From Roseibium limicola (GTDB lineage Bacteria > Pseudomonadota > Alphaproteobacteria > Rhizobiales > Stappiaceae): a stretch of DNA of 64,000 nucleotides. The stretch is from NCBI RefSeq assembly GCF_017313085.1, contig NZ_JAFLNF010000005.1:310001-374000 (forward strand). Reading direction: 5' to 3'. The position numbers and the translations under genes were made by a program. The notes beneath the pieces are model-generated. The model was not told where the DNA came from. It did not search any database and saw only the letters and a program-made list of their open reading frames with translations. Shown here piece by piece: positions 1-64,000 of the stretch. Position 1 is the stretch's first letter, and each line of letters begins with the position of its first letter.

Positions 1-2497
1 GATTGCCCTGCTTGGCAAACAGACGGGCGAAGGCCAGTCGCGTCAGGAGGGCGATCTGCTCGGAGGCGCCACCGGACAGTGCGTCTACGCTGTCTGACAC
101 CCCATTGCGGGTGATGCCTCCGACGGCCAGCTTCTCCGGGTCGATCTCGAAGTCTGCCCCGGCATGCAATTGGCTCAGCAGTGGAATCAATTCTTTGCGG
201 ATGGGTTCGAAATAGGTGTCCTGCGCATCGGCTCTGGCGGCCTCCAGATGCTGGATCAGCAGCTTCAGCGCCTTGGCGTGATCGGCGAATTGTGCCGCTC
301 TTTCTTCAGCGCGTGAGAGCTCGCCGGTGACTTCGGCCAGCCTTTCCTCGACAGCCTCTTCCGAATGGGTCTGGATGAAGGCATTCGACACGGCAAGGAC
401 CTTCTCGAGGCTGTGGATCTCGCGGGTGTCTTCTGAGACGGCGCTTTGGGCTCTGTCGTAGGCGGCCTCGGATGCCGCAATGTCGGGCGCGCCTGCCTGA
501 AGAGCTTGCAGCACGGCCTGGGCTTCGGTGACCTTGATTGTCTGCTCTTGCCGGGCTGCTTGCAACTGGCTCAGCCGCTCAGCCTCATCGGCCGGTACAG
601 CGAGTTCGGCTGCCTCATCCCTCAGCCGTCTCAGCAGAACCTCTGCCTCGGTCAGCACGTCGGCTGCCTTGGCGAGCGCCGTCTCCAGGGCCGGCAAGGT
701 CAGGCGTTGCCGCTCGATGTCGTCTTCCAACTCCGAAATGGCCGCCTCGATGGCCTCGGAGGAAGGCCCTGCGCCGTCTTGAGTGTCCGCCTGCCGGTTG
801 TTGGGCACCGCAGGGGCGGGCTCCTCTGCAGCGTGGTTCAACTCTTTGCACAGCGATTGCCACTGGTTCTCCAGGGCCTGCAGCCCATCTGGCGCCAGGG
901 CCCGCACTTGTGCCTGGGCGATCTGCTGTGCTTGCAGGGCTCTCTTGCGGGCCTCATGCACCTGCCTGGCGGCTTCCATGCTGGAAACCCCAAGTGCTTT
1001 GAGGCTGTCATTGAGCTCCTCCTGCAGCTCTGCGGGGCTCTCAAGGGCAAGGCCTGCCCCTTCCGCCGGGCGCAGAGAGATCGAGCCAAACCCAGGCAAC
1101 GCCACATCCATGGCTCGGTCCAGGGTCTGCTGCTCGCCGTTGGGAACCTCCTTGCCGTCAATCAGCGCTTTCGATTGATCGGCGTGCAACACAAAGCTCG
1201 AAAAATGAAACTTGCGCTTTTCGATGGCGATATCACGGCGGGTCTCCAGCTTGGCGAGACGCTCAACATCTTCTGGCGTGATCGCGATGCCCTTCAGGAC
1301 GCTTGAAGCCGCGTCCAGCTGCTCCGTTGGTTCCCGGAGTTGCTGTTTGCGTTCCCAGTGGGCGAATAGTTGCAGGCGCCCCGCTGCTTCCCCTTCTGCG
1401 CGTTTGGCAAGCTCGCGGGCGCCTTTCAGATCGCGCCGCTCCACCTCCATCTGAGCGATTTTTGCCTGAGCGGACTTCAGGGCTTCGCCCGCCTTTGCCT
1501 TTTCCTGGGTGGCGATCTCGACCTGCGCATGCTTGGCTTTAATGGCGTCAGCCAGGTTGGCGCGCTGTTTTTGCGCCTGGTGGATCTGCTCGATCTCACG
1601 CTCAAACTCGGCCTGCTCGATCGTCAGGATCTGCAGGTCCTTCTTGGCGCTTTGGACATGTTTGTCATGTTCGCGCGCTTCTGAACGTTTGGCCTCGGTC
1701 TGCGTCACTGCGTCAGCCCGCTCCTGTCTCAGCTCAGGATCATTCAGCTCGCGCAGCCGCCTCGAAGCACGTTTCTTGTCGTCCAGGTGTCGGCGCAAAG
1801 TGGCGACAGTGGTTGTCAGGACTTGCTGGAGGTCTCGCAGGCTCTCGGCATGGTCCTCCGCAGCCTTCCACTGGCTGCCGGCCTTCGGCTTGTCCTGTTT
1901 GGTGCTGATGAGATCGAGTTCCTGCTTGCAGTGCTGAACGATCTTGTCCATTCGGCGGCCACCGGTCACCGCATCGATCTGGCCGCGAATGCTCGACATG
2001 ATATCGCGGCGTGCCTCGATGCCCTCGGCTTCGGCTTTCGCTCCGGCCTTCGGGTCGTTGTCGAGGCCGGTTGTTCCCTGACGTACCCAGAGCAGTCCGG
2101 CTGGTCCCTTGTTGGTGTTCAGGATCGTCTGCTGGATCCACTGTTCCGCATCATCTGCCTGTTTCAGGATCGTGCCGGTAGCCAGAGACGTGATCGTCGC
2201 CGAGGAACCGGCTTTCTTCAGGTTGAACACCTTTTCGATCCGATAGGCTTCACCTTCGATCTCGACCTCCGCCGCGATCCGCATCGCGCCCCCCGCATAG
2301 GGCTGCAGGTCCTTCAGTTCTTTTTTGCCCGAGCCATAATCATGAAAGAACAGGGCGTGGAGAGCGTCAAAAAACGTGCTTTTGCCGCTTTCATTCTCGG
2401 CCGTGATGGTCGTCAGGCCGTCGCCGAAAGGCCCGAGAGCGGCAGTGCGTCCGGTAAACCTGCGGACATTGTGCAGTGTCAGCTTACGCAGCTTCAT
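1..2497 (-). CDS. SMC/Rad50-like AAA ATPase (YhaN type), C-terminus cut by the window edge
   Basis: The minus-strand frame is open from an ATG at 2497 to the window edge, giving 832 residues without a stop. Residues 33-41 read AENESGKST, a Walker A loop after a short beta strand as in RecN/SbcC/YhaN proteins. Residues 807-810 are LSGG, the ABC-type signature, followed by a helix. The roughly 700 residues between are rich in Glu, Gln, Arg, Ala and Lys and look like coiled coil. A Walker B/D-loop should follow just outside the window. The ATG overlaps the stop of the nuclease gene by 4 nt (ATGA), so the two are translationally coupled. Known pairs of this layout (SbcCD, YhaNO) process DNA ends; a DNA-repair role is inferred. 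No CxxC zinc hook was found, which favours YhaN over SbcC. Confidence 0.85.
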   Translation of the reverse strand, partial: MKLRKLTLHNVRRFTGRTAALGPFGDGLTTITAENESGKSTFFDALHALFFHDYGSGKKELKDLQPYAGGAMRIAAEVEIEGEAYRIEKVFNLKKAGSSATITSLATGTILKQADDAEQWIQQTILNTNKGPAGLLWVRQGTTGLDNDPKAGAKAEAEGIEARRDIMSSIRGQIDAVTGGRRMDKIVQHCKQELDLISTKQDKPKAGSQWKAAEDHAESLRDLQQVLTTTVATLRRHLDDKKRASRRLRELNDPELRQERADAVTQTEAKRSEAREHDKHVQSAKKDLQILTIEQAEFEREIEQIHQAQKQRANLADAIKAKHAQVEIATQEKAKAGEALKSAQAKIAQMEVERRDLKGARELAKRAEGEAAGRLQLFAHWERKQQLREPTEQLDAASSVLKGIAITPEDVERLAKLETRRDIAIEKRKFHFSSFVLHADQSKALIDGKEVPNGEQQTLDRAMDVALPGFGSISLRPAEGAGLALESPAELQEELNDSLKALGVSSMEAARQVHEARKRALQAQQIAQAQVRALAPDGLQALENQWQSLCKELNHAAEEPAPAVPNNRQADTQDGAGPSSEAIEAAISELEDDIERQRLTLPALETALAKAADVLTEAEVLLRRLRDEAAELAVPADEAERLSQLQAARQEQTIKVTEAQAVLQALQAGAPDIAASEAAYDRAQSAVSEDTREIHSLEKVLAVSNAFIQTHSEEAVEERLAEVTGELSRAEERAAQFADHAKALKLLIQHLEAARADAQDTYFEPIRKELIPLLSQLHAGADFEIDPEKLAVGGITRNGVSDSVDALSGGASEQIALLTRLAFARLFAKQGN

Positions 2498-3609
2498 GAC
2501 GCGACCTCACGGGCCAGGTGGAAGAGATGCGCCAGAGCTTTCTGTGCGGTGCGGGCATCGTCTTGCGTGCGGCCTTCAATCGAGGTTTCGGCAAAAAGGC
2601 TCTCTGCCGCGACCCGCAGCGCCCCACTTTCGGCAATCAAATCCAGATCATCGATATTCTGCTCGATCCCCAGCGGCATCAGATCGGCGTTGAAAAAATG
2701 AAAATCGTCCGCGATTTTCTCGCAGGCGTTTTGCAGGTCTGCGCGTTCCGAAAGGCCCAGTCGCCCGGTCGCCGTGAACCGTACCAGGGCTGTTTCTCTG
2801 GCCGTTTTTGGTAGAACCTCCTCGAGGATCGCGACAGGATCATTGCCGGCGAAGAAATTGGTCTCGATGATATGCCACTGGTATTTGCCAAGCGGCACCT
2901 GGGTGATGCGCGGTGCGCCGCCGCGGGCATCGATCTCCACCAGCAGAACACCAGCGGCGGCATGTGCCTTGAAGCCGTCGGCCTCCGGTGCGCCTGCATA
3001 CCAGGCACGCGGGCCGATGGACATCTGGCCGTGCCAGTCTCCCAGCGCCAGATAGTCGAGATTCGAAACTTCCGCTCGGTTCGGGGGGATGGTCGCCAGA
3101 CCGCCGTCTTCTGATCCGAAATCGGTGACACCGCCATGGGCCAGGCCAATTCGGATGCGGTCGCCGGTCTCGGCCGTTTCCATCCATTCCGTCAGATCAA
3201 ACCCCGGACTTCTGACCGCCGGCGGGGCAGGGAGGATCGCCACTGCGTTGCCGATCTCGATCACTTCGGCTGAGGTCGCAAGGATGACGTTGTCCGGCTT
3301 GTCGCGCGCGATGCGTTCCCACAGGTCGACAGCGCCCAGGTTGTCGTGATTGCCCGGCATCAGGACCCAGCGCATGTCTGGGACGGCGGCCATGGCATCC
3401 AGTGCCCGTTTCACCAGTTTGGGAGGAGGAGCTTCGGCGTCGAAGGTGTCGCCGGCAATCACAATGAACTCCGCCTGTTGGGCGACGGCAAACTCGCCCG
3501 TTGCACGCAGAGCCTCCAACCGGGCCGCCCTCAGATCGGCACGGGTGTCCTCGTCAAATCTGCCAAAGGGTTTGCCGAGGTGAAAATCTGCCGCATGCAC
3601 GAAGCGCAT
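2494..3609 (-). CDS. SbcD/YhaO-like metallophosphatase DNA exonuclease
   Basis: 371 residues. The calcineurin-like phosphoesterase motifs appear in order: DFH at 8-10, GDTFD at 53-57, GNHD at 86-89, the histidine of LAHGG at 158, and GDWHG at 190-194. These bind the two metal ions in Mre11/SbcD nucleases. The length suits the short YhaO/SbcD type. It overlaps the downstream SMC-like ATPase gene by 4 nt, as expected for a nuclease and its ATPase partner. The predicted role is ATP-gated end resection or cleavage of hairpin and blocked DNA ends in the cytoplasm. The motifs are seen directly; the partnership is inferred from gene order. It is divergent from the DCC gene across a 206-bp gap. Confidence 0.88.
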   Translation of the reverse strand: MRFVHAADFHLGKPFGRFDEDTRADLRAARLEALRATGEFAVAQQAEFIVIAGDTFDAEAPPPKLVKRALDAMAAVPDMRWVLMPGNHDNLGAVDLWERIARDKPDNVILATSAEVIEIGNAVAILPAPPAVRSPGFDLTEWMETAETGDRIRIGLAHGGVTDFGSEDGGLATIPPNRAEVSNLDYLALGDWHGQMSIGPRAWYAGAPEADGFKAHAAAGVLLVEIDARGGAPRITQVPLGKYQWHIIETNFFAGNDPVAILEEVLPKTARETALVRFTATGRLGLSERADLQNACEKIADDFHFFNADLMPLGIEQNIDDLDLIAESGALRVAAESLFAETSIEGRTQDDARTAQKALAHLFHLAREVAS

Positions 3610-3815
3610 TTTAAAAGTCTTTCCTGAAATTCTAAGACCTTACGGTGCCTTCGCAAAGCCGCCTTGTAAACAGCAGCGGTCCCGCTCTCCCCAGCCGCGT
3701 CTCCTCATCACGCTGCTCTCGACGGGGATGCACTTGAAAGTTCTGATGAAGGCACGAGCTTTAGGGCAAGGCCTTGAAGCGTGACGTAGAAAAATCGCAA
3801 GACTGAAGGATCCCC

Positions 3816-4274
3816 GTGTCGGAAACTCATATGCCACAAACCCAAGCGACAAAAACTGAAATACCGGCAAGCCGAAATCCGGTTCTGATTTTCGATGCGG
3901 AATGTGTTCTGTGCGGTGCTTGGGTGGGCTTTATCCTGCGCCATGAGCGGCATCACGAGATCCGTTTCGCCTCCAGTTGCTCGGTTGGTGGGCGGCAGTT
4001 GGCCGGGCGGTTTGGCTTTACTTGCGAAGATCTGGAGAGAACGTTTCTGCTCATCGAGAACAATCAGGCTTTCACCAGGTCTGAGGCAGCGCTGGCTGTG
4101 GCGGCCCATCTGAAAGCGCCTGTCAGCTGGCTGAGACTTCTAATGGGGATCCCGAGCGTACTGCGAAATGCCGTCTACGATTTGGTCGCGCGCAACCGCT
4201 ATCGCTGGTTCGGCCACAAGTCAGAATGTTTCATCCCTACGCCGGATCAGCGGGCTCGTTTTCTTGATCTCTGA
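3816..4274 (+). CDS. DCC-family thiol-disulfide oxidoreductase (DUF393, YuxK-like)
   Basis: 152 residues from a GTG start at 3816. GAAGGA lies 5 nt upstream (3805-3810), which decides this start over the ATG at 3831. The N-terminal motif DAECVLC (family DxxCxxC) gives the family its name and is a thioredoxin-like redox pair, after a strand reading VLIFDAE. The usual C-terminal part of the family is present and the length is typical. No signal peptide is visible, so it is probably cytosolic. Substrates of the family are largely unknown. Its 3' end overlaps the 3' end of the convergent desaturase-family gene by 38 nt. Confidence 0.85.
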   Translation: MSETHMPQTQATKTEIPASRNPVLIFDAECVLCGAWVGFILRHERHHEIRFASSCSVGGRQLAGRFGFTCEDLERTFLLIENNQAFTRSEAALAVAAHLKAPVSWLRLLMGIPSVLRNAVYDLVARNRYRWFGHKSECFIPTPDQRARFLDL

Positions 4275-5157
4275 AATGTGAGGGCGCGCTTTCCTCTTGC
4301 CTATCTGCACCGCAGGCAGGGCCGCGAAAAGGCTGCATCAGCATCCGGTCGAGCCGCAGGTCGCCCCGCGTGCGGAACTGTTCAAAGCCGAGGGTCATGC
4401 CCTCATGGCCTTTCGCGGGCTGAGCCACATAAGTCCCCAGGAGCCAGTCCCACCACGGCAGGTTGAAGCCGTAATTGCTGTCGGTCTCACGCCGGTCGAT
4501 CGAGTGATGCACCCGGTGCATGTCCGGTGTGACCATAATCCAGCGCAAAACCTCGTCAATCCGCTTCGGGATCTTGATGTTGGAATGGTTGAACATCGCG
4601 CTGGCATTCAGCAGCACTTCAAAAAACATCACGGCGACCGCCGGAGGCCCAAGCACTGCCACCACCGCGAACTTGATCCCCATGGACAGCAATATCTCTG
4701 CGGGATGAAACCGCAGGCCGGTCGTCACGTCGAGCTCAAGATCCGCGTGATGCACCCGGTGCAAGCGCCAGAGAACTGGCACTGAGTGAAACAGCACATG
4801 CTGCAGGTAGATGGCGAAATCCAGCACAGCCAGGCTGATGACAACTGCAAGCCATCCCGGCGCCTGCAAGAGATTGAACAGTCCCCAGCCGCCATCCTTG
4901 GCCATCAACGCCAGTCCGACGGCAGCCAGCGGAAAGATCAACCGCACCAGCAGCGTATCCAGCGCCACCAGAGCCAGATTGTTCGACCACCGAACCAGCC
5001 GCGGGATCTCCTGCCGCCGCCGTGGTGCAACGACTTCCCAAAGTGCCATCACCAGCAACACGCTGACAAAGGTGCTGAGACGGATTGCCGGTTCATGGTC
5101 CAACAGACCAAGGGGGACGAGAGAGGGCATGGTGGTCACAACCTGGTTTGCGTCCAT
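4237..5157 (-). CDS. Sterol desaturase / fatty acid hydroxylase superfamily membrane protein
   Basis: 306 residues from the ATG at 5157. The frame is open further upstream to 5229, but the added residues are not membrane-like. The histidine clusters of membrane di-iron hydroxylases are present: H120 and H124 (HVLFH), H133, H136 and H137 (HRVHH), and a further HRVHHS near 214-219. Several hydrophobic segments lie between 27 and 200. The protein should be an inner-membrane non-haem di-iron enzyme acting on a lipid C-H bond; the substrate (sterol, carotenoid, ornithine lipid or fatty acid) cannot be told from the sequence. It is convergent with, and overlaps by 38 nt, the DCC gene. It lies just downstream of nrdJ on the same strand, with a 116-nt gap. 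Confidence 0.85.
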   Translation of the reverse strand: MDANQVVTTMPSLVPLGLLDHEPAIRLSTFVSVLLVMALWEVVAPRRRQEIPRLVRWSNNLALVALDTLLVRLIFPLAAVGLALMAKDGGWGLFNLLQAPGWLAVVISLAVLDFAIYLQHVLFHSVPVLWRLHRVHHADLELDVTTGLRFHPAEILLSMGIKFAVVAVLGPPAVAVMFFEVLLNASAMFNHSNIKIPKRIDEVLRWIMVTPDMHRVHHSIDRRETDSNYGFNLPWWDWLLGTYVAQPAKGHEGMTLGFEQFRTRGDLRLDRMLMQPFRGPACGADRQEESAPSHFRDQENEPADPA

Positions 5158-5273
5158 CAGCGGTAACTTTGGCCCCTGACCCTGCAACACGACACAAACG
5201 GTGCTTCTGCTCCACCGGTCCCAGATCACGCATATGCGTGCCTGGGGTTGCGATGGACAAATTCACAGCTGCC

Positions 5274-8200
5274 TTAGCTGCAGCCGCTGGTGGAGCCGCA
5301 GGTGTCGCATTTCAGGCAGGTGCCGTTGCGCACCATGGTGAAGTTGGCGCATTCCGGGCAGCTTTCACCTTCATAGCCCTTCATCCGGGCCTGGGCGATT
5401 TGCTGACCGGTGGAGGTCGACGGCTGGGTGCTGGGGGCAGGGGCTGTTTCCATCTGCTGCGCCGGCACTTCTGCCCCGCGGGCAAAGGCCGTTGCAACCG
5501 CAGAGACCTGAGCTGCCGGGCTGGCCGACGTCTGGCCTGCGATAGCCTCGCTTACGTGACCTGCAGGTTGGGCATCGGAAACCAGACGAAAACGCTCGGT
5601 CTGGCCGCGAACCAACCCGTGGGAGACAACACCGCTGTCCTTGCCGCCATTGTCGGAGCCTGCCGCCGAGGCCGGACCACTGGAACCGAAACGTTCCGGC
5701 GGAACATGCGCCAGCTCGTGCCGGCCGAGGTAGGACACCGCCAGCTCCCGGAACACATAGTCGAGGATCGACGTGGCATTCTTGATTGCGTCATTGCCCT
5801 GAACCATGCCAGCCGGCTCGAACTTGGTGAAGGTGAAGGCGTCGACATATTCCTCCAGCGGCACGCCGTATTGCAGGCCAAGCGAGACGGAGATGGCGAA
5901 GTTGTTGATGAAGGCACGCAGGGCAGAGCCTTCCTTGTTCATGTCGAGGAAGATCTCGCCAAGGCGTCCGTCATCATATTCGCCGGTGCGCAGAAAGATG
6001 GTGTGACCGCCGATCTTGGCCTTCTGGGTGTAGCCCTTGCGGCGGGTCGGCAGCTTTTCCTGGGAGCGCACGGCGCGCTCGACAATCCGCTCAACAATGC
6101 GTTCGGCCACCACCTCGGCGCGTGCGGCCATTGGCTTGGCAACCAGTGCCTCGACCGCATCCTCTTCATCCTCGTCCTCATCGGCGAGGAGTTGAGAGTT
6201 AAGCGGCTGGGACAGCTTCGAGCCATCGCGGTACAGCGCGTTTGCCTTCAGCGCCAGCTTCCACGACAGCATGTAGGCAGCCTCGCAGTCTTCCACCGTG
6301 GCATCATTTGGCATGTTGATCGTCTTGGAGATCGCGCCGGAGATGAACGGCTGGGCCGCTGCCATCATGCGGATATGGCTTTCCACCGAGAGATAACGCT
6401 TGCCGATGCGACCGCACGGGTTGGCGCAATCGAAGATCGAATAATGTTCCTGCTTCAGGAACGGCGCACCTTCAAGGGTCATGGCGCCACAGACATGGGT
6501 GTTGGCTGCTTCGATCTCGGATTTGGAAAAGCCGAGGAACGACAGCAGTTCGAAATCAACGTTTTCCATCTGCTCGTCGGAAACGCCGAGTGCCTTCATC
6601 TGGGCATCGCCCAACGTCCAGCGATTGAAGACAAACTTGATGTCGAAGGCCGATTTCATGCCGTCCTTCAGCTTCGTCAGGCTTTCATCGCTGAAGCCTT
6701 TGGCCTTCAGGGCGCCGGTGTTGATGGCCGGTGCCTGATCGATGGAACCGTGACCAACCGCGTAGGCTTCGATCTCGGCGATCTGGCTTTCAGAATAGCC
6801 AATCCCCCGCAGGGCTTCCGGCACGGCGCGGTTGATGATCTTGAAGTAACCGCCGCCGGCCAGCTTCTTGAACTTCACCAGGGCAAAGTCCGGTTCAATC
6901 CCGGTGGTGTCGCAATCCATCACCAAGCCAATGGTGCCGGTCGGCGCGATCACGGAAACCTGAGCGTTGCGGAATCCGTGGGTTTTACCCAGCTCCAGCG
7001 CCTTGTCCCAGGCCTGCTTGGCATGCTCAACCAGCGTCTTGTCGGGACACGACGCGTGGTCGAGCGGCACTGGCGTGGTGCTCAGCGCCTCATATCCTCC
7101 GGCCTCGCCATGTGCGGCGCGACGGTGGTTGCGGATTACCCGCAGCATGTGCTCGGCGTTCTCCTCGTAGCCGGGGAAAGCGCCCAGTTCACCGGCCATC
7201 TCGGCCGATGTGGCATAGGAAACGCCGGTCATGACGGCACTCAGGGCACCACACAGGGCACGGCCCTCGTCGCTGTCATAGGAGATACCGGAGGTCATCA
7301 GCAGGCCGCCGATGTTGGCATAGCCCAAGCCCAGCGTGCGGAACTTGTAGGAAAGCTCGGCGATCTCCTTCGATGGGAACTGCGCCATCAGCACGGAGAT
7401 TTCCAGCACCATGGTCCACAGCCGCACCGCATGCTCGTAAGCCTCGACGTCGAAGGAGCGGTCCTCACGGCGGAACTGCATCAGGTTCATCGACGCCAGG
7501 TTACAGGCGGTGTCGTCCAGGAACATGTACTCAGAGCACGGGTTGGAGGCGCGGATCTCACCGGACGCCGGGCAGGTGTGCCAGTCGTTGATGGTGGTGT
7601 GATACTGCAGTCCCGGATCGGCGGAGGCCCAGGCGGCATAGCCGATCTGCTCCCACAACTCCTTGGCCTTGACGGTCTTGATCACATCGCCGGTGCGGCG
7701 GCCGATCAGATCCCAGTCGCCGTCGCTTTGAACCGACTGCAAGAAGCCATCGGTGACACGCACCGAGTTGTTGGAGTTCTGGCCGGAGACGGTCAGGTAG
7801 GCCTCAGAGTCCCAGTCGGTGTTGTAGGTCGGGAATTCGATCTTGGTGAATCCCTGCCGCGCAAACTGGATGACGCGCTGGATGTAGTTCTCCGGCACCA
7901 TCATCTTCTTGGCAGCGCGGATTTCGCGCTTCAGTACAGGGTTCTTTGTCGCATCAAAGCACTCGCCATTGTCTGCCTCGCAGTTGACGCAGGCCTTCAT
8001 GATGGCGTTCAGGTGCTTCTGGCAGATCTTCGAGCCGGTCACCAGGGCAGCGACTTTCTGCTCCTCCTTGACCTTCCAGTTGATGTAACCCTCGATGTCC
8101 GGGTGGTCGACGTCGACCACAACCATCTTGGCTGCACGCCGGGTGGTGCCGCCGGACTTGATCGCGCCTGCTGCCCGGTCGCCGATCTTCAGGAAGCTCA

Positions 8201-8963
8201 TCAGACCGGAGGACTTGCCGCCGCCCGACAGGCGTTCACCTTCGCCGCGAACGCGGGAGAAGTTGGAGCCGGTTCCCGACCCGTATTTGAACAGGCGTGC
8301 CTCACGCACCCAGAGGTCCATGATGCCGCCATCATTGACGAGGTCGTCCTGAACAGACTGAATGAAGCAGGCATGTGGCTGCGGGTGCTCATAAGCGGTA
8401 GCGGATTTGGTCAGTTCGCCTGTCTGGAAGTCGACATAATGGTGACCCTGGCTCGGGCCGTCGATGCCATAGGCCCAATGCAGGCCGGTGTTGAACCACT
8501 GCGGAGAGTTCGGCGCCACCTTCTGGGTCGCCAGCATGAAACGCAGCTCATCGTAGAACGCCTGCGCGTCTTCCTCACGGTCGAAATAACCGCCTTTCCA
8601 GCCCCAGTACGTCCAGGTCCCGGCCAGACGATCAAAGACCTGGCGCCCATCGATCTCGGAGCCGAAGCGTGCATCTTCAGCCACCTCGGCAAGGGCTGCA
8701 TCATCGGGCTCATGCCGCCACAGCCAGGAGGGAACGGTGTTCTCTTCAACGGGCTTCAGCTTGGCAGGAACACCGGCCTTGCGGAAATATTTCTGCGCCA
8801 GAATGTCGGCGGCAACCTGCGAAAACTGAGTGGGAACCTGAATGTTCTCCAACCGGAAAACGATCGATCCATCCGGATTGCGGATCTCGCTTGTCGCGGT
8901 CCGGAAGTCCACACCAGCGTAGGGAGACTGTCCCTCTTTCGTGTAGCGCCGCTCAATACGCAT
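5274..8963 (-). CDS. nrdJ: Adenosylcobalamin-dependent (class II) ribonucleotide reductase
   Basis: 1229 residues from the ATG at 8963, which has AAGGGGA 6 nt upstream; the frame runs to 9050, but those extra residues are not family-like. The enzyme reduces ribonucleotides to deoxyribonucleotides using adenosylcobalamin and needs no oxygen. Features seen: [13 protein letters not shown] in the N-terminal half, the NPCSE active-site motif (about residue 470), a long insertion containing [10 protein letters not shown] as in alphaproteobacterial NrdJ, and a C-terminal cysteine cluster ([12 protein letters not shown]) for thiol or metal chemistry. Residues of roughly 920-1000 are acidic and low in complexity. 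The gene stands alone on the minus strand. A pair of NrdR-like boxes about 180-210 bp upstream suggests repression when dNTPs are plentiful. Confidence 0.96.
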
Positions 8964-9759
8964 TCCAAATCCCCTTAAGTGCTCGTCCTGGCCGCTCGCA
9001 TGGTAGAATGCGTTGTAAGATGGCCGTCTCGAATATCTGAAGTCTGGCACGTGGGCTGCGGGCCCGTCCGGCTGCCAATCGCTTCCGCTCGCTGGTCTGT
9101 GTCACTTCGCAGCGGTTCCGCCGCGGAGTTCTGAATTTCTTTATCTAGTATGCCGACGGTGTCTGGCTACTATATATAGTTTCCATCAACAAGTTTTCGA
9201 CCCGTTAAGTCCCGGGTCCCTGCTTTGCTGTCGTCCTTGGTGATGGGGGTCTTCAGCACGATACAAACACACTCTGCGCGTGGGATCACTCTCCCGGTGC
9301 CGCTCCGGCAATCAGGGTCCGCTACGCAAGGAACTTGTACTGAAGGGGGAAGTCCGCAGCTTGCCGGCTTCCGATACTGGCTACATCGATATGTTGGGAA
9401 AATAGGGTAAACAAGATCTTAACGTCAAGCATTCTGCCGCCAGTTCTAGTGTCCAAACTATGGGCAGAACGCTAAATATTGTGGCTGCCAGTAGCGGGTG
9501 CTTTGGGCGTTACGAACCGGAAATTCCGCAAGATCATGCCTTTCCCGGAGTTTCCCGGCTCAGTTTCTCAAGAATCCGATTGGACCTGACGACTATATTT
9601 TGTGTGTGAAAAGAAGTTCACGCCGAAAAAGTAGGCGCTGAAATGCGCAGCGCACGGGGATCGTTAAAATTTGAAGCTAATCTCGGGAAGTCGTTTCAAC
9701 CGGTTTTAAAGTGCCCGTGCAAGGGTTTGGCTCAAGTTGAGCTAAGGAAGCCGCCAAAG
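8964..9759. other. Intergenic region between divergent nrdJ and response regulator genes
   Basis: About 800 bp with no convincing gene. It holds the NrdR-like box pair near 9136-9182. A cobalamin riboswitch was looked for on the minus strand because nrdJ needs B12, but no B12 box or its usual flanking elements were seen. Promoters were not resolved with confidence. Small open frames here have no family features. Confidence 0.6.
9136..9182. promoter_or_regulatory. Pair of NrdR-like operator boxes upstream of nrdJ
   Basis: The core CTATATATAG at 9170-9179 fits the NrdR consensus core CWATATATWG at every position. A second core, CTTTATCTAG at 9139-9148, matches 8 of 10 positions. They are exactly 31 bp apart (three helical turns), the spacing usual for NrdR tandem boxes. 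NrdR is the nucleotide-sensing repressor of ribonucleotide reductase genes. The sequence match is direct; regulation is inferred. Confidence 0.65.
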
Positions 9760-10455
9760 ATGAAAAATCACGCTGCCTACGGTCTGGCCATGGAAGACTT
9801 GGATGTCGTCGTCGTTGACGACAGCAAACCGATGCAGTCGATCCTTCGCTCGATTCTCATGAGCTTCAGGGTTGCACGCGTCAGGGTGTTCGATTCGGTC
9901 GATGAAGCCCTCAGCGGTATGCTGGCGGAGCCGCCCAATCTGATTCTCACCGACTGGCGCATGGCACCGACCTCCGGCTACCAGCTGCTACGGCTCATCA
10001 GGCACCGGCATATGGAGCCCTTGTGCTACGTCCCGCTGCTGTTTGTCACCGCCCATGGAACGCGGGCTCTGGTCGACCGGGCCCTGCGCGCAGGCGCACA
10101 TCATCTTCTGGTCAAGCCGGTGGCGCCGTCAACGCTCTTCAACCGGTTGCGCTGGCTGATGGCGGATGAGCGTCCGATGATTCTGGAGCATTCCGGCTTC
10201 TACAACATCCGCGGTATCAACCGCGTTCTGGACGAGCAGAAGGAGCGCAGCCGTTCCCTCGACCAGGCCCAGATGGTTCATGACCGGACAGTGCAGAAGT
10301 TGGTCAAGGTCCGTGGTGCGGTGGAAAAAGAATTCTCGCTGCCTGGCGTACCGGCTTCCGCACCAGCTGGTCTTGAGCAAAAGAAGGTTGCCGGGGCTGG
10401 AGGCGGCGGCCGCGGCTTTGCCGCGCCGTTACGCGCCGAAGGCGGTCTCGGATAG
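9760..10455 (+). CDS. Stand-alone CheY-like response regulator
   Basis: 231 residues from the ATG at 9760, chosen because AAGGAAG lies 9 nt upstream (9744-9750) and the earlier in-frame residues are not domain-like. The receiver domain covers about residues 12-140: an acidic pair in VVVDDSKP, the phospho-acceptor Asp in ILTDWRM, the Thr of FVTAHG and the Lys of LLVKPV. No DNA-binding or enzymatic output domain follows; the C-terminal ~85 residues are a charged helix and a Gly/Ala-rich tail. It is probably a single-domain signalling protein acting by protein contact. No histidine kinase lies nearby. Confidence 0.85.
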   Translation: MKNHAAYGLAMEDLDVVVVDDSKPMQSILRSILMSFRVARVRVFDSVDEALSGMLAEPPNLILTDWRMAPTSGYQLLRLIRHRHMEPLCYVPLLFVTAHGTRALVDRALRAGAHHLLVKPVAPSTLFNRLRWLMADERPMILEHSGFYNIRGINRVLDEQKERSRSLDQAQMVHDRTVQKLVKVRGAVEKEFSLPGVPASAPAGLEQKKVAGAGGGGRGFAAPLRAEGGLG

Positions 10456-10629
10456 CATATGAGGGTCGGCAGGTCAGGTTCCTGCCAACGCCGTGTGAGG
10501 CGCGTGTCGATTGCCGAATGAGACCCGTGTCACGACCGGGCTAAATCCGCTCATCGGCTTGACGCGCTCACCACAGAGTGCGAAATGCTTGCATCAAGAC
10601 TGGATTTTCTCGAAGGACGTGTCGGGACG

Positions 10630-11016
10630 ATGAAAAAGTTTCTGCTCGAAATTTTCACCTGGTGGCATGGCCGCACCATCGGCACGCGCTTCTTCACCTG
10701 GCGCAAGGGTGAGTTTGTTGGCGAAGACGAGTTTGGCAACGCCTATTACCGTGAGCGCAACGGCAAGAAGCGGTGGGTGATCTACAATGGTCCCGCTGAA
10801 GCCTCTGCGATCCCTCCCGGTTGGCATGGATGGATGCACCGCCGGGTGGACACACCGCCGGTTGACGAGACCTACTATCCGAAACATTGGCAGAAGGCCC
10901 ACATCGCCAACCAGACCGGGACACCGGGCGCCTATCGTCCGCATGGCTCGATTCTGACGCCAGAAAGACGCCCGGAAGTGACAGGCGACTATGACGCCTG
11001 GACGCCGGGTCAGTAA
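10630..11016 (+). CDS. NADH dehydrogenase subunit NDUFA12 (B17.2) homologue
   Basis: 128 residues from the ATG at 10630; GAAGGA sits 12 nt upstream. The sequence opens with MKKFLLEIFTWWHG and contains the family core TRFFTWRKGEFVGEDEFGN, then RWVIYNG and PPGWHGWMH. This accessory subunit is shared by mitochondria and alphaproteobacteria and binds at the junction of the membrane and peripheral arms of complex I. The gene stands alone, as is usual in Hyphomicrobiales, away from the nuo operon, and ends at a strong terminator. Confidence 0.93.
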   Translation: MKKFLLEIFTWWHGRTIGTRFFTWRKGEFVGEDEFGNAYYRERNGKKRWVIYNGPAEASAIPPGWHGWMHRRVDTPPVDETYYPKHWQKAHIANQTGTPGAYRPHGSILTPERRPEVTGDYDAWTPGQ

Positions 11017-11039
11017 CTGATTTAATAAATCAAATGAAT

Positions 11040-11066
11040 AAAAGTCCGCAAGTTGCGGGCTTTTTT
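11040..11066. terminator. Bidirectional intrinsic terminator
   Basis: The stem AGTCCGC / GCGGGCT encloses an AAGTT loop. TTTTTT follows on the plus strand and a TTTTATT run on the minus strand, so it can end both the NDUFA12 gene and the convergent GNAT gene. Confidence 0.85.
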
Positions 11067-11071
11067 GTGTT

Positions 11072-11554
11072 TTAGCCAGGGTGGCGGGAGGGAACGCCCT
11101 CTGCGCGTAGCTCGAAGCCCACCTTGGTCGTCCGAAACCCCAGGCGTTCATAAAACCTGTGGCCAGCGGCATTTCCGTTTCCCGACAGTAACATGATCTT
11201 GTAGCAACCGGTTTTCCAGGCCAGCGCAATTGCTGCCTGCACCAGCTGCGCGCCATAACCCCGGCTGCGGTGGGCCGCGTCAGTGACGACGTTTTCAATT
11301 AATGCATAAGGCGCTGCCGCACGGGACAGGTTGGGAATGATCACCAACGTACAGGTGGTCACCGGCGTGCCATGCAAAGATCCGAGAAAGACCGACAGGC
11401 CCGGATGACCGATCATCCGCAGATACGCGGCCTCGGCTGCCGCGCCGTCGATCTCGAGATCGTTGGCGATCAGATGGCGATAGAGTTGCTGTAGGGCTGG
11501 GCCATCCTCGGGACCGGCAAGCGAGAGGGTAAGCTGATCGAAAGCAGTGGCCAT
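11072..11554 (-). CDS. GNAT-family N-acetyltransferase
   Basis: 160 residues. The acetyl-CoA-binding motif A is visible as VVTDAAHRSRGYGAQLVQAA (about residues 89-108), with RxRGYG as the pyrophosphate loop, followed by motif B with NAAGHRFYERLGF near 129-141. The length and order are those of a single-domain GNAT. The acceptor substrate cannot be predicted. It is bounded on both sides by intrinsic terminators, so it is transcribed alone. Confidence 0.9.
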   Translation of the reverse strand: MATAFDQLTLSLAGPEDGPALQQLYRHLIANDLEIDGAAAEAAYLRMIGHPGLSVFLGSLHGTPVTTCTLVIIPNLSRAAAPYALIENVVTDAAHRSRGYGAQLVQAAIALAWKTGCYKIMLLSGNGNAAGHRFYERLGFRTTKVGFELRAEGVPSRHPG

Positions 11555-11612
11555 TGCGGTTTCCAGGTTTTTTGTCGCTTTCAGTCTGGTTTGACATCCT
11601 GCTGGACAAAAT

Positions 11613-11641
11613 AAAAGCCCGCCGGGTGAGGGCGGGCTTTT
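11613..11641 (-). terminator. Intrinsic terminator after the alpha/beta hydrolase gene
   Basis: AAAGCCCGCC pairs with GGCGGGCTTT around a short loop. On the minus strand the stem is followed by TTTTATTTTG. It lies 26 nt past the stop of the hydrolase gene. Confidence 0.85.
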
Positions 11642-11666
11642 GGGTGTCTTGGATTATCTCAGCAAA

Positions 11667-12335
11667 TCAATCGATCGGAATGTAATCCGCCGGGGTGATG
11701 CCGAGACGTTCGTCGAGATAATCACCGCAACGACCCATCAGGTCGTCGACGTGCTTCTCGAAGAAGTGGTTGGCACCCGGGATCTCCTGATGGTTGATCA
11801 CGATGCCCTTCTGGGTCTTCAGCTTGTCGACCAGCGTCTGGACGTCTTTCTGTGGCACAACCTTGTCGTCTTCGCCGTGAATGATCAGGCCGGAAGACGG
11901 GCAGGGAGCAAGGAAGGAGAAATCATTCAGGTTGGCTGGTGGGGCGACGGAAATGAAGCCTTCCACTTCCGGGCGCCGCATAAGCAGCTGCATGCCGATC
12001 CAGGCGCCGAAAGAAAAGCCGGCGATCCAGCAGGCGCGCGCGTCCGGATGGACAGTCTGCACCCAGTCAAGCGCTGCGGCTGCATCGGACAGTTCACCCT
12101 GGCCGTGATCGAAGGTGCCCTGGGAGCGACCGACACCGCGGAAATTGAAGCGCAGGACCGCAAAACCGCGCTGCGCAAACATGTAATATGTCTGGTAGAC
12201 GATCTGGTTGTTCATGGTGCCGCCGAACTGCGGATGCAGATGCAGCACCAATGCGATCGGGGCGTTGCGCTTCTTGGCGGGATGAAAACGGCCTTCCAGG
12301 CGGCCGGCCGGGCCGTTAAAGATCACCTCAGGCAT
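11667..12335 (-). CDS. Alpha/beta hydrolase (COG2945-like)
   Basis: 222 residues. The nucleophile elbow is GFSFG (about residues 106-110), an acidic residue lies in HGEDDKVVP (about 153-161), and the catalytic histidine is in GANHFFEKH (about 189-197). The N-terminal region, with LHLHPQFGGTMNN and FNFRGVGRSQG, is typical of small COG2945 hydrolases annotated as dienelactone-hydrolase-like. No signal peptide is seen, so it is likely cytosolic. Substrate unknown. The gene is divergent from the suf operon and shares a 284-bp regulatory region with it. Confidence 0.88.
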   Translation of the reverse strand: MPEVIFNGPAGRLEGRFHPAKKRNAPIALVLHLHPQFGGTMNNQIVYQTYYMFAQRGFAVLRFNFRGVGRSQGTFDHGQGELSDAAAALDWVQTVHPDARACWIAGFSFGAWIGMQLLMRRPEVEGFISVAPPANLNDFSFLAPCPSSGLIIHGEDDKVVPQKDVQTLVDKLKTQKGIVINHQEIPGANHFFEKHVDDLMGRCGDYLDERLGITPADYIPID

Positions 12336-12441
12336 TTGGCGCTCAGTCCTTCTTGTCGTTGTGGGGTCCCGTCGGGGACCATCTTTCTGGGGATTTCGAT
12401 ATCAGAACCTGTGTAGTCCAAACTTGACTCATAGGTTCCGA

Positions 12442-12474
12442 GTTTCTAAAAGCCTTGTTTAGAATTATTCGAAA
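12442..12474. promoter_or_regulatory. Irr-type iron box (ICE motif) upstream of the suf operon
   Basis: TTTAGAATTATTCGAAA at 12458-12474 matches the rhizobial Irr box TTTAGAA-N3-TTCTAAA at 13 of 14 informative positions. A further TTCTAAA at 12444-12450 forms a perfect inverted repeat with the TTTAGAA. A possible -10 (TATAAC) is at 12500-12505. Irr control of suf operons is known in Agrobacterium and relatives; its use here is inferred. Confidence 0.65.
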
Positions 12475-12619
12475 GTCGGCGTGTCCAACACAAGGGTCGT
12501 ATAACCGATCCGAGTTGCGGCACGTTTACGTCATCCTTACGGAAAAATTCAAGCATTCCGTGAAGGCGACCCGTGATTAGCGACTTTCATGGACCTAGAA
12601 TGACTTATATGGGCATCGC

Positions 12620-13789
12620 ATGATGGCAAAGAACCCCCTTGTCTATCTGGATCATAATGCCGGCGCGCCCCTGCGTGCCAGCGCCAGAGAGGCTATGGGC
12701 GCGGTTTGGGCTGATGTCGGCAATGCATCTTCCGTTCACAGCGCCGGTCGCAAGGCTCGCGGCCGCCTTGAACAGGCGCGCGAATCCATTGCTCGTCTGT
12801 GCGGCGCCAAAACCCGCGCTGTTACCCTTGTCTCGGGCGGCACGGAAGCCAATATGACAGCCTTGAGCCCTGTGTGGGTCGATCAGGGCGAGCCAAAGTA
12901 TCTTGATCGGCTGCTGCGGGGCGCAACAGAGCATCCGTCCGTTATCGCCGGCGGGCGCTTCCGGGCCTCTGCCCAGGACGTTTTGCCGGTGGATGGCGAT
13001 GGAATCGTCGATCTGTCGGTACTGGCTGACAAGCTGAAAGACACCACGCCGACGCTGGTGTCTGTGATGGCAGCCAACAATGAGACGGGTGTGATCCAGC
13101 CATTGGCCGAAATCGGTGCACTCGTTCGCGAATCTGGTGCCTTCTTGCATGTGGACGCTGTCCAGGCTGCTGGCCGCATGCCGATTGATATGGACGCATG
13201 GCAGGCGGATGTGGTGACCCTGTCTGCGCATAAATTCGGCGGCCCGCAGGGCATGGGCGCAGTGGTCGTACGCTCCACGGCGCGCGTGCCATCGGCTCTG
13301 ATGACGGGCGGAGGCCAGGAAAACTGGCGACGTGCCGGCACGGAGAATGTCGCTGGTGCGGTCGGGTTTGGCGTTGCAGCCGAAGAGGCGCTTGCCGAAA
13401 CTGCGGACGTGGTACGGCTTCAGGGCTTGCGTGACCGGCTGGAGGCCGGTGTCCGGGCTGCATGTCCGGGCGTGGTGTTGTTTTCCGAAAATGCGCCGCG
13501 TCTGGCCAACACAAGCTGTTTCGCCGTTTCCGGCGTCAAGGCGGAGACCGCGCTGATCGCTTTTGATCTGGCCAATCTCTGCCTGTCATCGGGATCGGCC
13601 TGTTCCTCGGGCAAGGTATCCGTCTCGCATGTGCTGACGGCCATGGGGGTCGAGGAAGATCTGGCACGCTGTGCACTGCGTGTTTCCATGGGGTGGTCGA
13701 CGTCTGAGTCGGATATCGAGCGCTTTCTCGATGTCTGGCCCGGTATTGTCGACCGGCTGAACCCGGAGGCGCGCCGCAAGGCGGCATGA
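12620..13789 (+). CDS. Cysteine desulfurase, class I (NifS/IscS type), first gene of the suf operon
   Basis: 389 residues; an adjacent ATG at 12623 is equally possible as start. The PLP enzyme takes sulfur from cysteine and passes it on as a persulfide. Seen: YLDHNAGAP at the start, SGGTEAN (cofactor-binding loop), VDAVQAAGR, the PLP lysine in LSAHKFGGPQG (about residue 206), and the mobile-loop catalytic cysteine in SSGSACSSGK (about 326-335), whose form marks class I. It is followed after 172 bp by sufB. Two desulfurases in one suf operon (this one and SufS) are usual in Hyphomicrobiales. No iscR-type repressor gene precedes it. Confidence 0.93.
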   Translation: MMAKNPLVYLDHNAGAPLRASAREAMGAVWADVGNASSVHSAGRKARGRLEQARESIARLCGAKTRAVTLVSGGTEANMTALSPVWVDQGEPKYLDRLLRGATEHPSVIAGGRFRASAQDVLPVDGDGIVDLSVLADKLKDTTPTLVSVMAANNETGVIQPLAEIGALVRESGAFLHVDAVQAAGRMPIDMDAWQADVVTLSAHKFGGPQGMGAVVVRSTARVPSALMTGGGQENWRRAGTENVAGAVGFGVAAEEALAETADVVRLQGLRDRLEAGVRAACPGVVLFSENAPRLANTSCFAVSGVKAETALIAFDLANLCLSSGSACSSGKVSVSHVLTAMGVEEDLARCALRVSMGWSTSESDIERFLDVWPGIVDRLNPEARRKAA

Positions 13790-13822
13790 CACAACCGGTT
13801 CGTAGGGACCGGATCTGAAATT

Positions 13823-13943
13823 CGGCGGAATGGGGCTCCGCCAGATGTACGCGGCAGGGTGTTCTCCTAGGGAGACCTCGCCAAATCTTATGCGGCAGAG
13901 AAATCTCCGCGAAGTTTGACCAAGGGCAGGGTGTCATTGCCCT
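13823..13943 (+). other. Two short hairpins in the desulfurase-sufB gap
   Basis: GGCGGA (13824-13829) pairs with TCCGCC (13837-13842), and AGGGCA (13923-13928) pairs with TGCCCT (13938-13943). The second ends about 7 nt before the GGAG ribosome-binding site of sufB. They may shape mRNA processing or relative expression; no T-run follows, so they are not terminators. Confidence 0.45.
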
Positions 13944-13961
13944 GCAGGACGGAGTAGTAAA

Positions 13962-15434
13962 ATGCCAGCTGTGCAGGAGACGATCGATCAGGTCAAAGCG
14001 ATCGATGTTGACCAGTATAAGTATGGCTTCGTCACCGACATCGAGTCGGAACGAGGCGCGAAAGGGCTGAGTGAGGAGACAGTACGTTTTCTCTCTGCCA
14101 AAAAGGGCGAGCCGGAGTGGATGACGGAATGGCGCCTTGATGCGCTGCGCCGCTTCAACACGATGGAAGAGCCGGATTGGGCTCGTGTGAGCTACCCGAA
14201 GATTGATTTCGACGAACTCTACTACTGGGCCTCACCGAAGTCCGTAGAAGGCCCCAAGAGTCTGGATGAAGTCGATCCCGAGCTGCTTGCGACCTACGAA
14301 AAGCTCGGTATTCCACTGCGCGAGCAGGAAATCCTGGCCGGCGTCGAGCCGAAGAATCGGATTGCCGTCGATGCAGTGTTCGACAGCGTCTCCGTGGTCA
14401 CGACCTTCAAGAAGGAACTGGCGGCCGCAGGTGTGATCTTCTGCTCGATTTCCGAAGCCATCAAGGAACATCCGGAGCTGGTCAAGAAGTACCTCGGCTC
14501 TGTCGTTCCGGTCACCGACAACTATTATGCCACGCTGAACTCCGCAGTCTTCTCCGATGGGTCGTTTGTCTACATTCCCGAAGGCGTTCGCTGCCCGATG
14601 GAACTGTCGACCTACTTCCGCATCAACGAGCAGAACACCGGGCAGTTCGAACGCACGCTGATCATCGCCGAGAAGGGCTCTTACGTGTCCTATCTGGAGG
14701 GCTGTACCGCTCCCCAGCGCGATGAGAACCAGCTGCATGCGGCTGTCGTGGAGCTGGTGGCTCTGGATGACGCGGAGATCAAGTACTCCACCGTTCAGAA
14801 CTGGTTCCCGGGTGACTCCGAAGGCAAGGGTGGGATCTACAACTTCGTCACCAAGCGTGGCGACTGTCGCGGCAAGAACTCCAAGATCTCCTGGACCCAG
14901 GTCGAGACCGGGTCCGCGATCACCTGGAAGTACCCCTCCTGCATCCTGCGTGGCGACAACTCGGTCGGTGAGTTCTACTCCATCGCCGTTTCCAACGGCT
15001 ACCAGCAGATCGACAGCGGCACCAAGATGATCCACCTGGGCAAGAACACGTCCAGCCGCATCATCTCCAAGGGCATTTCCGCCGGCAAGTCGTCCAACAC
15101 CTACCGTGGTCTGGTCTCCGCTCACCGCAAGGCGTCCAATGCCCGCAACTTCACCCAGTGTGACTCGTTGCTGATTGGTCAGGATTGCGGCGCGCATACG
15201 GTACCTTACATCGAGAGCAAGAACGCCTCGGCGGTGTTTGAACACGAGGCCACCACCTCGAAGATCTCCGATGACCAGATGTTCTACTGCCTGCAGCGCG
15301 GTCTCGACGAGGAAGGCGCGGTTGCGCTGATTGTCAACGGCTTCGTCAAGGACGTGATTCAGCAGCTGCCGATGGAATTCGCCGTCGAAGCCCAAAAGCT
15401 GATCTCCATCTCGCTCGAAGGCTCTGTGGGCTAA
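13962..15434 (+). CDS. sufB: Fe-S cluster assembly scaffold SufB
   Basis: 490 residues, the normal length; GGAG lies 8 nt upstream of the ATG. SufB is the scaffold half of the SufBC2D complex on which Fe-S clusters are built in the cytosol. Seen: [53 protein letters not shown], and the conserved cysteine region [11 protein letters not shown] (sulfur acceptor/cluster site in the family) followed by AHTVPYIE and [10 protein letters not shown]. The order sufB-sufC-sufD follows directly. Transcription is probably controlled by the Irr-type box upstream of the operon. Confidence 0.97.
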
Positions 15435-15518
15435 GCCCCGCGTTGGACCAAGTTTTGAATTGATTGGGGTCCGCAGGCTTTTACAGCTGTGCGCCCGACT
15501 GACACGAGGAATATCTCA

Positions 15519-16271
15519 ATGCTTGAGATCAAGAACCTGCATGCCCGTATCGCCGAAGACGGCACTGAAATCCTGCGTGGCGTTGACCTGAAGGTGAACG
15601 CTGGCGAAGTGCACGCCATTATGGGCCCGAACGGCTCCGGCAAGTCGACCCTGTCCTACATTCTGGCAGGCAAGTCCGACTATGAAGTCACCGAAGGCGA
15701 GATCATCTTCCACGGCGAGAACCTTCTCGAGCTGGAGCCGGATGAGCGTGCCGCCGCTGGCGTTTTCCTGGCGTTCCAGTATCCGATCGAAATTCCGGGT
15801 GTTGCGACGATGGAATTCCTGAAGACGGCCATGAACGCTCAGCGCAAGGCCAAGGGCCAGGCTCAGCTGTCCATTCCGGACTTCATGAAGCTGGTCAAGG
15901 AAAAGTCCAAGGACCTGAACGTCTCCATGGACATGCTGAAGCGTCCGCTCAACGTCGGTTTCTCCGGTGGCGAAAAGAAGCGCGCGGAAATCCTGCAGAT
16001 GTCCCTACTGGAACCGAGCCTTTGCGTTCTCGATGAAACAGACTCCGGTCTCGACATTGATGCCCTGCGCATTGTTTCGGAGGGCGTCAACAAGTTGCGC
16101 TCACCAGAGCGCGCCATGGTGGTGATCACCCACTACCAGCGTCTTCTCGACCACATCATTCCGGACGTCGTTCACGTTCTCTCCAAGGGCCGTATCGTCA
16201 AGACCGGCGGCAAGGAACTGGCTCTCGAGCTGGAAAAGAACGGCTACGCCGACTACATTGAAGCTGCTTGA
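15519..16271 (+). CDS. sufC: Fe-S cluster assembly ATPase SufC
   Basis: 250 residues from the ATG at 15519, preceded by GAGGAA with 7-8 nt spacing; the frame opens earlier at 15489 but lacks family residues there. SufC is the ABC-type ATPase that drives conformational change of the SufB-SufD scaffold. Seen: Walker A GPNGSGKST near 34-42, the Q-loop AFQYP, the SufC-type signature SGGEKKRAE near 150-158, and Walker B CVLDETDSGLD near 170-180. It has no membrane partner. SufD starts 19 nt past its stop. Confidence 0.97.
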   Translation: MLEIKNLHARIAEDGTEILRGVDLKVNAGEVHAIMGPNGSGKSTLSYILAGKSDYEVTEGEIIFHGENLLELEPDERAAAGVFLAFQYPIEIPGVATMEFLKTAMNAQRKAKGQAQLSIPDFMKLVKEKSKDLNVSMDMLKRPLNVGFSGGEKKRAEILQMSLLEPSLCVLDETDSGLDIDALRIVSEGVNKLRSPERAMVVITHYQRLLDHIIPDVVHVLSKGRIVKTGGKELALELEKNGYADYIEAA

Positions 16272-16290
16272 TCAGGAGGTGGATCACACC

Positions 16291-17610
16291 ATGACTGCCC
16301 CAACACAGATCAGCCACACCCAGGCGGAAAGCGACCTTCTGGCCCGTTTTGATACGGCCAAGGGTGATCTCTCCGGCTCCACCGCGGTCTCCGACCTGCG
16401 CGTGGCCGCTGCCGAGCAGATCAAGACCAAGGGTCTGCCGCACCGCCGTGTGGAAGAATACAAATACACCGACTTGCGCGCCTACATGAAGTCGGCCGCG
16501 CCGCTCGCTCCCAAGGCGTCAGCTGCAGAGGCCAAGGCTCTTGCAGATGCCGAGAACGCTTATGGCGAACTCGAACGCTTCCGGATTGTCGTGGCCAATG
16601 GCACGTACCTCGCTGAGGTCTCTGATTTGGAGGCTTTGGCAGCTGAAGGCGTCACCGTCACCGATTTCGCCGCGGCACTGGATCAGGATACGGCGGCGGA
16701 CCTCCTGGCGACACCGCCGAGCGCCGGCACCGACGGCGTTCTGGCGCTTAACACGGCCTTCGTTCAGGGCGGTGTCGTGATCACCGTCAAGGAAGGCGCG
16801 GACGTCTCGCGTCCGGTTGAGCTGGTTCATGTGTCGACGGCTGAGGGGGCTATCGTCACCCGCAACCGGATCAATGTGGCCAAGGGCGCCAAGCTGAAAA
16901 TGCTTGAAAGCTTTGCCGGCACAACGGGCACGGGCGAAACCAACGTGGTCTTCGACTACAAGATCGCCGACAACGCCGAGTTCGCCACCACCCGTCTGGT
17001 GGTTGGTGCAACCGAAGGCGCGCGCCTGCTGACCACGCTGGCCACCATCGGTGCCGATGCGATCTTCAAGATCCTCGGTTTCATGGCCGGTCCGGCTTTT
17101 GCCCGGAACCAGCAGTTCGTTGCCTTTGAAGGCGAGAACTCCGAAGCCAAGCTCTATGGCGTGTCCATGGCCCGTGATCGTTGCCTCGCCGATCAGACGC
17201 TGATCATCGATCACGCGGTCCCGCATTGTAACTCTCGCGAGTACTTCAAGACGGTGCTCGATGACGAGGCGCGTGGCGTGTATCAGGGCCGGATCAACGT
17301 TGCTCAGCATGCCCAGAAGTCCGACGGCGAAATGATGACCCAGGCTCTGCTCCTTTCCGAAGGCCCAGAGATGGCGAACAAGCCGGAGCTGGAGATCTTC
17401 GCCGATGACGTTCTGTGTGCCCATGGCGCGACAAGCGGTCAGATTGATGAAGACCTGCTGTTCTACCTGCGTGCCCGCGGCATTCCGGAAGCTGAAGCCC
17501 GTACGCTTCTCGTCCTTGCATTCCTCTCCGAGGCGATCGAGGAGTTTGAGGAAGAGTATGTGACGGACTTCCTGGAACAGCGCGTTCGCGACTGGCTCGC
17601 CGGCAAGTAA
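16291..17610 (+). CDS. sufD: Fe-S cluster assembly protein SufD
   Basis: 439 residues from the ATG at 16291, chosen because AGGAGGT at 16274-16280 is 10 nt upstream; an in-frame start at 16258 would overlap sufC. SufD pairs with SufB on the SufC dimer and is needed for iron acquisition by the scaffold. Seen: LPHRRVEEYKYTDLRAY near the N-terminus, then a beta-helical core, and the conserved C-terminal block DHAVPHCNSREYFKTVLDD, VYQGRINVAQHAQKSDG and CAHGATSGQIDEDLLFYLRARG. The stop is followed by a palindrome cluster that separates it from sufS. Confidence 0.96.
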   Translation: MTAPTQISHTQAESDLLARFDTAKGDLSGSTAVSDLRVAAAEQIKTKGLPHRRVEEYKYTDLRAYMKSAAPLAPKASAAEAKALADAENAYGELERFRIVVANGTYLAEVSDLEALAAEGVTVTDFAAALDQDTAADLLATPPSAGTDGVLALNTAFVQGGVVITVKEGADVSRPVELVHVSTAEGAIVTRNRINVAKGAKLKMLESFAGTTGTGETNVVFDYKIADNAEFATTRLVVGATEGARLLTTLATIGADAIFKILGFMAGPAFARNQQFVAFEGENSEAKLYGVSMARDRCLADQTLIIDHAVPHCNSREYFKTVLDDEARGVYQGRINVAQHAQKSDGEMMTQALLLSEGPEMANKPELEIFADDVLCAHGATSGQIDEDLLFYLRARGIPEAEARTLLVLAFLSEAIEEFEEEYVTDFLEQRVRDWLAGK

Positions 17611-17629
17611 GACACTCTTTGCTCCGCCG

Positions 17630-17801
17630 TCATGCCCGGGCGCGTCCCGGGCATCCAGTCTCTGCCTCGGAAGCTGCTGGATCCTCGGGGCAAGCCCGAG
17701 GATGACTGCGGGAGAAGGATGATTGCTGCCCCGGCCTTGCGCCGGGACCAGAATGCCAGAATGGCCTTGCGCTCCCAGGCTGGGAGCGCAACCTATAATA
17801 T
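17630..17801. repeat. Cluster of four REP-like palindromes between sufD and sufS
   Basis: Four imperfect palindromes follow one another: GCCCGGG..CCCGGGC, ATCCTCGGGGC..GCCCGAGGAT, CCCCGGC..GCCGGGA and TTGCGCTCCC..GGGAGCGCAA. The first two belong to the same family as the palindromes in the other repeat clusters of this window (35.7, 47.9, 54.4 and 58.4 kb). Unlike those, this cluster sits between two genes of one operon. Confidence 0.8.
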
Positions 17802-17829
17802 TCGTTATATTTGAATGGGAGCCGGCGGC

Positions 17830-19077
17830 ATGACGCTCGCAATGTCAGAACTCGACAAGCCTTATGATGTTGAGGCGATCCGCAAGGATTTTCCGATCCT
17901 GTCGCGCGAGGTCTATGGCAAGCCGCTTGTCTATCTCGACAATGGCGCATCGGCTCAGAAGCCGCAGGCGGTGATTGATGCCATCACCCACTCCTATTCG
18001 CATGAGTATGCCAACGTTCACCGCGGGCTGCACTTTCTCTCCAATGCCGCGACCGATGCCTATGAGGGCGCACGAGAAAAGGTTCGCAACTTCCTCAACG
18101 CCGGATCCGTAGACGAAGTGATCTTCACCCGATCCACCACCGAGGCGATCAACCTCGTCTCCTACGGTCTGGGCGAGGATTACTTCCAGGAGGGGGATGA
18201 GATTGTCCTCTCCATTATGGAGCACCATTCCAACATCGTTCCCTGGCACTTCCACCGCGAGCGCAAGGGCGCCGTCTTGAAGTGGCTTTATGTCAAGGAA
18301 GATGGATCGTTTGATCTTGATGCCTTTACAGAAACCCTGACAGAGCGCACCAAGCTTGTTGCGATCACCCAGATGTCGAACGTTCTGGGCACAGTGGTGC
18401 CGGTCAAGGAAGTCTGCCGCATTGCTCATGAGCGCGGCATTCCGGTTCTGGTTGACGGCAGCCAGGCGGCCGTTCACATGCCGGTCGACGTCCAGGACAT
18501 CGGCTGCGACTTCTACTGCTTCACCGGGCACAAGGTCTACGGACCTTCAGGCATCGGCGTTCTCTGGGGCAAGCCCGAGCGGCTGAAAGCCATGCGTCCG
18601 TTCATGGGTGGTGGCGAAATGATCGGCGAAGTGACCGAAGACGTCATCACTTACGCCGAGCCGCCACATCGCTTCGAGGCCGGCACCCCGCCAATCGTTC
18701 AGGCCATCGGCCTAGGGGCCGCTCTTGACTACATGGAGAGCATCGGCCGCGATAAGATCGCCGCTCATGAGGCGGATCTGCTATCCTATGCGCACGAGCG
18801 TCTGTCGGAAATCAGCTCCCTGCGGATCTTTGGCAATGCGCCAGGCAAAGGAGCCATCGTGTCCTTTGAAATCAAGGGCGCCCATGCCCACGACGTGTCG
18901 ACCATCATCGATCGGTCCGGGGTTGCTGTGCGCGCAGGAACCCATTGTGCGCAGCCGCTCTTGGCAAAATACGGTGTAACCTCTACATGTCGGGCAAGCT
19001 TCGGCATGTACAACACCCGCGCGGAGGTCGACGCCCTCTACACAGCGCTGGTCAAAGCCCAGGCATTCTTTGCCTGA
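17830..19077 (+). CDS. sufS: Cysteine desulfurase SufS (class II)
   Basis: 415 residues from the ATG at 17830, which has GGAG 8 nt upstream; ATGs at 17815 and 17842 are alternatives. SufS is the PLP-dependent desulfurase that feeds the SufBCD scaffold. Seen: YLDNGASAQKP, the class II block ANVHRGLHFLSNAATDAYEGAR, the phosphate-binding EHHSNIVPW, the PLP lysine in FTGHKVYGPSG (about residue 236), and the catalytic cysteine in RAGTHCAQPL (about 379). No SufE gene is in this window; SufU/SufE partners were not found. It is preceded by the palindrome cluster and followed by sufT. Confidence 0.96.
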   Translation: MTLAMSELDKPYDVEAIRKDFPILSREVYGKPLVYLDNGASAQKPQAVIDAITHSYSHEYANVHRGLHFLSNAATDAYEGAREKVRNFLNAGSVDEVIFTRSTTEAINLVSYGLGEDYFQEGDEIVLSIMEHHSNIVPWHFHRERKGAVLKWLYVKEDGSFDLDAFTETLTERTKLVAITQMSNVLGTVVPVKEVCRIAHERGIPVLVDGSQAAVHMPVDVQDIGCDFYCFTGHKVYGPSGIGVLWGKPERLKAMRPFMGGGEMIGEVTEDVITYAEPPHRFEAGTPPIVQAIGLGAALDYMESIGRDKIAAHEADLLSYAHERLSEISSLRIFGNAPGKGAIVSFEIKGAHAHDVSTIIDRSGVAVRAGTHCAQPLLAKYGVTSTCRASFGMYNTRAEVDALYTALVKAQAFFA

Positions 19078-19139
19078 ACTGCTGATGCAGATAGAAATCA
19101 TCGGACGGCCTCAGGCCGCCTGCGGGACACAGTAAGACT

Positions 19140-19538
19140 ATGAGCGACGAGATCACCACCATCGACCATAATGCGGCTGGCGAAGAATTGCGGGCCGAAG
19201 TGGCCGCTCCCTCTGCCATTCCGATGGATGAGCTGGAACGTCTGACGACGGACATCATTACCGCGCTCAAGACGGTCTACGATCCGGAAATCCCCTGCGA
19301 CATCTACGAGCTCGGCTTGATCTACAAGGTCGACATCGAGGATGACCGCTCGATCAACATCGACATGACCCTGACCGCACCGGGCTGTCCGGTGGCCGGA
19401 GAAATGCCAGGCTGGGTTCAAACCGCTGTTGAAACCGTCGGAGGAATCCTGTCGGTGAATGTCGACATGGTCTTCGATCCGCCGTGGACGCCGGAGCGCA
19501 TGTCGGACGAGGCCAAGGTCGCGCTCAACTGGTATTGA
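19140..19538 (+). CDS. sufT: Fe-S assembly protein SufT (DUF59/MIP18 family)
   Basis: 132 residues. The MIP18 domain is clear: VYDPEIPCDIYELGLIY (about residues 46-62), LTAPGCPVAGEMP with the reactive cysteine (about 79-91), and the SufT-type end FDPPWTPERMSDEAK. The first ~30 residues are a variable leader. Family members help cluster maturation or carriage to target proteins. It sits between sufS and sufA in the operon, as in most Hyphomicrobiales. Confidence 0.93.
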   Translation: MSDEITTIDHNAAGEELRAEVAAPSAIPMDELERLTTDIITALKTVYDPEIPCDIYELGLIYKVDIEDDRSINIDMTLTAPGCPVAGEMPGWVQTAVETVGGILSVNVDMVFDPPWTPERMSDEAKVALNWY

Positions 19539-19566
19539 GTTCCGACGCACCGTAGGTTTGACCGGG

Positions 19567-19586
19567 CAGGGGTTTTAACTCCCCTG
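19567..19586 (+). other. Short hairpin between sufT and sufA
   Basis: CAGGGG (19567-19572) pairs with CCCCTG (19581-19586) around TTTTAACT. There is no T-run, so it looks like an mRNA structure and not a terminator. Confidence 0.4.
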
Positions 19587-19651
19587 ACGGATCCTTATAT
19601 TGAAGACAGACAAGGGACGTCTGAGTCCCGCAACGTCGGATTGAGGAAGTT

Positions 19652-20035
19652 ATGGCAGCAGCACGCAAATTTCAGGTCATGTCCCTGACAGACGCCGCAG
19701 CTGAGCGGGTTCAGGAGCTTATCGAGAATTCCGACAAGAACGCTGTTGGCCTGCGCGTCGGCATTAAAAAAGGCGGCTGTGCCGGCATGGAATACACCAT
19801 GGATATGGTGTCTGAAGCCCAGTCCGGCGACGATGTGATCGAAGACAAGGGCGCCAAGCTTTTTATCGATCCATCAGCAGTTCTGTTTCTGCTCGGCACC
19901 GAAATGGACTTTGAGGTGACCAAGTTCCGCTCCGGCTTCATCTTCAAGAACCCGAATGAGGTCTCTGCTTGTGGCTGCGGTGAATCCGTTTCGCTGCAGG
20001 CGGCCGACTTGGCCAATTTTGCGCCCGGATCCTGA
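19652..20035 (+). CDS. sufA: A-type Fe-S carrier SufA (HesB/IscA family)
   Basis: 127 residues. The three ligand cysteines of A-type carriers are present: one in KKGGCAGMEY (about residue 43) and two in SACGCGES (about 107-109). The spacing is that of SufA/IscA. The protein accepts clusters from SufBCD and passes them to apoproteins. A second A-type carrier, ErpA, is encoded at 29371-29712; the two have different C-termini. tenA begins 5 nt after its stop. Confidence 0.95.
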   Translation: MAAARKFQVMSLTDAAAERVQELIENSDKNAVGLRVGIKKGGCAGMEYTMDMVSEAQSGDDVIEDKGAKLFIDPSAVLFLLGTEMDFEVTKFRSGFIFKNPNEVSACGCGESVSLQAADLANFAPGS

Positions 20036-20040
20036 AACGC

Positions 20041-20709
20041 ATGGCAGGGCTGTTTGACCGTCTGAAGACGGACTGTTCCTCTGAATGGAATGCCTATACC
20101 CGCCACGCCTTCGTCACTTCAATGGCGGATGGCACTCTGCCGCAGCCAGCGTTCCGTACCTACCTGCAACAGGATTACCTGTTTCTCATTCATTTTTCCC
20201 GTGCCTATGCGCTCGCGGTCTACAAGGCACCGGGCCTTGCTGACATGCGTCAGGCGCTGGCAGGACTGAAGACCATCATGGATGTGGAAATGGACCTCCA
20301 CGTCGAGCTCTGTGCCACCTGGGGCATCACAAAAGATGAGCTGGAGCATATGCCTGAGGCCTCCGAAACGTTGGCCTACACGCGGTTCGTTCTGGAAAGC
20401 GGACTGCGGGGTGATTTGCTCGATCTTCAGGTCGCGCTGGCGCCTTGTATCCTGGGCTATGGCGAGATCGGCCAGCAGAACCGGGCAGCCACGCCACACG
20501 GTCCGATGGCGGCTGCCTATCAACGCTGGTTTGGTGAGTACGCCAGCGATGAGTATGCGGAAGCAGCGTCGGATTTTGCCGACTGGATGAACCGCACGGC
20601 AGACGTCTATCTGACAGAAGCCCGCTATTCCAACGTCCGCCGGATCTTCAGCCAAGCCACCCGGCTGGAGGCGGATTTCTGGCAGATGGGCCTTAACGCT
20701 GCGGATTAG
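20041..20709 (+). CDS. tenA: TenA-type thiaminase II
   Basis: 222 residues. The TenA fold residues are present: the Asp and Tyr of QQDYLFL (about 44-47), the catalytic cysteine in APCILGYGEIG (about 138), a conserved WFGEYAS, and the Glu of RLEADFWQMG near the C-terminus. TenA hydrolyses aminopyrimidine breakdown products of thiamine to salvage the pyrimidine ring. It starts 5 nt after sufA and shares its terminator, so it is the last gene of the suf operon. That placement is unusual; a link through the Fe-S enzyme ThiC is only an inference. Confidence 0.92.
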   Translation: MAGLFDRLKTDCSSEWNAYTRHAFVTSMADGTLPQPAFRTYLQQDYLFLIHFSRAYALAVYKAPGLADMRQALAGLKTIMDVEMDLHVELCATWGITKDELEHMPEASETLAYTRFVLESGLRGDLLDLQVALAPCILGYGEIGQQNRAATPHGPMAAAYQRWFGEYASDEYAEAASDFADWMNRTADVYLTEARYSNVRRIFSQATRLEADFWQMGLNAAD

Positions 20710-20740
20710 AAATCTTTGGGTCTCAGGGATAGAGATGGCA

Positions 20741-20776
20741 AACAAAAGGCGCCCGGTTTGAGGCGCCTTTTGTTTA
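20741..20776 (+). terminator. Intrinsic terminator of the suf-tenA operon
   Basis: CAAAAGGCGCC pairs with GGCGCCTTTTG around an 8-nt loop. The stem ends in TTTTG and TTTATTT, about 32 nt after the tenA stop. Confidence 0.85.
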
Positions 20777-20802
20777 TTTGGATGATGTGACGCAAGACAT
20801 TC

Positions 20803-21861
20803 CTACGCGACAGCTTCACGCGGCCCGTTTTTCAGATCATCTTCCGTACAGACACGGTTCCGGCCGGCACCCTTCGCCGCATAGAGCGCCTTGTCGGCAC
20901 GTGAAATGATCGTCTCACTGGTATCGCCAGCCTGGAAGGTGGCAATGCCGATGGAGATGGTCACGCGGCCCAGGTTCTCGCCTGTTGAGCGCTTGACGAG
21001 CTCCTTGGAGCGCACTGCGTTACAGATCTTCTCGCCAACCTGCATGGCTTCCGGCAATTTGGCATGCGGCAGAATGACAGCGAACTCCTCGCCGCCATAA
21101 CGGCAGGCCGTGTCCTGGCCTTTGCAGTTCTGCTTCACGGCCAGGGCAACAAGCCGCAGCACCTGATCGCCAGTCTGATGGCCGAAGGTATCGTTGAATT
21201 TCTTGAAGTGATCGATGTCGGTCAGCAGAAGGGTGAAATCCATTCCGCTTTCTTTGGCCGACGTGACAGCCTTTTCCAGGGTTCCGTCGAAATGCTTGCG
21301 GTTGCCGAGGGTGGTCAGCTCATCGGTCAGTGATTCATAACGAATTGCTTCCAGGTTCGCCTGCAGAGTTTCGATCTGGCGCTTGGATTCCAGCAATTGG
21401 GCTTCAAGCGCTTGATTGGATTTCAGCGCAGTCTGAGTGGAATCCATCATGCGAGAGACGAAAGTCTTCAGCTTGTCTGCATCCTTCAGAGACTGCAGCT
21501 CGATGGCGCCTTCTTTCAGCGACGCGCCGTAGTCGGTCGTGGCATCCACGTTGTGGCGGATGGAGTCGACCAGAGTTTCGACCTCATTGGATACCTGGCC
21601 ACCGACATCGTTCAACCGATCATCGAGGCGCGACGGAGAGAGAAATTTCCCGTAGAGGCCTTCCATGTCGTCGTTGGTCAGTTTGCCGTTTTCCTTCAGA
21701 GTCTGATTGATGGCTCTGTTCAGGCCGTAATTGTAGCCAGCGGAGTATGTGTACCAAAACTCATAGGCACGAGGTAAGGCAGGCAGCGTGTATCGCTTAA
21801 TATACGAAAGCGCGCTGTCTCCGTAAATCACTGTGCGCTTATGCGCATCCAAATCGGTCAT
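20803..21861 (-). CDS. GGDEF diguanylate cyclase
   Basis: 352 residues. The C-terminal GGDEF domain (about 178-340) has the metal Asp in LLTDIDHFKKFND and the active-site loop GGEEF at 256-260, so it should make cyclic di-GMP. The inhibitory site that normally reads RxxD five residues upstream is KGQD (247-250), with Lys for Arg, so feedback inhibition may be weakened. The N-terminal ~175 residues have no membrane segment and include a helical coiled stretch (140-172) that probably dimerises the protein. A perfect CtrA-type site lies 75 bp upstream. Confidence 0.93.
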   Translation of the reverse strand: MTDLDAHKRTVIYGDSALSYIKRYTLPALPRAYEFWYTYSAGYNYGLNRAINQTLKENGKLTNDDMEGLYGKFLSPSRLDDRLNDVGGQVSNEVETLVDSIRHNVDATTDYGASLKEGAIELQSLKDADKLKTFVSRMMDSTQTALKSNQALEAQLLESKRQIETLQANLEAIRYESLTDELTTLGNRKHFDGTLEKAVTSAKESGMDFTLLLTDIDHFKKFNDTFGHQTGDQVLRLVALAVKQNCKGQDTACRYGGEEFAVILPHAKLPEAMQVGEKICNAVRSKELVKRSTGENLGRVTISIGIATFQAGDTSETIISRADKALYAAKGAGRNRVCTEDDLKNGPREAVA

Positions 21862-22183
21862 AGGTCCCCACCCAATCGCTTAAAAATATCATCAGCCTAT
21901 TCAGGAATCTCAAGTCAAAAAATGCGCCAGCAAGCCTTAAGGTGTCGTTAAATATTGGCCAGCTGAAGCAGAAACCTCGTGATATTTGATTAGATGACAA
22001 CCCTGCAGGGTAGCAACGATATACGAACTGCAAGAAATGGTTGTTTCGGGCTCTGTTGAACTATCTCAAGACTGTGTAATTGCCTCTAGGGAAGGTATGC
22101 CGTGAAATTTGTGATATGGGAAATTATGCATGATAATGCGCTTAACGGAAGAGTTTGCATAGTAATTGCCTGATGCTCACGAA
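21862..22183. other. AT-rich intergenic region upstream of the GGDEF gene
   Basis: About 320 bp without a gene and richer in A+T than its neighbours. It holds the CtrA-type site at 21937-21951. A possible minus-strand -35 (TTGACT or TTGAGA) lies about 20-30 nt downstream of that site. Nothing else was recognised. Confidence 0.5.
21937..21951. promoter_or_regulatory. CtrA-type binding site
   Basis: TTAA-N7-TTAA is exact (TTAAGGTGTCGTTAA). This is the full consensus of the alphaproteobacterial cell-cycle regulator CtrA. It lies 75 bp upstream of the diguanylate cyclase start. Binding is inferred. Confidence 0.6.
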
Positions 22184-22213
22184 CAAAAAAGCCCCGCTCG
22201 AGGGCGGGGCTTT
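22184..22213 (-). terminator. Intrinsic terminator after the DEAD-box helicase gene
   Basis: AAAGCCCCGCC pairs with GCGGGGCTTT around a short CTCGA loop. The minus strand continues with TTTTTTG. It lies about 40 nt past the helicase stop. Confidence 0.88.
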
Positions 22214-22253
22214 GAAAGTCGAGTCTGTCGCAGTTGGTCAAGTCACCTGACTG

Positions 22254-23846
22254 TCAGGAGGCCTTTTTGGGGCGGGGCTCGCGAAGCAGGAAGGCTGGGA
22301 TATGACCGCCATGGCCAAACGCCGGTTCCTGTGTCTGGTTCTTGCCGCGGCGGGACTGCTTCTGCTCAGGTTTGGCAGAGGCGGGAGCCGGCGTTGCCCC
22401 ATTTGAGTTGGCTGCTGCCGACCGCGGTGAGTTGCGGCGACGTGAGTTGCGACGCGGCGCCTCTTCCTGAACTGCTGCAACATCCGGTGTTGCAGGTGTT
22501 TCGGCAGGCTCAGAAGTGGCCGCAGCCACAGGAGCCTCCTTGGCTTCAGTAATGGCAGGCAGCGGCGCCTGCTGCTCGGCGGGATCAGCAGGGGGCTCCG
22601 TTGCGGCATCCTGAGGGGCCGCTTTCGCATCCGACGTATCCTTGGTCCTTGCGGACCGTGTCGATGGCTTTCCGCCACGGCGACGGCGCGCCTTGCGTTC
22701 TTCGGCTGCTGCGGAGAAGTCGACCGGATCACCAAGCCATTCGATTGATTGCTCAATCAGGTCTTCGATGGCTTTCAGGTACTTCTCGTCGTTGTCGGTG
22801 ACCAGCGTGAAGGCGGCACCAGAGCGTCCGGCACGACCTGTCCGGCCAATGCGGTGGACGTAATCTTCAGCGTGGCTCGGGACGTCGTAGTTGAAGACGT
22901 GGCTCACATCCGGAATGTCCAGTCCGCGCGCGGCGACGTCACTGGCAACCAGCAGGGTGATATTCCCCTTGCGGAAGCTGTCCAGCATCGTCATGCGGGT
23001 GCGCTGGTCCATGTCGCCGTGCAGGGCGCCGACATTGTAGCCATGCTTTTCCAGTGAGCGGAAAACCACGGCGATATCGCGCTTGCGGTTGCAGAAGACG
23101 ATGGCGTTCTTCAGGTCGGTTGCATCTTCCAAAAGATCGCGCAGCGCGGCGCGCTTGTCAGCGTCCTCGCGTTCGGTGCCCTTGAGGCGCTGCGAGACGT
23201 TTTCCGCCGTGGAAGAGGTGCGTGCCACTTCGACCTTCGCCGGGTTTTGCAGGAAGGTTTCCGTCAGGCGCTGGATCTCCGGCGGCATGGTCGCCGAGAA
23301 GAACAGGGTCTGGCGGGTGAAGGGGATCAGTTTGCAGATCCGTTCGATGTCCGGGATGAAGCCCATGTCCAGCATACGGTCGGCTTCATCGATAACCAGA
23401 ACTTCGACGCCCTGGAGCAGCAGCTTGCCGCGCTCAACGTGGTCGAGAAGACGCCCCGGCGTTGCGATCAGCACGTCCGCGCCGCGGTCGATTTTCTTGT
23501 CCTGCTCACCGAAGGAGACGCCACCGATCAGCAGAGCAACGTTGAGCTTGTGGTTGATGCCGTACTTCTCGAAGTTTTCCTGCACCTGTGCCGCGAGTTC
23601 GCGGGTTGGCTCAAGGATCAGCGTGCGCGGCATCCGCGAACGGGCGCGCCCCTTTTCCAGCAGAGTGAGCATCGGCAGCGTAAAGCTGGCCGTCTTGCCG
23701 GTCCCGGTTTGTGCGATGCCCAAGACGTCTCGACGTTCCAGTACGTAGGGAATTGCACCTGCCTGAATGGCAGTCGGTTCCGTGTAACCGGCAGACTCTA
23801 CTGCGGTGAGTACTTTCTCGCTAAGGCCGAGCGTATTAAATGACAT
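22254..23846 (-). CDS. rhlE: DEAD-box RNA helicase, RhlE type
   Basis: 530 residues. All helicase motifs are present: Q motif YTEPTAIQ (about 21-28), Walker A AQTGTGKT (45-52), PTREL, TPGRLLD, VIDEADRML (about 149-157), FFSATM, the C-domain VASDVAARGLDIP and HRIGRTGRAG. The core resembles RhlE, which unwinds RNA during cold growth, ribosome assembly and mRNA decay. Residues from about 375 onward form a disordered tail with Arg-rich blocks (ARRRRGG, RRNSRRRNS) and long Ala/Pro/Glu stretches, typical of RNA-tethering tails. The start MSFNTLGL is the family start. Upstream 5' sequence is long (over 400 bp to parE). Confidence 0.94.
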   Translation of the reverse strand: MSFNTLGLSEKVLTAVESAGYTEPTAIQAGAIPYVLERRDVLGIAQTGTGKTASFTLPMLTLLEKGRARSRMPRTLILEPTRELAAQVQENFEKYGINHKLNVALLIGGVSFGEQDKKIDRGADVLIATPGRLLDHVERGKLLLQGVEVLVIDEADRMLDMGFIPDIERICKLIPFTRQTLFFSATMPPEIQRLTETFLQNPAKVEVARTSSTAENVSQRLKGTEREDADKRAALRDLLEDATDLKNAIVFCNRKRDIAVVFRSLEKHGYNVGALHGDMDQRTRMTMLDSFRKGNITLLVASDVAARGLDIPDVSHVFNYDVPSHAEDYVHRIGRTGRAGRSGAAFTLVTDNDEKYLKAIEDLIEQSIEWLGDPVDFSAAAEERKARRRRGGKPSTRSARTKDTSDAKAAPQDAATEPPADPAEQQAPLPAITEAKEAPVAAATSEPAETPATPDVAAVQEEAPRRNSRRRNSPRSAAANSNGATPAPASAKPEQKQSRRGKNQTQEPAFGHGGHIPAFLLREPRPKKAS

Positions 23847-24291
23847 GGAGCGTGGGGACCAGATTTTCTCTGTTTATGAAAAGGGTGAGGTCGCGAGAGG
23901 TATAAATAACCTTGGCGATTTGGCGCACACCCTACAGCGATGCGGCCTAGTGTCAATCACAAGCTTCCAGAAAAACAGGGAAATTCTGTCTGGCAGCAGG
24001 AAAGAAACCGAATTGAGTTAATAGCTTATGCGAGTGACATGCAATTCTCTTGGTCAGCGCAAGACGTTTTGGTCGTGACCACTTGCAAACAACGTTGCGA
24101 CTGCTGCTGCTGAAGCTGTGTTGCCCTTCGGTCTGGCCGTACCAGATGTCGATCTGCTCCTGAAATAGATAGCCCGTACCGGCAAGCTGTCTCTTTGACT
24201 GAAACCTCACCCTGCATCTTCAATGAGGGAGCGAGTCAGGCCCCGCAGAGCAGCCGCAAGCAGGGGCATGATCGGCCACGAAGACTGTGTG
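23847..24291. other. Intergenic region between parE and rhlE
   Basis: About 445 bp with no convincing gene. It should hold the rhlE promoter and leader; a minus-strand TTGACA at 23956-23951 is a possible -35 without a good -10. Small frames here (for example 24026-24223, minus) lack family features. No clear terminator for parE was seen. Confidence 0.5.
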
Positions 24292-26436
24292 TCAGATGTC
24301 CAGGTCTTCCGCGAACTCTGCGCTTTTCTGTATGAAGCGGAAACGGGCTTCGGGCTTGTTGCCCATCAGCTGTTCCACCGCGCTGCTTGTTCCGGCTTCC
24401 GGTGTTTCGTCGATGGACACCTGCAGGAGCGTGCGCTTGGAAGGATCCATGGTGGTTTCCTTCAGCTGGGCCGGCATCATCTCACCCAGGCCTTTGAAGC
24501 GGCCGATGTCGATCTTGCCTTTCGACTTGAAGACAGTCTTCAGCAACTCGTCTTTGTGGGCATCGGTGCGCGCGTAGACGGTCGTGCCGCCCTGGCTGAT
24601 GCGGTAGAGTGGCGGTACGGCCAAATACAGGTGACCGTTGCGAATGAGATTCGGCATCTCGCGGTAGAAAAAAGTGATTAGCAGGGAGGCGATGTGGGCG
24701 CCGTCGACGTCCGCATCGGTCATGATGATGACTTTCTCGTACCGCAACTCCTCGTCCTTGTAGGCGGAGCGGCTGGCACAGCCGAGCGCCTGCACAAGAT
24801 CCGTAAGCTGCTGGTTTGCCACCAGCTTGTCCCGGCCCGCGTTGGCGACATTGAGGATCTTGCCGCGCAGAGGAAGAATGGCCTGATTTTTACGGTTGCG
24901 CGCCTGCTTTGCAGAGCCACCAGCCGAATCACCCTCCACGATGAACAGCTCGGTGCCCTCCGCCTGATTGGCCGAACAATCCGCCAGCTTGCCCGGCAGA
25001 CGCAGCTTGCGCACGGCCGTCTTGCGCATCACGTCCTTTTCCTGACGGCGGCGCAGGCGGTCCTCGGCCCGGTCTATAACCCATTCCAGCAGCTTGTTGG
25101 CCTGGTTGGGCGAGGCGGTCAGCCAATGGTCGAAGGCATCTCGGACCGCATTTTCGGCTATGCGTGTCGCCTCATTGCTGGCGAGCCGGTCCTTGGTCTG
25201 GCCGACGAACTCGGGCTCGCGAATGAACACCGACAACATGCCCCCGGCGGAGGTCATCACGTCGTCACCGGTGATCAGGCTGGCCTTCTTGTTGCTGGTC
25301 AGTTCGCCATAGGCCTTCAGCCCGCGCAGCAGTGCATAGCGCAGTCCGGCCTCATGGGTTCCGCCCTCCGGGGTGGGAACCGTATTACAATAGGAATTGA
25401 CGAAACCGTCTCCGGCGAACCAGCTGACGGCCCATTCCACCGCGCCGTGGCCGCCGGTCTTGGTTGTGCGACCGGCAAACAGATCCGGCACCACCCGGCG
25501 CTCTGACTTCAGGCTTTCTTCCAGAAAGTCCTTCAGCCCTCCGGGAAAATGGAACACGGCTTCAGGCGGTGTCTCGTCCTTGTCGACGATCAGCTCAGGA
25601 GCGCAATGCCAGCGGATCTCCACGCCGCCGAAAAGATAGGCCTTGGACCGGGCCATTTTCATGAGGCGTGCCGGCTCGAACCGCGATGCCTTTCCGAAAA
25701 TCTGATGATCCGGCTTGAAGCGAACTTGGGTGCCGCGCCGGTTCTGGGTGTCTCCGACCAGCTCCAGCCCTCCGTCAGGCAAGCCGCGCTGGAAACGCTG
25801 ACGATAGAGTTTACGCGACCGGGCAACCTCGACGACCAGATCTTCCGACAGGGCATTGACCACGGAAATGCCGACACCATGCAGACCGCCGGAGGTTTCA
25901 TAGACCTTGCTGTCGAACTTTCCGCCCGCATGAAGCGTTGTCATGATCACTTCGAGGGCCGACCTGTCCTTGAACTTCGGGTGCGGATCGACCGGAATGC
26001 CACGGCCGTTATCGGTCACGCTCAGATAGCCGTCGGCTTCCACCGCCACGTCGATCCAGGTGGCGTGGCCGGCCACCGCTTCATCCATACAGTTGTCGAT
26101 GACTTCGGCAAACAGATGGTGCAACGCTTTGGAATCCGTGCCACCGATGTACATGCCCGGGCGCCGCCGGACGGGCTCCAGCCCTTCCAGAACCTCAATG
26201 TCAGCGGCGGAATAATCACCGGAATCGGACGCGGGGGGCTCTGGTGTAGTCGTTGCAGCGCGAGGCGTTGCGGCAGCCTCAGCCTCAGCCGCTGCAGGAG
26301 CTGCCGTTGCAGACGGACTCTTGTCAGGAGACGGGACGGCCTTTGGGGCAGCCGATGTCTTCGGCGCCGCGGCTTGGGGCTCGTCTGTGTCCGCCTTGGC
26401 GGCATTTCCTGCAAAAAGGTCGTTCTTGGCGCTCAT
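24292..26436 (-). CDS. parE: DNA topoisomerase IV subunit B
   Basis: 714 residues from the ATG at 26436 (MSAKNDLF). The GHKL ATPase domain shows EVIDNCMDEA, DNGRGIPVD, and the loop GGLHGVG; the TOPRIM domain has EGDSAGGSAK and the metal aspartates of TDADVDGAHI. The protein pairs with ParC to decatenate chromosomes; parC is not in this window. Residues 1-~62 are an Ala/Pro/Thr-rich extension before EVLEGLEPVRRRPGMYIG, where many ParE proteins begin. The 3' end is followed by 445 bp without a gene. Confidence 0.95.
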   Translation of the reverse strand: MSAKNDLFAGNAAKADTDEPQAAAPKTSAAPKAVPSPDKSPSATAAPAAAEAEAAATPRAATTTPEPPASDSGDYSAADIEVLEGLEPVRRRPGMYIGGTDSKALHHLFAEVIDNCMDEAVAGHATWIDVAVEADGYLSVTDNGRGIPVDPHPKFKDRSALEVIMTTLHAGGKFDSKVYETSGGLHGVGISVVNALSEDLVVEVARSRKLYRQRFQRGLPDGGLELVGDTQNRRGTQVRFKPDHQIFGKASRFEPARLMKMARSKAYLFGGVEIRWHCAPELIVDKDETPPEAVFHFPGGLKDFLEESLKSERRVVPDLFAGRTTKTGGHGAVEWAVSWFAGDGFVNSYCNTVPTPEGGTHEAGLRYALLRGLKAYGELTSNKKASLITGDDVMTSAGGMLSVFIREPEFVGQTKDRLASNEATRIAENAVRDAFDHWLTASPNQANKLLEWVIDRAEDRLRRRQEKDVMRKTAVRKLRLPGKLADCSANQAEGTELFIVEGDSAGGSAKQARNRKNQAILPLRGKILNVANAGRDKLVANQQLTDLVQALGCASRSAYKDEELRYEKVIIMTDADVDGAHIASLLITFFYREMPNLIRNGHLYLAVPPLYRISQGGTTVYARTDAHKDELLKTVFKSKGKIDIGRFKGLGEMMPAQLKETTMDPSKRTLLQVSIDETPEAGTSSAVEQLMGNKPEARFRFIQKSAEFAEDLDI

Positions 26437-26640
26437 TCTCAACTCACGTCCACGAGGTGGGCACTGCAACGGCTCAAGCGGCTACAACACATATAAGAGG
26501 TCAGTCACGTATTCGGGGCCTTGGGTCCGACCCAATTCATCACGGCGTCCAAGCTGGGCGCCAAAAAAACGTGGCCTCCCAAAGCTCGGATCCAAGCGTC
26601 ACATCGTTCAGTCGCGACGCGCCCGGCTGACAGGCACATT

Positions 26641-26793
26641 TCATACAGGTCGCAAGCTGTCTCTACCAGTGACCTTCCGGCGCATTCCGAAAGAGGCGAG
26701 GTCTGCCATGCGATGCAAGCCCGCGATGAAGACTGAAAACCCGAGGACAGCAGCGATCAACTTACCGGCCAAGAAGGATTTACCGAATCTCAT
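26641..26793 (-). CDS. Small single-pass membrane protein behind a LexA box
   Basis: A 50-residue frame from the ATG at 26793 to TGA at 26641. It begins MRFGKSF, has a hydrophobic stretch (about residues 8-25, LAGKLIAAVLGFSVFIAG) fitting one membrane helix, and ends in a basic tail with several Arg and Lys. I do not recognise a family. A perfect LexA box (GAAC-N7-GAAC) ends 12 nt upstream of the ATG. The Shine-Dalgarno is poor (AGAGG too near the ATG), so it may be leaderless or start elsewhere. Alphaproteobacteria lack SulA, and Caulobacter uses the small membrane protein SidA for SOS division arrest; a similar role here is only inferred. Confidence 0.5.
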   Translation of the reverse strand: MRFGKSFLAGKLIAAVLGFSVFIAGLHRMADLASFGMRRKVTGRDSLRPV

Positions 26794-26805
26794 GCCTCTG
26801 TCTTG

Positions 26806-26820
26806 GAACAAAAGTAGAAC
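26806..26820. promoter_or_regulatory. LexA (SOS) box
   Basis: GAACAAAAGTAGAAC is an exact match to the alphaproteobacterial LexA consensus GAAC-N7-GAAC (GTTC-N7-GTTC). It faces the small membrane-protein gene at 26641-26793. A second box of the same form precedes ssb at 63214-63228. Confidence 0.7.
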
Positions 26821-27438
26821 ATATCGACATATCCCCAGGCAAGTCCCCAAAATTCCGGCTTTTCCGACACAGGCGTCCACAGGCGTCAGTCCTTTGCGCT
26901 GTTGCGTGGGAGATGACCAAGCAACGGAATTTCAAGTGTCTTGTGCTTCCATGGGACGGATCCCCTGCCAAATCCAATCAGGGTCTTGGCATCGGTCGAA
27001 GGGAGTAACGGCGCGCGCGAAGAGCTCGCACATGATCTGCCGTGCGGTCGTTGCAAGGGGGAGGGGGTAAAATGTGGCGCAAGAGCAACACTGGTCTGCT
27101 GAGATTGGGTGCGCCTGATCATTCCCAATTGCTGCCGCGCTTCGGCCATGTTTGATCATCACTTGTGGACTGTCGCAAGACATAGGTCCCATCTGAGAAC
27201 TTGTTAAGAGATCTCGCGGGAACGTGAAAACGGCAAGGTTGAGCCCAATTCCTGTCCCAATGCTTCTGTATTGGTAAGGATATGCCAAGGGTGGAACGCG
27301 CTGAAGCAGCTGGTGTCGAAGGGGTTTGCCTTCGATCGGCAGGCTGGGCGTTTGATCAGGCGAAAACCTTGATGCCAGGCGACAGATTGTGCGGAGGCCG
27401 GCTTCGGTCTTTCGGAACGAGTGAGAGAGTTGGACATC
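26821..27438. other. Intergenic region upstream of the exoR-like gene
   Basis: About 620 bp with no convincing gene on either strand. It probably carries the exoR-like promoter and leader. Open frames here on both strands overlap each other and show no domains. Confidence 0.5.
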
Positions 27439-28305
27439 ATGTCCGCCATGCGGAATGCGGTATCAGTTTCAGGGGTTCTTCTCGCCCTGCTTTCCCCGGC
27501 CTACGCCTTCGATGGCGAGCCGCGGCCAACTGTGCCTATTATTCCTGAACACCAGGCCGGTAAAACCGATGTCAGTCCGTTGCAGGCGCTGCGCAATGGC
27601 GCGCGTCAATATTACTCCGGCGACAAGGCCGGGGCTCTGAGCTCTCTGCAGTATGCAGCCGAGAACGGTGAGCCCCGTGCGGCCTGGAAGCTCGGCAAGA
27701 TGTATGAGACCGGCGACGGCGTTCAGGAAGACGACAGCAAGGCGTTCCAGTATTATTCTCAGGTGATCCGCCAGCACGATGTCGATCGGATGGATTCGCC
27801 TTCGGTGCCTTACGTGTCCAGTGCCTATGTCGCGCTCGGCAAGTTCTTCATGCGCGGCATTGATGGCGTGCTGCCGAAGAATGCTCAGAGTGCAGAGAAA
27901 TCCTTCCGCTACGCCGCCTTCAACTTCGGTGATTCCCAGGCTCAATATGAGCTGGGGCTGATGTATCAGAATCACCGCAATCTCGACGCGGTGCGCTGGT
28001 TCAATCTGGCCGCCATCAAGGGCCACATTGGTGCCCAGGCCCGGCTCGGTGAGACACTTTACGAGATGGCCCAGTCGGATCGCCGCAGAGCGCGCGGGCT
28101 GATGTGGATGTCAATTGCGCAACGCCAGACCCATGGCGGCCCGGATGGCTGGATCGATGCCTTGCATGAGGCTTATTTTGCCCGTGCCAGCGAAGACATT
28201 CGTCGTCAGGCAAAATCACTCACCGACACATGGATCCGGCGTAACCGCCCGGATCTGGAAGCGCCGATCAGCGCGCAAGCTGCCACGACAGCCGCCAACG
28301 AGTAA
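27439..28305 (+). CDS. exoR: Periplasmic Sel1-repeat protein, ExoR-like regulator
   Basis: 288 residues from the ATG at 27439. A signal peptide (MSAMRNAVSVSGVLLALLSPAYA) ends before FDGE. Three or more Sel1-like repeats follow: ALSSLQYAAENGEPRAAWKLGKMYETGDGV, the stretch around YVALGKFFMRGIDG, and DAVRWFNLAAIKGHIGAQARLG. Spacing and sequence recall ExoR of Sinorhizobium and Agrobacterium, which restrains the ExoS-ChvI two-component system and so controls exopolysaccharide, motility and acid response. The kinase and regulator genes are not in this window. It is convergent with xthA. The Sel1 family and export are clear; identity as ExoR rests on remembered similarity. Confidence 0.75.
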   Translation: MSAMRNAVSVSGVLLALLSPAYAFDGEPRPTVPIIPEHQAGKTDVSPLQALRNGARQYYSGDKAGALSSLQYAAENGEPRAAWKLGKMYETGDGVQEDDSKAFQYYSQVIRQHDVDRMDSPSVPYVSSAYVALGKFFMRGIDGVLPKNAQSAEKSFRYAAFNFGDSQAQYELGLMYQNHRNLDAVRWFNLAAIKGHIGAQARLGETLYEMAQSDRRRARGLMWMSIAQRQTHGGPDGWIDALHEAYFARASEDIRRQAKSLTDTWIRRNRPDLEAPISAQAATTAANE

Positions 28306-28372
28306 GCTGCAGCCGGCGCTCAAGCTTGGCTGCTCGATCAGATTCAATCTGAATATGAGACGTGACGCACCC

Positions 28373-29155
28373 TCAGGCTGCGAAGTCGATCCACACCGGC
28401 ACGTGATCAGAAGGTTTTTCCCAACCGCGTACATGCTTGTCGATGCCACATCCGTTGAACTTGTCGGTGGCCTGCGGCGACATCAGGATGTGATCAATGC
28501 GAATGCCGTTGTTCTTCTGCCAGGCGCCGGCCTGATAGTCCCAGAAGGTGTAGGTTTCCGGAGCTTCATTGCAAGAGCGCAGGGCCTCGGTCATTCCCAG
28601 GTTCAGCAGGGTGCGGAAGTTCTGGCGGCTTTCTGGTTGAAACAGCGCATCATCCACCCAGGCGTCCGGTTTGGCCGCGTCGATCCTGTCGGGGATGACG
28701 TTGTAGTCGCCGAGAAGTAGAAACGGGATTTCCTCTTCAAGCCGCTTCCGGGCATGAGCAATCAACCGCTCCATCCACGCCAGCTTGTAGGGAAATTTTT
28801 CGGTTCCAAGCGGATTGCCGTTGGGCAGATAGAGGTTGCCGATACGCACAACCCCGGTGCCGGTCGAAACCAGCGCCTCGATATAGCGCGCCTGCTCGTC
28901 GGTTTCGTCGCCCGGCAAGCCGCGCATCACGTCTTCCATCGGTGTTTTGGAAAGCAGCGCGACGCCGTTGAAACCCTTCTGGCCGTGGGTTTCGAGATTG
29001 TAGCCCAGGTCCTCGAAGGGCTGGCGCGGGAAATTTTCGTCGACAGATTTGATCTCCTGGAAACAGGCGACGTCAGGCTTGGCTTCGTCCAGCCATGCCA
29101 GAACCGTGTCGATTCGGGCTTTTACGCCGTTGATGTTCCAGGTCGCGATCTTCAT
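28373..29155 (-). CDS. xthA: Exodeoxyribonuclease III (AP endonuclease)
   Basis: 260 residues, the usual length. The ExoIII signature residues are visible: ATWNINGVKAR at the N-terminus, CFQEIKS with the metal-binding Glu (about 32-38), YLPNGNP, LLGDYNVIP with the catalytic Asp and Asn (about 147-155), and the C-terminal RIDHIL and PSDHVPVW with catalytic His. It cuts DNA at abasic sites and trims 3' ends in base excision repair. It is convergent with the exoR-like gene and lies on the same strand as erpA across a 215-bp gap. Confidence 0.95.
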   Translation of the reverse strand: MKIATWNINGVKARIDTVLAWLDEAKPDVACFQEIKSVDENFPRQPFEDLGYNLETHGQKGFNGVALLSKTPMEDVMRGLPGDETDEQARYIEALVSTGTGVVRIGNLYLPNGNPLGTEKFPYKLAWMERLIAHARKRLEEEIPFLLLGDYNVIPDRIDAAKPDAWVDDALFQPESRQNFRTLLNLGMTEALRSCNEAPETYTFWDYQAGAWQKNNGIRIDHILMSPQATDKFNGCGIDKHVRGWEKPSDHVPVWIDFAA

Positions 29156-29294
29156 CTGATGACTTTCCGAAGTACGGTTAAGACTGCACTTGCCAGTGGC
29201 AAGCGGTCCCCAGTCATACCAGCCTCATACGGGCCTGTCCTTTTTGGCGGGACAGCCCGGAGCGATTCTTTGGGGACAGCAAGTGCAGCCGGTC

Positions 29295-29359
29295 GTCTCA
29301 GGTCGCGGCTTGCCAACGGGCGCAAGGAGGAGGCTTGGCGCCGATCAGAGAGCTGAGAC
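29295..29359 (-). ncRNA. Structured element with a CCTCCTC loop downstream of erpA
   Basis: On the minus strand, just past the erpA stop, an outer stem CTGAGAC / GTCTCAG... (29353-29359 with 29295-29301) encloses a hairpin (29319-29342) of GGCGCC and AAG with GGCGC and CTT, whose loop reads CCTCCTC. The loop is complementary to ribosome-binding sites and resembles the loops of the DUF1127-linked array at 59.1-59.5 kb. There is no T-run, so if it is an RNA it would be a processed 3' UTR. Confidence 0.35.
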
Positions 29360-29370
29360 CAACAGTTAAA

Positions 29371-29712
29371 TCAGATGGTGAAGCTGGTGCCGCAGCCGCA
29401 GCCGGCGACCGCGTGCGGATTGTTGATCTGAAACGACTGGCCCATCAGGTCATCGGTGAAATCGATCTCCGATCCGCCCATATACTGAAGTGAAACCGCG
29501 TCAACCAGCACAGTCACGCCGTTTTTCTCCAGCGCGAGATCGTCGGATTCGCGCGTGGTCACGAGATCATATTTATACTGCAGACCGGAACAGCCGCCGC
29601 CTTCGACGGAGACCCGCAGCATGGTTCCCTGCGCTTCGGTTGTCAGAATTTTCGCAATCCGCTTGGCAGCACGATCTGTGACTGTTACCGGATGTTCAAG
29701 TATTTCGCTCAT
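29371..29712 (-). CDS. erpA: Fe-S cluster insertion protein ErpA
   Basis: 113 residues. The A-type carrier cysteines are present in [13 protein letters not shown] (about residue 42) and in [10 protein letters not shown] at the C-terminus. The C-terminal sequence and the separate location from the suf operon point to ErpA, which delivers clusters to late acceptors, and not to SufA/IscA. It is divergent from dgt, an arrangement common in Hyphomicrobiales. Confidence 0.92.
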
Positions 29713-29985
29713 GGTGCAGCCGTTCTGCTTGAGATCAGGACTTGCGCTACTTTTGTTAAAAAGCGGCTCTCAAGGGAACCGAGCGGTCCGGTCAGGGACC
29801 TGCCTGCGCAAGGTCGTCTTGATAGTAGGTATGAACTGTTGACGCGCTCGTCAATGTGGCGGGACTGCGTGAGGCGAGATTTTCCCGCAACGGGGAAGGG
29901 GGAACTCCACTTTTCTGGCGTGGGGCTGCCCGGAACAACGAGATCCTCTCCGGGATTTCGACATCAGGAATTGAGTGGTTTGACT

Positions 29986-31206
29986 ATGACTTTGAAGGAC
30001 GTTGGATATGGCGCTCAGGAACGGGCACCATTCGCGCAGAAACCCTTTGAAAGCCGGGGACGCCTTTATCCCGAAGCGTCCAGCCCGACTCGTACGCCGT
30101 TTCAGCGCGACCGCGACCGCATCATCCACTCATCGGCGTTTCGTCGCCTGAAGCACAAGACCCAGGTTTTCGTCTATCATGAAGGCGATCATTTCCGCAC
30201 CCGTCTGACCCACACGATCGAGGTCTCCCAGATTGCCCGCTCTCTGGCGCGCGCCCTGCGTCTGGATGAGGATCTGGCCGAATGTCTGGCGCTGGCTCAT
30301 GATCTTGGTCACACGCCCTTCGGGCACGAGGGAGAGGATGTCCTGCATGAGTGCATGGCAGCCTTCGAGGGCTTTGACCACAATGCCCAGTCGCTGCGCG
30401 TCGTCACCTCGCTGGAACAGCGCTACGCCGAGTTCGACGGGTTGAACCTGGCCTGGGAAACCCTCGAGGGCCTGGTCAAGCACAACGGCCCTTTGGTGGA
30501 TGCGCAGGGCAATCCGCTGGGCAAGTTCGCCGGGTCCAAGCTGCCCTATGCGATCCGCAGATATCAGGAAAGCCACGATCTGGAGCTTGCCACCTGGCCC
30601 AGTGCCGAGGCGCAGGCAGCGGCAATTGCCGACGACATTGCCTATGATGCTCATGATCTTGATGACGGCCTGCGCGCCGGACTGTTTGCTATCGAGGACA
30701 TGCGCGAAGTTCCGTATCTGGCCGATATCTTGGCAGAGGTCGATGCCAGGTATCCGGGGCTCGAGGAAAGCCGGCGTATTCACGAGATCGTTCGCCGCTC
30801 GATCACCCGCATGGTCGAAGATGTAATCACCGAAGCGCTCAAGCGTCTGAAGGAGGTCGATCCGCAGTCGATTGACGACGTGCGTCGCGCCGACCGCTGT
30901 CTGGTGGACTTTTCCCCGGAAATGGCCGTTGCAGAGCGCCAGGTGAAGAAATTCCTGTTTGCCCGGGTCTACCGTCATGAAGATGTGCTGGCGGTGCGCC
31001 GTCAGGTAGCCCGGGTCGTGCGGGACCTGTTTGCCGGCTTCATGCAGCGTCCGCAAGACATGCCCAAGCCGTGGGACAAGGGACTGGAGGGATGCAGCGA
31101 AGCGGCCCTGGCACGCCGGGTCTGTGACTATATCGCCGGGATGACAGACCGTTTCGCCATTGACGAACACCGACGACTGTTTGACGACACCCCGGAATTG
31201 GGTTAG
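29986..31206 (+). CDS. dgt: Deoxyguanosinetriphosphate triphosphohydrolase-like protein
   Basis: 406 residues from the ATG at 29986; the frame is open upstream to 29692, but that part is not family-like. The HD phosphohydrolase metal ligands are seen in [13 protein letters not shown] and [15 protein letters not shown] (about residues 60-115), then [13 protein letters not shown] with the further His/Asp. Family members hydrolyse dNTPs to nucleoside and triphosphate. The length fits the proteobacterial Dgt-like subfamily. It is followed by argS, a conserved pair in this order. Confidence 0.93.
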
Positions 31207-31298
31207 GCCCCACCTCGATTTTACTCTGTGTTCGAGACTGGCGGCCTGTGCTGCCATCCACGGAGTTTCCTTAAGATAAACGACTTTCAGCCGGTTGG

Positions 31299-33074
31299 AT
31301 GGATATGAATATCTTCGCCGAATTCTCTGAGCGGGTGCGTGTCGCCCTTGGTCAGCTAGCCTTGAAAACATCCGATGGCTCCGCCCCGGATCTGTCCCGC
31401 GTGACCGTTGAAAGCCCGCGCGATCCCGCGCATGGCGATCTGGCCACCAATGCTGCCATGGTTCTGTCCAAGCAGGTGGGCATGAAGCCGCGTGATCTGG
31501 CCGAGCAGCTTTCAGCAAAGCTGTCGCAGGATGCGGACATCATCGACGTCTCCATCGCAGGTCCCGGCTTCATCAACCTGCGTTTGGCACCATCTGTTTG
31601 GCAGGCCATTCTGGCTGACGTTGTCGCTAAGGGGGCTGACTTCGGTCGCGCCAATCTGGGTGCTGGCAAGAAGGTCAATGTGGAATATGTTTCCGCCAAC
31701 CCGACGGGCCCGATGCACGTTGGCCATACCCGTGGTGCGGTAGTCGGCGATGCGTTGGCGAACCTTTTGGCCTATGCCGGTTATGAGGTGGTGCGCGAGT
31801 ATTATATCAACGATGCCGGCTCGCAGATCGACACGCTGGCCCAGTCGGCTTTCCTGCGCTACCGCGAGGCACTGGGCGATGATATTGGCGAGATCCCGGC
31901 CGGACTGTATCCGGGCGACTATCTTGTGCCGATCGGCAAGAAGCTAGCTGCTGAGCACGGTGACGCGCTGAAGGCAATGGACGAGGCCGCCTGGATCGCC
32001 GTCGTCAAGCCCGCCACCATCGCTGCCATGATGGATATGATCCGCGAGGATCTGGCACAGCTCAACGTCAAGCACGACGTCTTTTTCTCCGAAAAGACGC
32101 TGCATGATCATACGGATAACCAGGCATCGAAGATCGATGAAATGCTGGACGCCCTGCGCGGCGATGGCCTGATCTATGAAGGAACGCTGCCGCCGCCAAA
32201 GGGTCAGCTGCCGGACGATTGGGAGGATCGTGAGCAGACACTGTTCCGCGCGTCCGACTATGGGGACGACACCGACCGGGCGCTGAAGAAGTCCGACGGC
32301 TCCTACACCTATTTCGCCGCTGATGTGGCCTATTTCCGCGACAAGTTCCTGCGCGGCTTTGATGAGATGATTTACGTGCTGGGCGCCGATCATGGCGGCT
32401 ACGTCAAGCGTCTGCAGGCCGTGGGCAAGGCGGTTTCCGGCGGCAAGTCGGAAGTCATCGTGCGCCTGTGTCAGCTGGTGAAGCTGTACCGGGCAGGCGA
32501 ACCGGTGAAAATGTCGAAGCGTTCCGGTGATTTCATCACCCTGCGCGAAGTTGTCGATGAGGTTGGCCGGGATCCGGTGCGCTTTATGATGTTGTTCCGC
32601 AAGAACGACGCGCCGCTCGACTTCGACTTCCAGAAAGTCACCGAGCAGTCCAAGGACAATCCGGTGTTTTATGTGCAGTACGGCAATGCCCGCTGCCATT
32701 CGGTCATGCGTCAGGCGGCTGAAGAGTTGCCAGATCTCGACTTGTCGGATGAAGCCTTGAGAAGCGCCGATCTATCCTTGCTCGATGACAGTGGTGAACT
32801 TGAGTTGATGGCGAAGATGGCCGTCTGGCCCAAGATTGTCGAAGCTGCGGCCGAGACACATGAGCCTCACCGGGTGGCGTTTTACCTGCATGATCTGGCC
32901 AGCTCTCTGCACGGACACTGGAACCGTGGCAAGGAAATGCCGCATTTACGCTTTATTCACGCTGACAATCCAAAATTAACTCTGGCGCGGCTTGCTTTGA
33001 TACGTGCAGTATCAAAGGTGATTGCATCGGGATTGACGATTCTTGGCGTCGATGCGCCAGAAGAGATGCGCTAA
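31299..33074 (+). CDS. argS: Arginyl-tRNA synthetase
   Basis: 591 residues; the ATG at 31305 is an alternative start. This class I synthetase charges tRNA-Arg. Seen: the HIGH-type motif in [13 protein letters not shown] (about 129-141), the catalytic QIDTLAQSA region, DHGGYVKR, and the KMSKS loop as [10 protein letters not shown] (about 405-414). The C-terminal anticodon-binding helical domain ends with LGVDAPEEM, typical of the family. The SPOR-domain gene follows after 70 bp on the same strand. Confidence 0.97.
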
Positions 33075-33144
33075 GCACGCAAGCGTCCGCCACGTCTGAT
33101 AAGGATTTGGTGGGCGATGACTATGGCCGGATAGCAAAAAGCCT

Positions 33145-35646
33145 ATGGCACGAGATAATGACTACACTTCGTCTGATGCCACATCGGAACAGACGGCATC
33201 AAATCGCGAAGATACCTCCGCTGGAGATGATCCGCTTGTAGAACTGGCGCGGATCGTCAACCGCAACAAGCCGGCAGGGTCTACTGCGAGCGATCGCGTT
33301 GGCTCGACCGACTATTTTGCTGGCCTGGATGATTTTTCGGACATCGGTGGCAGACCTGCGCCGCACGTCGACCGGCCTGCGCCGGAGGCGGGGGCACCTG
33401 TGTCAACTGCAGGAGCCAGCTCCGATTCTTATGGCCATGGCGATCTCGGCGGCGTGGTGCCAAGTCGTGGCGCGCCTGTTGAACCCGCTGACCATGGTCG
33501 CGCACCGCAGCCTGAGGTGACCGGTTTTGCAGAGGCTCCGGCAGAGCAGCCTGAGCTGCGGGATGAAGCGCCAGGTTATCTGGATCTCAAATTGACTGAG
33601 GACGATCTGCTGTCCGGTGCGCCGGGCAATGGCTCAGTCGAGGCGTTGCCCGAGGCCGACCTTGAAGACGAGTTGATCGGGGCTTTCCGCACGTCGTTCG
33701 ATGCCAATCGGCGTCAGGAGCCCGGCGACCGCTACAATTCCGATCTTGAACCGCGTGAAAGCTTCATTCCGGTTCAGCCCCCGGCTGCCACTGACGATTT
33801 CTATTCAGACCAGACGGTTTCCTCCAGCCTGGAAACGCCAGGCGAATCCGAACAGGAATACCGTCGCGGCCTCTATGCTGGGGAACTTGCGGCTGCCACA
33901 GCGCCTGAAGCAGCTGCCGAGTATGATTACGGCACGGACGAGGGGCAGACCGACGAGGTCGATGATATTTTCGCCCCGGAGACAGGTTCTGAGATCAGCC
34001 CCGAGCCTGTCTCGGAGCGCGCGCCTGAGCCGAGACCAACACCCGAATGGCAACAGCCGACGAATTCCGGTCAACTGGGCGGGCAGATGCGCAGTGATGC
34101 ACCGGCGCAGACAGCTGCAACCGATCAGACCCCGGAAGGCATTGGCAATGGCTTCGATGATCTTTTCGCCGAGCTGGGACAATTGCAGACGAATCTGTCG
34201 CGCGAGAAGCGTTCGGCTTTTGATCGCCAACCGCTGCCGGATGAGCAGCCTGTTGCAGACACAGACTATGAGGGTGGCGACGCCGACACGCTGACCCGTG
34301 CGGGTCCTGTGCCGTCCGACGATTATGATCCGTTGATTTCTGATGGTTCCGTACAGAGCCATGATGCAGCCAGGTCTGACGATATAGACGACATGGCTTG
34401 GCCGGCGGCCGCCTCGCGCATTCCGGCCCGTGGCGAAGAGGAAGAAGCGCCTCCGCCCGCCGGTGGCTATGATCTGGAAGCCGTGGCTCAGGCCATGCAG
34501 GAAAGTGACCCGACAATCGGGCGTTCTGGCGTTCTGCCGCCGCACTCGCAGGCTGAAGCGGACGTCGAGCCCCGTGCGCCCAAAAAAGGCCGCAACAAGG
34601 GGTTGATGACAGCCGCTGCCGTTCTGGGTGTGGTTTTTGTCGGTGGTGTCGGCTATGCGCTGCTGGCAGGCAACAGTGGCATTCAGGCCCCCAGCGGCCC
34701 GCCGCCGGTGATTGCAGGGCTTCAGGGCCCACTGAAAGTGATGCCAGAGCCTGCTGCCGAAGGCGATGACAATTCCGGCTCAAAACTGATTTACGACCGA
34801 GTTGAAGGCAATACGGATACAAGCCGTGAACGTTTGATCCTTCCGGAGAAGACGGAGCCGGCTGATCTGCGGCCTGCGCCTGATACTGTGGTGACCACGG
34901 ATCCGCTGGTTCCCGGTGGTCCGAAAAGGGTCCGCACGTTGGTGGTTCGCCCGGATGGCACAATCGTCTCCGAGGCAGGCAATGGTCAGGCAACGCGGGT
35001 AATCGCGCCATCTCCCGGGTCTAATCAGACACAGACCCCGGATGCGACCACCCAGCCTGCAGCGACAGTCGGCACACCGCCGACCTTCCAGCCTGTAAAT
35101 CCTGCGCCTGAAACAGCAGCGGCTTCGGAAACCGATACCCAGACCGGCGATGGCGTCCCTGGTGAAACTGCGGCCAGTGAAACGCCGGTTTCAGCTGAAG
35201 ATGCGGCAAATGCGCCGCGTATGGTTCCTACTCCGAAGCCGGCGGTGCCGGTGCGGGTGGCTCGGGCAACCCCGCAACAATCCGCATCACCCGTTTCCGG
35301 TCCTCTGGTTCTGGGCGGCGATCAGCCTTCAGCACCTGCAGCTCCGGCAACACCTGTTGCCAGCACACCTCAGGTGTCGGCATCCGGATCAATCCCGGCA
35401 GGCACCTACGTGGTTCAGGTCACGTCGCAACGCTCGTCGGAAGCAGCTCTTCAGACCTATGCGGATCTTCAACGTCGCTATCCGCAGGTCCTTGGCAACC
35501 GACAGGCTGCGATTGTTCCAGCCGAAATCGACGGCCGTGGCACCTTCTACCGGGCGCGCATTCCATCCGCTTCACGTGCCGAGGCAATTTCGCTCTGCGA
35601 AAGCCTGCAGGCCGCCGGTGGCGACTGCTTCGTGCGCCGCAACTGA
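33145..35646 (+). CDS. SPOR-domain membrane protein with a long acidic cytoplasmic region
   Basis: 833 residues. Residues 1-~485 are acidic, Pro/Ala/Ser-rich and appear disordered. One membrane helix follows a KKGRNKG patch (about 486-510: LMTAAAVLGVVFVGGVGYALLAG region). A second Pro/Thr/Ala-rich linker leads to a C-terminal SPOR domain (about 755-833: TYVVQVTSQRSSEAALQTYA through CESLQAAGGDCFVRR). SPOR domains bind denuded peptidoglycan at the septum, so the topology is inside-N, periplasm-C and the role is likely in division or cell-wall growth. It sits between argS and nagZ, as in related genomes. The long N-terminal region is large for the family. Confidence 0.9.
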   Translation: MARDNDYTSSDATSEQTASNREDTSAGDDPLVELARIVNRNKPAGSTASDRVGSTDYFAGLDDFSDIGGRPAPHVDRPAPEAGAPVSTAGASSDSYGHGDLGGVVPSRGAPVEPADHGRAPQPEVTGFAEAPAEQPELRDEAPGYLDLKLTEDDLLSGAPGNGSVEALPEADLEDELIGAFRTSFDANRRQEPGDRYNSDLEPRESFIPVQPPAATDDFYSDQTVSSSLETPGESEQEYRRGLYAGELAAATAPEAAAEYDYGTDEGQTDEVDDIFAPETGSEISPEPVSERAPEPRPTPEWQQPTNSGQLGGQMRSDAPAQTAATDQTPEGIGNGFDDLFAELGQLQTNLSREKRSAFDRQPLPDEQPVADTDYEGGDADTLTRAGPVPSDDYDPLISDGSVQSHDAARSDDIDDMAWPAAASRIPARGEEEEAPPPAGGYDLEAVAQAMQESDPTIGRSGVLPPHSQAEADVEPRAPKKGRNKGLMTAAAVLGVVFVGGVGYALLAGNSGIQAPSGPPPVIAGLQGPLKVMPEPAAEGDDNSGSKLIYDRVEGNTDTSRERLILPEKTEPADLRPAPDTVVTTDPLVPGGPKRVRTLVVRPDGTIVSEAGNGQATRVIAPSPGSNQTQTPDATTQPAATVGTPPTFQPVNPAPETAAASETDTQTGDGVPGETAASETPVSAEDAANAPRMVPTPKPAVPVRVARATPQQSASPVSGPLVLGGDQPSAPAAPATPVASTPQVSASGSIPAGTYVVQVTSQRSSEAALQTYADLQRRYPQVLGNRQAAIVPAEIDGRGTFYRARIPSASRAEAISLCESLQAAGGDCFVRRN

Positions 35647-35679
35647 GGCCATTCGTCTTCTGACTTAAGGGCCTAGATC

Positions 35680-35716
35680 AAAAAAACTCCGGTCTCTCGT
35701 GGGCCGGAGTTTTTTG
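35680..35716 (+). terminator. Intrinsic terminator after the SPOR gene
   Basis: AAAAAACTCCGG pairs with CCGGAGTTTTTT around an 11-nt loop, 33 nt past the stop. It has T-runs on both strands and may also serve transcripts from the other side. Confidence 0.88.
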
Positions 35717-35717
35717 T

Positions 35718-36176
35718 TTTCTCCACACCGACCTTCGTCATGCTCGGACCTGTCCCGAGCATCCAGAGTTTGCGCCTGACGTGATTGGATCCTCGGCACG
35801 CGGCCGAGGATGACTGGAGAATGGGGGCGGATGCTTTGGAACCCCATCAGTTCACTGATCGTCATCTCGGACAAGCGGTACGCGCAGATCCGGGACCGGT
35901 GAGCCACGTGCCCGACCGGCATACCTTCGCAAGCCTCTAGGCTCACTGATCCCGGCTCTGCGCTGTGCTTGGCCGGGATGACGGTGGATGGGGTGGTGCT
36001 TGGTCGTTTTGGCGGTGGAAGGGGAGAGGTATTTGGCCGGGATGGCGTCTGTTGCGCGGTGCCCTTCGGCTTCTCTCCCCACACCGACCTTCGTCATGCT
36101 CGGGCCTGTCCCGAGCATCCAGACTTTGCACCTGACGTGATTGGATCCTCGGCACGCGGCCGAGGATGACGGCGGA
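35718..36176. repeat. Two ~95-bp direct repeats with palindromes flanking ~260 bp
   Basis: The copies at about 35722-35816 and 36077-36171 share nearly all bases (CACACCGACCTTCGTCATGC..., ending CGCGGCCGAGGATGAC). Each contains two palindromes, ATGCTCGG..CCGAGCAT and ATCCTCGGC..GCCGAGGAT. The 260 bp between them holds no convincing gene. The block lies between the SPOR gene and the convergent esterase gene. Confidence 0.85.
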
Positions 36177-36186
36177 GAGGTCAGCG

Positions 36187-37194
36187 TTACACGCTCAGGA
36201 CTTTTGCCAGATAGGGCAGGCTGAGGTCCATGCGGTAGTCGACGGAGGAGTGATTGTCGTCGAACTCTTCGTAGACATGGGCGACACCGGCGGCTTCCAG
36301 CTTGCGGTGCAGGCGGCGGGCGCCGTAGACGAGGTTGTACTGATCGACGTTGCCGCACTCCAGCCACAGGCCTTTCAGGCTTTTCAATGCATCTGTGTGA
36401 TCATCCGCCATCACCACCGGATCCCACTTCAGCCAATTGGCCCACAGTTCCGCGTTGACTTCGCAGGTTTCCGGATCGACCGGCAGGCGGATGCCGCAGA
36501 AAGCCTCGGGTGCCGGATCATAGGTGGCGGCCATGGCGAAGGTCATCAGGTCATGGAAGGCCGCGCCGGAAAATTTGGGGCCGGTCTCGAAATCCGTGAC
36601 GAAGGCTTCGATGGAACCCTTGCGCTGGACCGCCCTGAGGGCGCTCGGCATCTCTGGCAGGTAGCAAAGTTCAAAGGCCATGTCGCCGGAAAGGCAGGCG
36701 GCCGCCGACCACACATTCGCATGCAGCATGGCATGGACGATGGAGCCATAGCCGCCGGAGGACTTGCCGAAGAGGCCGCGTTTGCCGAAGCCGCCACAGC
36801 CGAACTTGCCTTCCACCGTCGCCAGCATTTCAGTCGTCAGGAACGTTGCCCAGGGGCCCATTGCCTTGCTGTCGATATACTGGTTGCCGCCCAGTCGGGT
36901 GAAGCAGTCGGGAAACGCGACGACGGCAGGCAGCATCTCGCCGTCGTGTATGAGCCGGTCCACCCGCTCGGGTACGTTCTCACCGAAGTTCTTCCAGTTG
37001 GTGTGTGCCGGACCACCAGCGGTATAGCCCACCAGGTCGACGATAAGCGGCAGGTCCTGTCCGGAATGGCCATGCGGCACATAGACCATGACGGTGCGGT
37101 TGGCCGGGTCGCCCAGCATGTTGTCGTGCAGGATTGCGGATTCGACGGTCAGCCGGTGCAGGGTGCCTTGGGGAATGTCGTGACGGGCGAGCAA
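36187..37194 (-). CDS. Alpha/beta-hydrolase esterase (putative esterase, esterase D-like family)
   Basis: 335 residues from a TTG start at 37194, which is supported by AGGAG 7 nt upstream. The nucleophile elbow is GKSSGGYGS (about 143-151); an Asp in the core and the His of DDNHSSVDYR (about 313-322) complete a plausible triad. VMVYVPHGHSG near the N-terminus and the length match the PF00756 esterase family. No signal peptide is seen. Substrate unknown; the family includes S-formylglutathione hydrolases and trehalose/siderophore esterases. It lies against the direction of the surrounding SPOR-nagZ-scpAB genes and next to duplicated repeats. Confidence 0.85.
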   Translation of the reverse strand: MLARHDIPQGTLHRLTVESAILHDNMLGDPANRTVMVYVPHGHSGQDLPLIVDLVGYTAGGPAHTNWKNFGENVPERVDRLIHDGEMLPAVVAFPDCFTRLGGNQYIDSKAMGPWATFLTTEMLATVEGKFGCGGFGKRGLFGKSSGGYGSIVHAMLHANVWSAAACLSGDMAFELCYLPEMPSALRAVQRKGSIEAFVTDFETGPKFSGAAFHDLMTFAMAATYDPAPEAFCGIRLPVDPETCEVNAELWANWLKWDPVVMADDHTDALKSLKGLWLECGNVDQYNLVYGARRLHRKLEAAGVAHVYEEFDDNHSSVDYRMDLSLPYLAKVLSV

Positions 37195-37345
37195 GAAAAT
37201 CTCCTGAGGTGGGAACAGCGCGCGGTAAAATCATGAACCTCTTGAATGGCCCAGGCGAGGGGGCAAGCGCAAGAGGCTGGCGATCTTGTGCCGCAGGATT
37301 GCCGGACTGCTTGACCGCAAAGGGCTTGGCGGATATGCCAAATCC

Positions 37346-38353
37346 ATGATCAAAGCCTTTATTAGCGGATGCGCCGGCCAGGCGTTGAGTGGAGAGGAAA
37401 TCTCCTTCTATTCAGAGCAGCAGCCCTGGGGGCTGATCCTGTTTCGCCGGAATTGCGGCGACCCGGAGCAGCTGACTGCCCTGGTGGCAAGCTTTCGCGA
37501 GGCCGTCGGCCGCGCGGATGCTCCGGTTCTGATCGATCAGGAAGGGGGGCGGGTGCAGCGCCTGCGTCCGCCGCATTGGGCGTCGTTTCCGCCTCAGAAG
37601 CGCTATGGTGATCTCTACAAGGTCGATCCGCAGCGCGGGCGTGAGGCGGCCTATCTTGGCGCCAGTCTGATCGGCCACCAGCTGCGCAGTATGGGCATCA
37701 CCGTCAATTGCCTGCCGCTTCTCGATGTGCTGACCGACAAGACTGTGGATGCGATCGGCGATCGGGCCTATGGCGTCGAGCCGGAGATGGTCGCGGTTCT
37801 GGGCAAGGAAACCTGCGAAGGGCTGCTGGCAGGCGGTGTGTTGCCGGTGCTCAAGCATCTGCCCGGCCACGGTCGGGCAACTGTGGACAGTCATCTGGAG
37901 CTGCCCTGTGTCGAGGCCGAGCTGGACGAGTTGATCGGCGTGGATTTTGCCCCGTTCGAGGCTCTGAGTTCCTATCCGCTGGCGATGACCGCCCACATTC
38001 GGTTCCCCAAGCTGGATCCCCACAACCCGGCCACCCAGAGCCGGGAGATCATCGAAAATGTCATTCGCGGCCGCTTCGGTTTCTCCGGATGCCTGATGAC
38101 CGATGATATTTCCATGGAAGCCCTGGGTGGGGATATGCGGGAAAGAGCCTCGCATTCCTTTGCGGCTGGCTGCGATATTGTGCTTCACTGCAACGGAGAA
38201 ATGGATCAGATGCGGATGGTGGCCGACGCCGCGCCGGAACTGAGCGGCATATCCGACCGCCGCTGCCGCGAAGCTTTGGGCCGCTTGCCGGATGCACAAG
38301 AGGTCGATCTTGAGGCGACACAGGCGCGGTTCCGCCAGTTGATGGGCGACTGA
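37346..38353 (+). CDS. nagZ: Beta-N-acetylhexosaminidase NagZ
   Basis: 335 residues from the ATG at 37346. The glycoside hydrolase 3 features are present: LIDQEGGRVQRL (about 68-79), KHLPGHGRATVDSHLELP with the catalytic His (about 169-186), and the nucleophile Asp in LMTDDISMEAL (about 250-260). NagZ removes GlcNAc from anhydromuropeptides in the cytosol during peptidoglycan recycling, making the signal for AmpR-type beta-lactamase control. It is followed by scpA after 75 bp. Confidence 0.95.
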   Translation: MIKAFISGCAGQALSGEEISFYSEQQPWGLILFRRNCGDPEQLTALVASFREAVGRADAPVLIDQEGGRVQRLRPPHWASFPPQKRYGDLYKVDPQRGREAAYLGASLIGHQLRSMGITVNCLPLLDVLTDKTVDAIGDRAYGVEPEMVAVLGKETCEGLLAGGVLPVLKHLPGHGRATVDSHLELPCVEAELDELIGVDFAPFEALSSYPLAMTAHIRFPKLDPHNPATQSREIIENVIRGRFGFSGCLMTDDISMEALGGDMRERASHSFAAGCDIVLHCNGEMDQMRMVADAAPELSGISDRRCREALGRLPDAQEVDLEATQARFRQLMGD

Positions 38354-38428
38354 GTGTCGGCTTGAGGGGCAAATGCGGTTGGTTCGCGGGCGTCGAAACG
38401 CAAGCGGGGCGTCGCGAGGGGATAGCAA

Positions 38429-39226
38429 ATGGCGAAACAGGATGGGCAAGACCTGCTCAGCACGGCCTTTGAAGAGGACCGGGCCACCAGCGATCCGCAA
38501 CTTCACGTCGATGTGGACGGCTTTGAAGGTCCGCTCGATCTGCTGCTCACTCTGGCGCGCAATCAGAAGGTCGATCTGGCCCGGATTTCAATTCTGGCGC
38601 TGGTCGAGCAATATCTGGAATTCGTCACCGAAGCTCGCCGGATGCGGCTGGAGCTGGCCGCCGATTATCTGGTGATGGCCGCCTGGCTTGCCTATCTGAA
38701 GTCGCGTCTGCTGCTGCCCGAACAAAAGGACGAGGACGAGCCGACTGGAGAGGAACTGGCCGCAGCGCTGGCCTTCCGCCTGCGCCGTCTGGAAGCCATG
38801 CGTAAGGCGGCGGCGGATCTGTTTGAGGGAACGCTGCTGGGCCGCGATGTCTTTGCACGCGGCGCACCGGAAAACGCCTCTGTCGAGCACAAGAGCATCT
38901 GGTCGGCCTCGGTCTATGAACTGCTGTCGAGCTATGCCACACAACGTCAGCGCCGCTCAGTCACCTCCGTGCGGGTTCTGCGGCGCAACGTCTGGTCTCT
39001 GGCCGAGGCACGCGAAATTCTCACCCGGCTTGTCGGGCGGATCGCCGAGTGGGCGCCGATCAACGATTTTCTGACGGATTATCTCTACGACGATGAGGAT
39101 CGGGCCACGGTGATCGCCAGCACCTTTACGGCCAGCCTGGAGATGGTTCGTGAAGGGCAGATCGAGCTGCGCCAGAGCGCGCCATTCGCCCCGGTTTACA
39201 TTCGATCCCGCCCGAGTGGAGCATGA
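38429..39226 (+). CDS. scpA: Segregation and condensation protein A
   Basis: 265 residues; AGGGGA precedes the ATG. ScpA is the kleisin that bridges SMC heads in the SMC-ScpAB condensin. The signature FEGPLDLLLTLARNQKVDLARISI lies near 32-55 and is followed by ALVEQYL, AADYLVMAAWLAYLKSRLLLP. The C-terminal winged helix is present. Its stop overlaps the scpB start by 4 nt (ATGA). Confidence 0.96.
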   Translation: MAKQDGQDLLSTAFEEDRATSDPQLHVDVDGFEGPLDLLLTLARNQKVDLARISILALVEQYLEFVTEARRMRLELAADYLVMAAWLAYLKSRLLLPEQKDEDEPTGEELAAALAFRLRRLEAMRKAAADLFEGTLLGRDVFARGAPENASVEHKSIWSASVYELLSSYATQRQRRSVTSVRVLRRNVWSLAEAREILTRLVGRIAEWAPINDFLTDYLYDDEDRATVIASTFTASLEMVREGQIELRQSAPFAPVYIRSRPSGA

Positions 39227-39993
39227 GCCCGATGGAAGGCGATCTCCTGGGGCCCGATCCCAGACAAACAGATACTGGACAGACAGGCTCCGGTCCGGAT
39301 GAGCATGCGGGTCACAAGTCGTCGGCTGCGCCCGATCTTGATCTGATCCGCATGGTTGAGGCGCTGCTGTTTGCCTCGGCCGAGCCGCTTTCAGTCGAAG
39401 AGCTGCGCGAGCGCCTGCCATCGCGCGCCGATGTACCCGGCGCCTTGTCGGAACTTCAAAGGTTTTACCGTACCCGTGGCGTCAATCTGCTCAGGGTCGC
39501 AGACAAATGGGCGTTCAGAACAGCGGAAGATCTGAGCTTCCTCATGCACAGAAACCGTTCAGAACAGCGCAAGCTCTCCCGCGCGGCGCTGGAAACGCTG
39601 GCGATCATTGCGTATCACCAGCCGGTGACACGAGCAGAGATCGAGGAAATTCGCGGCGTTTCAACCTCCAAAGGCACATTGGATGTACTGCTGGAAACTG
39701 GTTGGGTGCGTATGCGCGGCCGGCGGCGAACACCGGGCCGCCCGGTGACCTATGGCACGACTGGGGCGTTTCTGGAGCAGTTCGGCCTGGAAACCGTCAA
39801 GGACCTTCCCGGTCTGGAAGAGCTCAAGGGGGCCGGTCTGCTGGACAGCGCCATTCCGGCCGACTTCTTTGTGCCGATGCCGGAGGACAGCGCCGACCTC
39901 AGGGAGGAAGAAGATCCTCTGGAGGAGGGCATGCTGTTCGATCCGGCCGACTATGATGACCACTCCGGTTTTGACCCGGAGAGTGAAGGGTGA
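39223..39993 (+). CDS. scpB: Segregation and condensation protein B
   Basis: 256 residues. After a ~40-residue variable leader come the two winged helices: LIRMVEALLFASAEPLSVEELRE and LSRAALETLAIIAYHQPVTRAEIEEIRGV, both hallmarks of ScpB, which binds the kleisin ScpA. The C-terminus is acidic (EEEDPLEEG). It starts within the scpA stop and its own stop overlaps the next start (GTGA), so scpA, scpB and the ABC ATPase gene are translationally coupled. Confidence 0.95.
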   Translation: MSPMEGDLLGPDPRQTDTGQTGSGPDEHAGHKSSAAPDLDLIRMVEALLFASAEPLSVEELRERLPSRADVPGALSELQRFYRTRGVNLLRVADKWAFRTAEDLSFLMHRNRSEQRKLSRAALETLAIIAYHQPVTRAEIEEIRGVSTSKGTLDVLLETGWVRMRGRRRTPGRPVTYGTTGAFLEQFGLETVKDLPGLEELKGAGLLDSAIPADFFVPMPEDSADLREEEDPLEEGMLFDPADYDDHSGFDPESEG

Positions 39994-41123
39994 ATGTATC
40001 AGTGACTGCGCAATCGCGTGAGACGGTCGTCATGGCCAGCAAGACCGGGCAAACCGACAGGGTCGGGCTGGAACTCCTCGACATATGCCATCAATACGGC
40101 GAAACGGCTTCGCTGCAGAGCGTCTCCCTGTCGGTTGCGCCGGGCGAGGTGCTGTGTCTTCTGGGCCATTCGGGCTGTGGCAAGACCACGCTGATGCGTG
40201 TCGCGGCCGGGGTGGAGCGCCAGTCCAAGGGCGAAGTGCGCATCAACGGTGAGCTGATGGCCGGCGAGGGACTGTTTGTTCCGCCGGAAAAGCGTGGCGT
40301 CGGACTGATGTTCCAGGATTACGCGCTGTTCCCACACATGACCATCCTGAAGAACGTCCTCTTCGGTCTGAAGCATCTGGCCAAGCTGGAAGCTCTGGAA
40401 CGGGCCCATGCAGCGCTGCAACGCGTCGGACTGATGTCTCACGCCGGCGATTATCCGCACGCCTTGTCCGGGGGCGAGCAGCAGCGGGTCGCACTGGCGC
40501 GGGCCTTGGCACCGCGACCTGGTATCCTGCTGATGGATGAGCCGTTTTCCGGGCTCGACAAGCGCTTGCGCGACACGGTCCGTGAGGAAACCCTGGCGAT
40601 TCTGCGCGACAGTCAGGCTTCCTGCATCGTCGTTACCCATGATCCGGAAGAAGCCATGCGCATGGGCGACAAGATCGCGCTGATGCGTGAAGGTCGGCTG
40701 GTCCAATATGGCGCGCCGTCTGATCTCTATCGCGCGCCCGTCGATCTGGCCACGGCACGCTTCTTCTCGGAGCTGAACGAAGTGCCGGGTATCGTGCGTG
40801 AAAATGGCGTCGAAACGCCTGTCGGCTTTCTGCCGGTTCCGGAATTCTTTGGCGCAGGTCTTTCATCCGTGCCCGCCGGAACCCATGTCAGGGTAGCGGT
40901 TCGGCCACTCGGCCTTCGGCTTCTGGCCGGAACTGGCGAGGAAGGTGCCGCAGCCCACGTTGTTGCCAAGCGATTCGTTGGCGAGATGGATATCGTCACG
41001 GTTTCCGTGGACGGCATAGACGAATTGTTACAGGCGCGGCTGGAACCGGGCAGCGGACTGGAGCTCGGCCAGCGTGTTTGCCTGCAGGCCCACCCAAGAG
41101 AAACGCTGGTGTTTGTCGAATAA
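39990..41123 (+). CDS. ABC transporter ATPase, iron/spermidine-type (FbpC/PotA-like), no partner nearby
   Basis: 377 residues from a GTG start overlapping the scpB stop. Seen: Walker A LGHSGCGKTT (about 57-66), Q-loop MFQDYALFPHMT, signature LSGGEQQRVALARAL (about 155-169), Walker B ILLMDEPFSGLDKRL, H-loop VVTHDPEEAMRMGD, and a C-terminal TOBE-like domain from about 255. This layout is that of CUT1/Fe/polyamine importer ATPases. No permease or binding-protein gene is in the window. An internal ATG at 40032 (about residue 15) is another possible start. The coupling to scpB is unusual. Confidence 0.9.
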   Translation: MNVSVTAQSRETVVMASKTGQTDRVGLELLDICHQYGETASLQSVSLSVAPGEVLCLLGHSGCGKTTLMRVAAGVERQSKGEVRINGELMAGEGLFVPPEKRGVGLMFQDYALFPHMTILKNVLFGLKHLAKLEALERAHAALQRVGLMSHAGDYPHALSGGEQQRVALARALAPRPGILLMDEPFSGLDKRLRDTVREETLAILRDSQASCIVVTHDPEEAMRMGDKIALMREGRLVQYGAPSDLYRAPVDLATARFFSELNEVPGIVRENGVETPVGFLPVPEFFGAGLSSVPAGTHVRVAVRPLGLRLLAGTGEEGAAAHVVAKRFVGEMDIVTVSVDGIDELLQARLEPGSGLELGQRVCLQAHPRETLVFVE

Positions 41124-41186
41124 CACGGGGCCGGGAGCCCGTTCGGATCCGGCATTCATCATTTATGCCAATTGTCGGCCTTCTTG

Positions 41187-41215
41187 TTGCGACTGGAGGT
41201 CCTTTTTTGTAATAG
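41187..41215 (+). promoter_or_regulatory. Possible tatA promoter
   Basis: TTGCGA (41187-41192) and TAATAG (41210-41215) are 17 bp apart, 47 bp before the tatA ATG. The -10 is a weak match, so the call is tentative. Confidence 0.25.
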
Positions 41216-41262
41216 TGCCAGTCAAGGGCTCGAAAAGCCTTCCGGAGTAGGAGTTTGGCGTA

Positions 41263-41493
41263 ATGGGAATTAGTATTTGGCAGATCCTGATCATCGCGGT
41301 GGTCGTTGTTCTGCTGTTTGGTCGCGGCAAGATCTCTGAGTTGATGGGAGACGTGGCCAAGGGAATCAAGAGCTTCAAGAAGGGAATGGCGGAAGACGAC
41401 GCCGATACCTCGGAGTCCCCGAAGACCATCGATCATCAAGCCGGTGAACCGGTCGCTGCCGAAAAGGCAGAAGACAAGTCCAAGGCAAGCTGA
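41263..41493 (+). CDS. tatA: Twin-arginine translocase subunit TatA
   Basis: 76 residues. One N-terminal membrane helix ([20 protein letters not shown]), the FG hinge, and an amphipathic helix ([20 protein letters not shown]) are exactly the TatA plan. The tail is short and charged. TatA oligomers form the pore that passes folded proteins with RR signal peptides across the inner membrane. tatB and tatC follow. Confidence 0.96.
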
Positions 41494-41720
41494 GGCTTCC
41501 TTGGTGAGTTCGGGAGGTCCGGGTGGTTGAACCCGGTCTCCCAGGCAAGCGCCGTTCGGTCATCGCCGCATCTCGTTTGTCGGGCACAGCGCCCGGCTTG
41601 GGTCTCCCGGCAAGGGAGGCCGCGAGGGCAGTGTCTGGAACGGATCAGGATCGGGATTGCGCCGGGCGGAGGAACCACCACCCCCCGCTGCGCGTGTGCT
41701 TAGCAGTCTGGACCCCCTAG

Positions 41721-42206
41721 ATGTTCGATATCGGTTGGACCGAAATCATGGTCATCGTCTGTGTGATGATCATTGTCGTCGGCCCCAAGGATCTCCCCCG
41801 CATGCTGCGTACCATTGGCCAGACCCTGGGCAAGGCACGTCGGCTGTCGCGCGAGTTCCAATCCACTTTCAATGACGCGATTCGTGAAGCTGAAAAGCAG
41901 GCCGATATCTCCGACATGAAGGCTGAGGTCGAGGCTGCGGCAAACTTCAATCCGTTGAAAGACCTGAAGAAGTCCATCGAGGACGACAAGGCGGTGGCAA
42001 CGGTTGGTAACAAGGCTGCGGCTGCATCCACGCCGCCACCAGCTGCCAAATCCGCCGACAGCACGGCGCCGGTGCCCGATCCCAATGCGCCGACATCCGG
42101 TGCATCTCCAGCGAAACCCGCCGAAAAGATCTCGTCTCCGGCCCCATCTGCGTCGGCGACCTCTCCCAAGACATCTGAGCCCGCAGTGGAAGACAAAAAG
42201 TCATGA
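41721..42206 (+). CDS. tatB: Twin-arginine translocase subunit TatB
   Basis: 161 residues. The N-terminal helix MFDIGWTEIMVIVCVMIIVVGPKDLP with the acidic residue and GP hinge is typical of TatB, followed by the amphipathic helix RMLRTIGQTLGKARRLSREF. Residues from ~100 on are a Pro/Ala/Ser-rich tail. TatB with TatC recognises twin-arginine signals. A 227-bp gap without a gene separates it from tatA; its stop overlaps the tatC start by 4 nt. Confidence 0.95.
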   Translation: MFDIGWTEIMVIVCVMIIVVGPKDLPRMLRTIGQTLGKARRLSREFQSTFNDAIREAEKQADISDMKAEVEAAANFNPLKDLKKSIEDDKAVATVGNKAAAASTPPPAAKSADSTAPVPDPNAPTSGASPAKPAEKISSPAPSASATSPKTSEPAVEDKKS

Positions 42207-42997
42207 GTCAGGAAGATATCGACGGCTCAAAGGCGCCGCTGATCGAGCATTTGATCGAGCTGCGCTCCCGATTGTTGAAATCGGTCATCGCCGTCGGCCT
42301 CATGTTCATCGTCTGCTTCTATTTCGCATCCGATATCTACAACATTCTGACTGTGCCCTATCTGCGGGCGGCACCGCATCCTGAAGCCGTGAAGATGATC
42401 TTCACCGCGCCGCAGGAGTGGTTCTTCACTCAGTTGAAGCTGGCGCTGTTCGGCGCATTGTTCCTGGCATTCCCGGTGGTCGCCGGACAGATCTACATGT
42501 TCGTGGCGCCCGGTCTCTACAAGAACGAACGCTCGGCCTTCATGCCGTTCCTGATCGCAACACCGGTGCTGTTCGCCATTGGGGCGTGTCTGGTCTATTT
42601 CCTGATCATGCCGATGGCCATGGGCTTCTTCCTGTCGATGGAGCAGAGCGGTGGCTCCGGTAAGGTCGCGATTGAGCATCTGGCCAAGGTCAGCGAATAT
42701 CTCGGCCTGATCATGGTGTTGATCTTCGCCTTCGGTCTGGTTTTCCAGTTGCCGGTGGTGCTGACCCTGTTGGGTCGCGCCGGGCTGGTGGACAGCAAGG
42801 GCCTGAAGGAAAAACGCAAATATGCGATCGTTGCAGCCTTTGCAGCTGCGGCGATTCTGACGCCGCCGGATCCGATCTCTCAGATCGGTCTTGCGCTGCC
42901 GACCCTCCTTCTCTACGAAGTCTCCATCATTTCTGTCCGGCTGATCGAGCGTCAGCGGGCCGAACGGGACGCCAAGCGGGAAGCCGAAGAGGACTGA
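42203..42997 (+). CDS. tatC: Twin-arginine translocase subunit TatC
   Basis: 264 residues with six predicted membrane helices. Conserved TatC residues are seen in LIEHLIELRSRLLKS near the N-terminus, FTAPQEWFFTQLKLALFGALFLAFPV, and the FGLVFQLPVV and ILTPPDPISQ regions. TatC is the signal-peptide receptor of the Tat system. It is translationally coupled to tatB (ATGA overlap). serS follows after a gap containing a perfect hairpin. Confidence 0.96.
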   Translation: MSQEDIDGSKAPLIEHLIELRSRLLKSVIAVGLMFIVCFYFASDIYNILTVPYLRAAPHPEAVKMIFTAPQEWFFTQLKLALFGALFLAFPVVAGQIYMFVAPGLYKNERSAFMPFLIATPVLFAIGACLVYFLIMPMAMGFFLSMEQSGGSGKVAIEHLAKVSEYLGLIMVLIFAFGLVFQLPVVLTLLGRAGLVDSKGLKEKRKYAIVAAFAAAAILTPPDPISQIGLALPTLLLYEVSIISVRLIERQRAERDAKREAEED

Positions 42998-43030
42998 CCG
43001 CCTAGTATCCAGAATGTTCGCCCGTATACG

Positions 43031-43062
43031 CAACGCTTGACCAGCCATCACTTCAAGCGTTG
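43031..43062 (+). promoter_or_regulatory. Perfect 10-bp inverted repeat just before the serS ribosome-binding site
   Basis: CAACGCTTGA (43031-43040) and TCAAGCGTTG (43053-43062) pair perfectly across a 12-nt spacer. The GGGAA ribosome-binding site of serS begins 4 nt later. No T-run follows, so it is a leader hairpin or operator and not a terminator. Confidence 0.55.
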
Positions 43063-43075
43063 CTCGGGAAGCGTC

Positions 43076-44350
43076 ATGTTCGATATCAAATGGATCAGGG
43101 AAAACGCAGAGGCCTTTGACGCAGGCCTGAAACGGCGTGGGTATGAGGCGTCGTCCGCCAGGTTGATTGAGCTGGACGAGGCCCGCCGCTCCCATATCAC
43201 CAAGCTTCAGGAAGCCCAGGAACGCCGCAACGCCGCGTCCAAGGAAATTGGCAAGGCCAAGGCCGCCAAGGATGAAGACAAGGCCCAGGCGCTGATGCAG
43301 GAAGTCGCCGGCATCAAGTCCTTCATCCAGACCGGCGAGGAAAAGGAGCGCGAGCTCACCCTGGCCGTCGAGGCTGCACTTTCGGTCATCCCCAATCTTC
43401 CGTACGATGATGTGCCGGATGGCGAGGACGAAGCTGACAACGTCGAGCTTCGGGTTGTCGGCGAAAAGCCGGTTCTGGATTTCGAGCCGAAAGAGCATTT
43501 CGAGCTGGGAGAAGCCCAGGGCGGCATGGACTTCGGTACGGCGGCCAAAATGTCCGGGTCGCGTTTTGTCATCCTGAAAGGTCAGCTTGCCCGTCTGGAG
43601 CGTGCCATCGGTCAGTTCATGATCGATACCCACACCCAGGAACACGGCTACATGGAAGTGTCGCCGCCGCTGCTGGTGAACAACACGGCGCTTTACGGCA
43701 CCAGTCAGCTGCCGAAGTTCGAGGAAGACCTCTTCAAGGCCGACAGCGGGCATTATCTGATCCCGACGGCAGAAGTGCCTCTGACCAATCTGGTGGCCGG
43801 TGAGATCCTTGCAGAAGAAGACCTGCCATTGCGCGTCTCTGCGCTCACCTATTGCTTCCGCTCGGAAGCCGGGTCTGCCGGGCGTGATACGCGTGGCATG
43901 CTGCGTCAGCACCAGTTCGGCAAATGCGAAATGGTCTCCGTGACGACGCCGGAAACGTCGCTGGACGAGCTGGAGCGGATGCTCGGCTGTGCGGAAGCTG
44001 TCCTGAAGAAGCTCGGTCTGCATTACCGTGTGGTCACGCTGTGCACCGGCGATATGGGCTTTGGCGCACGCAAGACATACGACATCGAGGTCTGGTTGCC
44101 GGGTCAGAACATGTACCGTGAGATTTCCTCCTGCTCGGTCTGTGGCGACTTCCAGGCGCGCCGGATGAATGCCCGCTATCGGATCGCTGGCGAGAAACAG
44201 CTCGGCCATGTTCACACGTTGAACGGCTCCGGCGTTGCGGTTGGCCGGGCGCTGATCGCGGTTCTGGAAACCTATCAGAACGCCGATGGCACCATCACCG
44301 TGCCAGATGTTCTGCGTCCCTACATGAACGGCCTGGAGGTCATCGGCTGA
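43076..44350 (+). CDS. serS: Seryl-tRNA synthetase
   Basis: 424 residues from the ATG at 43076 with GGGAA 6 nt upstream; the frame opens at 43037, but those residues are not family-like. The N-terminal tRNA-binding coiled coil (about 26-100) is followed by the class II catalytic core: motif 2 in [24 protein letters not shown] and motif 3 in [16 protein letters not shown]. It charges tRNA-Ser (and tRNA-Sec). surE starts 2 nt after its stop. Confidence 0.97.
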
Positions 44351-44352
44351 CC

Positions 44353-45114
44353 ATGCGTATCCTGATCACCAACGACGACGGCATCCACTCCGAGGGCCTT
44401 GATGTTCTGGAGCGGATCGCCCGCACTCTGTCCGATGATGTGTGGGTGGTGGCGCCGGAGACGGACCAGAGCGGTGTGGCGCATTCGCTCACCCTGTCCG
44501 ATCCCTTGCGTCTGCGGCAGGTCGCCGAGCAGCGTTTTGCCCTGCGCGGAACGCCGACGGATTGCGTGATCATGGGCGTGCGCAAGGTTCTGCCTGGATT
44601 GCCGGATCTGGTGCTTTCGGGCATCAATCGGGGGCAGAACCTCGGCGAAGACGTGACCTATTCCGGCACTGTCGCAGGAGCGATGGAGGGGGCGATTCTC
44701 GGTATTCGCTCCTTCGCCGTTTCCCAGGCCTATGACTGGGACATCAGCCGCGAGCCGGACTATTCCACTGCGGAGACGCTCGGGCCGGATCTGTTCAAGC
44801 AGCTTTTGTCATTCGATCTGCCGCGTCATGCCCTGCTGAACATCAACTTCCCGGCGTGTCCGGCCGAAAAGGTGAAGGGCGTACGCGTGACCGTTCAGGG
44901 GCACCATGAGCAGAGTGGTCTGAAGATCGACGAGCGCAAGGATGGACGCGGCTATCCGTATTTCTGGCTCGGTTTCCAGGATCGTGCCCCATCTGTGTTG
45001 GACAATTCCGATCTGCATGCGGTTTACGATGGCTATGTATCGGTCACACCGCTTAGAATTGACCTGACGGCGCATGACCTTGTCGGCAAGCTGAATGGAG
45101 CGCTGACGGTCTGA
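44353..45114 (+). CDS. surE: 5'-nucleotidase SurE
   Basis: 253 residues. The metal-binding NDDG is in [12 protein letters not shown] at the N-terminus, followed by [16 protein letters not shown], the [12 protein letters not shown]-type block ([25 protein letters not shown]), and NINFP. SurE dephosphorylates nucleotides in stationary phase and stress. The order serS-surE-pcm-nlpD is conserved in part with the surE-pcm-nlpD-rpoS order of enterobacteria. Confidence 0.96.
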
Positions 45115-45134
45115 CGAGGATTGGCAGGGCTCGC

Positions 45135-45887
45135 ATGAACGAAGATGGCTCGGACAGTTATTCCGACAAAACGCAGGCCATCGTCCTGGAAGAGAGGGAA
45201 ACACGGGCCTCCTTTGTTCTGGGATTGCGCAGTCGAGGCATTGGTGACCGGCAGGTGCTTGGCGCCATTGAGCGGGTTCCGCGTCGGCTGTTTCTCGCGG
45301 CCATCTACCACCGTCTCGCCTATCAGGATGCTGCCGTTCCCATCGAATGCGGTCAGAGCGCCATTGCTCCATCCGATGTTGCACGGCGGGCTCAGGCGCT
45401 TGATGTGCAGTCCGGTCATCGGGTGCTCGAAATCGGCACGGGCTCCGGCTATCAGACGGCCGTTCTGTCGCATCTGGCTGGCGAAGTTCACTCCATCGAG
45501 CGCTTCAGCGGTCTGATGGATCTGGCGGGGCAACGCCTCGCAGCCCTCAAGCTGACCAACCTCACGCTGTATCATGGCGATGGTCTTGCCGCGCCGGATG
45601 ATGAAGGCTGGCCGAAGGTGGGCGAGGGGGACCGTCCGGTCCCTGTTGGCGCCGGCGTCAAATACGACCGCATCATCGTCAACGGCGCCTGGCCGGAAAT
45701 CCCGAAGACCTTGCGAGCTCTGCTCAAGCCTGGGGGCATCTTGTTGATGCCCGTGGGGCAAACCTCCAGTCTGCAGGAGCTGACGCGTTTCCGCGCCCCG
45801 GTGGACCAGTCCGAATCAGATCTGATTGAAGTTCTTGACCGGATCCGCAGCATTTCCCTGATCAGGGGGCGCGCGGAGTTTCTCTAA
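45135..45887 (+). CDS. pcm: Protein-L-isoaspartate O-methyltransferase
   Basis: 250 residues. The SAM-binding motif LEIGTGSGYQTAVLSHL (about 98-114) and VHSIER are typical of PCMT, and VPIECGQSAIAP (about 71-82) replaces the usual PIGxGQTISQP; the variant is seen in alphaproteobacterial Pcm. An insertion around 160-172 (EGWPKVGEGDRPVPVG) is present. The enzyme methylates isoaspartyl residues to start protein repair. The placement after surE supports the call. Confidence 0.92.
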   Translation: MNEDGSDSYSDKTQAIVLEERETRASFVLGLRSRGIGDRQVLGAIERVPRRLFLAAIYHRLAYQDAAVPIECGQSAIAPSDVARRAQALDVQSGHRVLEIGTGSGYQTAVLSHLAGEVHSIERFSGLMDLAGQRLAALKLTNLTLYHGDGLAAPDDEGWPKVGEGDRPVPVGAGVKYDRIIVNGAWPEIPKTLRALLKPGGILLMPVGQTSSLQELTRFRAPVDQSESDLIEVLDRIRSISLIRGRAEFL

Positions 45888-46242
45888 GAGGATCAGCGCT
45901 GCGACGGTTCGGACTGACCGGGGTGGGCAGTATCTGCAAGCCGCTCTCAGCCTCCGTATGAATACGCAAGGCAACAACTTTCCGAGCCCACAGCAATCCC
46001 GGATTTCACCTGTGGTGATTTTTTATCAAGCCTTGTGGATGCTTGCATTTTCGGCGTTTCAATCCGGAAAGGGCGATGCTTCAACCTCATTAGCGTTCAC
46101 AACGCCAAAACTCATCTGTCGCACAACTTGTTCGGTTCACGGGCCGCGATCGGGGGAACCTCAGTTCTCTTAGCCTTTTATAAACCTTGCTGCCCCTATT
46201 CTTAACCATAATGATCAACAGTATATTGGTTCGAGTAGAGCG
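45888..46242. other. Intergenic region between pcm and the nlpD-like gene
   Basis: About 355 bp without a gene. It holds a short stem-loop with a T-run at 46004-46024 and, 34 nt before the nlpD-like start, TTAACCAT (46202-46209), which equals the CtrA half-site consensus. Little else is clear. Confidence 0.45.
46004..46024 (+). terminator. Weak intrinsic terminator after pcm
   Basis: TCACC pairs with GGTGA around TGT, followed by six T residues. The stem is short, so efficiency is uncertain; it lies about 120 nt past the pcm stop. Confidence 0.45.
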
Positions 46243-47835
46243 ATGAGCAAGCGGTTGCGGGTACTCCGCAGTGACCTGATTTCTCGGGTCGCTCTGATTT
46301 CTTTGGCAGCAGGAGCCCTTGCAGGCTGCAGCGGTGCCGTGGAGCGTTTTGGTGAGGCGCAGCCGATTTATACCGGCAGCACCAACAACCAGCGCCAGAT
46401 TCTTTCTGGCGGGGGAAGCCAGCCCTCCTACAATGATATTATCAATGGCTCCGGCGGCACCGTGGCGGGACTTCCGCCTCAGTCGTCTGCGCCTCGGTCT
46501 ACCGTTTCCCGGTCTCCGGTCACGCGCTCGCCGGCTCCGCTGACGACTGCCTCGATCCCCAACAATGGCCCGGGTGCCAATGTCGGTGCTCAGCAGGTTC
46601 GCCAGCCTTCCTTCCAGCAAGTGACTTCCAGGCCGCTCGCCGCGCCATCGCGTGTTCCTGCCGCGCGCGTTCCGGATGCTTCGGTGCGGACGCCTCCAGT
46701 GCGGACGGCCCGCGTCAACACCTCTCCTGCGCCAGAACCAGGCCGCATCGAGATGCCGGCCCCGACCCGTTCGCAGCCTTCTGCCCGTTCTCAAGGGAAA
46801 AACTGGAAGGGGTGGACTGCGGCTGGCGGAACCCGTGTGCCTCTGCGCAATGGCGATACTTTGGCCGGCCTCTCCCGTCGTTACGGCGTGCCGGAACAAG
46901 CCATCATCGCAACCAATGGCATTGAAGATCCGAGCCAGGTCCGTCCTGGTCAGAACCTGATCATCCCGATTTATGTCTACGGAGGCTCGCCCAATGGTGT
47001 GGCGTCTGCCCCGCAGGCTCTCCCGAGCGCCAACAGCAGTGACGATATCGTCACCGGCTCGATCAATCCGTCGCGTGCCACCAGCACTGGCACGAGCGCG
47101 CGCTCCGGATCCGATTTCGGCATGGCAACCGCACCGCGGCGCAAGCCGAGGAATCAACCGAGCTTTGCCGAAATCTCATCTGCTGCCGTCGGTGGCCAGG
47201 TGACGGCAACTGACGCATCGCCAATCCAGGTCGCAGTCACGCCTGAGCGCAAGCCAAGCACCTACACGGCAACCCGCTCCGTTGGCTCGACAGCTCACTC
47301 CGGATCTGACCGTCCGACCTCGACGCCACCGGCTGCTGCGCCGTCCCGTTCAGAACCTGTTGTGGCTGCTCAGCCAAGCCAACCGGTCGAACGCCAGGAA
47401 ATCGCCAGCGTGGATCGCTCGGAGCCTGCGGCACAGGCCGCACCTCCTTCGGGGGGGCAGGGCTTCCGCTGGCCGGTTCGTGGCCGGGTGATTTCCGGAT
47501 TCGGCATGAAGCCGGGCGGCACGCGCAACGATGGCATCAATCTCTCGGTTCCTGAAGGAACGCCGGTGACCGCTGCAGAAGACGGTACGGTGATCTATTC
47601 CGGCAACGAGTTGAAGGGCTATGGCAACCTGGTGCTCTTGCGTCATGAAAATGGTTGGGTTTCGGCCTATGCCCACAATTCCAAGCTTAAGGTGAAGCGC
47701 GGTGACAAGGTCCGTCGCGGTGAGACAGTCGGCGAAGCCGGAGCCACCGGCTCTGTCAGTCAGCCGCAGGTCCACTTCGAGCTGCGCCGTGGCAACAAGC
47801 CTGTCGACCCGACGCTTTACCTGCCCAAAGGCTAA
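46243..47835 (+). CDS. nlpD: NlpD-like LysM/degenerate M23 lipoprotein (amidase activator)
   Basis: 530 residues. A lipoprotein signal ends at LAGC (about residue 28). A disordered Ser/Pro/Thr-rich region follows, then one LysM domain (about 196-243: VPLRNGDTLAGLSRRYGVPEQAI) and a C-terminal M23 (LytM) domain (about 407-527). The zinc-binding H and D of the HxGxD motif are replaced (RNDGINLS, about 428), and only one His remains in VHFELR, although SAYAHN is intact. So it is probably not a hydrolase but an activator of cell-wall amidases at division, as for NlpD and EnvC. The surE-pcm-nlpD order supports this. Confidence 0.9.
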   Translation: MSKRLRVLRSDLISRVALISLAAGALAGCSGAVERFGEAQPIYTGSTNNQRQILSGGGSQPSYNDIINGSGGTVAGLPPQSSAPRSTVSRSPVTRSPAPLTTASIPNNGPGANVGAQQVRQPSFQQVTSRPLAAPSRVPAARVPDASVRTPPVRTARVNTSPAPEPGRIEMPAPTRSQPSARSQGKNWKGWTAAGGTRVPLRNGDTLAGLSRRYGVPEQAIIATNGIEDPSQVRPGQNLIIPIYVYGGSPNGVASAPQALPSANSSDDIVTGSINPSRATSTGTSARSGSDFGMATAPRRKPRNQPSFAEISSAAVGGQVTATDASPIQVAVTPERKPSTYTATRSVGSTAHSGSDRPTSTPPAAAPSRSEPVVAAQPSQPVERQEIASVDRSEPAAQAAPPSGGQGFRWPVRGRVISGFGMKPGGTRNDGINLSVPEGTPVTAAEDGTVIYSGNELKGYGNLVLLRHENGWVSAYAHNSKLKVKRGDKVRRGETVGEAGATGSVSQPQVHFELRRGNKPVDPTLYLPKG

Positions 47836-47860
47836 TTCCTTGGCGCACCGCTGTTTCATC

Positions 47861-47888
47861 AAAGGTCCCGGTTTCCGGGGCCTTTTTT
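47861..47888 (+). terminator. Intrinsic terminator after the nlpD-like gene
   Basis: AAAGGTCCCGG pairs with CCGGGGCCTTT around TTT (one mismatch), then TTTTTT. It lies 25 nt past the stop. Confidence 0.85.
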
Positions 47889-47911
47889 GTTTATTGCCTC
47901 GCGTCATGCCG

Positions 47912-48787
47912 TTTCCTCGGCACCACGAGAGTGTTGAGCGAGCGGGGACGCAACGGCATGGATCCTCGGGTCAGGCCCGAGAATGACGGCTGTGGGAAGG
48001 AGAGCACTTGCTCAGATCGCTCCACACACTCCGCTGTCCCGGCCCTGAGCCGGGATCTCCAAATCCGGTGCCCAGGTCCCGGCTCAAGGCCGGGACAGCA
48101 GGGTGAGGCGTGGCGTTTTGTGGTTTGTGCTCCCGACACTTGCGTCATGCCAAGGCTTGACCATGGCATCCATGCCGTTCCCTTGGCGCCACGAGAGTCT
48201 TGAGCGAGCGGGGATGCAACGGCATGGATCCTCGGGTCAGGCCCGAGAATGACGGCTGTGGGGAGGAGAGCACTTGCTCAGACTGCTCCACACACTCCGC
48301 TGTCCCGGCCTTGAGCCGGGATCTCCAAATCCGGTGCCCAGGTCCCGGCTCAAGGCCGGGACAGCAGGGGGAGGCGTGGCGTTTTGTGGTTTGTGGTTTG
48401 TGCTCCCGACACTTGCGTCATGCCATGGCTTGACCATGGCATCCATGCCGTTCCCTTGGCGCCACGAGAGTGTTGAGCGAGCGGGGACGCAACGGCACGG
48501 ATCCTCGGGTCAGGCCTGAGAATGACGGCTGTGGGGAGGAGAGCACTTGCTCAGACTGCTCCACACACTCCGCTGTCCCGGCCCTGAGCCGGGATCTCCA
48601 AATCCGGTGCCCAGGTCCCGGCTCAAGGCCGGGACCGCAGGGTGAGGCGTGGCGTTTTGTGGTTTGTGCTGCCGACACTTGCGTCATGCCATGGCTTGAC
48701 CATGGCATCCATGCCGTTCCCTTGGCGCCACGAGAGTCTTGAGCGAGCGGGGATGCAACGGCATGGATCCTCGGGTCAGGCCCGAGG
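47912..48787. repeat. Tandem repeat, 3.3 copies of a 266/273-bp unit with palindromes
   Basis: The landmark CACGAGAGT recurs at about 47924, 48190, 48463 and 48729, giving periods of 266, 273 and 266 bp. Each unit carries the palindromes ATCCTCGGGTC..CCCGAGAATGACGG, CCCGGC..GCCGGGA (twice) and CCATGG-CTTGA-CCATGG. The longer unit has an extra TTTGTGG (7-bp duplication). Open frames inside all start and stop alike and are artefacts of the repeat. The block lies between the 3' ends of the nlpD-like and DUF815 genes. Confidence 0.92.
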
Positions 48788-48812
48788 AATTTCGGAGGTA
48801 AGGCGGGGGACG

Positions 48813-49685
48813 TCAGTCCAGGCGTTGGCCAAGGCGGCCGGCGAGGTCCTGGATGAACTGATAGGCGACGCGGCCGGAGCGGCTGCCGCGGGTGGTGGCC
48901 CACTCCAGGGCGTCAGCACGCAGCTTTTCCTCTTCGACCTTGATGCCGTAATGGGTGGCGTAGCCGTTGACCATCTCCAGATAATCATCCTGGCTGCACT
49001 TGTGGAAGCCGAGCCACAAGCCGAAGCGGTCCGACAGCGAGACTTTCTCCTCCACCGCTTCTGCCGGGTTGATCGCAGTTGAGCTTTCGTTCTCGATCAT
49101 GTCGCGCGGGATAAGATGGCGGCGGTTGGAGGTGGCGTAGAAGATGACATTCTCCGGCCGACCTTCAATGCCGCCTTCCAGCACAGCCTTCAGCGACTTG
49201 TAGGATGTGTCGTCATTGTCAAAGCTCAGGTCGTCGCAAAAGACGATAAAGTGCTCATCCTGATCGCGGATCTGAGCCATCAGTGCGGGAAGGCTTTCGA
49301 TGTCTTCGCGGTGGATCTCGACCAGCTTCAGACTGCCGTTGGCCTCATCCGCATTGACCTTGGCATGGGCGGCCTTGACCAGCGACGATTTGCCCATGCC
49401 GCGAGCGCCCCACAAAAGTGCGTTGTTGGCCGGCAGACCGCGGGCAAAGCGTAGCGTGTTGTCGACCAGCAGGTCGCGCACCCGCGAGACGGCGCACAGC
49501 AATGTGATGTCGACGCGATTGACCTTGGCCACTGGCTGCAGCTCACCCGGATTGGGCAGCCAGACGAAGGCATCGGCGGCTGAAAGATCGGGTCGGGATG
49601 GCGTCTTGGGCACGGCACGGGCGACCAGTTCGAGCAACTGGTCGAATTTTGCGTTCAGATTGGCGATTTCCGTCTTTTTTGACAT
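48813..49685 (-). CDS. DUF815 AAA-type ATPase
   Basis: 290 residues. Walker A is GARGMGKSSL (about 92-101) and Walker B IVFCDDLSF (about 147-155), with a sensor-like ATSNRRHLIP (about 183-192) and the C-terminal TRGSRSGRVAYQF helix. These match the DUF815 (COG2607) family, common next to yajC-secDF in Hyphomicrobiales. The cellular role is not known; DnaA/AAA-like ATP use is inferred. It is convergent with the nlpD-like gene and divergent from yajC (294-bp gap). Confidence 0.9.
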   Translation of the reverse strand: MSKKTEIANLNAKFDQLLELVARAVPKTPSRPDLSAADAFVWLPNPGELQPVAKVNRVDITLLCAVSRVRDLLVDNTLRFARGLPANNALLWGARGMGKSSLVKAAHAKVNADEANGSLKLVEIHREDIESLPALMAQIRDQDEHFIVFCDDLSFDNDDTSYKSLKAVLEGGIEGRPENVIFYATSNRRHLIPRDMIENESSTAINPAEAVEEKVSLSDRFGLWLGFHKCSQDDYLEMVNGYATHYGIKVEEEKLRADALEWATTRGSRSGRVAYQFIQDLAGRLGQRLD

Positions 49686-49979
49686 TGCTTGTCGAGCTCC
49701 CTGGACCTATCTGCAAGGTCAACCGTCATGCTCGGTCGCGGATTAAGGTGCAACCGGATGCGGTGGACTTTTCTCTTGAGGTCAGCCACTAGCACGGGCG
49801 TAAAATCGGGAAAACGGCGGTTATGTCCTTTTCGGTACGCTGGATGCGCAGCCGAGCCTTGAAAACCAGTGCGCCGTCGGTATAGTCCGGCCACTTGGAA
49901 TCTGGCGATTTTCGCCAATCACACTAAGACGTAGGGCAGTTTCGGCAACGGACAGACCCGCGACTTCTAGGAGTTTTGA

Positions 49980-50315
49980 ATGTTTATCACACCGGCATAT
50001 GCCCAGTCCGGCGTCCCATCCATGGGCCCAGACTTCCTGATGTCCCTGCTGCCGTTCGTGCTGATCTTCGCGATCATGTACTTCCTGATCATCCGCCCGC
50101 AGCGCCAGCGTGTGAAGCAGCACCAGGAATTGGTCTCCAACCTGCGTCGCGGCGACACGATCGTCACGTCCGGTGGGCTGATCGGCAAGGTTGCCAAGGT
50201 GGTAGACGACAGCGAGATCCAGGTTGAGCTGGCAGAAGGCGTGAAGGTCCGTATCGTTCGCGCCATGGTTCAGGACGTTCGTGCAAAGTCCGAGCCTGCC
50301 AAGGACGGCGCGTAA
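49980..50315 (+). CDS. yajC: Sec translocase accessory subunit YajC
   Basis: 111 residues. After MFITPAYAQSG comes one membrane helix (about 18-37: FLMSLLPFVLIFAIMYFLII) ending in RPQRQRVKQHQELVSNLRRGDTIVTSGGLIGKV, the YajC signature. It associates with SecDF at the translocon. secD starts 83 nt downstream. Confidence 0.96.
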   Translation: MFITPAYAQSGVPSMGPDFLMSLLPFVLIFAIMYFLIIRPQRQRVKQHQELVSNLRRGDTIVTSGGLIGKVAKVVDDSEIQVELAEGVKVRIVRAMVQDVRAKSEPAKDGA

Positions 50316-50398
50316 CTCCTTCGCGTTTCCGCATACCGCTTCCTGGCCGGGCCTGACGCAAGTTTGGGGCCCGGCCGCCCAGCACAGGCGCACGAAAC

Positions 50399-52009
50399 AT
50401 GCTGTATTTTGCCCGCTGGAAGATTGCCGTGGTTCTGCTCACGGTTCTTGCCGGCATCGTCACCACTCTTCCGAATTTCCTCTCTTCCAAGACACTCGAG
50501 TCCTGGCCGGACTTTCTGCCAAAAAGTCAGATGGTCCTGGGTCTCGACCTTCAGGGCGGGGCGTACCTCCTGTATGAGGTCGACCGGGAAGACTACATCC
50601 AGAAGCGGTTGAAGACCCTGGTCGGCGATATCCGTGGCGCTCTGCGTGAGCAGCCTCGCATCGGCTATACCGGTCTTGGCATTCAGGGGCAGGCGGCCCA
50701 GGTCCGCGTCCGTGATACCGACCGCATTGATGAGGCGCGCGAGCGTCTGGCTGATCTGGTGAACCCGTTGGTCAACAGCGTTTTCGGCGGCCAGCAGGTC
50801 AATGAATTCGAGCTGAACGTTTCAGACGATGGTCTGGTGCGCTTCAGCTACACGTCCGATGGCCTGGATCAGCGCATGGCCTCTATCGTGCAGCAGTCCA
50901 TCGAGGTGATCCGCCGTCGTGTTGATGAAATCGGCACAACCGAGCCGAACATCCAGCGTCAGGGCACCGATCGCATTCTGGTGGAAGCCCCGGGCGAGAG
51001 TGATCCCGAGCGTCTGAAGGCCCTCGTCGGGCAGACTGCCCAGCTGACCTTCCATATGGTCGATACCTCCATGTCCGGCCAGCAGGCGCTTCAGGCACGT
51101 CCGCCCGTCGGCACCATGGTGCTCTACTCGGTCGACGATCCGCCCATTCCCTATCTGGTTGAGGAAAGGCCTCTGCTGTCGGGTGAGGACCTTGTTGATG
51201 CGCAGGTCAGCTTTGACCAGAACAGCAACGAGCCGGTGGTCAATTTCCGCTTCAACACATCCGGGGCGCGCAAGTTCGGTCTTGTGACCCAGCAGAACGT
51301 CGGCAAGCCGTTTGCCATCGTTCTGGATGAGGAAGTCATTTCCGCTCCGGTCATTCGTGAACCGATCACCGGCGGCTCTGGCCAGATTTCCGGCAGCTTC
51401 ACCGTCGATGGTGCCAATGATCTCGCCGTGCTGCTGCGCGCGGGTGCGCTTCCGGCCAAGTTGACGGTCATCGAGGAACGGTCCATCGGTCCGGGACTTG
51501 GTGCCGACAGCATCGAGGCCGGCAAGCTGGCGTCAATCATCGCACTGGCTGCCGTTGTCACCTTCATGATTGCTGCTTATGGCCGCTTTGGTGTCATCGC
51601 CAATATCGCGTTGTTTGCCAATATCTTCCTGATCTTCGGCGCGCTGACCGTGCTCGGGGCCACACTGACATTGCCGGGGGTCGCAGGTATCGTCCTGACC
51701 ATCGGTATGGCGGTGGATGCCAACGTGCTGATCTATGAGCGCATCCGGGAAGAAAACCGGGCAGGGCGATCTGCTGTGTCTGCAATCGATGCCGGCTACA
51801 GCCGGGCACTTGGAACCATCCTTGATGCCAACATCACCACGCTGATTGCGGCGGTGATCCTGTTCCAGCTTGGCTCCGGCCCGGTCAAGGGCTTTGCCGT
51901 GACGCTGGCCATCGGGATCTTCACCACCGTGTTCTCCGCCTTCACCTTCAGTCGTCTGCTGATCGCCCTCTGGGTGCGTCGTCGTCGGCCGTCGAAACTG
52001 CCAATTTGA
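50399..52009 (+). CDS. secD: Protein translocase subunit SecD
   Basis: 536 residues. One N-terminal membrane helix, then the GLDLQGGAYLLYEVD motif (about 43-57), the large periplasmic P1 region, FTVDGANDLAVLLRAGALPAKL, and five C-terminal helices with IVLTIGMAVDANVLIYERIREE. SecD and SecF pull exported proteins out of the Sec channel using the proton gradient. secF begins 17 nt after the stop. Confidence 0.97.
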   Translation: MLYFARWKIAVVLLTVLAGIVTTLPNFLSSKTLESWPDFLPKSQMVLGLDLQGGAYLLYEVDREDYIQKRLKTLVGDIRGALREQPRIGYTGLGIQGQAAQVRVRDTDRIDEARERLADLVNPLVNSVFGGQQVNEFELNVSDDGLVRFSYTSDGLDQRMASIVQQSIEVIRRRVDEIGTTEPNIQRQGTDRILVEAPGESDPERLKALVGQTAQLTFHMVDTSMSGQQALQARPPVGTMVLYSVDDPPIPYLVEERPLLSGEDLVDAQVSFDQNSNEPVVNFRFNTSGARKFGLVTQQNVGKPFAIVLDEEVISAPVIREPITGGSGQISGSFTVDGANDLAVLLRAGALPAKLTVIEERSIGPGLGADSIEAGKLASIIALAAVVTFMIAAYGRFGVIANIALFANIFLIFGALTVLGATLTLPGVAGIVLTIGMAVDANVLIYERIREENRAGRSAVSAIDAGYSRALGTILDANITTLIAAVILFQLGSGPVKGFAVTLAIGIFTTVFSAFTFSRLLIALWVRRRRPSKLPI

Positions 52010-52026
52010 TCCGGGAGAAGAGAAAT

Positions 52027-52989
52027 ATGGCATTGCTCCGACTTGTTCCGGATAACACCAAGTACCGCTTCATGTGGTTCCGCAAGTTCAGCTTTCCGCT
52101 GTCCATCCTTGTGGCGATCATCTCCATTTCCCTGTTTGCGACCATCGGGCTGAACCTCGGGATCGACTTCAAGGGTGGGACAATCATCGAGATGAAGACC
52201 GACGGTCCGGCAGACATCGCCGGTATCCGCTCGTCGATGGGAGAGCTCAATCTGGGCGATATCCAGGTCCAGCAGTTCGGCAATGCCGATGAGGTTCTGG
52301 TGCGGGTGGAAGAGCAGCCGGGTGGTGAACTCGCCCAGCAGGCTGTTGTCGCCAACGTGCGGGATCTGTTCGCCGAGCAGAACGTCGACTTCCGGCGTGT
52401 GGAAGTGGTCGGCCCCAGCGTTTCGCAGGAACTGGCACGTGCCGGCTCCATTGCGGTGGCTGCTTCGCTTCTGGCGATCCTGATCTACATCTGGATCCGC
52501 TTCGAGTGGCAGTTTGCCCTCGGCGCCATCCTGACCACCGCCAATGATGTGATCGTGACGATTGGTCTCTTCGTCATCCTGCAGCTCGACTTCTCGCTGT
52601 CTTCCATCGCGGCGGTGCTGACGATCATCGGCTATTCGCTCAATGATACGGTGGTGGTCTATGACCGCATCCGTGAGAACTTGCGCAAATACAAGAAGAT
52701 GTCTTTGACGGATCTGCTCGATCTGTCGATCAACGAGACCCTGTCGCGCACGACACTCACCTCCTTGACGACCCTTCTGGCACTGATCGCGCTGTGGATC
52801 TTCGGCGGCGAGGTGATCCGGTCGTTCACCCTGGCGATGATCTTCGGTGTGGTGATCGGTACCTATTCGTCAATCTTCCTGGCAGCACCTTTCCTGATCC
52901 TCTTCAATCTGCGCGGCGACGGAAAATCCGCTGACAGTGACGAAGACGACAAGGAAAACGGCAAATCGCCGAAAGGCGCCACCGCCTGA
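52027..52989 (+). CDS. secF: Protein translocase subunit SecF
   Basis: 320 residues from the ATG at 52027, which has GGGAGAAG upstream; a TTG at 52006 overlapping the secD stop is less likely. Seen: GLNLGIDFKGGTIIE (about 41-55), then six membrane helices with the conserved TIIGYSLNDTVVVYDRIREN and SLTTLLALIALWIFGGEVI. The C-terminus is acidic and basic mixed. It forms the SecDF pump with SecD. Confidence 0.97.
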   Translation: MALLRLVPDNTKYRFMWFRKFSFPLSILVAIISISLFATIGLNLGIDFKGGTIIEMKTDGPADIAGIRSSMGELNLGDIQVQQFGNADEVLVRVEEQPGGELAQQAVVANVRDLFAEQNVDFRRVEVVGPSVSQELARAGSIAVAASLLAILIYIWIRFEWQFALGAILTTANDVIVTIGLFVILQLDFSLSSIAAVLTIIGYSLNDTVVVYDRIRENLRKYKKMSLTDLLDLSINETLSRTTLTSLTTLLALIALWIFGGEVIRSFTLAMIFGVVIGTYSSIFLAAPFLILFNLRGDGKSADSDEDDKENGKSPKGATA

Positions 52990-53118
52990 CGACTTGTGTC
53001 GTTGACGCTGCTAAAATCTTCATGGGGTCGGAGGGGTAATGCGCCGCTCTGGCCCCATGCCATATCAAGAGACAGTGCTGCCCTGCCTGGGGCACTTGTC
53101 TCAGCCCTTGATCCGAGG

Positions 53119-53523
53119 ATGACCGAGACGCCGATGGTTCAGATCCGCGACGCACATTTTCCCAGCCGCACACCAGTGGACGCCTATGGCAATGGCGGGT
53201 TTCGCTTTGCTGGCATGTCTCACCAGGGCTCGATCTTGTGTGTGCCGTCAGGTGTCTATGGCTGGGAGCCGAAAACCTATGCGGATTTGTCCCTGGCGGC
53301 GTTTGAAAAGGTTCTGGAAGAGTTTTCTGACATCGAAGTGCTGTTGATCGGCACCGGGGTTGATCTTCGTCCCATCCCGGCTGAGCTGAAAGCCGCGTTC
53401 CGCGAGGTGGGTATCATTTCCGACAGCATGTCGACAGGGGCTGCCATCCGCACCTTCAACGTCATGCTGGCCGAGGAGCGGGCAGTCGCCACGGCCTTGC
53501 TGGCGGTTGACTATGAGCGCTAG
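53119..53523 (+). CDS. Mth938-domain protein (DUF498)
   Basis: 134 residues from the ATG at 53119; an ATG at 53134 (MVQIRDA) is an alternative, and the frame opens upstream to 52996 without family residues. The fold is suggested by DAYGNGGFRFAG, GSILCVPSGVYGW, LLIGTGVDLRPIP and SDSMSTGAAIRTFNVMLAEERAVATALLAV. This matches the Mth938/NDUFAF3-like family, whose eukaryotic member helps complex I assembly. It sits between secF and the NDUFAF6-like gene, a common alphaproteobacterial arrangement that fits a complex I assembly link. Confidence 0.85.
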   Translation: MTETPMVQIRDAHFPSRTPVDAYGNGGFRFAGMSHQGSILCVPSGVYGWEPKTYADLSLAAFEKVLEEFSDIEVLLIGTGVDLRPIPAELKAAFREVGIISDSMSTGAAIRTFNVMLAEERAVATALLAVDYER

Positions 53524-53556
53524 AAACTTTGGCCCATTTGCCCCATATGCACTGTC

Positions 53557-54408
53557 ATGAGTTCTGATTTTACCCATGCCGCCGATCTGGTCTACGCCAG
53601 TGATCGCGACCGGTTTCTCGCAAGTCTTTTCGCCAGGGAAGAGCCACGCGCCGGGCTGATGGCGCTCTATGCCTTCAATCTGGAAATCGGACGCATTCGC
53701 GAGCTTGTCTCCGAGCCTTTGCCTGGTGAGGTGCGTCTGCAATGGTGGCGCGATCTTCTGGAGGGAACGGAGCATGGCGAAGTTCAGGCCAATCCGGTGG
53801 CCAATGCGCTGCTGCAGACGGCTGCGACCTACAAACTTCCCAGGTTCGCGCTGACGGCGATGGTCGATGCAAGGGTGTTCGATCTCTACAATGATCCGAT
53901 GCCGAGCCTGAATGATCTGGAAGGCTATTGCGGGGAGACCGCCTCCGCGCTCATTCAGCTTGCCTGTCTGGTGCTGAACAACGGCGATGAGCCGGACACC
54001 GCTGAAATCGCCGGTCACGCCGGCGTTGCCTATGGCTTGTGCGGCTTGATGCGGGCATTGCCCTGGCACGCGGCACGCGGCCAGATGTTCCTGCCAAAAG
54101 ATCTTCTTGAGCGTCATGGCGTCGATACGGCACCTGTCTTCAAGGGTGAGACGACGCCCCAACTGGCGGCGGCCCTGACTGAGTTGCGCGAACACACGCG
54201 CCATCATCTCAAGCGGGTGCGGGAAGGCGCAAGCGATCTGCCCACCCGGTTGAAGCCCGCCTTCCTGCCGGTGGCCCTGGTTGAGCCTTTCCTCAAGCGC
54301 ATGGAAAAGCCCGGCCACGATCCGCTGCAGACCCCTATTGAGCTCTCCCGGCTGCATCGCCAATGGACGCTCTGGCGCGCCAGCCGTAAACCCGGCGCCG
54401 GGATTTGA
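53557..54408 (+). CDS. Squalene/phytoene-synthase-fold protein without catalytic aspartates (NDUFAF6-like)
   Basis: 283 residues. The fold is recognised from ALYAFNLEIGRIREL, LQWWRDLLEG and YGLCGLMRALPWHAARGQMFLPKDLL. In true synthases these two places carry DDxxD-type motifs; here they read EIGRI and PWHAA, so the metal-binding aspartates are absent. The closest role is that of NDUFAF6, a complex I assembly factor of the same fold, and its neighbour is an NDUFAF3-like protein. It is the last gene before a 900-bp repeat block. The missing motifs are seen directly; the role is inferred. Confidence 0.85.
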   Translation: MSSDFTHAADLVYASDRDRFLASLFAREEPRAGLMALYAFNLEIGRIRELVSEPLPGEVRLQWWRDLLEGTEHGEVQANPVANALLQTAATYKLPRFALTAMVDARVFDLYNDPMPSLNDLEGYCGETASALIQLACLVLNNGDEPDTAEIAGHAGVAYGLCGLMRALPWHAARGQMFLPKDLLERHGVDTAPVFKGETTPQLAAALTELREHTRHHLKRVREGASDLPTRLKPAFLPVALVEPFLKRMEKPGHDPLQTPIELSRLHRQWTLWRASRKPGAGI

Positions 54409-54439
54409 TGCTACTTTTTCCCGCTGACGGACCTCTCAC

Positions 54440-55345
54440 CCTCCGCGTCATTACCGGGCTTGACCCGGTAATCCATGCCGGTTGTGGGACGTGGAGAGAG
54501 GACCTCAACGCCCGTCATCCTCGCGCAGGCGGGGATCCAGACTTTTGCGGCGCTGGTCGGTTGTCGTCAGGACAATGGGGAAGGACTGGATCCTCGGCAC
54601 AAGGCCGAGGATGACGGCAGTGTGTCTCTCGCGGCCTCTCCCTCTCTCCCCGTCATTGCCGGACGTGATCCGGCAATCCATGCCGTGACGCCTCGGGACA
54701 CCGAGGGGCTGACCGTGGAGCACGGGTGCGGCATGGATCCCATGGTCGCGCCATGGGATGACGGCGGTTGTGGGACGTGGAGAGAGGACCTCAACGCCCG
54801 TCATCCCCGCGCAGGCGGGGATCCAGACTTTTGCGGCGCTGGTCGGTTGCCGTCAGGACAATGGGGAAGGACTGGATCCTCGGCACAAGGCCGAGGATGA
54901 CGGAGGTGTATCTCCCGCGGCATCTCCCCTCCCTCCGCGTCATTACCGGACTTGATCCGGTAATCCATGCCGTGACGTCTCGGGTCAACGAAGGGCTGGC
55001 CGTGGGGCGCGGGATCGGCATGGATCCCATTGGTCAAGCTATGGGATGATGCCGGTTGTGGGACGTGGAGAGAGGACCTCAATGCCCGTCATCCCCGCGC
55101 AGGCGGGGATCCAGACTTTTGCAGCGCTGCTGGGTTGCCGTCTGGCCGATGGGGAAGGACTGGATCCTCGGCACAAGGCCGAGGATGACGGAGGTGTGGT
55201 TCCCGCTGACGGACCTCTCCCCCTTCCGTCATTACCGGGCTTGACCCGGTAATCCATGCCGTGACGCCTCGGGACACCGAGGGGCTGACCGTGGGGCGCG
55301 GGATCGGAATGGATCCCATGGTCGGCCCATGGGATGACGCTGAAA
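54440..55345. repeat. Tandem repeat, three copies of a ~287-bp unit with palindromes
   Basis: The landmark GTTGTGGGACGTGGAGAGAG recurs at 54481, 54767 and 55055 (periods 286 and 288). Each unit carries ATTACCGGG..CCCGGTAAT, ATCCTCGGC..GCCGAGGAT and CCCGCGCAGGCGGG-type palindromes and ATCCCATGG..CCATGGGAT. A partial copy precedes the first. Reading frames inside are repeat artefacts. The block lies between the convergent NDUFAF6-like and trmFO genes. Confidence 0.92.
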
Positions 55346-55380
55346 GCAGCTCGGTTCAGTTGATGTTGGCGCCGACGGAA

Positions 55381-56808
55381 TTACTCCGCTGCGATGTCCT
55401 GGGGCTGCAGATCGGTGATCCAGCCTGCGAAATCTGCCTTGGCGCGGCTGGTGAAGGCCTGCTTCTTGGCGCGAGTCTTGTCCTTGCCCTTGATGCGATT
55501 GCCCTCGGCATCGACCTTCGGCGTCTCCACGTCGGGGAACAGGCCGAAGTTGACATTCATCGGCTGGAACGACCGTGCGCCGCCTTCGTTCTCACGGCTG
55601 ATGTGACCGCCGGTGATATGGCCGATCAGCGCGCCCATGGCAGTGGTCGCCGGTGGCACCGTGATCGGCTGACCGAGACGTTCCTGAGCGGCAAAAATGC
55701 CGGTCATGCAGCCGACGCTGGCGGATTCCACATAGCCCTCGCAGCCGGTGATCTGGCCGGCAAACCGCAGGCGCGGTTCAGCCTTCAGCCGCAGCGTACC
55801 GTCCAGCACTTTCGGAGAGTTCAGGAAGGTGTTGCGGTGCAGGCCGCCGAGGCGCGCGAACTGGGCGTTCTCCAGCCCAGGGATCATCTTGAAGATGTCG
55901 CCCTGGGCGCCGTACTTCAGCTTCGTCTGAAACCCGACCATGTTGTACAGCGTGCCAAGCGCGTTGTCCTGACGCAGCTGCACCACCGCATAGGCCTTGA
56001 TGTCCGGCTGGTGGGCGTTGGTCAGTCCCATCGGCTTCATCGGGCCATGGCGCAGGGTTTCGCGACCGCGTGCCGCCATCACTTCAATCGGCAGACAGCC
56101 ATCGAAATAGGGTGTGTTGGCTTCCCACTCCTTGAAGTCGGTGGTGTCACCGGCAATCAGCGCGTCGATAAAGGCGTCATACTGCTCCTTGGTCATCGGG
56201 CAGTTGAGATAGTCCTTGCCGTCGCCGCCGGGGCCGACCTTGTCGTAGCGCGACTGGAACCAGGCCTTGTCCAGGTCGACACTGTCGAAATGCACGATCG
56301 GCGCGATGGCATCGAAGAAGGCCAGCGCTTCCTCACCACATTTTTCCAGCACGGCAGCAGACAGCGCCGGCGATGTCAGAGGCCCGGTTGCGACGATGAC
56401 GCTGTCCCAGTCTGCAGGTGGCAGACCGGCGATCTCTTCGCGGTTGATGGTGATCAGCGGATGTTCTTCCAACGCCTTTGTGACCGACTGGGAGAATCCG
56501 TCCCGGTCCACCGCAAGCGCGCTGCCCGCCGGTACCTGATTGGCATCACCACAGGACAGGATAAGCGAGCCCGCCTGTCGCAATTCATGATGCAACAGGC
56601 CGACTGCGTTGTTCTCGCTGTCGTCGGAGCGGAACGAATTGGAGCACACCAGCTCGGCCAGGCCGTCGCTCTGGTGCGCGTCGGTCTTGCGCACCGGGCG
56701 CATTTCATGCAGCACGACGGGAATACCACGACGGGCGATCTGCCAGGCGGCTTCAGATCCGGCAAGGCCGCCACCGATCACATGGATGGGGGAGTGTTTC
56801 TCAGTCAT
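55381..56808 (-). CDS. trmFO: Methylenetetrahydrofolate-tRNA-(uracil-5-)-methyltransferase TrmFO
   Basis: 475 residues. The FAD-binding motif [14 protein letters not shown] is near 9-22, and the reactive cysteines are seen in [12 protein letters not shown] (about 52-63) and NCPMTKEQY (about 202-210). The enzyme makes the ribothymidine at tRNA position 54 from folate. The C-terminal region with [23 protein letters not shown] is characteristic of the family. It stands alone between a repeat block and a lipoprotein gene on the other strand. Confidence 0.96.
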
Positions 56809-57060
56809 GTTGGTCCAGTCCGGGGTTTGGGTGCGGCGCCCTGGACAAATCGTCCGGTCGCGGGGCTCGCGTGCCTTGTCGCGTCGTGTCGATTACCGTG
56901 TCACGCCGGGCACATGCATTGGCGCTTCTGATACCGTGTCCGGTGAAAACACGCAATGGTCCGTGCGGCCTGGCCCACGGCAGGGCTTGCCAGCGACAGC
57001 GCGTTAAGAGAAGCTTGGCAGCTTGTGGAAATGAAAAGTTGAATGTGTTCAGGGGGCTGC

Positions 57061-57777
57061 ATGGGTAACTCAGATGGACTGACGTTGTCAGGGGCCGGGG
57101 GGCAATTGCGTTTGAGCGTTGAGAATTCTCGGCATCGGTCTGAAACCGGAGGCAGCCGCCGTCTCGGCAAGATGGCAACCGTTGTGGCGCTCCTCGGGAC
57201 ACTGGCCGGATGTGCCGCCCAAGCCGACAATGATGCCTTCTCCTGGTACAATGACAACCGCTCTGCGCCGAAGGGCAACCGGGTCTATGTCTGCCACGGA
57301 TTCGGCTGTGCCTATCGCACCCCGGTGGATTTCTCCCGGCGTGACTTGAACCGCCTCAAGGCGATTCTCGCCCAGGGCCGCCGCTCGCCGCAAGCCGAGC
57401 GGAAGGCTGTCGCCAAGGCGGTTGCCTGGCAGGAAAAGCGCGTGGCGCCGTTGGTCGGGTCGGCTGATGACATTGGCGGCCTGGACATGCAGAACGCCGG
57501 AAAACGTGGGCAAATGGATTGCCTCGACGAATCAACCAACACCAACAGTCTGCTGCTGGTGGCTGAGAAGCACGGCTATCTGAAACACCACAAGGTGTCG
57601 TCACCTGTCGCGCGTGGCTTCTTCCTCGATGGTCGCTATCCCCATGCCACGGCAACGATTCGCGAGGTCGAGAGCAAAAAAGTCTTCGCGATTGATTCCT
57701 GGCCTGAATCCAACGGCAAGCCGCCTGTCGTTCAGCCTCTGACAGAGTGGATGGCGAGCAAGCCCGTGTCATCCTGA
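57061..57777 (+). CDS. Conserved-looking lipoprotein of unknown function
   Basis: 238 residues from the ATG at 57061, which has AGGGGG about 5 nt upstream. After ~35 charged residues with SRRLGK comes a short hydrophobic stretch ending in the lipobox LAGC, so export and lipidation are likely if the true start is nearer the helix (ATG at 57172). The mature part has VYVCHGFGCAYR, a Cys-His-Cys cluster, MDCLDESTNTNSLL and DSWPESNGKPP, but no family I recognise. Loss of the usual short signal form makes the start uncertain. It is divergent from trmFO. Confidence 0.65.
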   Translation: MGNSDGLTLSGAGGQLRLSVENSRHRSETGGSRRLGKMATVVALLGTLAGCAAQADNDAFSWYNDNRSAPKGNRVYVCHGFGCAYRTPVDFSRRDLNRLKAILAQGRRSPQAERKAVAKAVAWQEKRVAPLVGSADDIGGLDMQNAGKRGQMDCLDESTNTNSLLLVAEKHGYLKHHKVSSPVARGFFLDGRYPHATATIREVESKKVFAIDSWPESNGKPPVVQPLTEWMASKPVSS

Positions 57778-57811
57778 ACTGAATTTATCTTGAAAATGAG
57801 CCTCAAACAAC

Positions 57812-57847
57812 AAAACGCCCGCCGGGGGAGGAGCCGGCAGGCGTTTT
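57812..57847. terminator. Terminator hairpin whose minus-strand loop is CTCCTCCC
   Basis: AAAACGCCCGCCGG (57812-57825) pairs with CCGGCAGGCGTTTT (57834-57847) with one mismatch, and the loop reads GGGAGGAG (plus) or CTCCTCCC (minus). T-runs on both sides let it end the lipoprotein gene and the DUF1127 transcript coming from the right. Confidence 0.8.
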
Positions 57848-57869
57848 AAGGGTTCCGCTTAAAGCGGAT

Positions 57870-57966
57870 GGGAAGATCCCCGTGGGAGGGTGCGGGTACT
57901 TCCCGAAGACACCTGGGCGTTTGCTGCGACCCGGAGTGTCTTGTTTTCCTCTGATTGCCTCAGAGG
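57870..57966 (-). ncRNA. Structured 3' region of the first DUF1127 gene (candidate sRNA)
   Basis: Between the DUF1127 stop and the terminator, three hairpins occur on the minus strand: 57948-57966 (CCTCTGA/TCAGAGG), 57906-57942 (AAGACAC/GTGTCTT) and 57870-57904 (GGGAAG/CTTCCC, with CCCTCCC in the loop region). With the terminator they make a compact RNA of about 200 nt. By analogy with Rhodobacter CcaF1/CcsR loci this may be an sRNA processed from the mRNA. Confidence 0.45.
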
Positions 57967-58018
57967 ATCAGGTGAGGACGCGGCAGCGGATCCGCCGTGG
58001 TCCTGAAGTCAAGCCGCC

Positions 58019-58168
58019 TTAGCGGGTTGCGGAACGCGCGAAGTAGGAAAGTTCGCCACGGTTGATGCCGAGGTCCTGCAGTTCGCGGTTCGAAAGCTGG
58101 GACAGCTCATCGTAAGTCGTCCGGTAACGCTTCCAGGTCTGGTACTTGCGCACGAATGTGTCGAGCAT
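58019..58168 (-). CDS. DUF1127 small protein (CcaF1-like), copy 1
   Basis: 49 residues from the ATG at 58168. The family core is clear: YQTWKRYRTTYDELSQLSNRELQDLGINRGELSYFAR, with a short basic N-terminus (MLDTFVRK). DUF1127 proteins have 40-60 residues and many Arg; CcaF1 of Rhodobacter sphaeroides binds RNA and affects sRNA maturation. The 3' region is structured and ends in a terminator with a CTCCTCCC loop. GGAAAGA precedes the start. The gene stands alone on the minus strand. Confidence 0.88.
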   Translation of the reverse strand: MLDTFVRKYQTWKRYRTTYDELSQLSNRELQDLGINRGELSYFARSATR

Positions 58169-58440
58169 GATCTTGTCTTTCCAAAAGTGTGTGTGTCTGT
58201 GGCGTTGCGGGGGGCTTAACCGCGCCGGCAGCGCCAAATTCGATAGACCTGAAATAGGCCCGTGGCCGGTGATTTAAAAGAGGGCTTTTTGCAGTGCAGC
58301 TCTGCATAAAATGCAGGCCTTGCGCACACAAAACAGCCAATAAGAGCGAAACGGTCCGATGAATCCGAATTGAGGACATTGCGGTGCACAATTGATGGTC
58401 AATTGTCCCGGGGGCGGTCACCCCAACACCACTCCCCAAC

Positions 58441-58945
58441 ACCTCTCCGTCCTCCTCGGGCTTGTCCCGAGGATCCAGGCCGTTGCGCTTCGGCAGACGC
58501 GGGACTGTCGAGGGCGGCAAGGGAACGGCATGGATGCCATGGTCGAGCCACGGCATGACGCGGGGAGATGGGTCGCGCGTCGAAGAACTGAGAAGCGAAC
58601 GGTCAGAAATCTGACGCCAGTCCCAGAAATCCCGGCTCCCAATCACCTCTCCGTCATCCTCGGGCTTGACCCGAGGATCCACGCCGTTGCGCTTCGGCAA
58701 ACGCGGGGCTGTCGAGGCGGCAAGGGAACGGCATGGATGCCATGGTCGAGCCATGGCATGACGCGGGGAGATGGGTCGCGCGTCGAAGATCTGGGAATCG
58801 AACGGTCAGAAATCTGACGCCAGTCCCAGAAATCCCGGCCCCCAAACACCTCTCCGTCATCCTCGGGCTTGTCCCGAGGAGCCACGCCGTTGCGCTTCGG
58901 CAGACGCGGGGCTGTCGAGGCGGCGAGGGAACGGCATGGATGCCG
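58441..58945. repeat. Tandem repeat, about 2.5 copies of a ~204-bp unit with palindromes
   Basis: The landmark ACCTCTCCGT recurs at 58441, 58645 and 58848 (periods 204 and 203). Each copy has ATCCTCGGGCTTG.CCCGAGGATC and GGCATGGATGCCATGG..CCATGGCATG palindromes. The last copy is cut short. The block lies between the first DUF1127 gene and the 3' end of the sRNA array. The stretch 58169-58440 before it holds only the DUF1127 leader. Confidence 0.9.
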
Positions 58946-59063
58946 CGTGAAGGCAGTGATCTTCTTCAGCTACAGAAAACACAAAAATCCGGAAGGCGAA
59001 GACGGCCGGAGGAAGGAGAACTGGAAGCTGGATGTGTTCGGGGCTTGTCGGAGCGGGTCAAAA

Positions 59064-59490
59064 CCGGGCTCTGAAAAAACGAACGCCTGCCACTGGGAGG
59101 AGGTAGTGGCAGGCGACGTTTTTGACGATGGTGAGACTGGGAGGAGGTGTCTCACCTTGCCGCACGTCCCTGGAGCCTGGGAGGAGGTAGCTCCTGAGGA
59201 CGCGATCCGAATTTCAAAATGTCGCCTGCCACTGGGAGGAGGTAGTAGCAGGCGACTCTTTTGACGATGGTGAGACTGGGAGGAGGGTGTCTCACCGTGT
59301 CGCACGCCCCTGGAGCCTGGGAGGAGGTAGCTCCTGAGGACGCGATCTGAATTTCAAATGTCGCCTGTCACTGGGAGGAGGGTGTGACAGGCGACCTTTT
59401 GACTTAGGCGAAGCTGGGAGGAGGATGCTTCGCCGTGTCGCACGTCCCTGGAGCCTGGGAGGAGGTAGCTCGTGGGGACGCGATTTCTAG
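59064..59490 (-). ncRNA. Array of nine CCTCCTCCC-loop hairpins (three sRNA units) downstream of DUF1127 copy 2
   Basis: On the minus strand nine hairpins lie head to tail, every one with loop CCTCCTCCCAG: stems at 59450-59472, 59407-59434, 59361-59394 (unit 1), 59312-59334, 59269-59296, 59222-59255 (unit 2), 59172-59194, 59130-59156, 59084-59115 (unit 3). Units repeat every 138-140 nt with a conserved AAATTC-GATCGCGTCC linker. Stems differ in sequence between hairpin types but pair well (for example GGTGAGAC/GTCTCACC, and the change of GGCGAAGC is matched by GCTTCGCC). The last hairpin is followed by TTCGTTTTTTC, a terminator. The loop is complementary to ribosome-binding sites, the mark of CcsR/'cuckoo' sRNAs. 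Confidence 0.8.
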
Positions 59491-59493
59491 TGA

Positions 59494-59643
59494 TTAGACC
59501 AGAGCCTGACGGGCCACCGAGCGGATGTCGCCACGGTTGATGCCCAGATCGCTCAGTTCACGCTGCGACAGACGGGAGAGCTCATCTACCGTGCGACGGT
59601 ACTGAACCCAGTTGCTGTACTTGCGTGCTACGTTGCCAATCAT
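59494..59643 (-). CDS. DUF1127 small protein (CcaF1-like), copy 2, leading the hairpin array
   Basis: 49 residues from the ATG at 59643, with AAGGA 9 nt upstream. Sequence core: WVQYRRTVDELSRLSQRELSDLGINRGDIRSVARQ, the DUF1127 domain, with a short N-terminus MIGNVARKYSN. It is highly basic. The nine-hairpin array begins 22 nt past its stop with no terminator between, so both are likely one transcript, as for CcaF1 and CcsR1-4 in Rhodobacter. The 230 bp upstream, towards uvrA, contain a TATAGT-type -10 (near 59711) but no clear -35; heat-shock or EcfG control was not resolved. Confidence 0.9.
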   Translation of the reverse strand: MIGNVARKYSNWVQYRRTVDELSRLSQRELSDLGINRGDIRSVARQALV

Positions 59644-59875
59644 TGTCTCAATCCTTCTGTGACGCGCTGCAGCATTTGTTTATTGCGCCGCGTCATCGCT
59701 GTGTTGAGAACTATATAATTTGGCGTTCGAAATAATAGAAGCGCGAATTCCGCATGTCAGTCATGCGTATAACGCAACGCACCATTTTCGAGGAATGAAA
59801 AGTCAGTCGGACGCTGCGGAATCTGATGAAAGCGGAGGGGAATTCAACGAAAACCCTCTCCGTTGCATTGCACAA

Positions 59876-62842
59876 TTATTCTGCTGCGTCGGTCTTGCGC
59901 ATGGGTCTGCGCGACAAAAGCTCCGCCAGAAACTGCCCTGTGTAGCTGGATTCGACCTCGGCGATGTCCTCTGGACGCCCGGTGGCAACAATCGATCCGC
60001 CGCCGTCGCCGCCCTCTGGTCCGAAGTCGATGACCCAATCCGCCGTCTTGATGACTTCCAGATTGTGCTCGATCACCAGCACCGAGTTGCCCTGGTCCAC
60101 CAACTCATGCAGCACCTCCAGCAGCTTCGCAACATCGTGGAAATGCAGGCCGGTGGTCGGTTCATCCAGAATATAGAGCGTCCGCCCGGTTGAGCGGCGT
60201 GCCAGCTCCTTGGCAAGCTTCACCCGTTGCGCTTCCCCGCCCGACAGTGTCGTTGCCTGTTGGCCGACCTTGATGTAGCCAAGACCAACGCGGGCCAGGG
60301 TTTCCATCTTGTCGCGAATCGAGGGAACGGCAGAAAAGAATCCGGCGGCTTCTTCCACTGTCATGTCCAGCACGTCGGCGATGGACTTGCCCTTGAACAA
60401 GACTTCCAGGGTTTCCCGGTTGTAGCGCTTGCCCTTGCAGACATCACAAGCGACGTAGACGTCGGGCAGGAAGTGCATCTCGATCTTGATGACGCCGTCG
60501 CCCTGACAGGCTTCGCAGCGGCCCCCTTTGACGTTGAAGGAAAAGCGGCCCGGAGCGTAACCGCGGACTTTCGATTCCGGCAGGCCGGAGTACCAGTCGC
60601 GAATATAGGTGAAGGCGCCCGTATAGGTGGCCGGATTGGAGCGCGGCGTCCGCCCGATCGGCGACTGGTCGATGTCGATCACCTTGTCCAGGTGTTCCAG
60701 CCCTTCGATCCTGTCATGCGGCGCCGGTGTGGCGCGCGCACCGTTCAGCTTTCGGGCTGCGGCCTTGAACAGGGTATCGATCATGAAGGTCGACTTGCCG
60801 CCGCCGGAAACGCCGCTGATGCAGGTGAACGTGCCGAGGGGCACATCCACATCGATGTTCTTCAGATTGTTGCCGCGCGCACCCTTGACCGTGACCTTGC
60901 GGGTCTTCTTGATCTTGCGGCGCTCTGGCGGGCTGGGGATCTGCAAGGCGCCGGTCAGATATTGTCCCGTCAGCGAGTTTGGATGCGCCATTACTTCCGC
61001 TGGCGTGCCGCTGGCGATGATCTGGCCGCCGTGGATGCCGGCACCGGGCCCCACATCCACCACATGATCGGCGGAAAGAACGGCGTCTTCGTCATGCTCG
61101 ACAACAATGACGGTGTTGCCGAGGTCACGCAGATGCTTCAACGTGTCGAGAAGCCGGGCGTTGTCGCGCTGGTGCAGTCCGATGGATGGCTCGTCGAGCA
61201 CATAGAGCACGCCGGTGAGGCCCGATCCGATCTGCGAGGCAAGACGAATGCGCTGGCTTTCGCCGCCCGACAAGGTGCCGGATGCGCGCGACATGGAAAG
61301 ATATTCCAGGCCAACATCATTCAGAAACCGCAGGCGCTCGCGGATTTCCTTTAGGATTCGCTCCGCGATCTCGCGTTGCTTTGCAGTGAAGCCGTCGTCA
61401 ATCGTCTCGAACCACTGACCCGCGTCGCGGATGGCGAAACCGGTGACTTCACCGATGTGCAGCCCCTTGATCTTCACCGCCAGGGCTTCCGGCTTCAGGC
61501 GAAAACCGTTGCAGGCCGGGCAGGGGTGGTTGGCCTGATAGCGCGAGAGCTCCTCGCGTACCCAGTTGCTTTCCGTTTCGCGCCAGCGCCGTTCGATGTT
61601 GCCGATGATACCTTCGAAGGGCTTCTCGCTCTTGTAGCTGCGCGCGCCATCGTCATAGGTGAAGGTGACCTTCTCCTTGCCGGTGCCATGCAGAATGGCC
61701 TGATGCGCCTCAACCGGCAGATCCTTCCAGGGAGCTGCCATGGAAATGTCGAGGTGGTCGGCGAGTGCTTCCAGCGTCTGCGCGTAATAAGGTGAGGTCG
61801 AGCCGGTCTTCGCCCACGGCAGAATGGCGCCTTCGCGCAACGACAAGGACGTGTCGGGCACGACGAGATCCGCCTCGAAGGCCAGGGTGCTGCCCAGTCC
61901 GTCACAGGTTGGGCAGGCGCCGAAGGGATTGTTGAATGAAAACAGCCGCGGCTCGATTTCCGGAATGGTGAATCCGGACACCGGGCAGGCGAATTTTTCC
62001 GAGAACACCAGCCGTTCGTGAGTTTCGTTGCGGTTCTGCAGAACGGCGCCGTCACGGGCGTCCGGCAGCGGCTTGTCGGCCAGTTCGGCAACAGCAATGC
62101 CGTCAGCCAGCCCCAGTGCGGTCTCGAGGGAATCCGCCAGACGTCCCGCGATATCATCGCGCACGACTATTCTGTCCACGACCACGTCAATGTCGTGCTT
62201 GTACTTCTTGTCCAGCGCCGGTGCTTCGGCAATTTCATGGAACTCGCCATTGATCTTGACCCGCTGAAAACCCTTCTTCATCAGCTCGGCCAGTTCCTTG
62301 CGGTACTCGCCCTTGCGGCCACGTACGATCGGCGCCATCAGGTAGAGCCGGGTGCCTTCTTCCTGCTCCAGGATCCGGTCGACCATCTGGGAGATCGTCT
62401 GGCTCTCGATCGGCAGGCCGGTGGCCGGCGAATGCGGAACCCCGACGCGAGCAAACAGCAGACGCATGTAATCGTAGATCTCGGTCACCGTGCCGACGGT
62501 GGAGCGCGGGTTCTTCGAGGTGGTTTTCTGCTCGATGGAAATGGCGGGCGACAGGCCATCGATCTGGTCGACGTCCGGCTTCTGCATCATGTCGAGAAAC
62601 TGGCGAGCGTAGGAGGACAGGCTCTCCACATAGCGGCGCTGGCCTTCGGCGTAGATCGTGTCGAAGGCGAGAGAGGATTTGCCCGACCCCGACAGACCGG
62701 TCATGACGATCAGGCTGTTGCGCGGAAGATCGATATCCACATTCTTCAGGTTATGCTCACGCGCACCCCGCACGCTGAGGACCTTGGTGGCATCTGGGCG
62801 CGTGAGCGCGGCACCTGAGGTGCGGGCGGTATCCTTGGTCAT
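59876..62842 (-). CDS. uvrA: Excinuclease ABC subunit A
   Basis: 988 residues. Two ABC ATPase modules are present: Walker [10 protein letters not shown] (about 49-57) and GVSGGGKST in the second half; signatures LSGGESQR and LSGGEAQR; Walker B VLDEPS and ILDEPT. Zinc modules show CPVSGF..CPTCDG, CPACNG and [17 protein letters not shown]. UvrA2 with UvrB finds bulky DNA damage in nucleotide excision repair. It is divergent from ssb across 711 bp that carry a LexA box, as in many alphaproteobacteria. Confidence 0.97.
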
Positions 62843-63193
62843 TCGGTCTCATCCTTGGCAGCAAGAAGACAGCCGGGCTGCCTTCTGCCTGCGTGGTCGC
62901 TTGGGCGGCGCGGTGCAGGCGGAAGGGCCTGGCACATCGGTGGCTGCCGGAATTTCAGGTCTGCATGCGTGCGTCTTGCGCGAATTGATCTTGATCGCAT
63001 ATAGCAATTTCCGCCTCCACTGCCAGCTTTTGCCCTGACATGAGAGCGGAAATATTTCTCATCTGGTGCGGAACGAACTTCAGGAAGGCCTCATGGGCTC
63101 TGAAATCTTGCGCTTGCACCGGGGGCTTCTCCTGCTCTCTCCGTCACCCTTCAGCTCGCATGTCGCCATGCATGTCACTGGCAGCGGAGGCTG
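62843..63193. other. Intergenic region upstream of uvrA
   Basis: About 350 bp next to the uvrA start without a convincing gene; it should hold the uvrA leader. The LexA box and a promoter facing ssb follow at 63194-63228, and 325 bp of leader lie between that box and ssb. A plus-strand frame at 63211-63477 starts within the promoter and has no family features. Confidence 0.5.
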
Positions 63194-63228
63194 TTGACAC
63201 ATGATTTTCTATGGAACATAAAGTGAAC
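63194..63228 (+). promoter_or_regulatory. SOS promoter with LexA box between uvrA and ssb
   Basis: TTGACA (63194-63199) and CATAAA (63217-63222) are 17 bp apart, a good housekeeping promoter. GAACATAAAGTGAAC (63214-63228) is an exact GAAC-N7-GAAC LexA box over the -10. It points to ssb; the box could also repress a uvrA promoter on the other strand. Confidence 0.75.
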
Positions 63229-63553
63229 ATTAGTGCAATGGCAAGGCAAAAGCTTCTGCGTTTCCGATTTCATGGCGGGACTGTCCCGCTGGTGATCCGA
63301 TGCCCGGAGCCTTATGAAAGCCAGAGCCTTGTGGAAATTTGCCGTCCGTCACCAAAAAGGCACGGCATAAGCTTGCGTCAGGCTGTAGGCTCGCGGGCAA
63401 GACAGGCAAGGACAACGATCTGGCTGCGAATGCGGCGGGGTCTTGCTGTCCGGGTCGTCCCGGTCGTTTCGCGGTAGGCGGAGGCAGGCAGGGGTGAGGC
63501 GGGGAAATAAGGCCCTTGCAGCGAAAGTAGATCGAAAAACAGGAGTTTTGGGC

Positions 63554-64000
63554 ATGGCGGGCAGCGTCAACAAGGTTATTCTGGTGGGCAACCTCGGTGC
63601 GGATCCGGAAATTCGCCGCACGCAGGACGGGCGCCCGATCGCCAATCTGCGCATCGCCACCTCGGAAACCTGGCGCGACCGCGGGTCAGGCGAGCGCCGC
63701 GAGCGGACCGAATGGCACCGGGTGGTGATCTTCAACGAAGGCCTCTGCAAGGTCGCCGAAAGCTATCTGCGCAAGGGCTCCAAGGTTTATCTTGAAGGTC
63801 AGCTGCAGACCCGCAAGTGGCAGGATCAGTCCGGCCAGGACCGTTATTCCACCGAGATCGTTCTGCAGGGCTTCAACTCCACGCTGACCATGCTGGATGG
63901 TCGCGGCGAAGGCGGTGCTGGCGGCGAAAGTGGCGGCGGGGCCGGCGGTGACTTCGGCGGCGGGTCCGGTGGTGGTGGTGGTTACGGCGGGGCAGGCGGT
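63554..64000 (+). CDS. ssb: Single-stranded DNA-binding protein, C-terminus cut by the window edge
   Basis: 149 residues to the window edge, from the ATG at 63554 with AGGAG 8 nt upstream. The OB fold is clear: [21 protein letters not shown], the core through [42 protein letters not shown], then a Gly-rich linker (from about 120). The acidic C-terminal tip that recruits repair proteins lies beyond the window. It binds single-stranded DNA in replication and repair, and an SOS-type promoter lies about 330 bp upstream. Confidence 0.95.

What the first reader, a model, noticed from the sequence alone, without database searches (positions are those of the whole stretch)
59064..59643. DUF1127 gene followed by nine CCTCCTCCC-loop hairpins: an expanded CcaF1/CcsR-type sRNA locus
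The minus strand encodes a 49-residue DUF1127 protein and, 22 nt after its stop, nine hairpins in three ~138-140 nt units. All nine loops contain CCTCCTCCCAG, while stem sequences vary with pairing kept, which shows the loop is under selection. A T-run closes the last hairpin. Rhodobacter sphaeroides has four tandem CcsR sRNAs with the same motif downstream of the DUF1127 gene ccaF1. Here the unit has three hairpins instead of the two I recall for CcsR, so it appears to be a different expansion. The multi-loop RNA could mask ribosome-binding sites or sequester CsrA/Hfq-like proteins.
Basis: partly seen in the sequence, partly recalled or inferred. Interest (0 to 1): 0.92.

Follow-up and report, generated by a model that had tools for sequence, protein, structure and literature searches.

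The report
DUF1127 gene with triple αr14 sRNAs
A tiny bacterial gene is followed by three tandem copies of a known three-hairpin regulatory RNA whose nine identical loops look made to cover ribosome-binding sites; similar layouts occur in relatives, and the promoter carries a site resembling that of a known stress regulator.

Summary
In detail: on the minus strand a 49-residue DUF1127 gene is followed by nine hairpins in three ~139-nt units, every loop CCTCCTCCCAG, with a T-run after the last. "Expanded CcsR" is wrong at the RNA level. Each unit matches Rfam αr14 (NfeR1 family; three such hairpins are its normal form) over its full length at 55-58 bits (cutoff 58.8), against 17-23 bits for CcsR1 (cutoff 65.3); sibling units at the same locus in the same genus pass the αr14 cutoff. 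DUF1127 plus CcsR-like RNAs is a published association (CIN1). In the genus 40 of 44 loci have one unit, one has two, three have three. Not found in print in my searches: the DUF1127 promoter carries an LsrB-type box (TGCR-N6-GCAT, 43 of 44 genus loci) at the same 64-nt distance to the -10 end as two αr14 genes of S. meliloti; the genome encodes LsrB; a VtlR-like motif precedes 69 of 79 arrays of a mainly Rhodobacterales group. Best reading: one LsrB-activated transcript gives a DUF1127 mRNA and three αr14 sRNAs that block strong Shine-Dalgarno sites. Transcription, cleavage and binding are inferred.

The parts
59754..59776 (-). LsrB/VtlR-type activator site: TGCG-N6-GCAT (59763-59776) overlapping GCAT-N3-TG-N3-T (59754-59766)
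   Evidence: TGCA-N6-GCAT in 42 of 44, TGCR-N6-GCAT in 43 of 44 genus upstreams; 9 and 14 of 738 window pieces by chance; motifs from passages of PMC10746234 and PMC7486931
59736..59741 (-). likely -35 element CTTCTA
   Evidence: conserved block in the genus alignment; CTT at this place in 37 of 41. The consensus scan did not call it; it called CTGACA-N17-TATTAT at 59760-59732, which overlaps the box
59713..59718 (-). likely -10 element TTATAT, 17 nt after the -35; start of transcription inferred near 59706
   Evidence: box start to -10 end is 64 nt in 38 and 63 nt in 3 of 41 genus loci measured
59494..59643 (-). DUF1127 small protein gene (49 aa)
   Evidence: PF06568, 1.5e-15
59356..59483 (-). 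αr14-like sRNA unit 1 (three hairpins)
   Evidence: RF02344 55.1 bits, model 1-123
59346..59355 (-). A/U-rich linker GAAATTCAGA, possible cleavage site
   Evidence: sequence; cleavage inferred
59217..59345 (-). αr14-like sRNA unit 2
   Evidence: RF02344 58.2 bits
59205..59216 (-). A/U-rich linker TGAAATTCGGAT, possible cleavage site
   Evidence: sequence; cleavage inferred
59078..59204 (-). αr14-like sRNA unit 3; its last hairpin read as the terminator stem
   Evidence: RF02344 58.3 bits; terminator is my reading, the scan (loops of 3-8 only) does not list it on this strand
59074..59079 (-). T-run after the ninth hairpin
   Evidence: sequence
58019..58168 (-). second DUF1127 gene (49 aa)
   Evidence: PF06568, 4.6e-14; two or more DUF1127 genes on the strand in 44 of 44 genus loci
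57810..57910 (-). diverged αr14-like unit after the second DUF1127 gene, loops degenerate
   Evidence: RF02344 48.5 bits, below cutoff; loops read

Best explanation
This is a CIN1-type operon: one promoter with an LsrB/VtlR-type activator site drives a transcript that encodes a small DUF1127 protein and carries three tandem αr14 (NfeR1-family) sRNAs in its 3' part, ending after the ninth hairpin. Cleavage in the A/U-rich linkers, probably by RNase E as reported for ccaF1-CcsR, would release three ~127-nt sRNAs. Each shows three single-stranded anti-Shine-Dalgarno loops that pair with GGGAGGAG-type ribosome-binding sites and block translation, mainly of uptake and catabolic genes. Tripling the unit raises the dose of the same redundant motif. 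Shown here: anatomy, homology of the units, covariation, conservation of promoter elements, presence of an LsrB gene. Inferred: cotranscription, cleavage, LsrB binding, targets, dose effect.
For: Full-length αr14 matches; sibling units above cutoff at this locus in G044 and at DUF1127 loci of three Mesorhizobium species and one Nitratireductor; covariation with invariant loops; DUF1127 gene followed by the units in 44 of 44 genus loci, beside uvrA in the 12 of 12 genus loci checked for it (uvrA and trmFO named); TGCR-N6-GCAT in 43 of 44, box start to -10 end 64 nt in 38 of 41 and also 64 nt at both tandem αr14 genes of S. meliloti, where LsrB binding at -72 to -57 is published; it is the only site in the genome matching the extended genus block without mismatch; LsrB gene next to trxB, 417 bits to 9HH1 against 113 for the next chain (9HH1 is LsrB); no promoter-like site called between the units; GGGAGGAG-N3-11-ATG 38 matches against 8 for the pattern read backwards.
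Against: All three units fall just below the αr14 gathering score. The window's own box has G for A in TGCA. The Brucella VtlR motif scores 12 or more of 15 in only 8 of 44 genus upstreams, one of 30 scrambled motifs reached 19 of 44 there, and the window's best is 10 of 15 at another place. The consensus promoter scan calls another core site. In the S. meliloti record the three αr14 copies have no DUF1127 match in the 1500 nt upstream. The excess of substrate-binding proteins among predicted targets is weak (5 of 18 against 1 of 10 controls), not tested statistically, and an excess of such sites before ATG is expected of any strong Shine-Dalgarno sequence. No expression data.
Confidence: 0.72

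Rival explanations
1. A CcsR locus of the Rhodobacter kind that gained a third hairpin per unit, under RpoH control.
For: Same loop motif, DUF1127 gene upstream, tandem units; PMC3927594 suggests grouping the RNAs as one family with varying hairpin number.
Against: CcsR1 model 17-23 bits against a cutoff of 65.3, while αr14 reaches 55-58 over its full length; related loci pass αr14; the conserved promoter block is an LTTR-type box with a sigma-70-like core.
Confidence: 0.1
2. The array stays one long 3' UTR that acts in cis (stability or termination of the DUF1127 mRNA, or binding of the DUF1127 protein) and is not cut into sRNAs.
For: Only the last unit has a T-run; no promoter-like site called between the units; CcaF1 is reported to bind RNA (PMC10253847).
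Against: Unit length and structure match free αr14 sRNAs; identical loops with varying stems point to trans base pairing; one unit suffices in 40 of 44 genus loci.
Confidence: 0.13
3. The loops act as a protein sponge (CsrA- or Hfq-like).
For: Many identical exposed loops.
Against: C-rich loop (no resemblance to a CsrA site that I recall), Hfq independence of NfeR1 and tested base pairing of these loops with a ribosome-binding region in S. meliloti (PMC10746234).
Confidence: 0.04

Closest known systems
αr14 sRNA family (Rfam RF02344; NfeR1/Smr14C2 of Sinorhizobium meliloti)
   Same: Three hairpins with CCUCCUCCC loops, length, full-length covariance match; LsrB-type box with the same 64-nt distance to the -10 end.
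   Different: Here three units in tandem behind a DUF1127 gene with one promoter; the three S. meliloti copies examined have no DUF1127 match in 1500 nt upstream, and NfeR1 is reported with its own sigma-70 promoter.
ccaF1-CcsR1-4 operon of Rhodobacter sphaeroides (CIN1 locus)
   Same: DUF1127 gene followed by tandem sRNAs with the same loop and a terminator at the end (PMC10253847 passages).
   Different: CcsR model has 83 positions and the R. sphaeroides transcript two stem loops; ccaF1 is reported with an RpoHI/RpoHII promoter and a 71-aa protein; here αr14-like units and a 49-aa protein.
AbcR/αr15 sRNAs
   Same: aSD loops; LsrB/VtlR control of AbcR1; an αr15-like RNA lies next to lsrB in this genome (28.1 bits, cutoff 40).
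   Different: Another family, not linked to DUF1127 here; the RNA next to lsrB also scores 26.6 bits with αr14, so its own filing is uncertain.

Membership tests
αr14 (RF02344) | Match to the family covariance model at or above the gathering score | tested here: inconclusive
   58.3, 58.2, 55.1 bits against 58.8, all over positions 1-123, E 1e-9 to 5e-9; at gathering gave 0 hits; sibling units in G044 61.4-70.3 bits
αr14 (RF02344) | Three hairpins each with CCUCCUCCC in the loop, stems variable | tested here: met
αr14 (RF02344) | LsrB-type site at about -72 to -57 (NfeR1) | tested here: met
   for the operon promoter; the window box has one changed base; units 2 and 3 have no promoter-like site called
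αr14 (RF02344) | ~123-nt transcript that represses targets through the aSD loops | not testable with these tools
   needs RNA experiments
CcsR (RF02791) | Match to the CcsR1 model | tested here: not met
   23.0, 18.7, 17.1 bits against 65.3; Rhodobacter locus L087 gave 100.1 bits, Rhodobacter locus L049 none above cutoff
CcsR (RF02791) | RpoHI/RpoHII-dependent promoter | not tested
   only the LTTR box and a sigma-70-like core were examined in this genus
CIN1 locus (DUF1127 + cuckoo RNAs) | DUF1127 gene directly upstream of CCUCCUCCC-hairpin RNAs, same strand | tested here: met
   the defining paper (PMC4615179) was not held, definition taken from a passage of PMC10253847
CIN1 locus (DUF1127 + cuckoo RNAs) | Cotranscription and processing of the sRNAs from the DUF1127 transcript | not testable with these tools
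   inferred from one promoter and one T-run
LsrB/VtlR regulon | Regulator encoded in the genome | tested here: met
LsrB/VtlR regulon | Brucella VtlR motif CAATGCAGCCATGCA before the gene | tested here: not met
   window best 10 of 15 elsewhere; genus 8 of 44 at 12 or more; the shorter VtlR box GCAT-N3-TG-N3-T is exact in the window and in 23 of 44
LsrB/VtlR regulon | Binding and activation of this promoter | not testable with these tools
   needs gel shift and reporter

The most novel reading that the evidence does not exclude
An LsrB/VtlR-type LysR regulator is the ancestral activator of DUF1127-aSD-RNA operons across Hyphomicrobiales and Rhodobacterales, ccaF1-CcsR relatives included, and the operon works as a dose-adjustable mimic of the ribosome's anti-Shine-Dalgarno sequence: loop number (3 to 17) sets how many strong-SD mRNAs are shut off under oxidative stress while the DUF1127 protein handles RNA processing. 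LsrB, described as unique to Rhizobiales, then has working orthologues in Rhodobacterales.
Probability: 0.35. Interest if true: 0.65.

Novelty: new member of a known kind. Interest (0 to 1): 0.42.

Why it matters
The locus itself is a well-conserved member of a published family. Its use is that it ties together three strands of literature: VtlR/LsrB activation of DUF1127 genes, LsrB activation of NfeR1, and the ccaF1-CcsR operon. Here the protein gene and the αr14 RNAs sit behind one LsrB-type promoter, and a VtlR-like motif also stands before 69 of 79 arrays examined in a mainly Rhodobacterales group. If right, this names a regulator for a whole class of operons, and the natural series in loop number (3 to 17) lets one ask whether aSD dose matters.

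Tried and rejected
Rejected: expanded CcsR; protein sponge (no support); own promoters for units 2 and 3 (none called); the fifth αr14 match of the genome at C12:215586-215700 (33 bits), which on reading is a lone terminator-like hairpin near a tRNA-like stretch (not run through a tRNA search). Rfam at gathering threshold gave nothing and alone would have misled.

Led nowhere or weak: whether DUF1127 genes with arrays avoid a GGAGG ribosome-binding site: 2 of 140 have it, 0 of 25 DUF1127 genes without arrays, about 59 of 1439 (4.1%) background ORFs that include spurious ones, so no array-specific effect is shown. Target classes: 5 of 18 against 1 of 10. For the target set there were 38 matches (two sites matched twice), 30 loci fetched, and the 18 distinct ORFs of 250 aa or more scanned; for the control 21 matches, 16 ORFs of 60 aa or more, 10 scanned. 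TGCA-N6-GCAT is also frequent upstream of the mainly Rhodobacterales arrays (69 of 77), but there it overlaps the TTGTGCA...GCAGCAT block, so I do not count it as the same site; in named Hyphomicrobiales it is in 7 of 13 upstreams, several of the rest being second genes of a pair. Before the second DUF1127 gene of the genus TGCA-N6-GCAT is in 22 of 47 and GCAT-N3-TG-N3-T in 0 of 47. trxB does not lie within about 4 kb of the LsrB-like gene in any of 6 Rhodobacterales genomes, against orthology by synteny; the reverse search was made for one of the six. The first pair count of the unit structure was misregistered and is replaced. RNAalifold leaves out the short inner stem of hairpin 1.

Of the 117, 9 have no array of three or more loops within 130 nt steps. 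For the promoter counts 13 were left out as other groups or without array (one of them, L121, a Croceicoccus MAG, does carry a DUF1127 array), 11 counted as Hyphomicrobiales by title (9 usable), 93 as mainly Rhodobacterales by title, some of them unplaced MAGs (79 usable; seven more were left out, giving 77). In the genus G033 had no αr14 match, so 44 of 45 genomes are counted. Three unit rows identical to others were dropped from the alignment (L016, L174, L190).

Full report
WHAT IS THERE. On the minus strand, 59494-59643 encodes a 49-residue DUF1127 protein (PF06568, E 1.5e-15). It follows uvrA (59876-62842, named) and is followed by nine copies of CCTCCTCCCAG between 59095 and 59465. Unit-to-unit spacing is 138-140 nt. 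The three units are 80-91% identical to each other. The transcript strand folds into nine hairpins with every motif in a loop, z-score -11.1, 0 of 100 shuffles as stable. A T-run stands after the ninth hairpin.

MORE THAN CHANCE. If left and right arms are exchanged between hairpins, stems collapse: in the window 10.4 pairs on average for true partners against 3.8 between hairpin classes (0 of 54 swaps reach 7; over all 72 swaps the mean is 5.25); over 1118 distinct hairpins from 159 loci, 13 loci left out, 10.2 against 6.0. On 48 distinct units of this genus 98.8% of cells pair, 21 of 27 pairs have changes on both sides, covariation score 0.353 against 0.197 in shuffles (0 of 500 reach it) and at most 0.108 when slid; the count of further pair types is not above shuffles. 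Rows are related, which the tool warns can exceed shuffles. The 9-mer of all three loops is invariant in all 48 rows.

WHICH FAMILY. Rfam at gathering level gives nothing. With an E-value threshold all three units match αr14 (RF02344) from first to last model position at 58.3, 58.2 and 55.1 bits, cutoff 58.8; CcsR1 (RF02791) gives 23.0, 18.7 and 17.1, cutoff 65.3. Above cutoff are three units at this locus in genome G044 (61.4-70.3 bits), four in tandem in G045 of the same family (71.3-76.3), and three each at DUF1127 loci of Mesorhizobium loti CJ3sym, M. soli, M. ephedrae and Nitratireductor aquibiodomus (83.5-99.7); of two Rhodobacter loci one gives CcsR1 at 100.1 bits and one nothing above cutoff. 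I file the units as αr14-like by homology to siblings that pass, while they themselves miss the curated score narrowly. Three hairpins with CCUCCUCCC loops are the published form of αr14 (PMC10746234, passages; PMC3927594, passages and section 2.7).

HOW COMMON. αr14 was found in 44 of 45 genus genomes and 85 of 87 of the family. At this locus 44 of 44 genus sequences have a DUF1127 gene followed by exact loops: three loops in 40, six in one (G001), nine in three (the window, G012, G044); all 44 have a further DUF1127 gene on the strand. uvrA lies beside it in the 12 of 12 genus loci checked, and trmFO beside named Hyphomicrobiales loci at 72-75% identity. G012 and G044 units pair off one to one (93-96% identical). 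In the window units 2 and 3 are closest (91%), and unit 3 is nearer to the second unit of G001 (85%) than to unit 1 (80%), so duplication happened more than once or copies are kept alike by conversion. Nine of 11 loci titled as Hyphomicrobiales have exactly nine loops in three-by-three spacing, in a scan that selected for such spacing; Wenxinia marina (Rhodobacterales) has 17. [quoted passage not shown] the original paper was not held).

PROMOTER. An alignment of 44 genus upstream regions shows a conserved block TTGCATTGCA...GCATG-C-G-CATGC, then CTTCTT-N17-(T/A)TATAT. TGCA-N6-GCAT, the LsrB site of S. meliloti PnfeR1 at -72 to -57 (PMC10746234, passages), is present in 42 of 44, and in 43 of 44 with TGCR; 9 and 14 of 738 window pieces have it by chance. 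Box start to -10 end is 64 nt in 38 and 63 nt in 3 of 41 measured. In an S. meliloti record the boxes before both tandem αr14 genes have the same 64 nt to the end of CTATAT. The window has TGCG instead of TGCA, and an exact GCAT-N3-TG-N3-T, the VtlR box proposed for Agrobacterium and Brucella (PMC7486931, passages); 23 of 44 have the exact form, 16 of 738 pieces by chance. In the whole genome this is the only match without mismatch to the extended block TGC-N7-GCATG-N-C-N-G-N-CATGC; with up to two mismatches there are 40 against 7 for the control. The consensus promoter scan did not call my core elements but an overlapping CTGACA-N17-TATTAT, so the start site is uncertain. The genome carries trxB (410 bits to TIGR01292) followed by a LysR gene with 417 bits to PDB 9HH1, which is A. 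tumefaciens LsrB, next chain 113 bits, followed by an αr15-like RNA (28.1 bits, cutoff 40). Genus rows are related, so counts overstate independence.

ACROSS ORDERS. With the Brucella motif as printed in PMC12595884 (passages), 12 or more of 15 bases match upstream of 69 of 79 arrays in the mainly Rhodobacterales group (3.2% of random pieces; 30 scrambled motifs mean 0.5, highest 8), 9 of 9 named Hyphomicrobiales (5.5%; scrambled highest 2), 9 of 18 family loci (4.7%; highest 3), but only 8 of 44 genus loci (3.7%; one scrambled motif reached 19). In the Rhodobacterales group the match is on the other strand than in named Hyphomicrobiales (68 of 69 against 0 of 9). Each of six Rhodobacterales genomes searched has one LysR protein at 44-46% identity and 248-257 bits, the next being 100-124; for one of them the reverse search also gives the LsrB gene first (254 against 114 bits); trxB is not nearby in any of the six. 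A published tree calls LsrB unique to Rhizobiales (PMC11975290, passages). The S. meliloti record CP090106.1 has two αr14 genes of 109 bits in tandem and a third of 87 bits; none has a DUF1127 match in 1500 nt upstream, while two DUF1127 matches lie about 0.6 and 1.1 kb after the tandem pair. So protein gene and RNA look like separable parts behind a shared kind of promoter.

TARGETS. GGGAGGAG-N3-11-ATG matches 38 times in the genome against 8 for the reversed pattern. Of 18 long ORFs scanned 5 are periplasmic substrate-binding proteins, others include two molybdopterin-binding oxidoreductases, two dehydrogenases and an MFS transporter; in the control 1 of 10. This fits published NfeR1/AbcR targets but is weak evidence.

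IN PRINT? No held open-access paper holds both DUF1127 and NfeR1 or both DUF1127 and CCUCCUCCC; searches and the passages read showed no statement of an LsrB/VtlR site before a DUF1127-αr14 operon. Subscription papers and PMC4615179, PMC8034643, PMC4402390 were not held, so this is no proof of absence. VtlR control of DUF1127 genes and of AbcR2 is published, as is LsrB control of NfeR1.

VERDICT. Real, well conserved, and a new member of a published kind. What may be new is the promoter and the link it makes, which is testable.

Noticed in passing
window 58434-58920: Two copies of a 203-bp repeat in tandem (96% identical), an 80-bp part of it in three copies (91-94%), between the two DUF1127 cassettes.
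   Followed up: partly
L065 (CP059262.1, titled Exiguobacterium profundum MAG): Carries a DUF1127 match, a CCTCCTCCC array and the Rhodobacterales-type promoter block; the record title is probably wrong.
   Followed up: no
L290 (CP090106.1): A 3.7-Mb record labelled S. meliloti pSymB that holds a uvrA-like stretch and tandem αr14 genes; it looks like the chromosome.
   Followed up: no
L196 (G045 C5:60000-63500): Four αr14 units in tandem (12 loops) after a DUF1127 gene, all above the Rfam cutoff.
   Followed up: partly
L155, L158, L159, L160, L161: Three DUF1127-hairpin cassettes in a row in genus g7 of the family.
   Followed up: partly
L005:1480-1603: αr15/AbcR-like RNA downstream of the LsrB gene in the window's genome, below the Rfam cutoff.
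   Followed up: partly
upstream of Rhodobacterales arrays: A second conserved block ATTGTGCA-N3-GCAGCA...CCATNTT about 10-15 nt after the VtlR-like motif, possibly the RpoH-type core promoter; seen in 77 of 93 loci by the anchor TTGTGCA.
   Followed up: no
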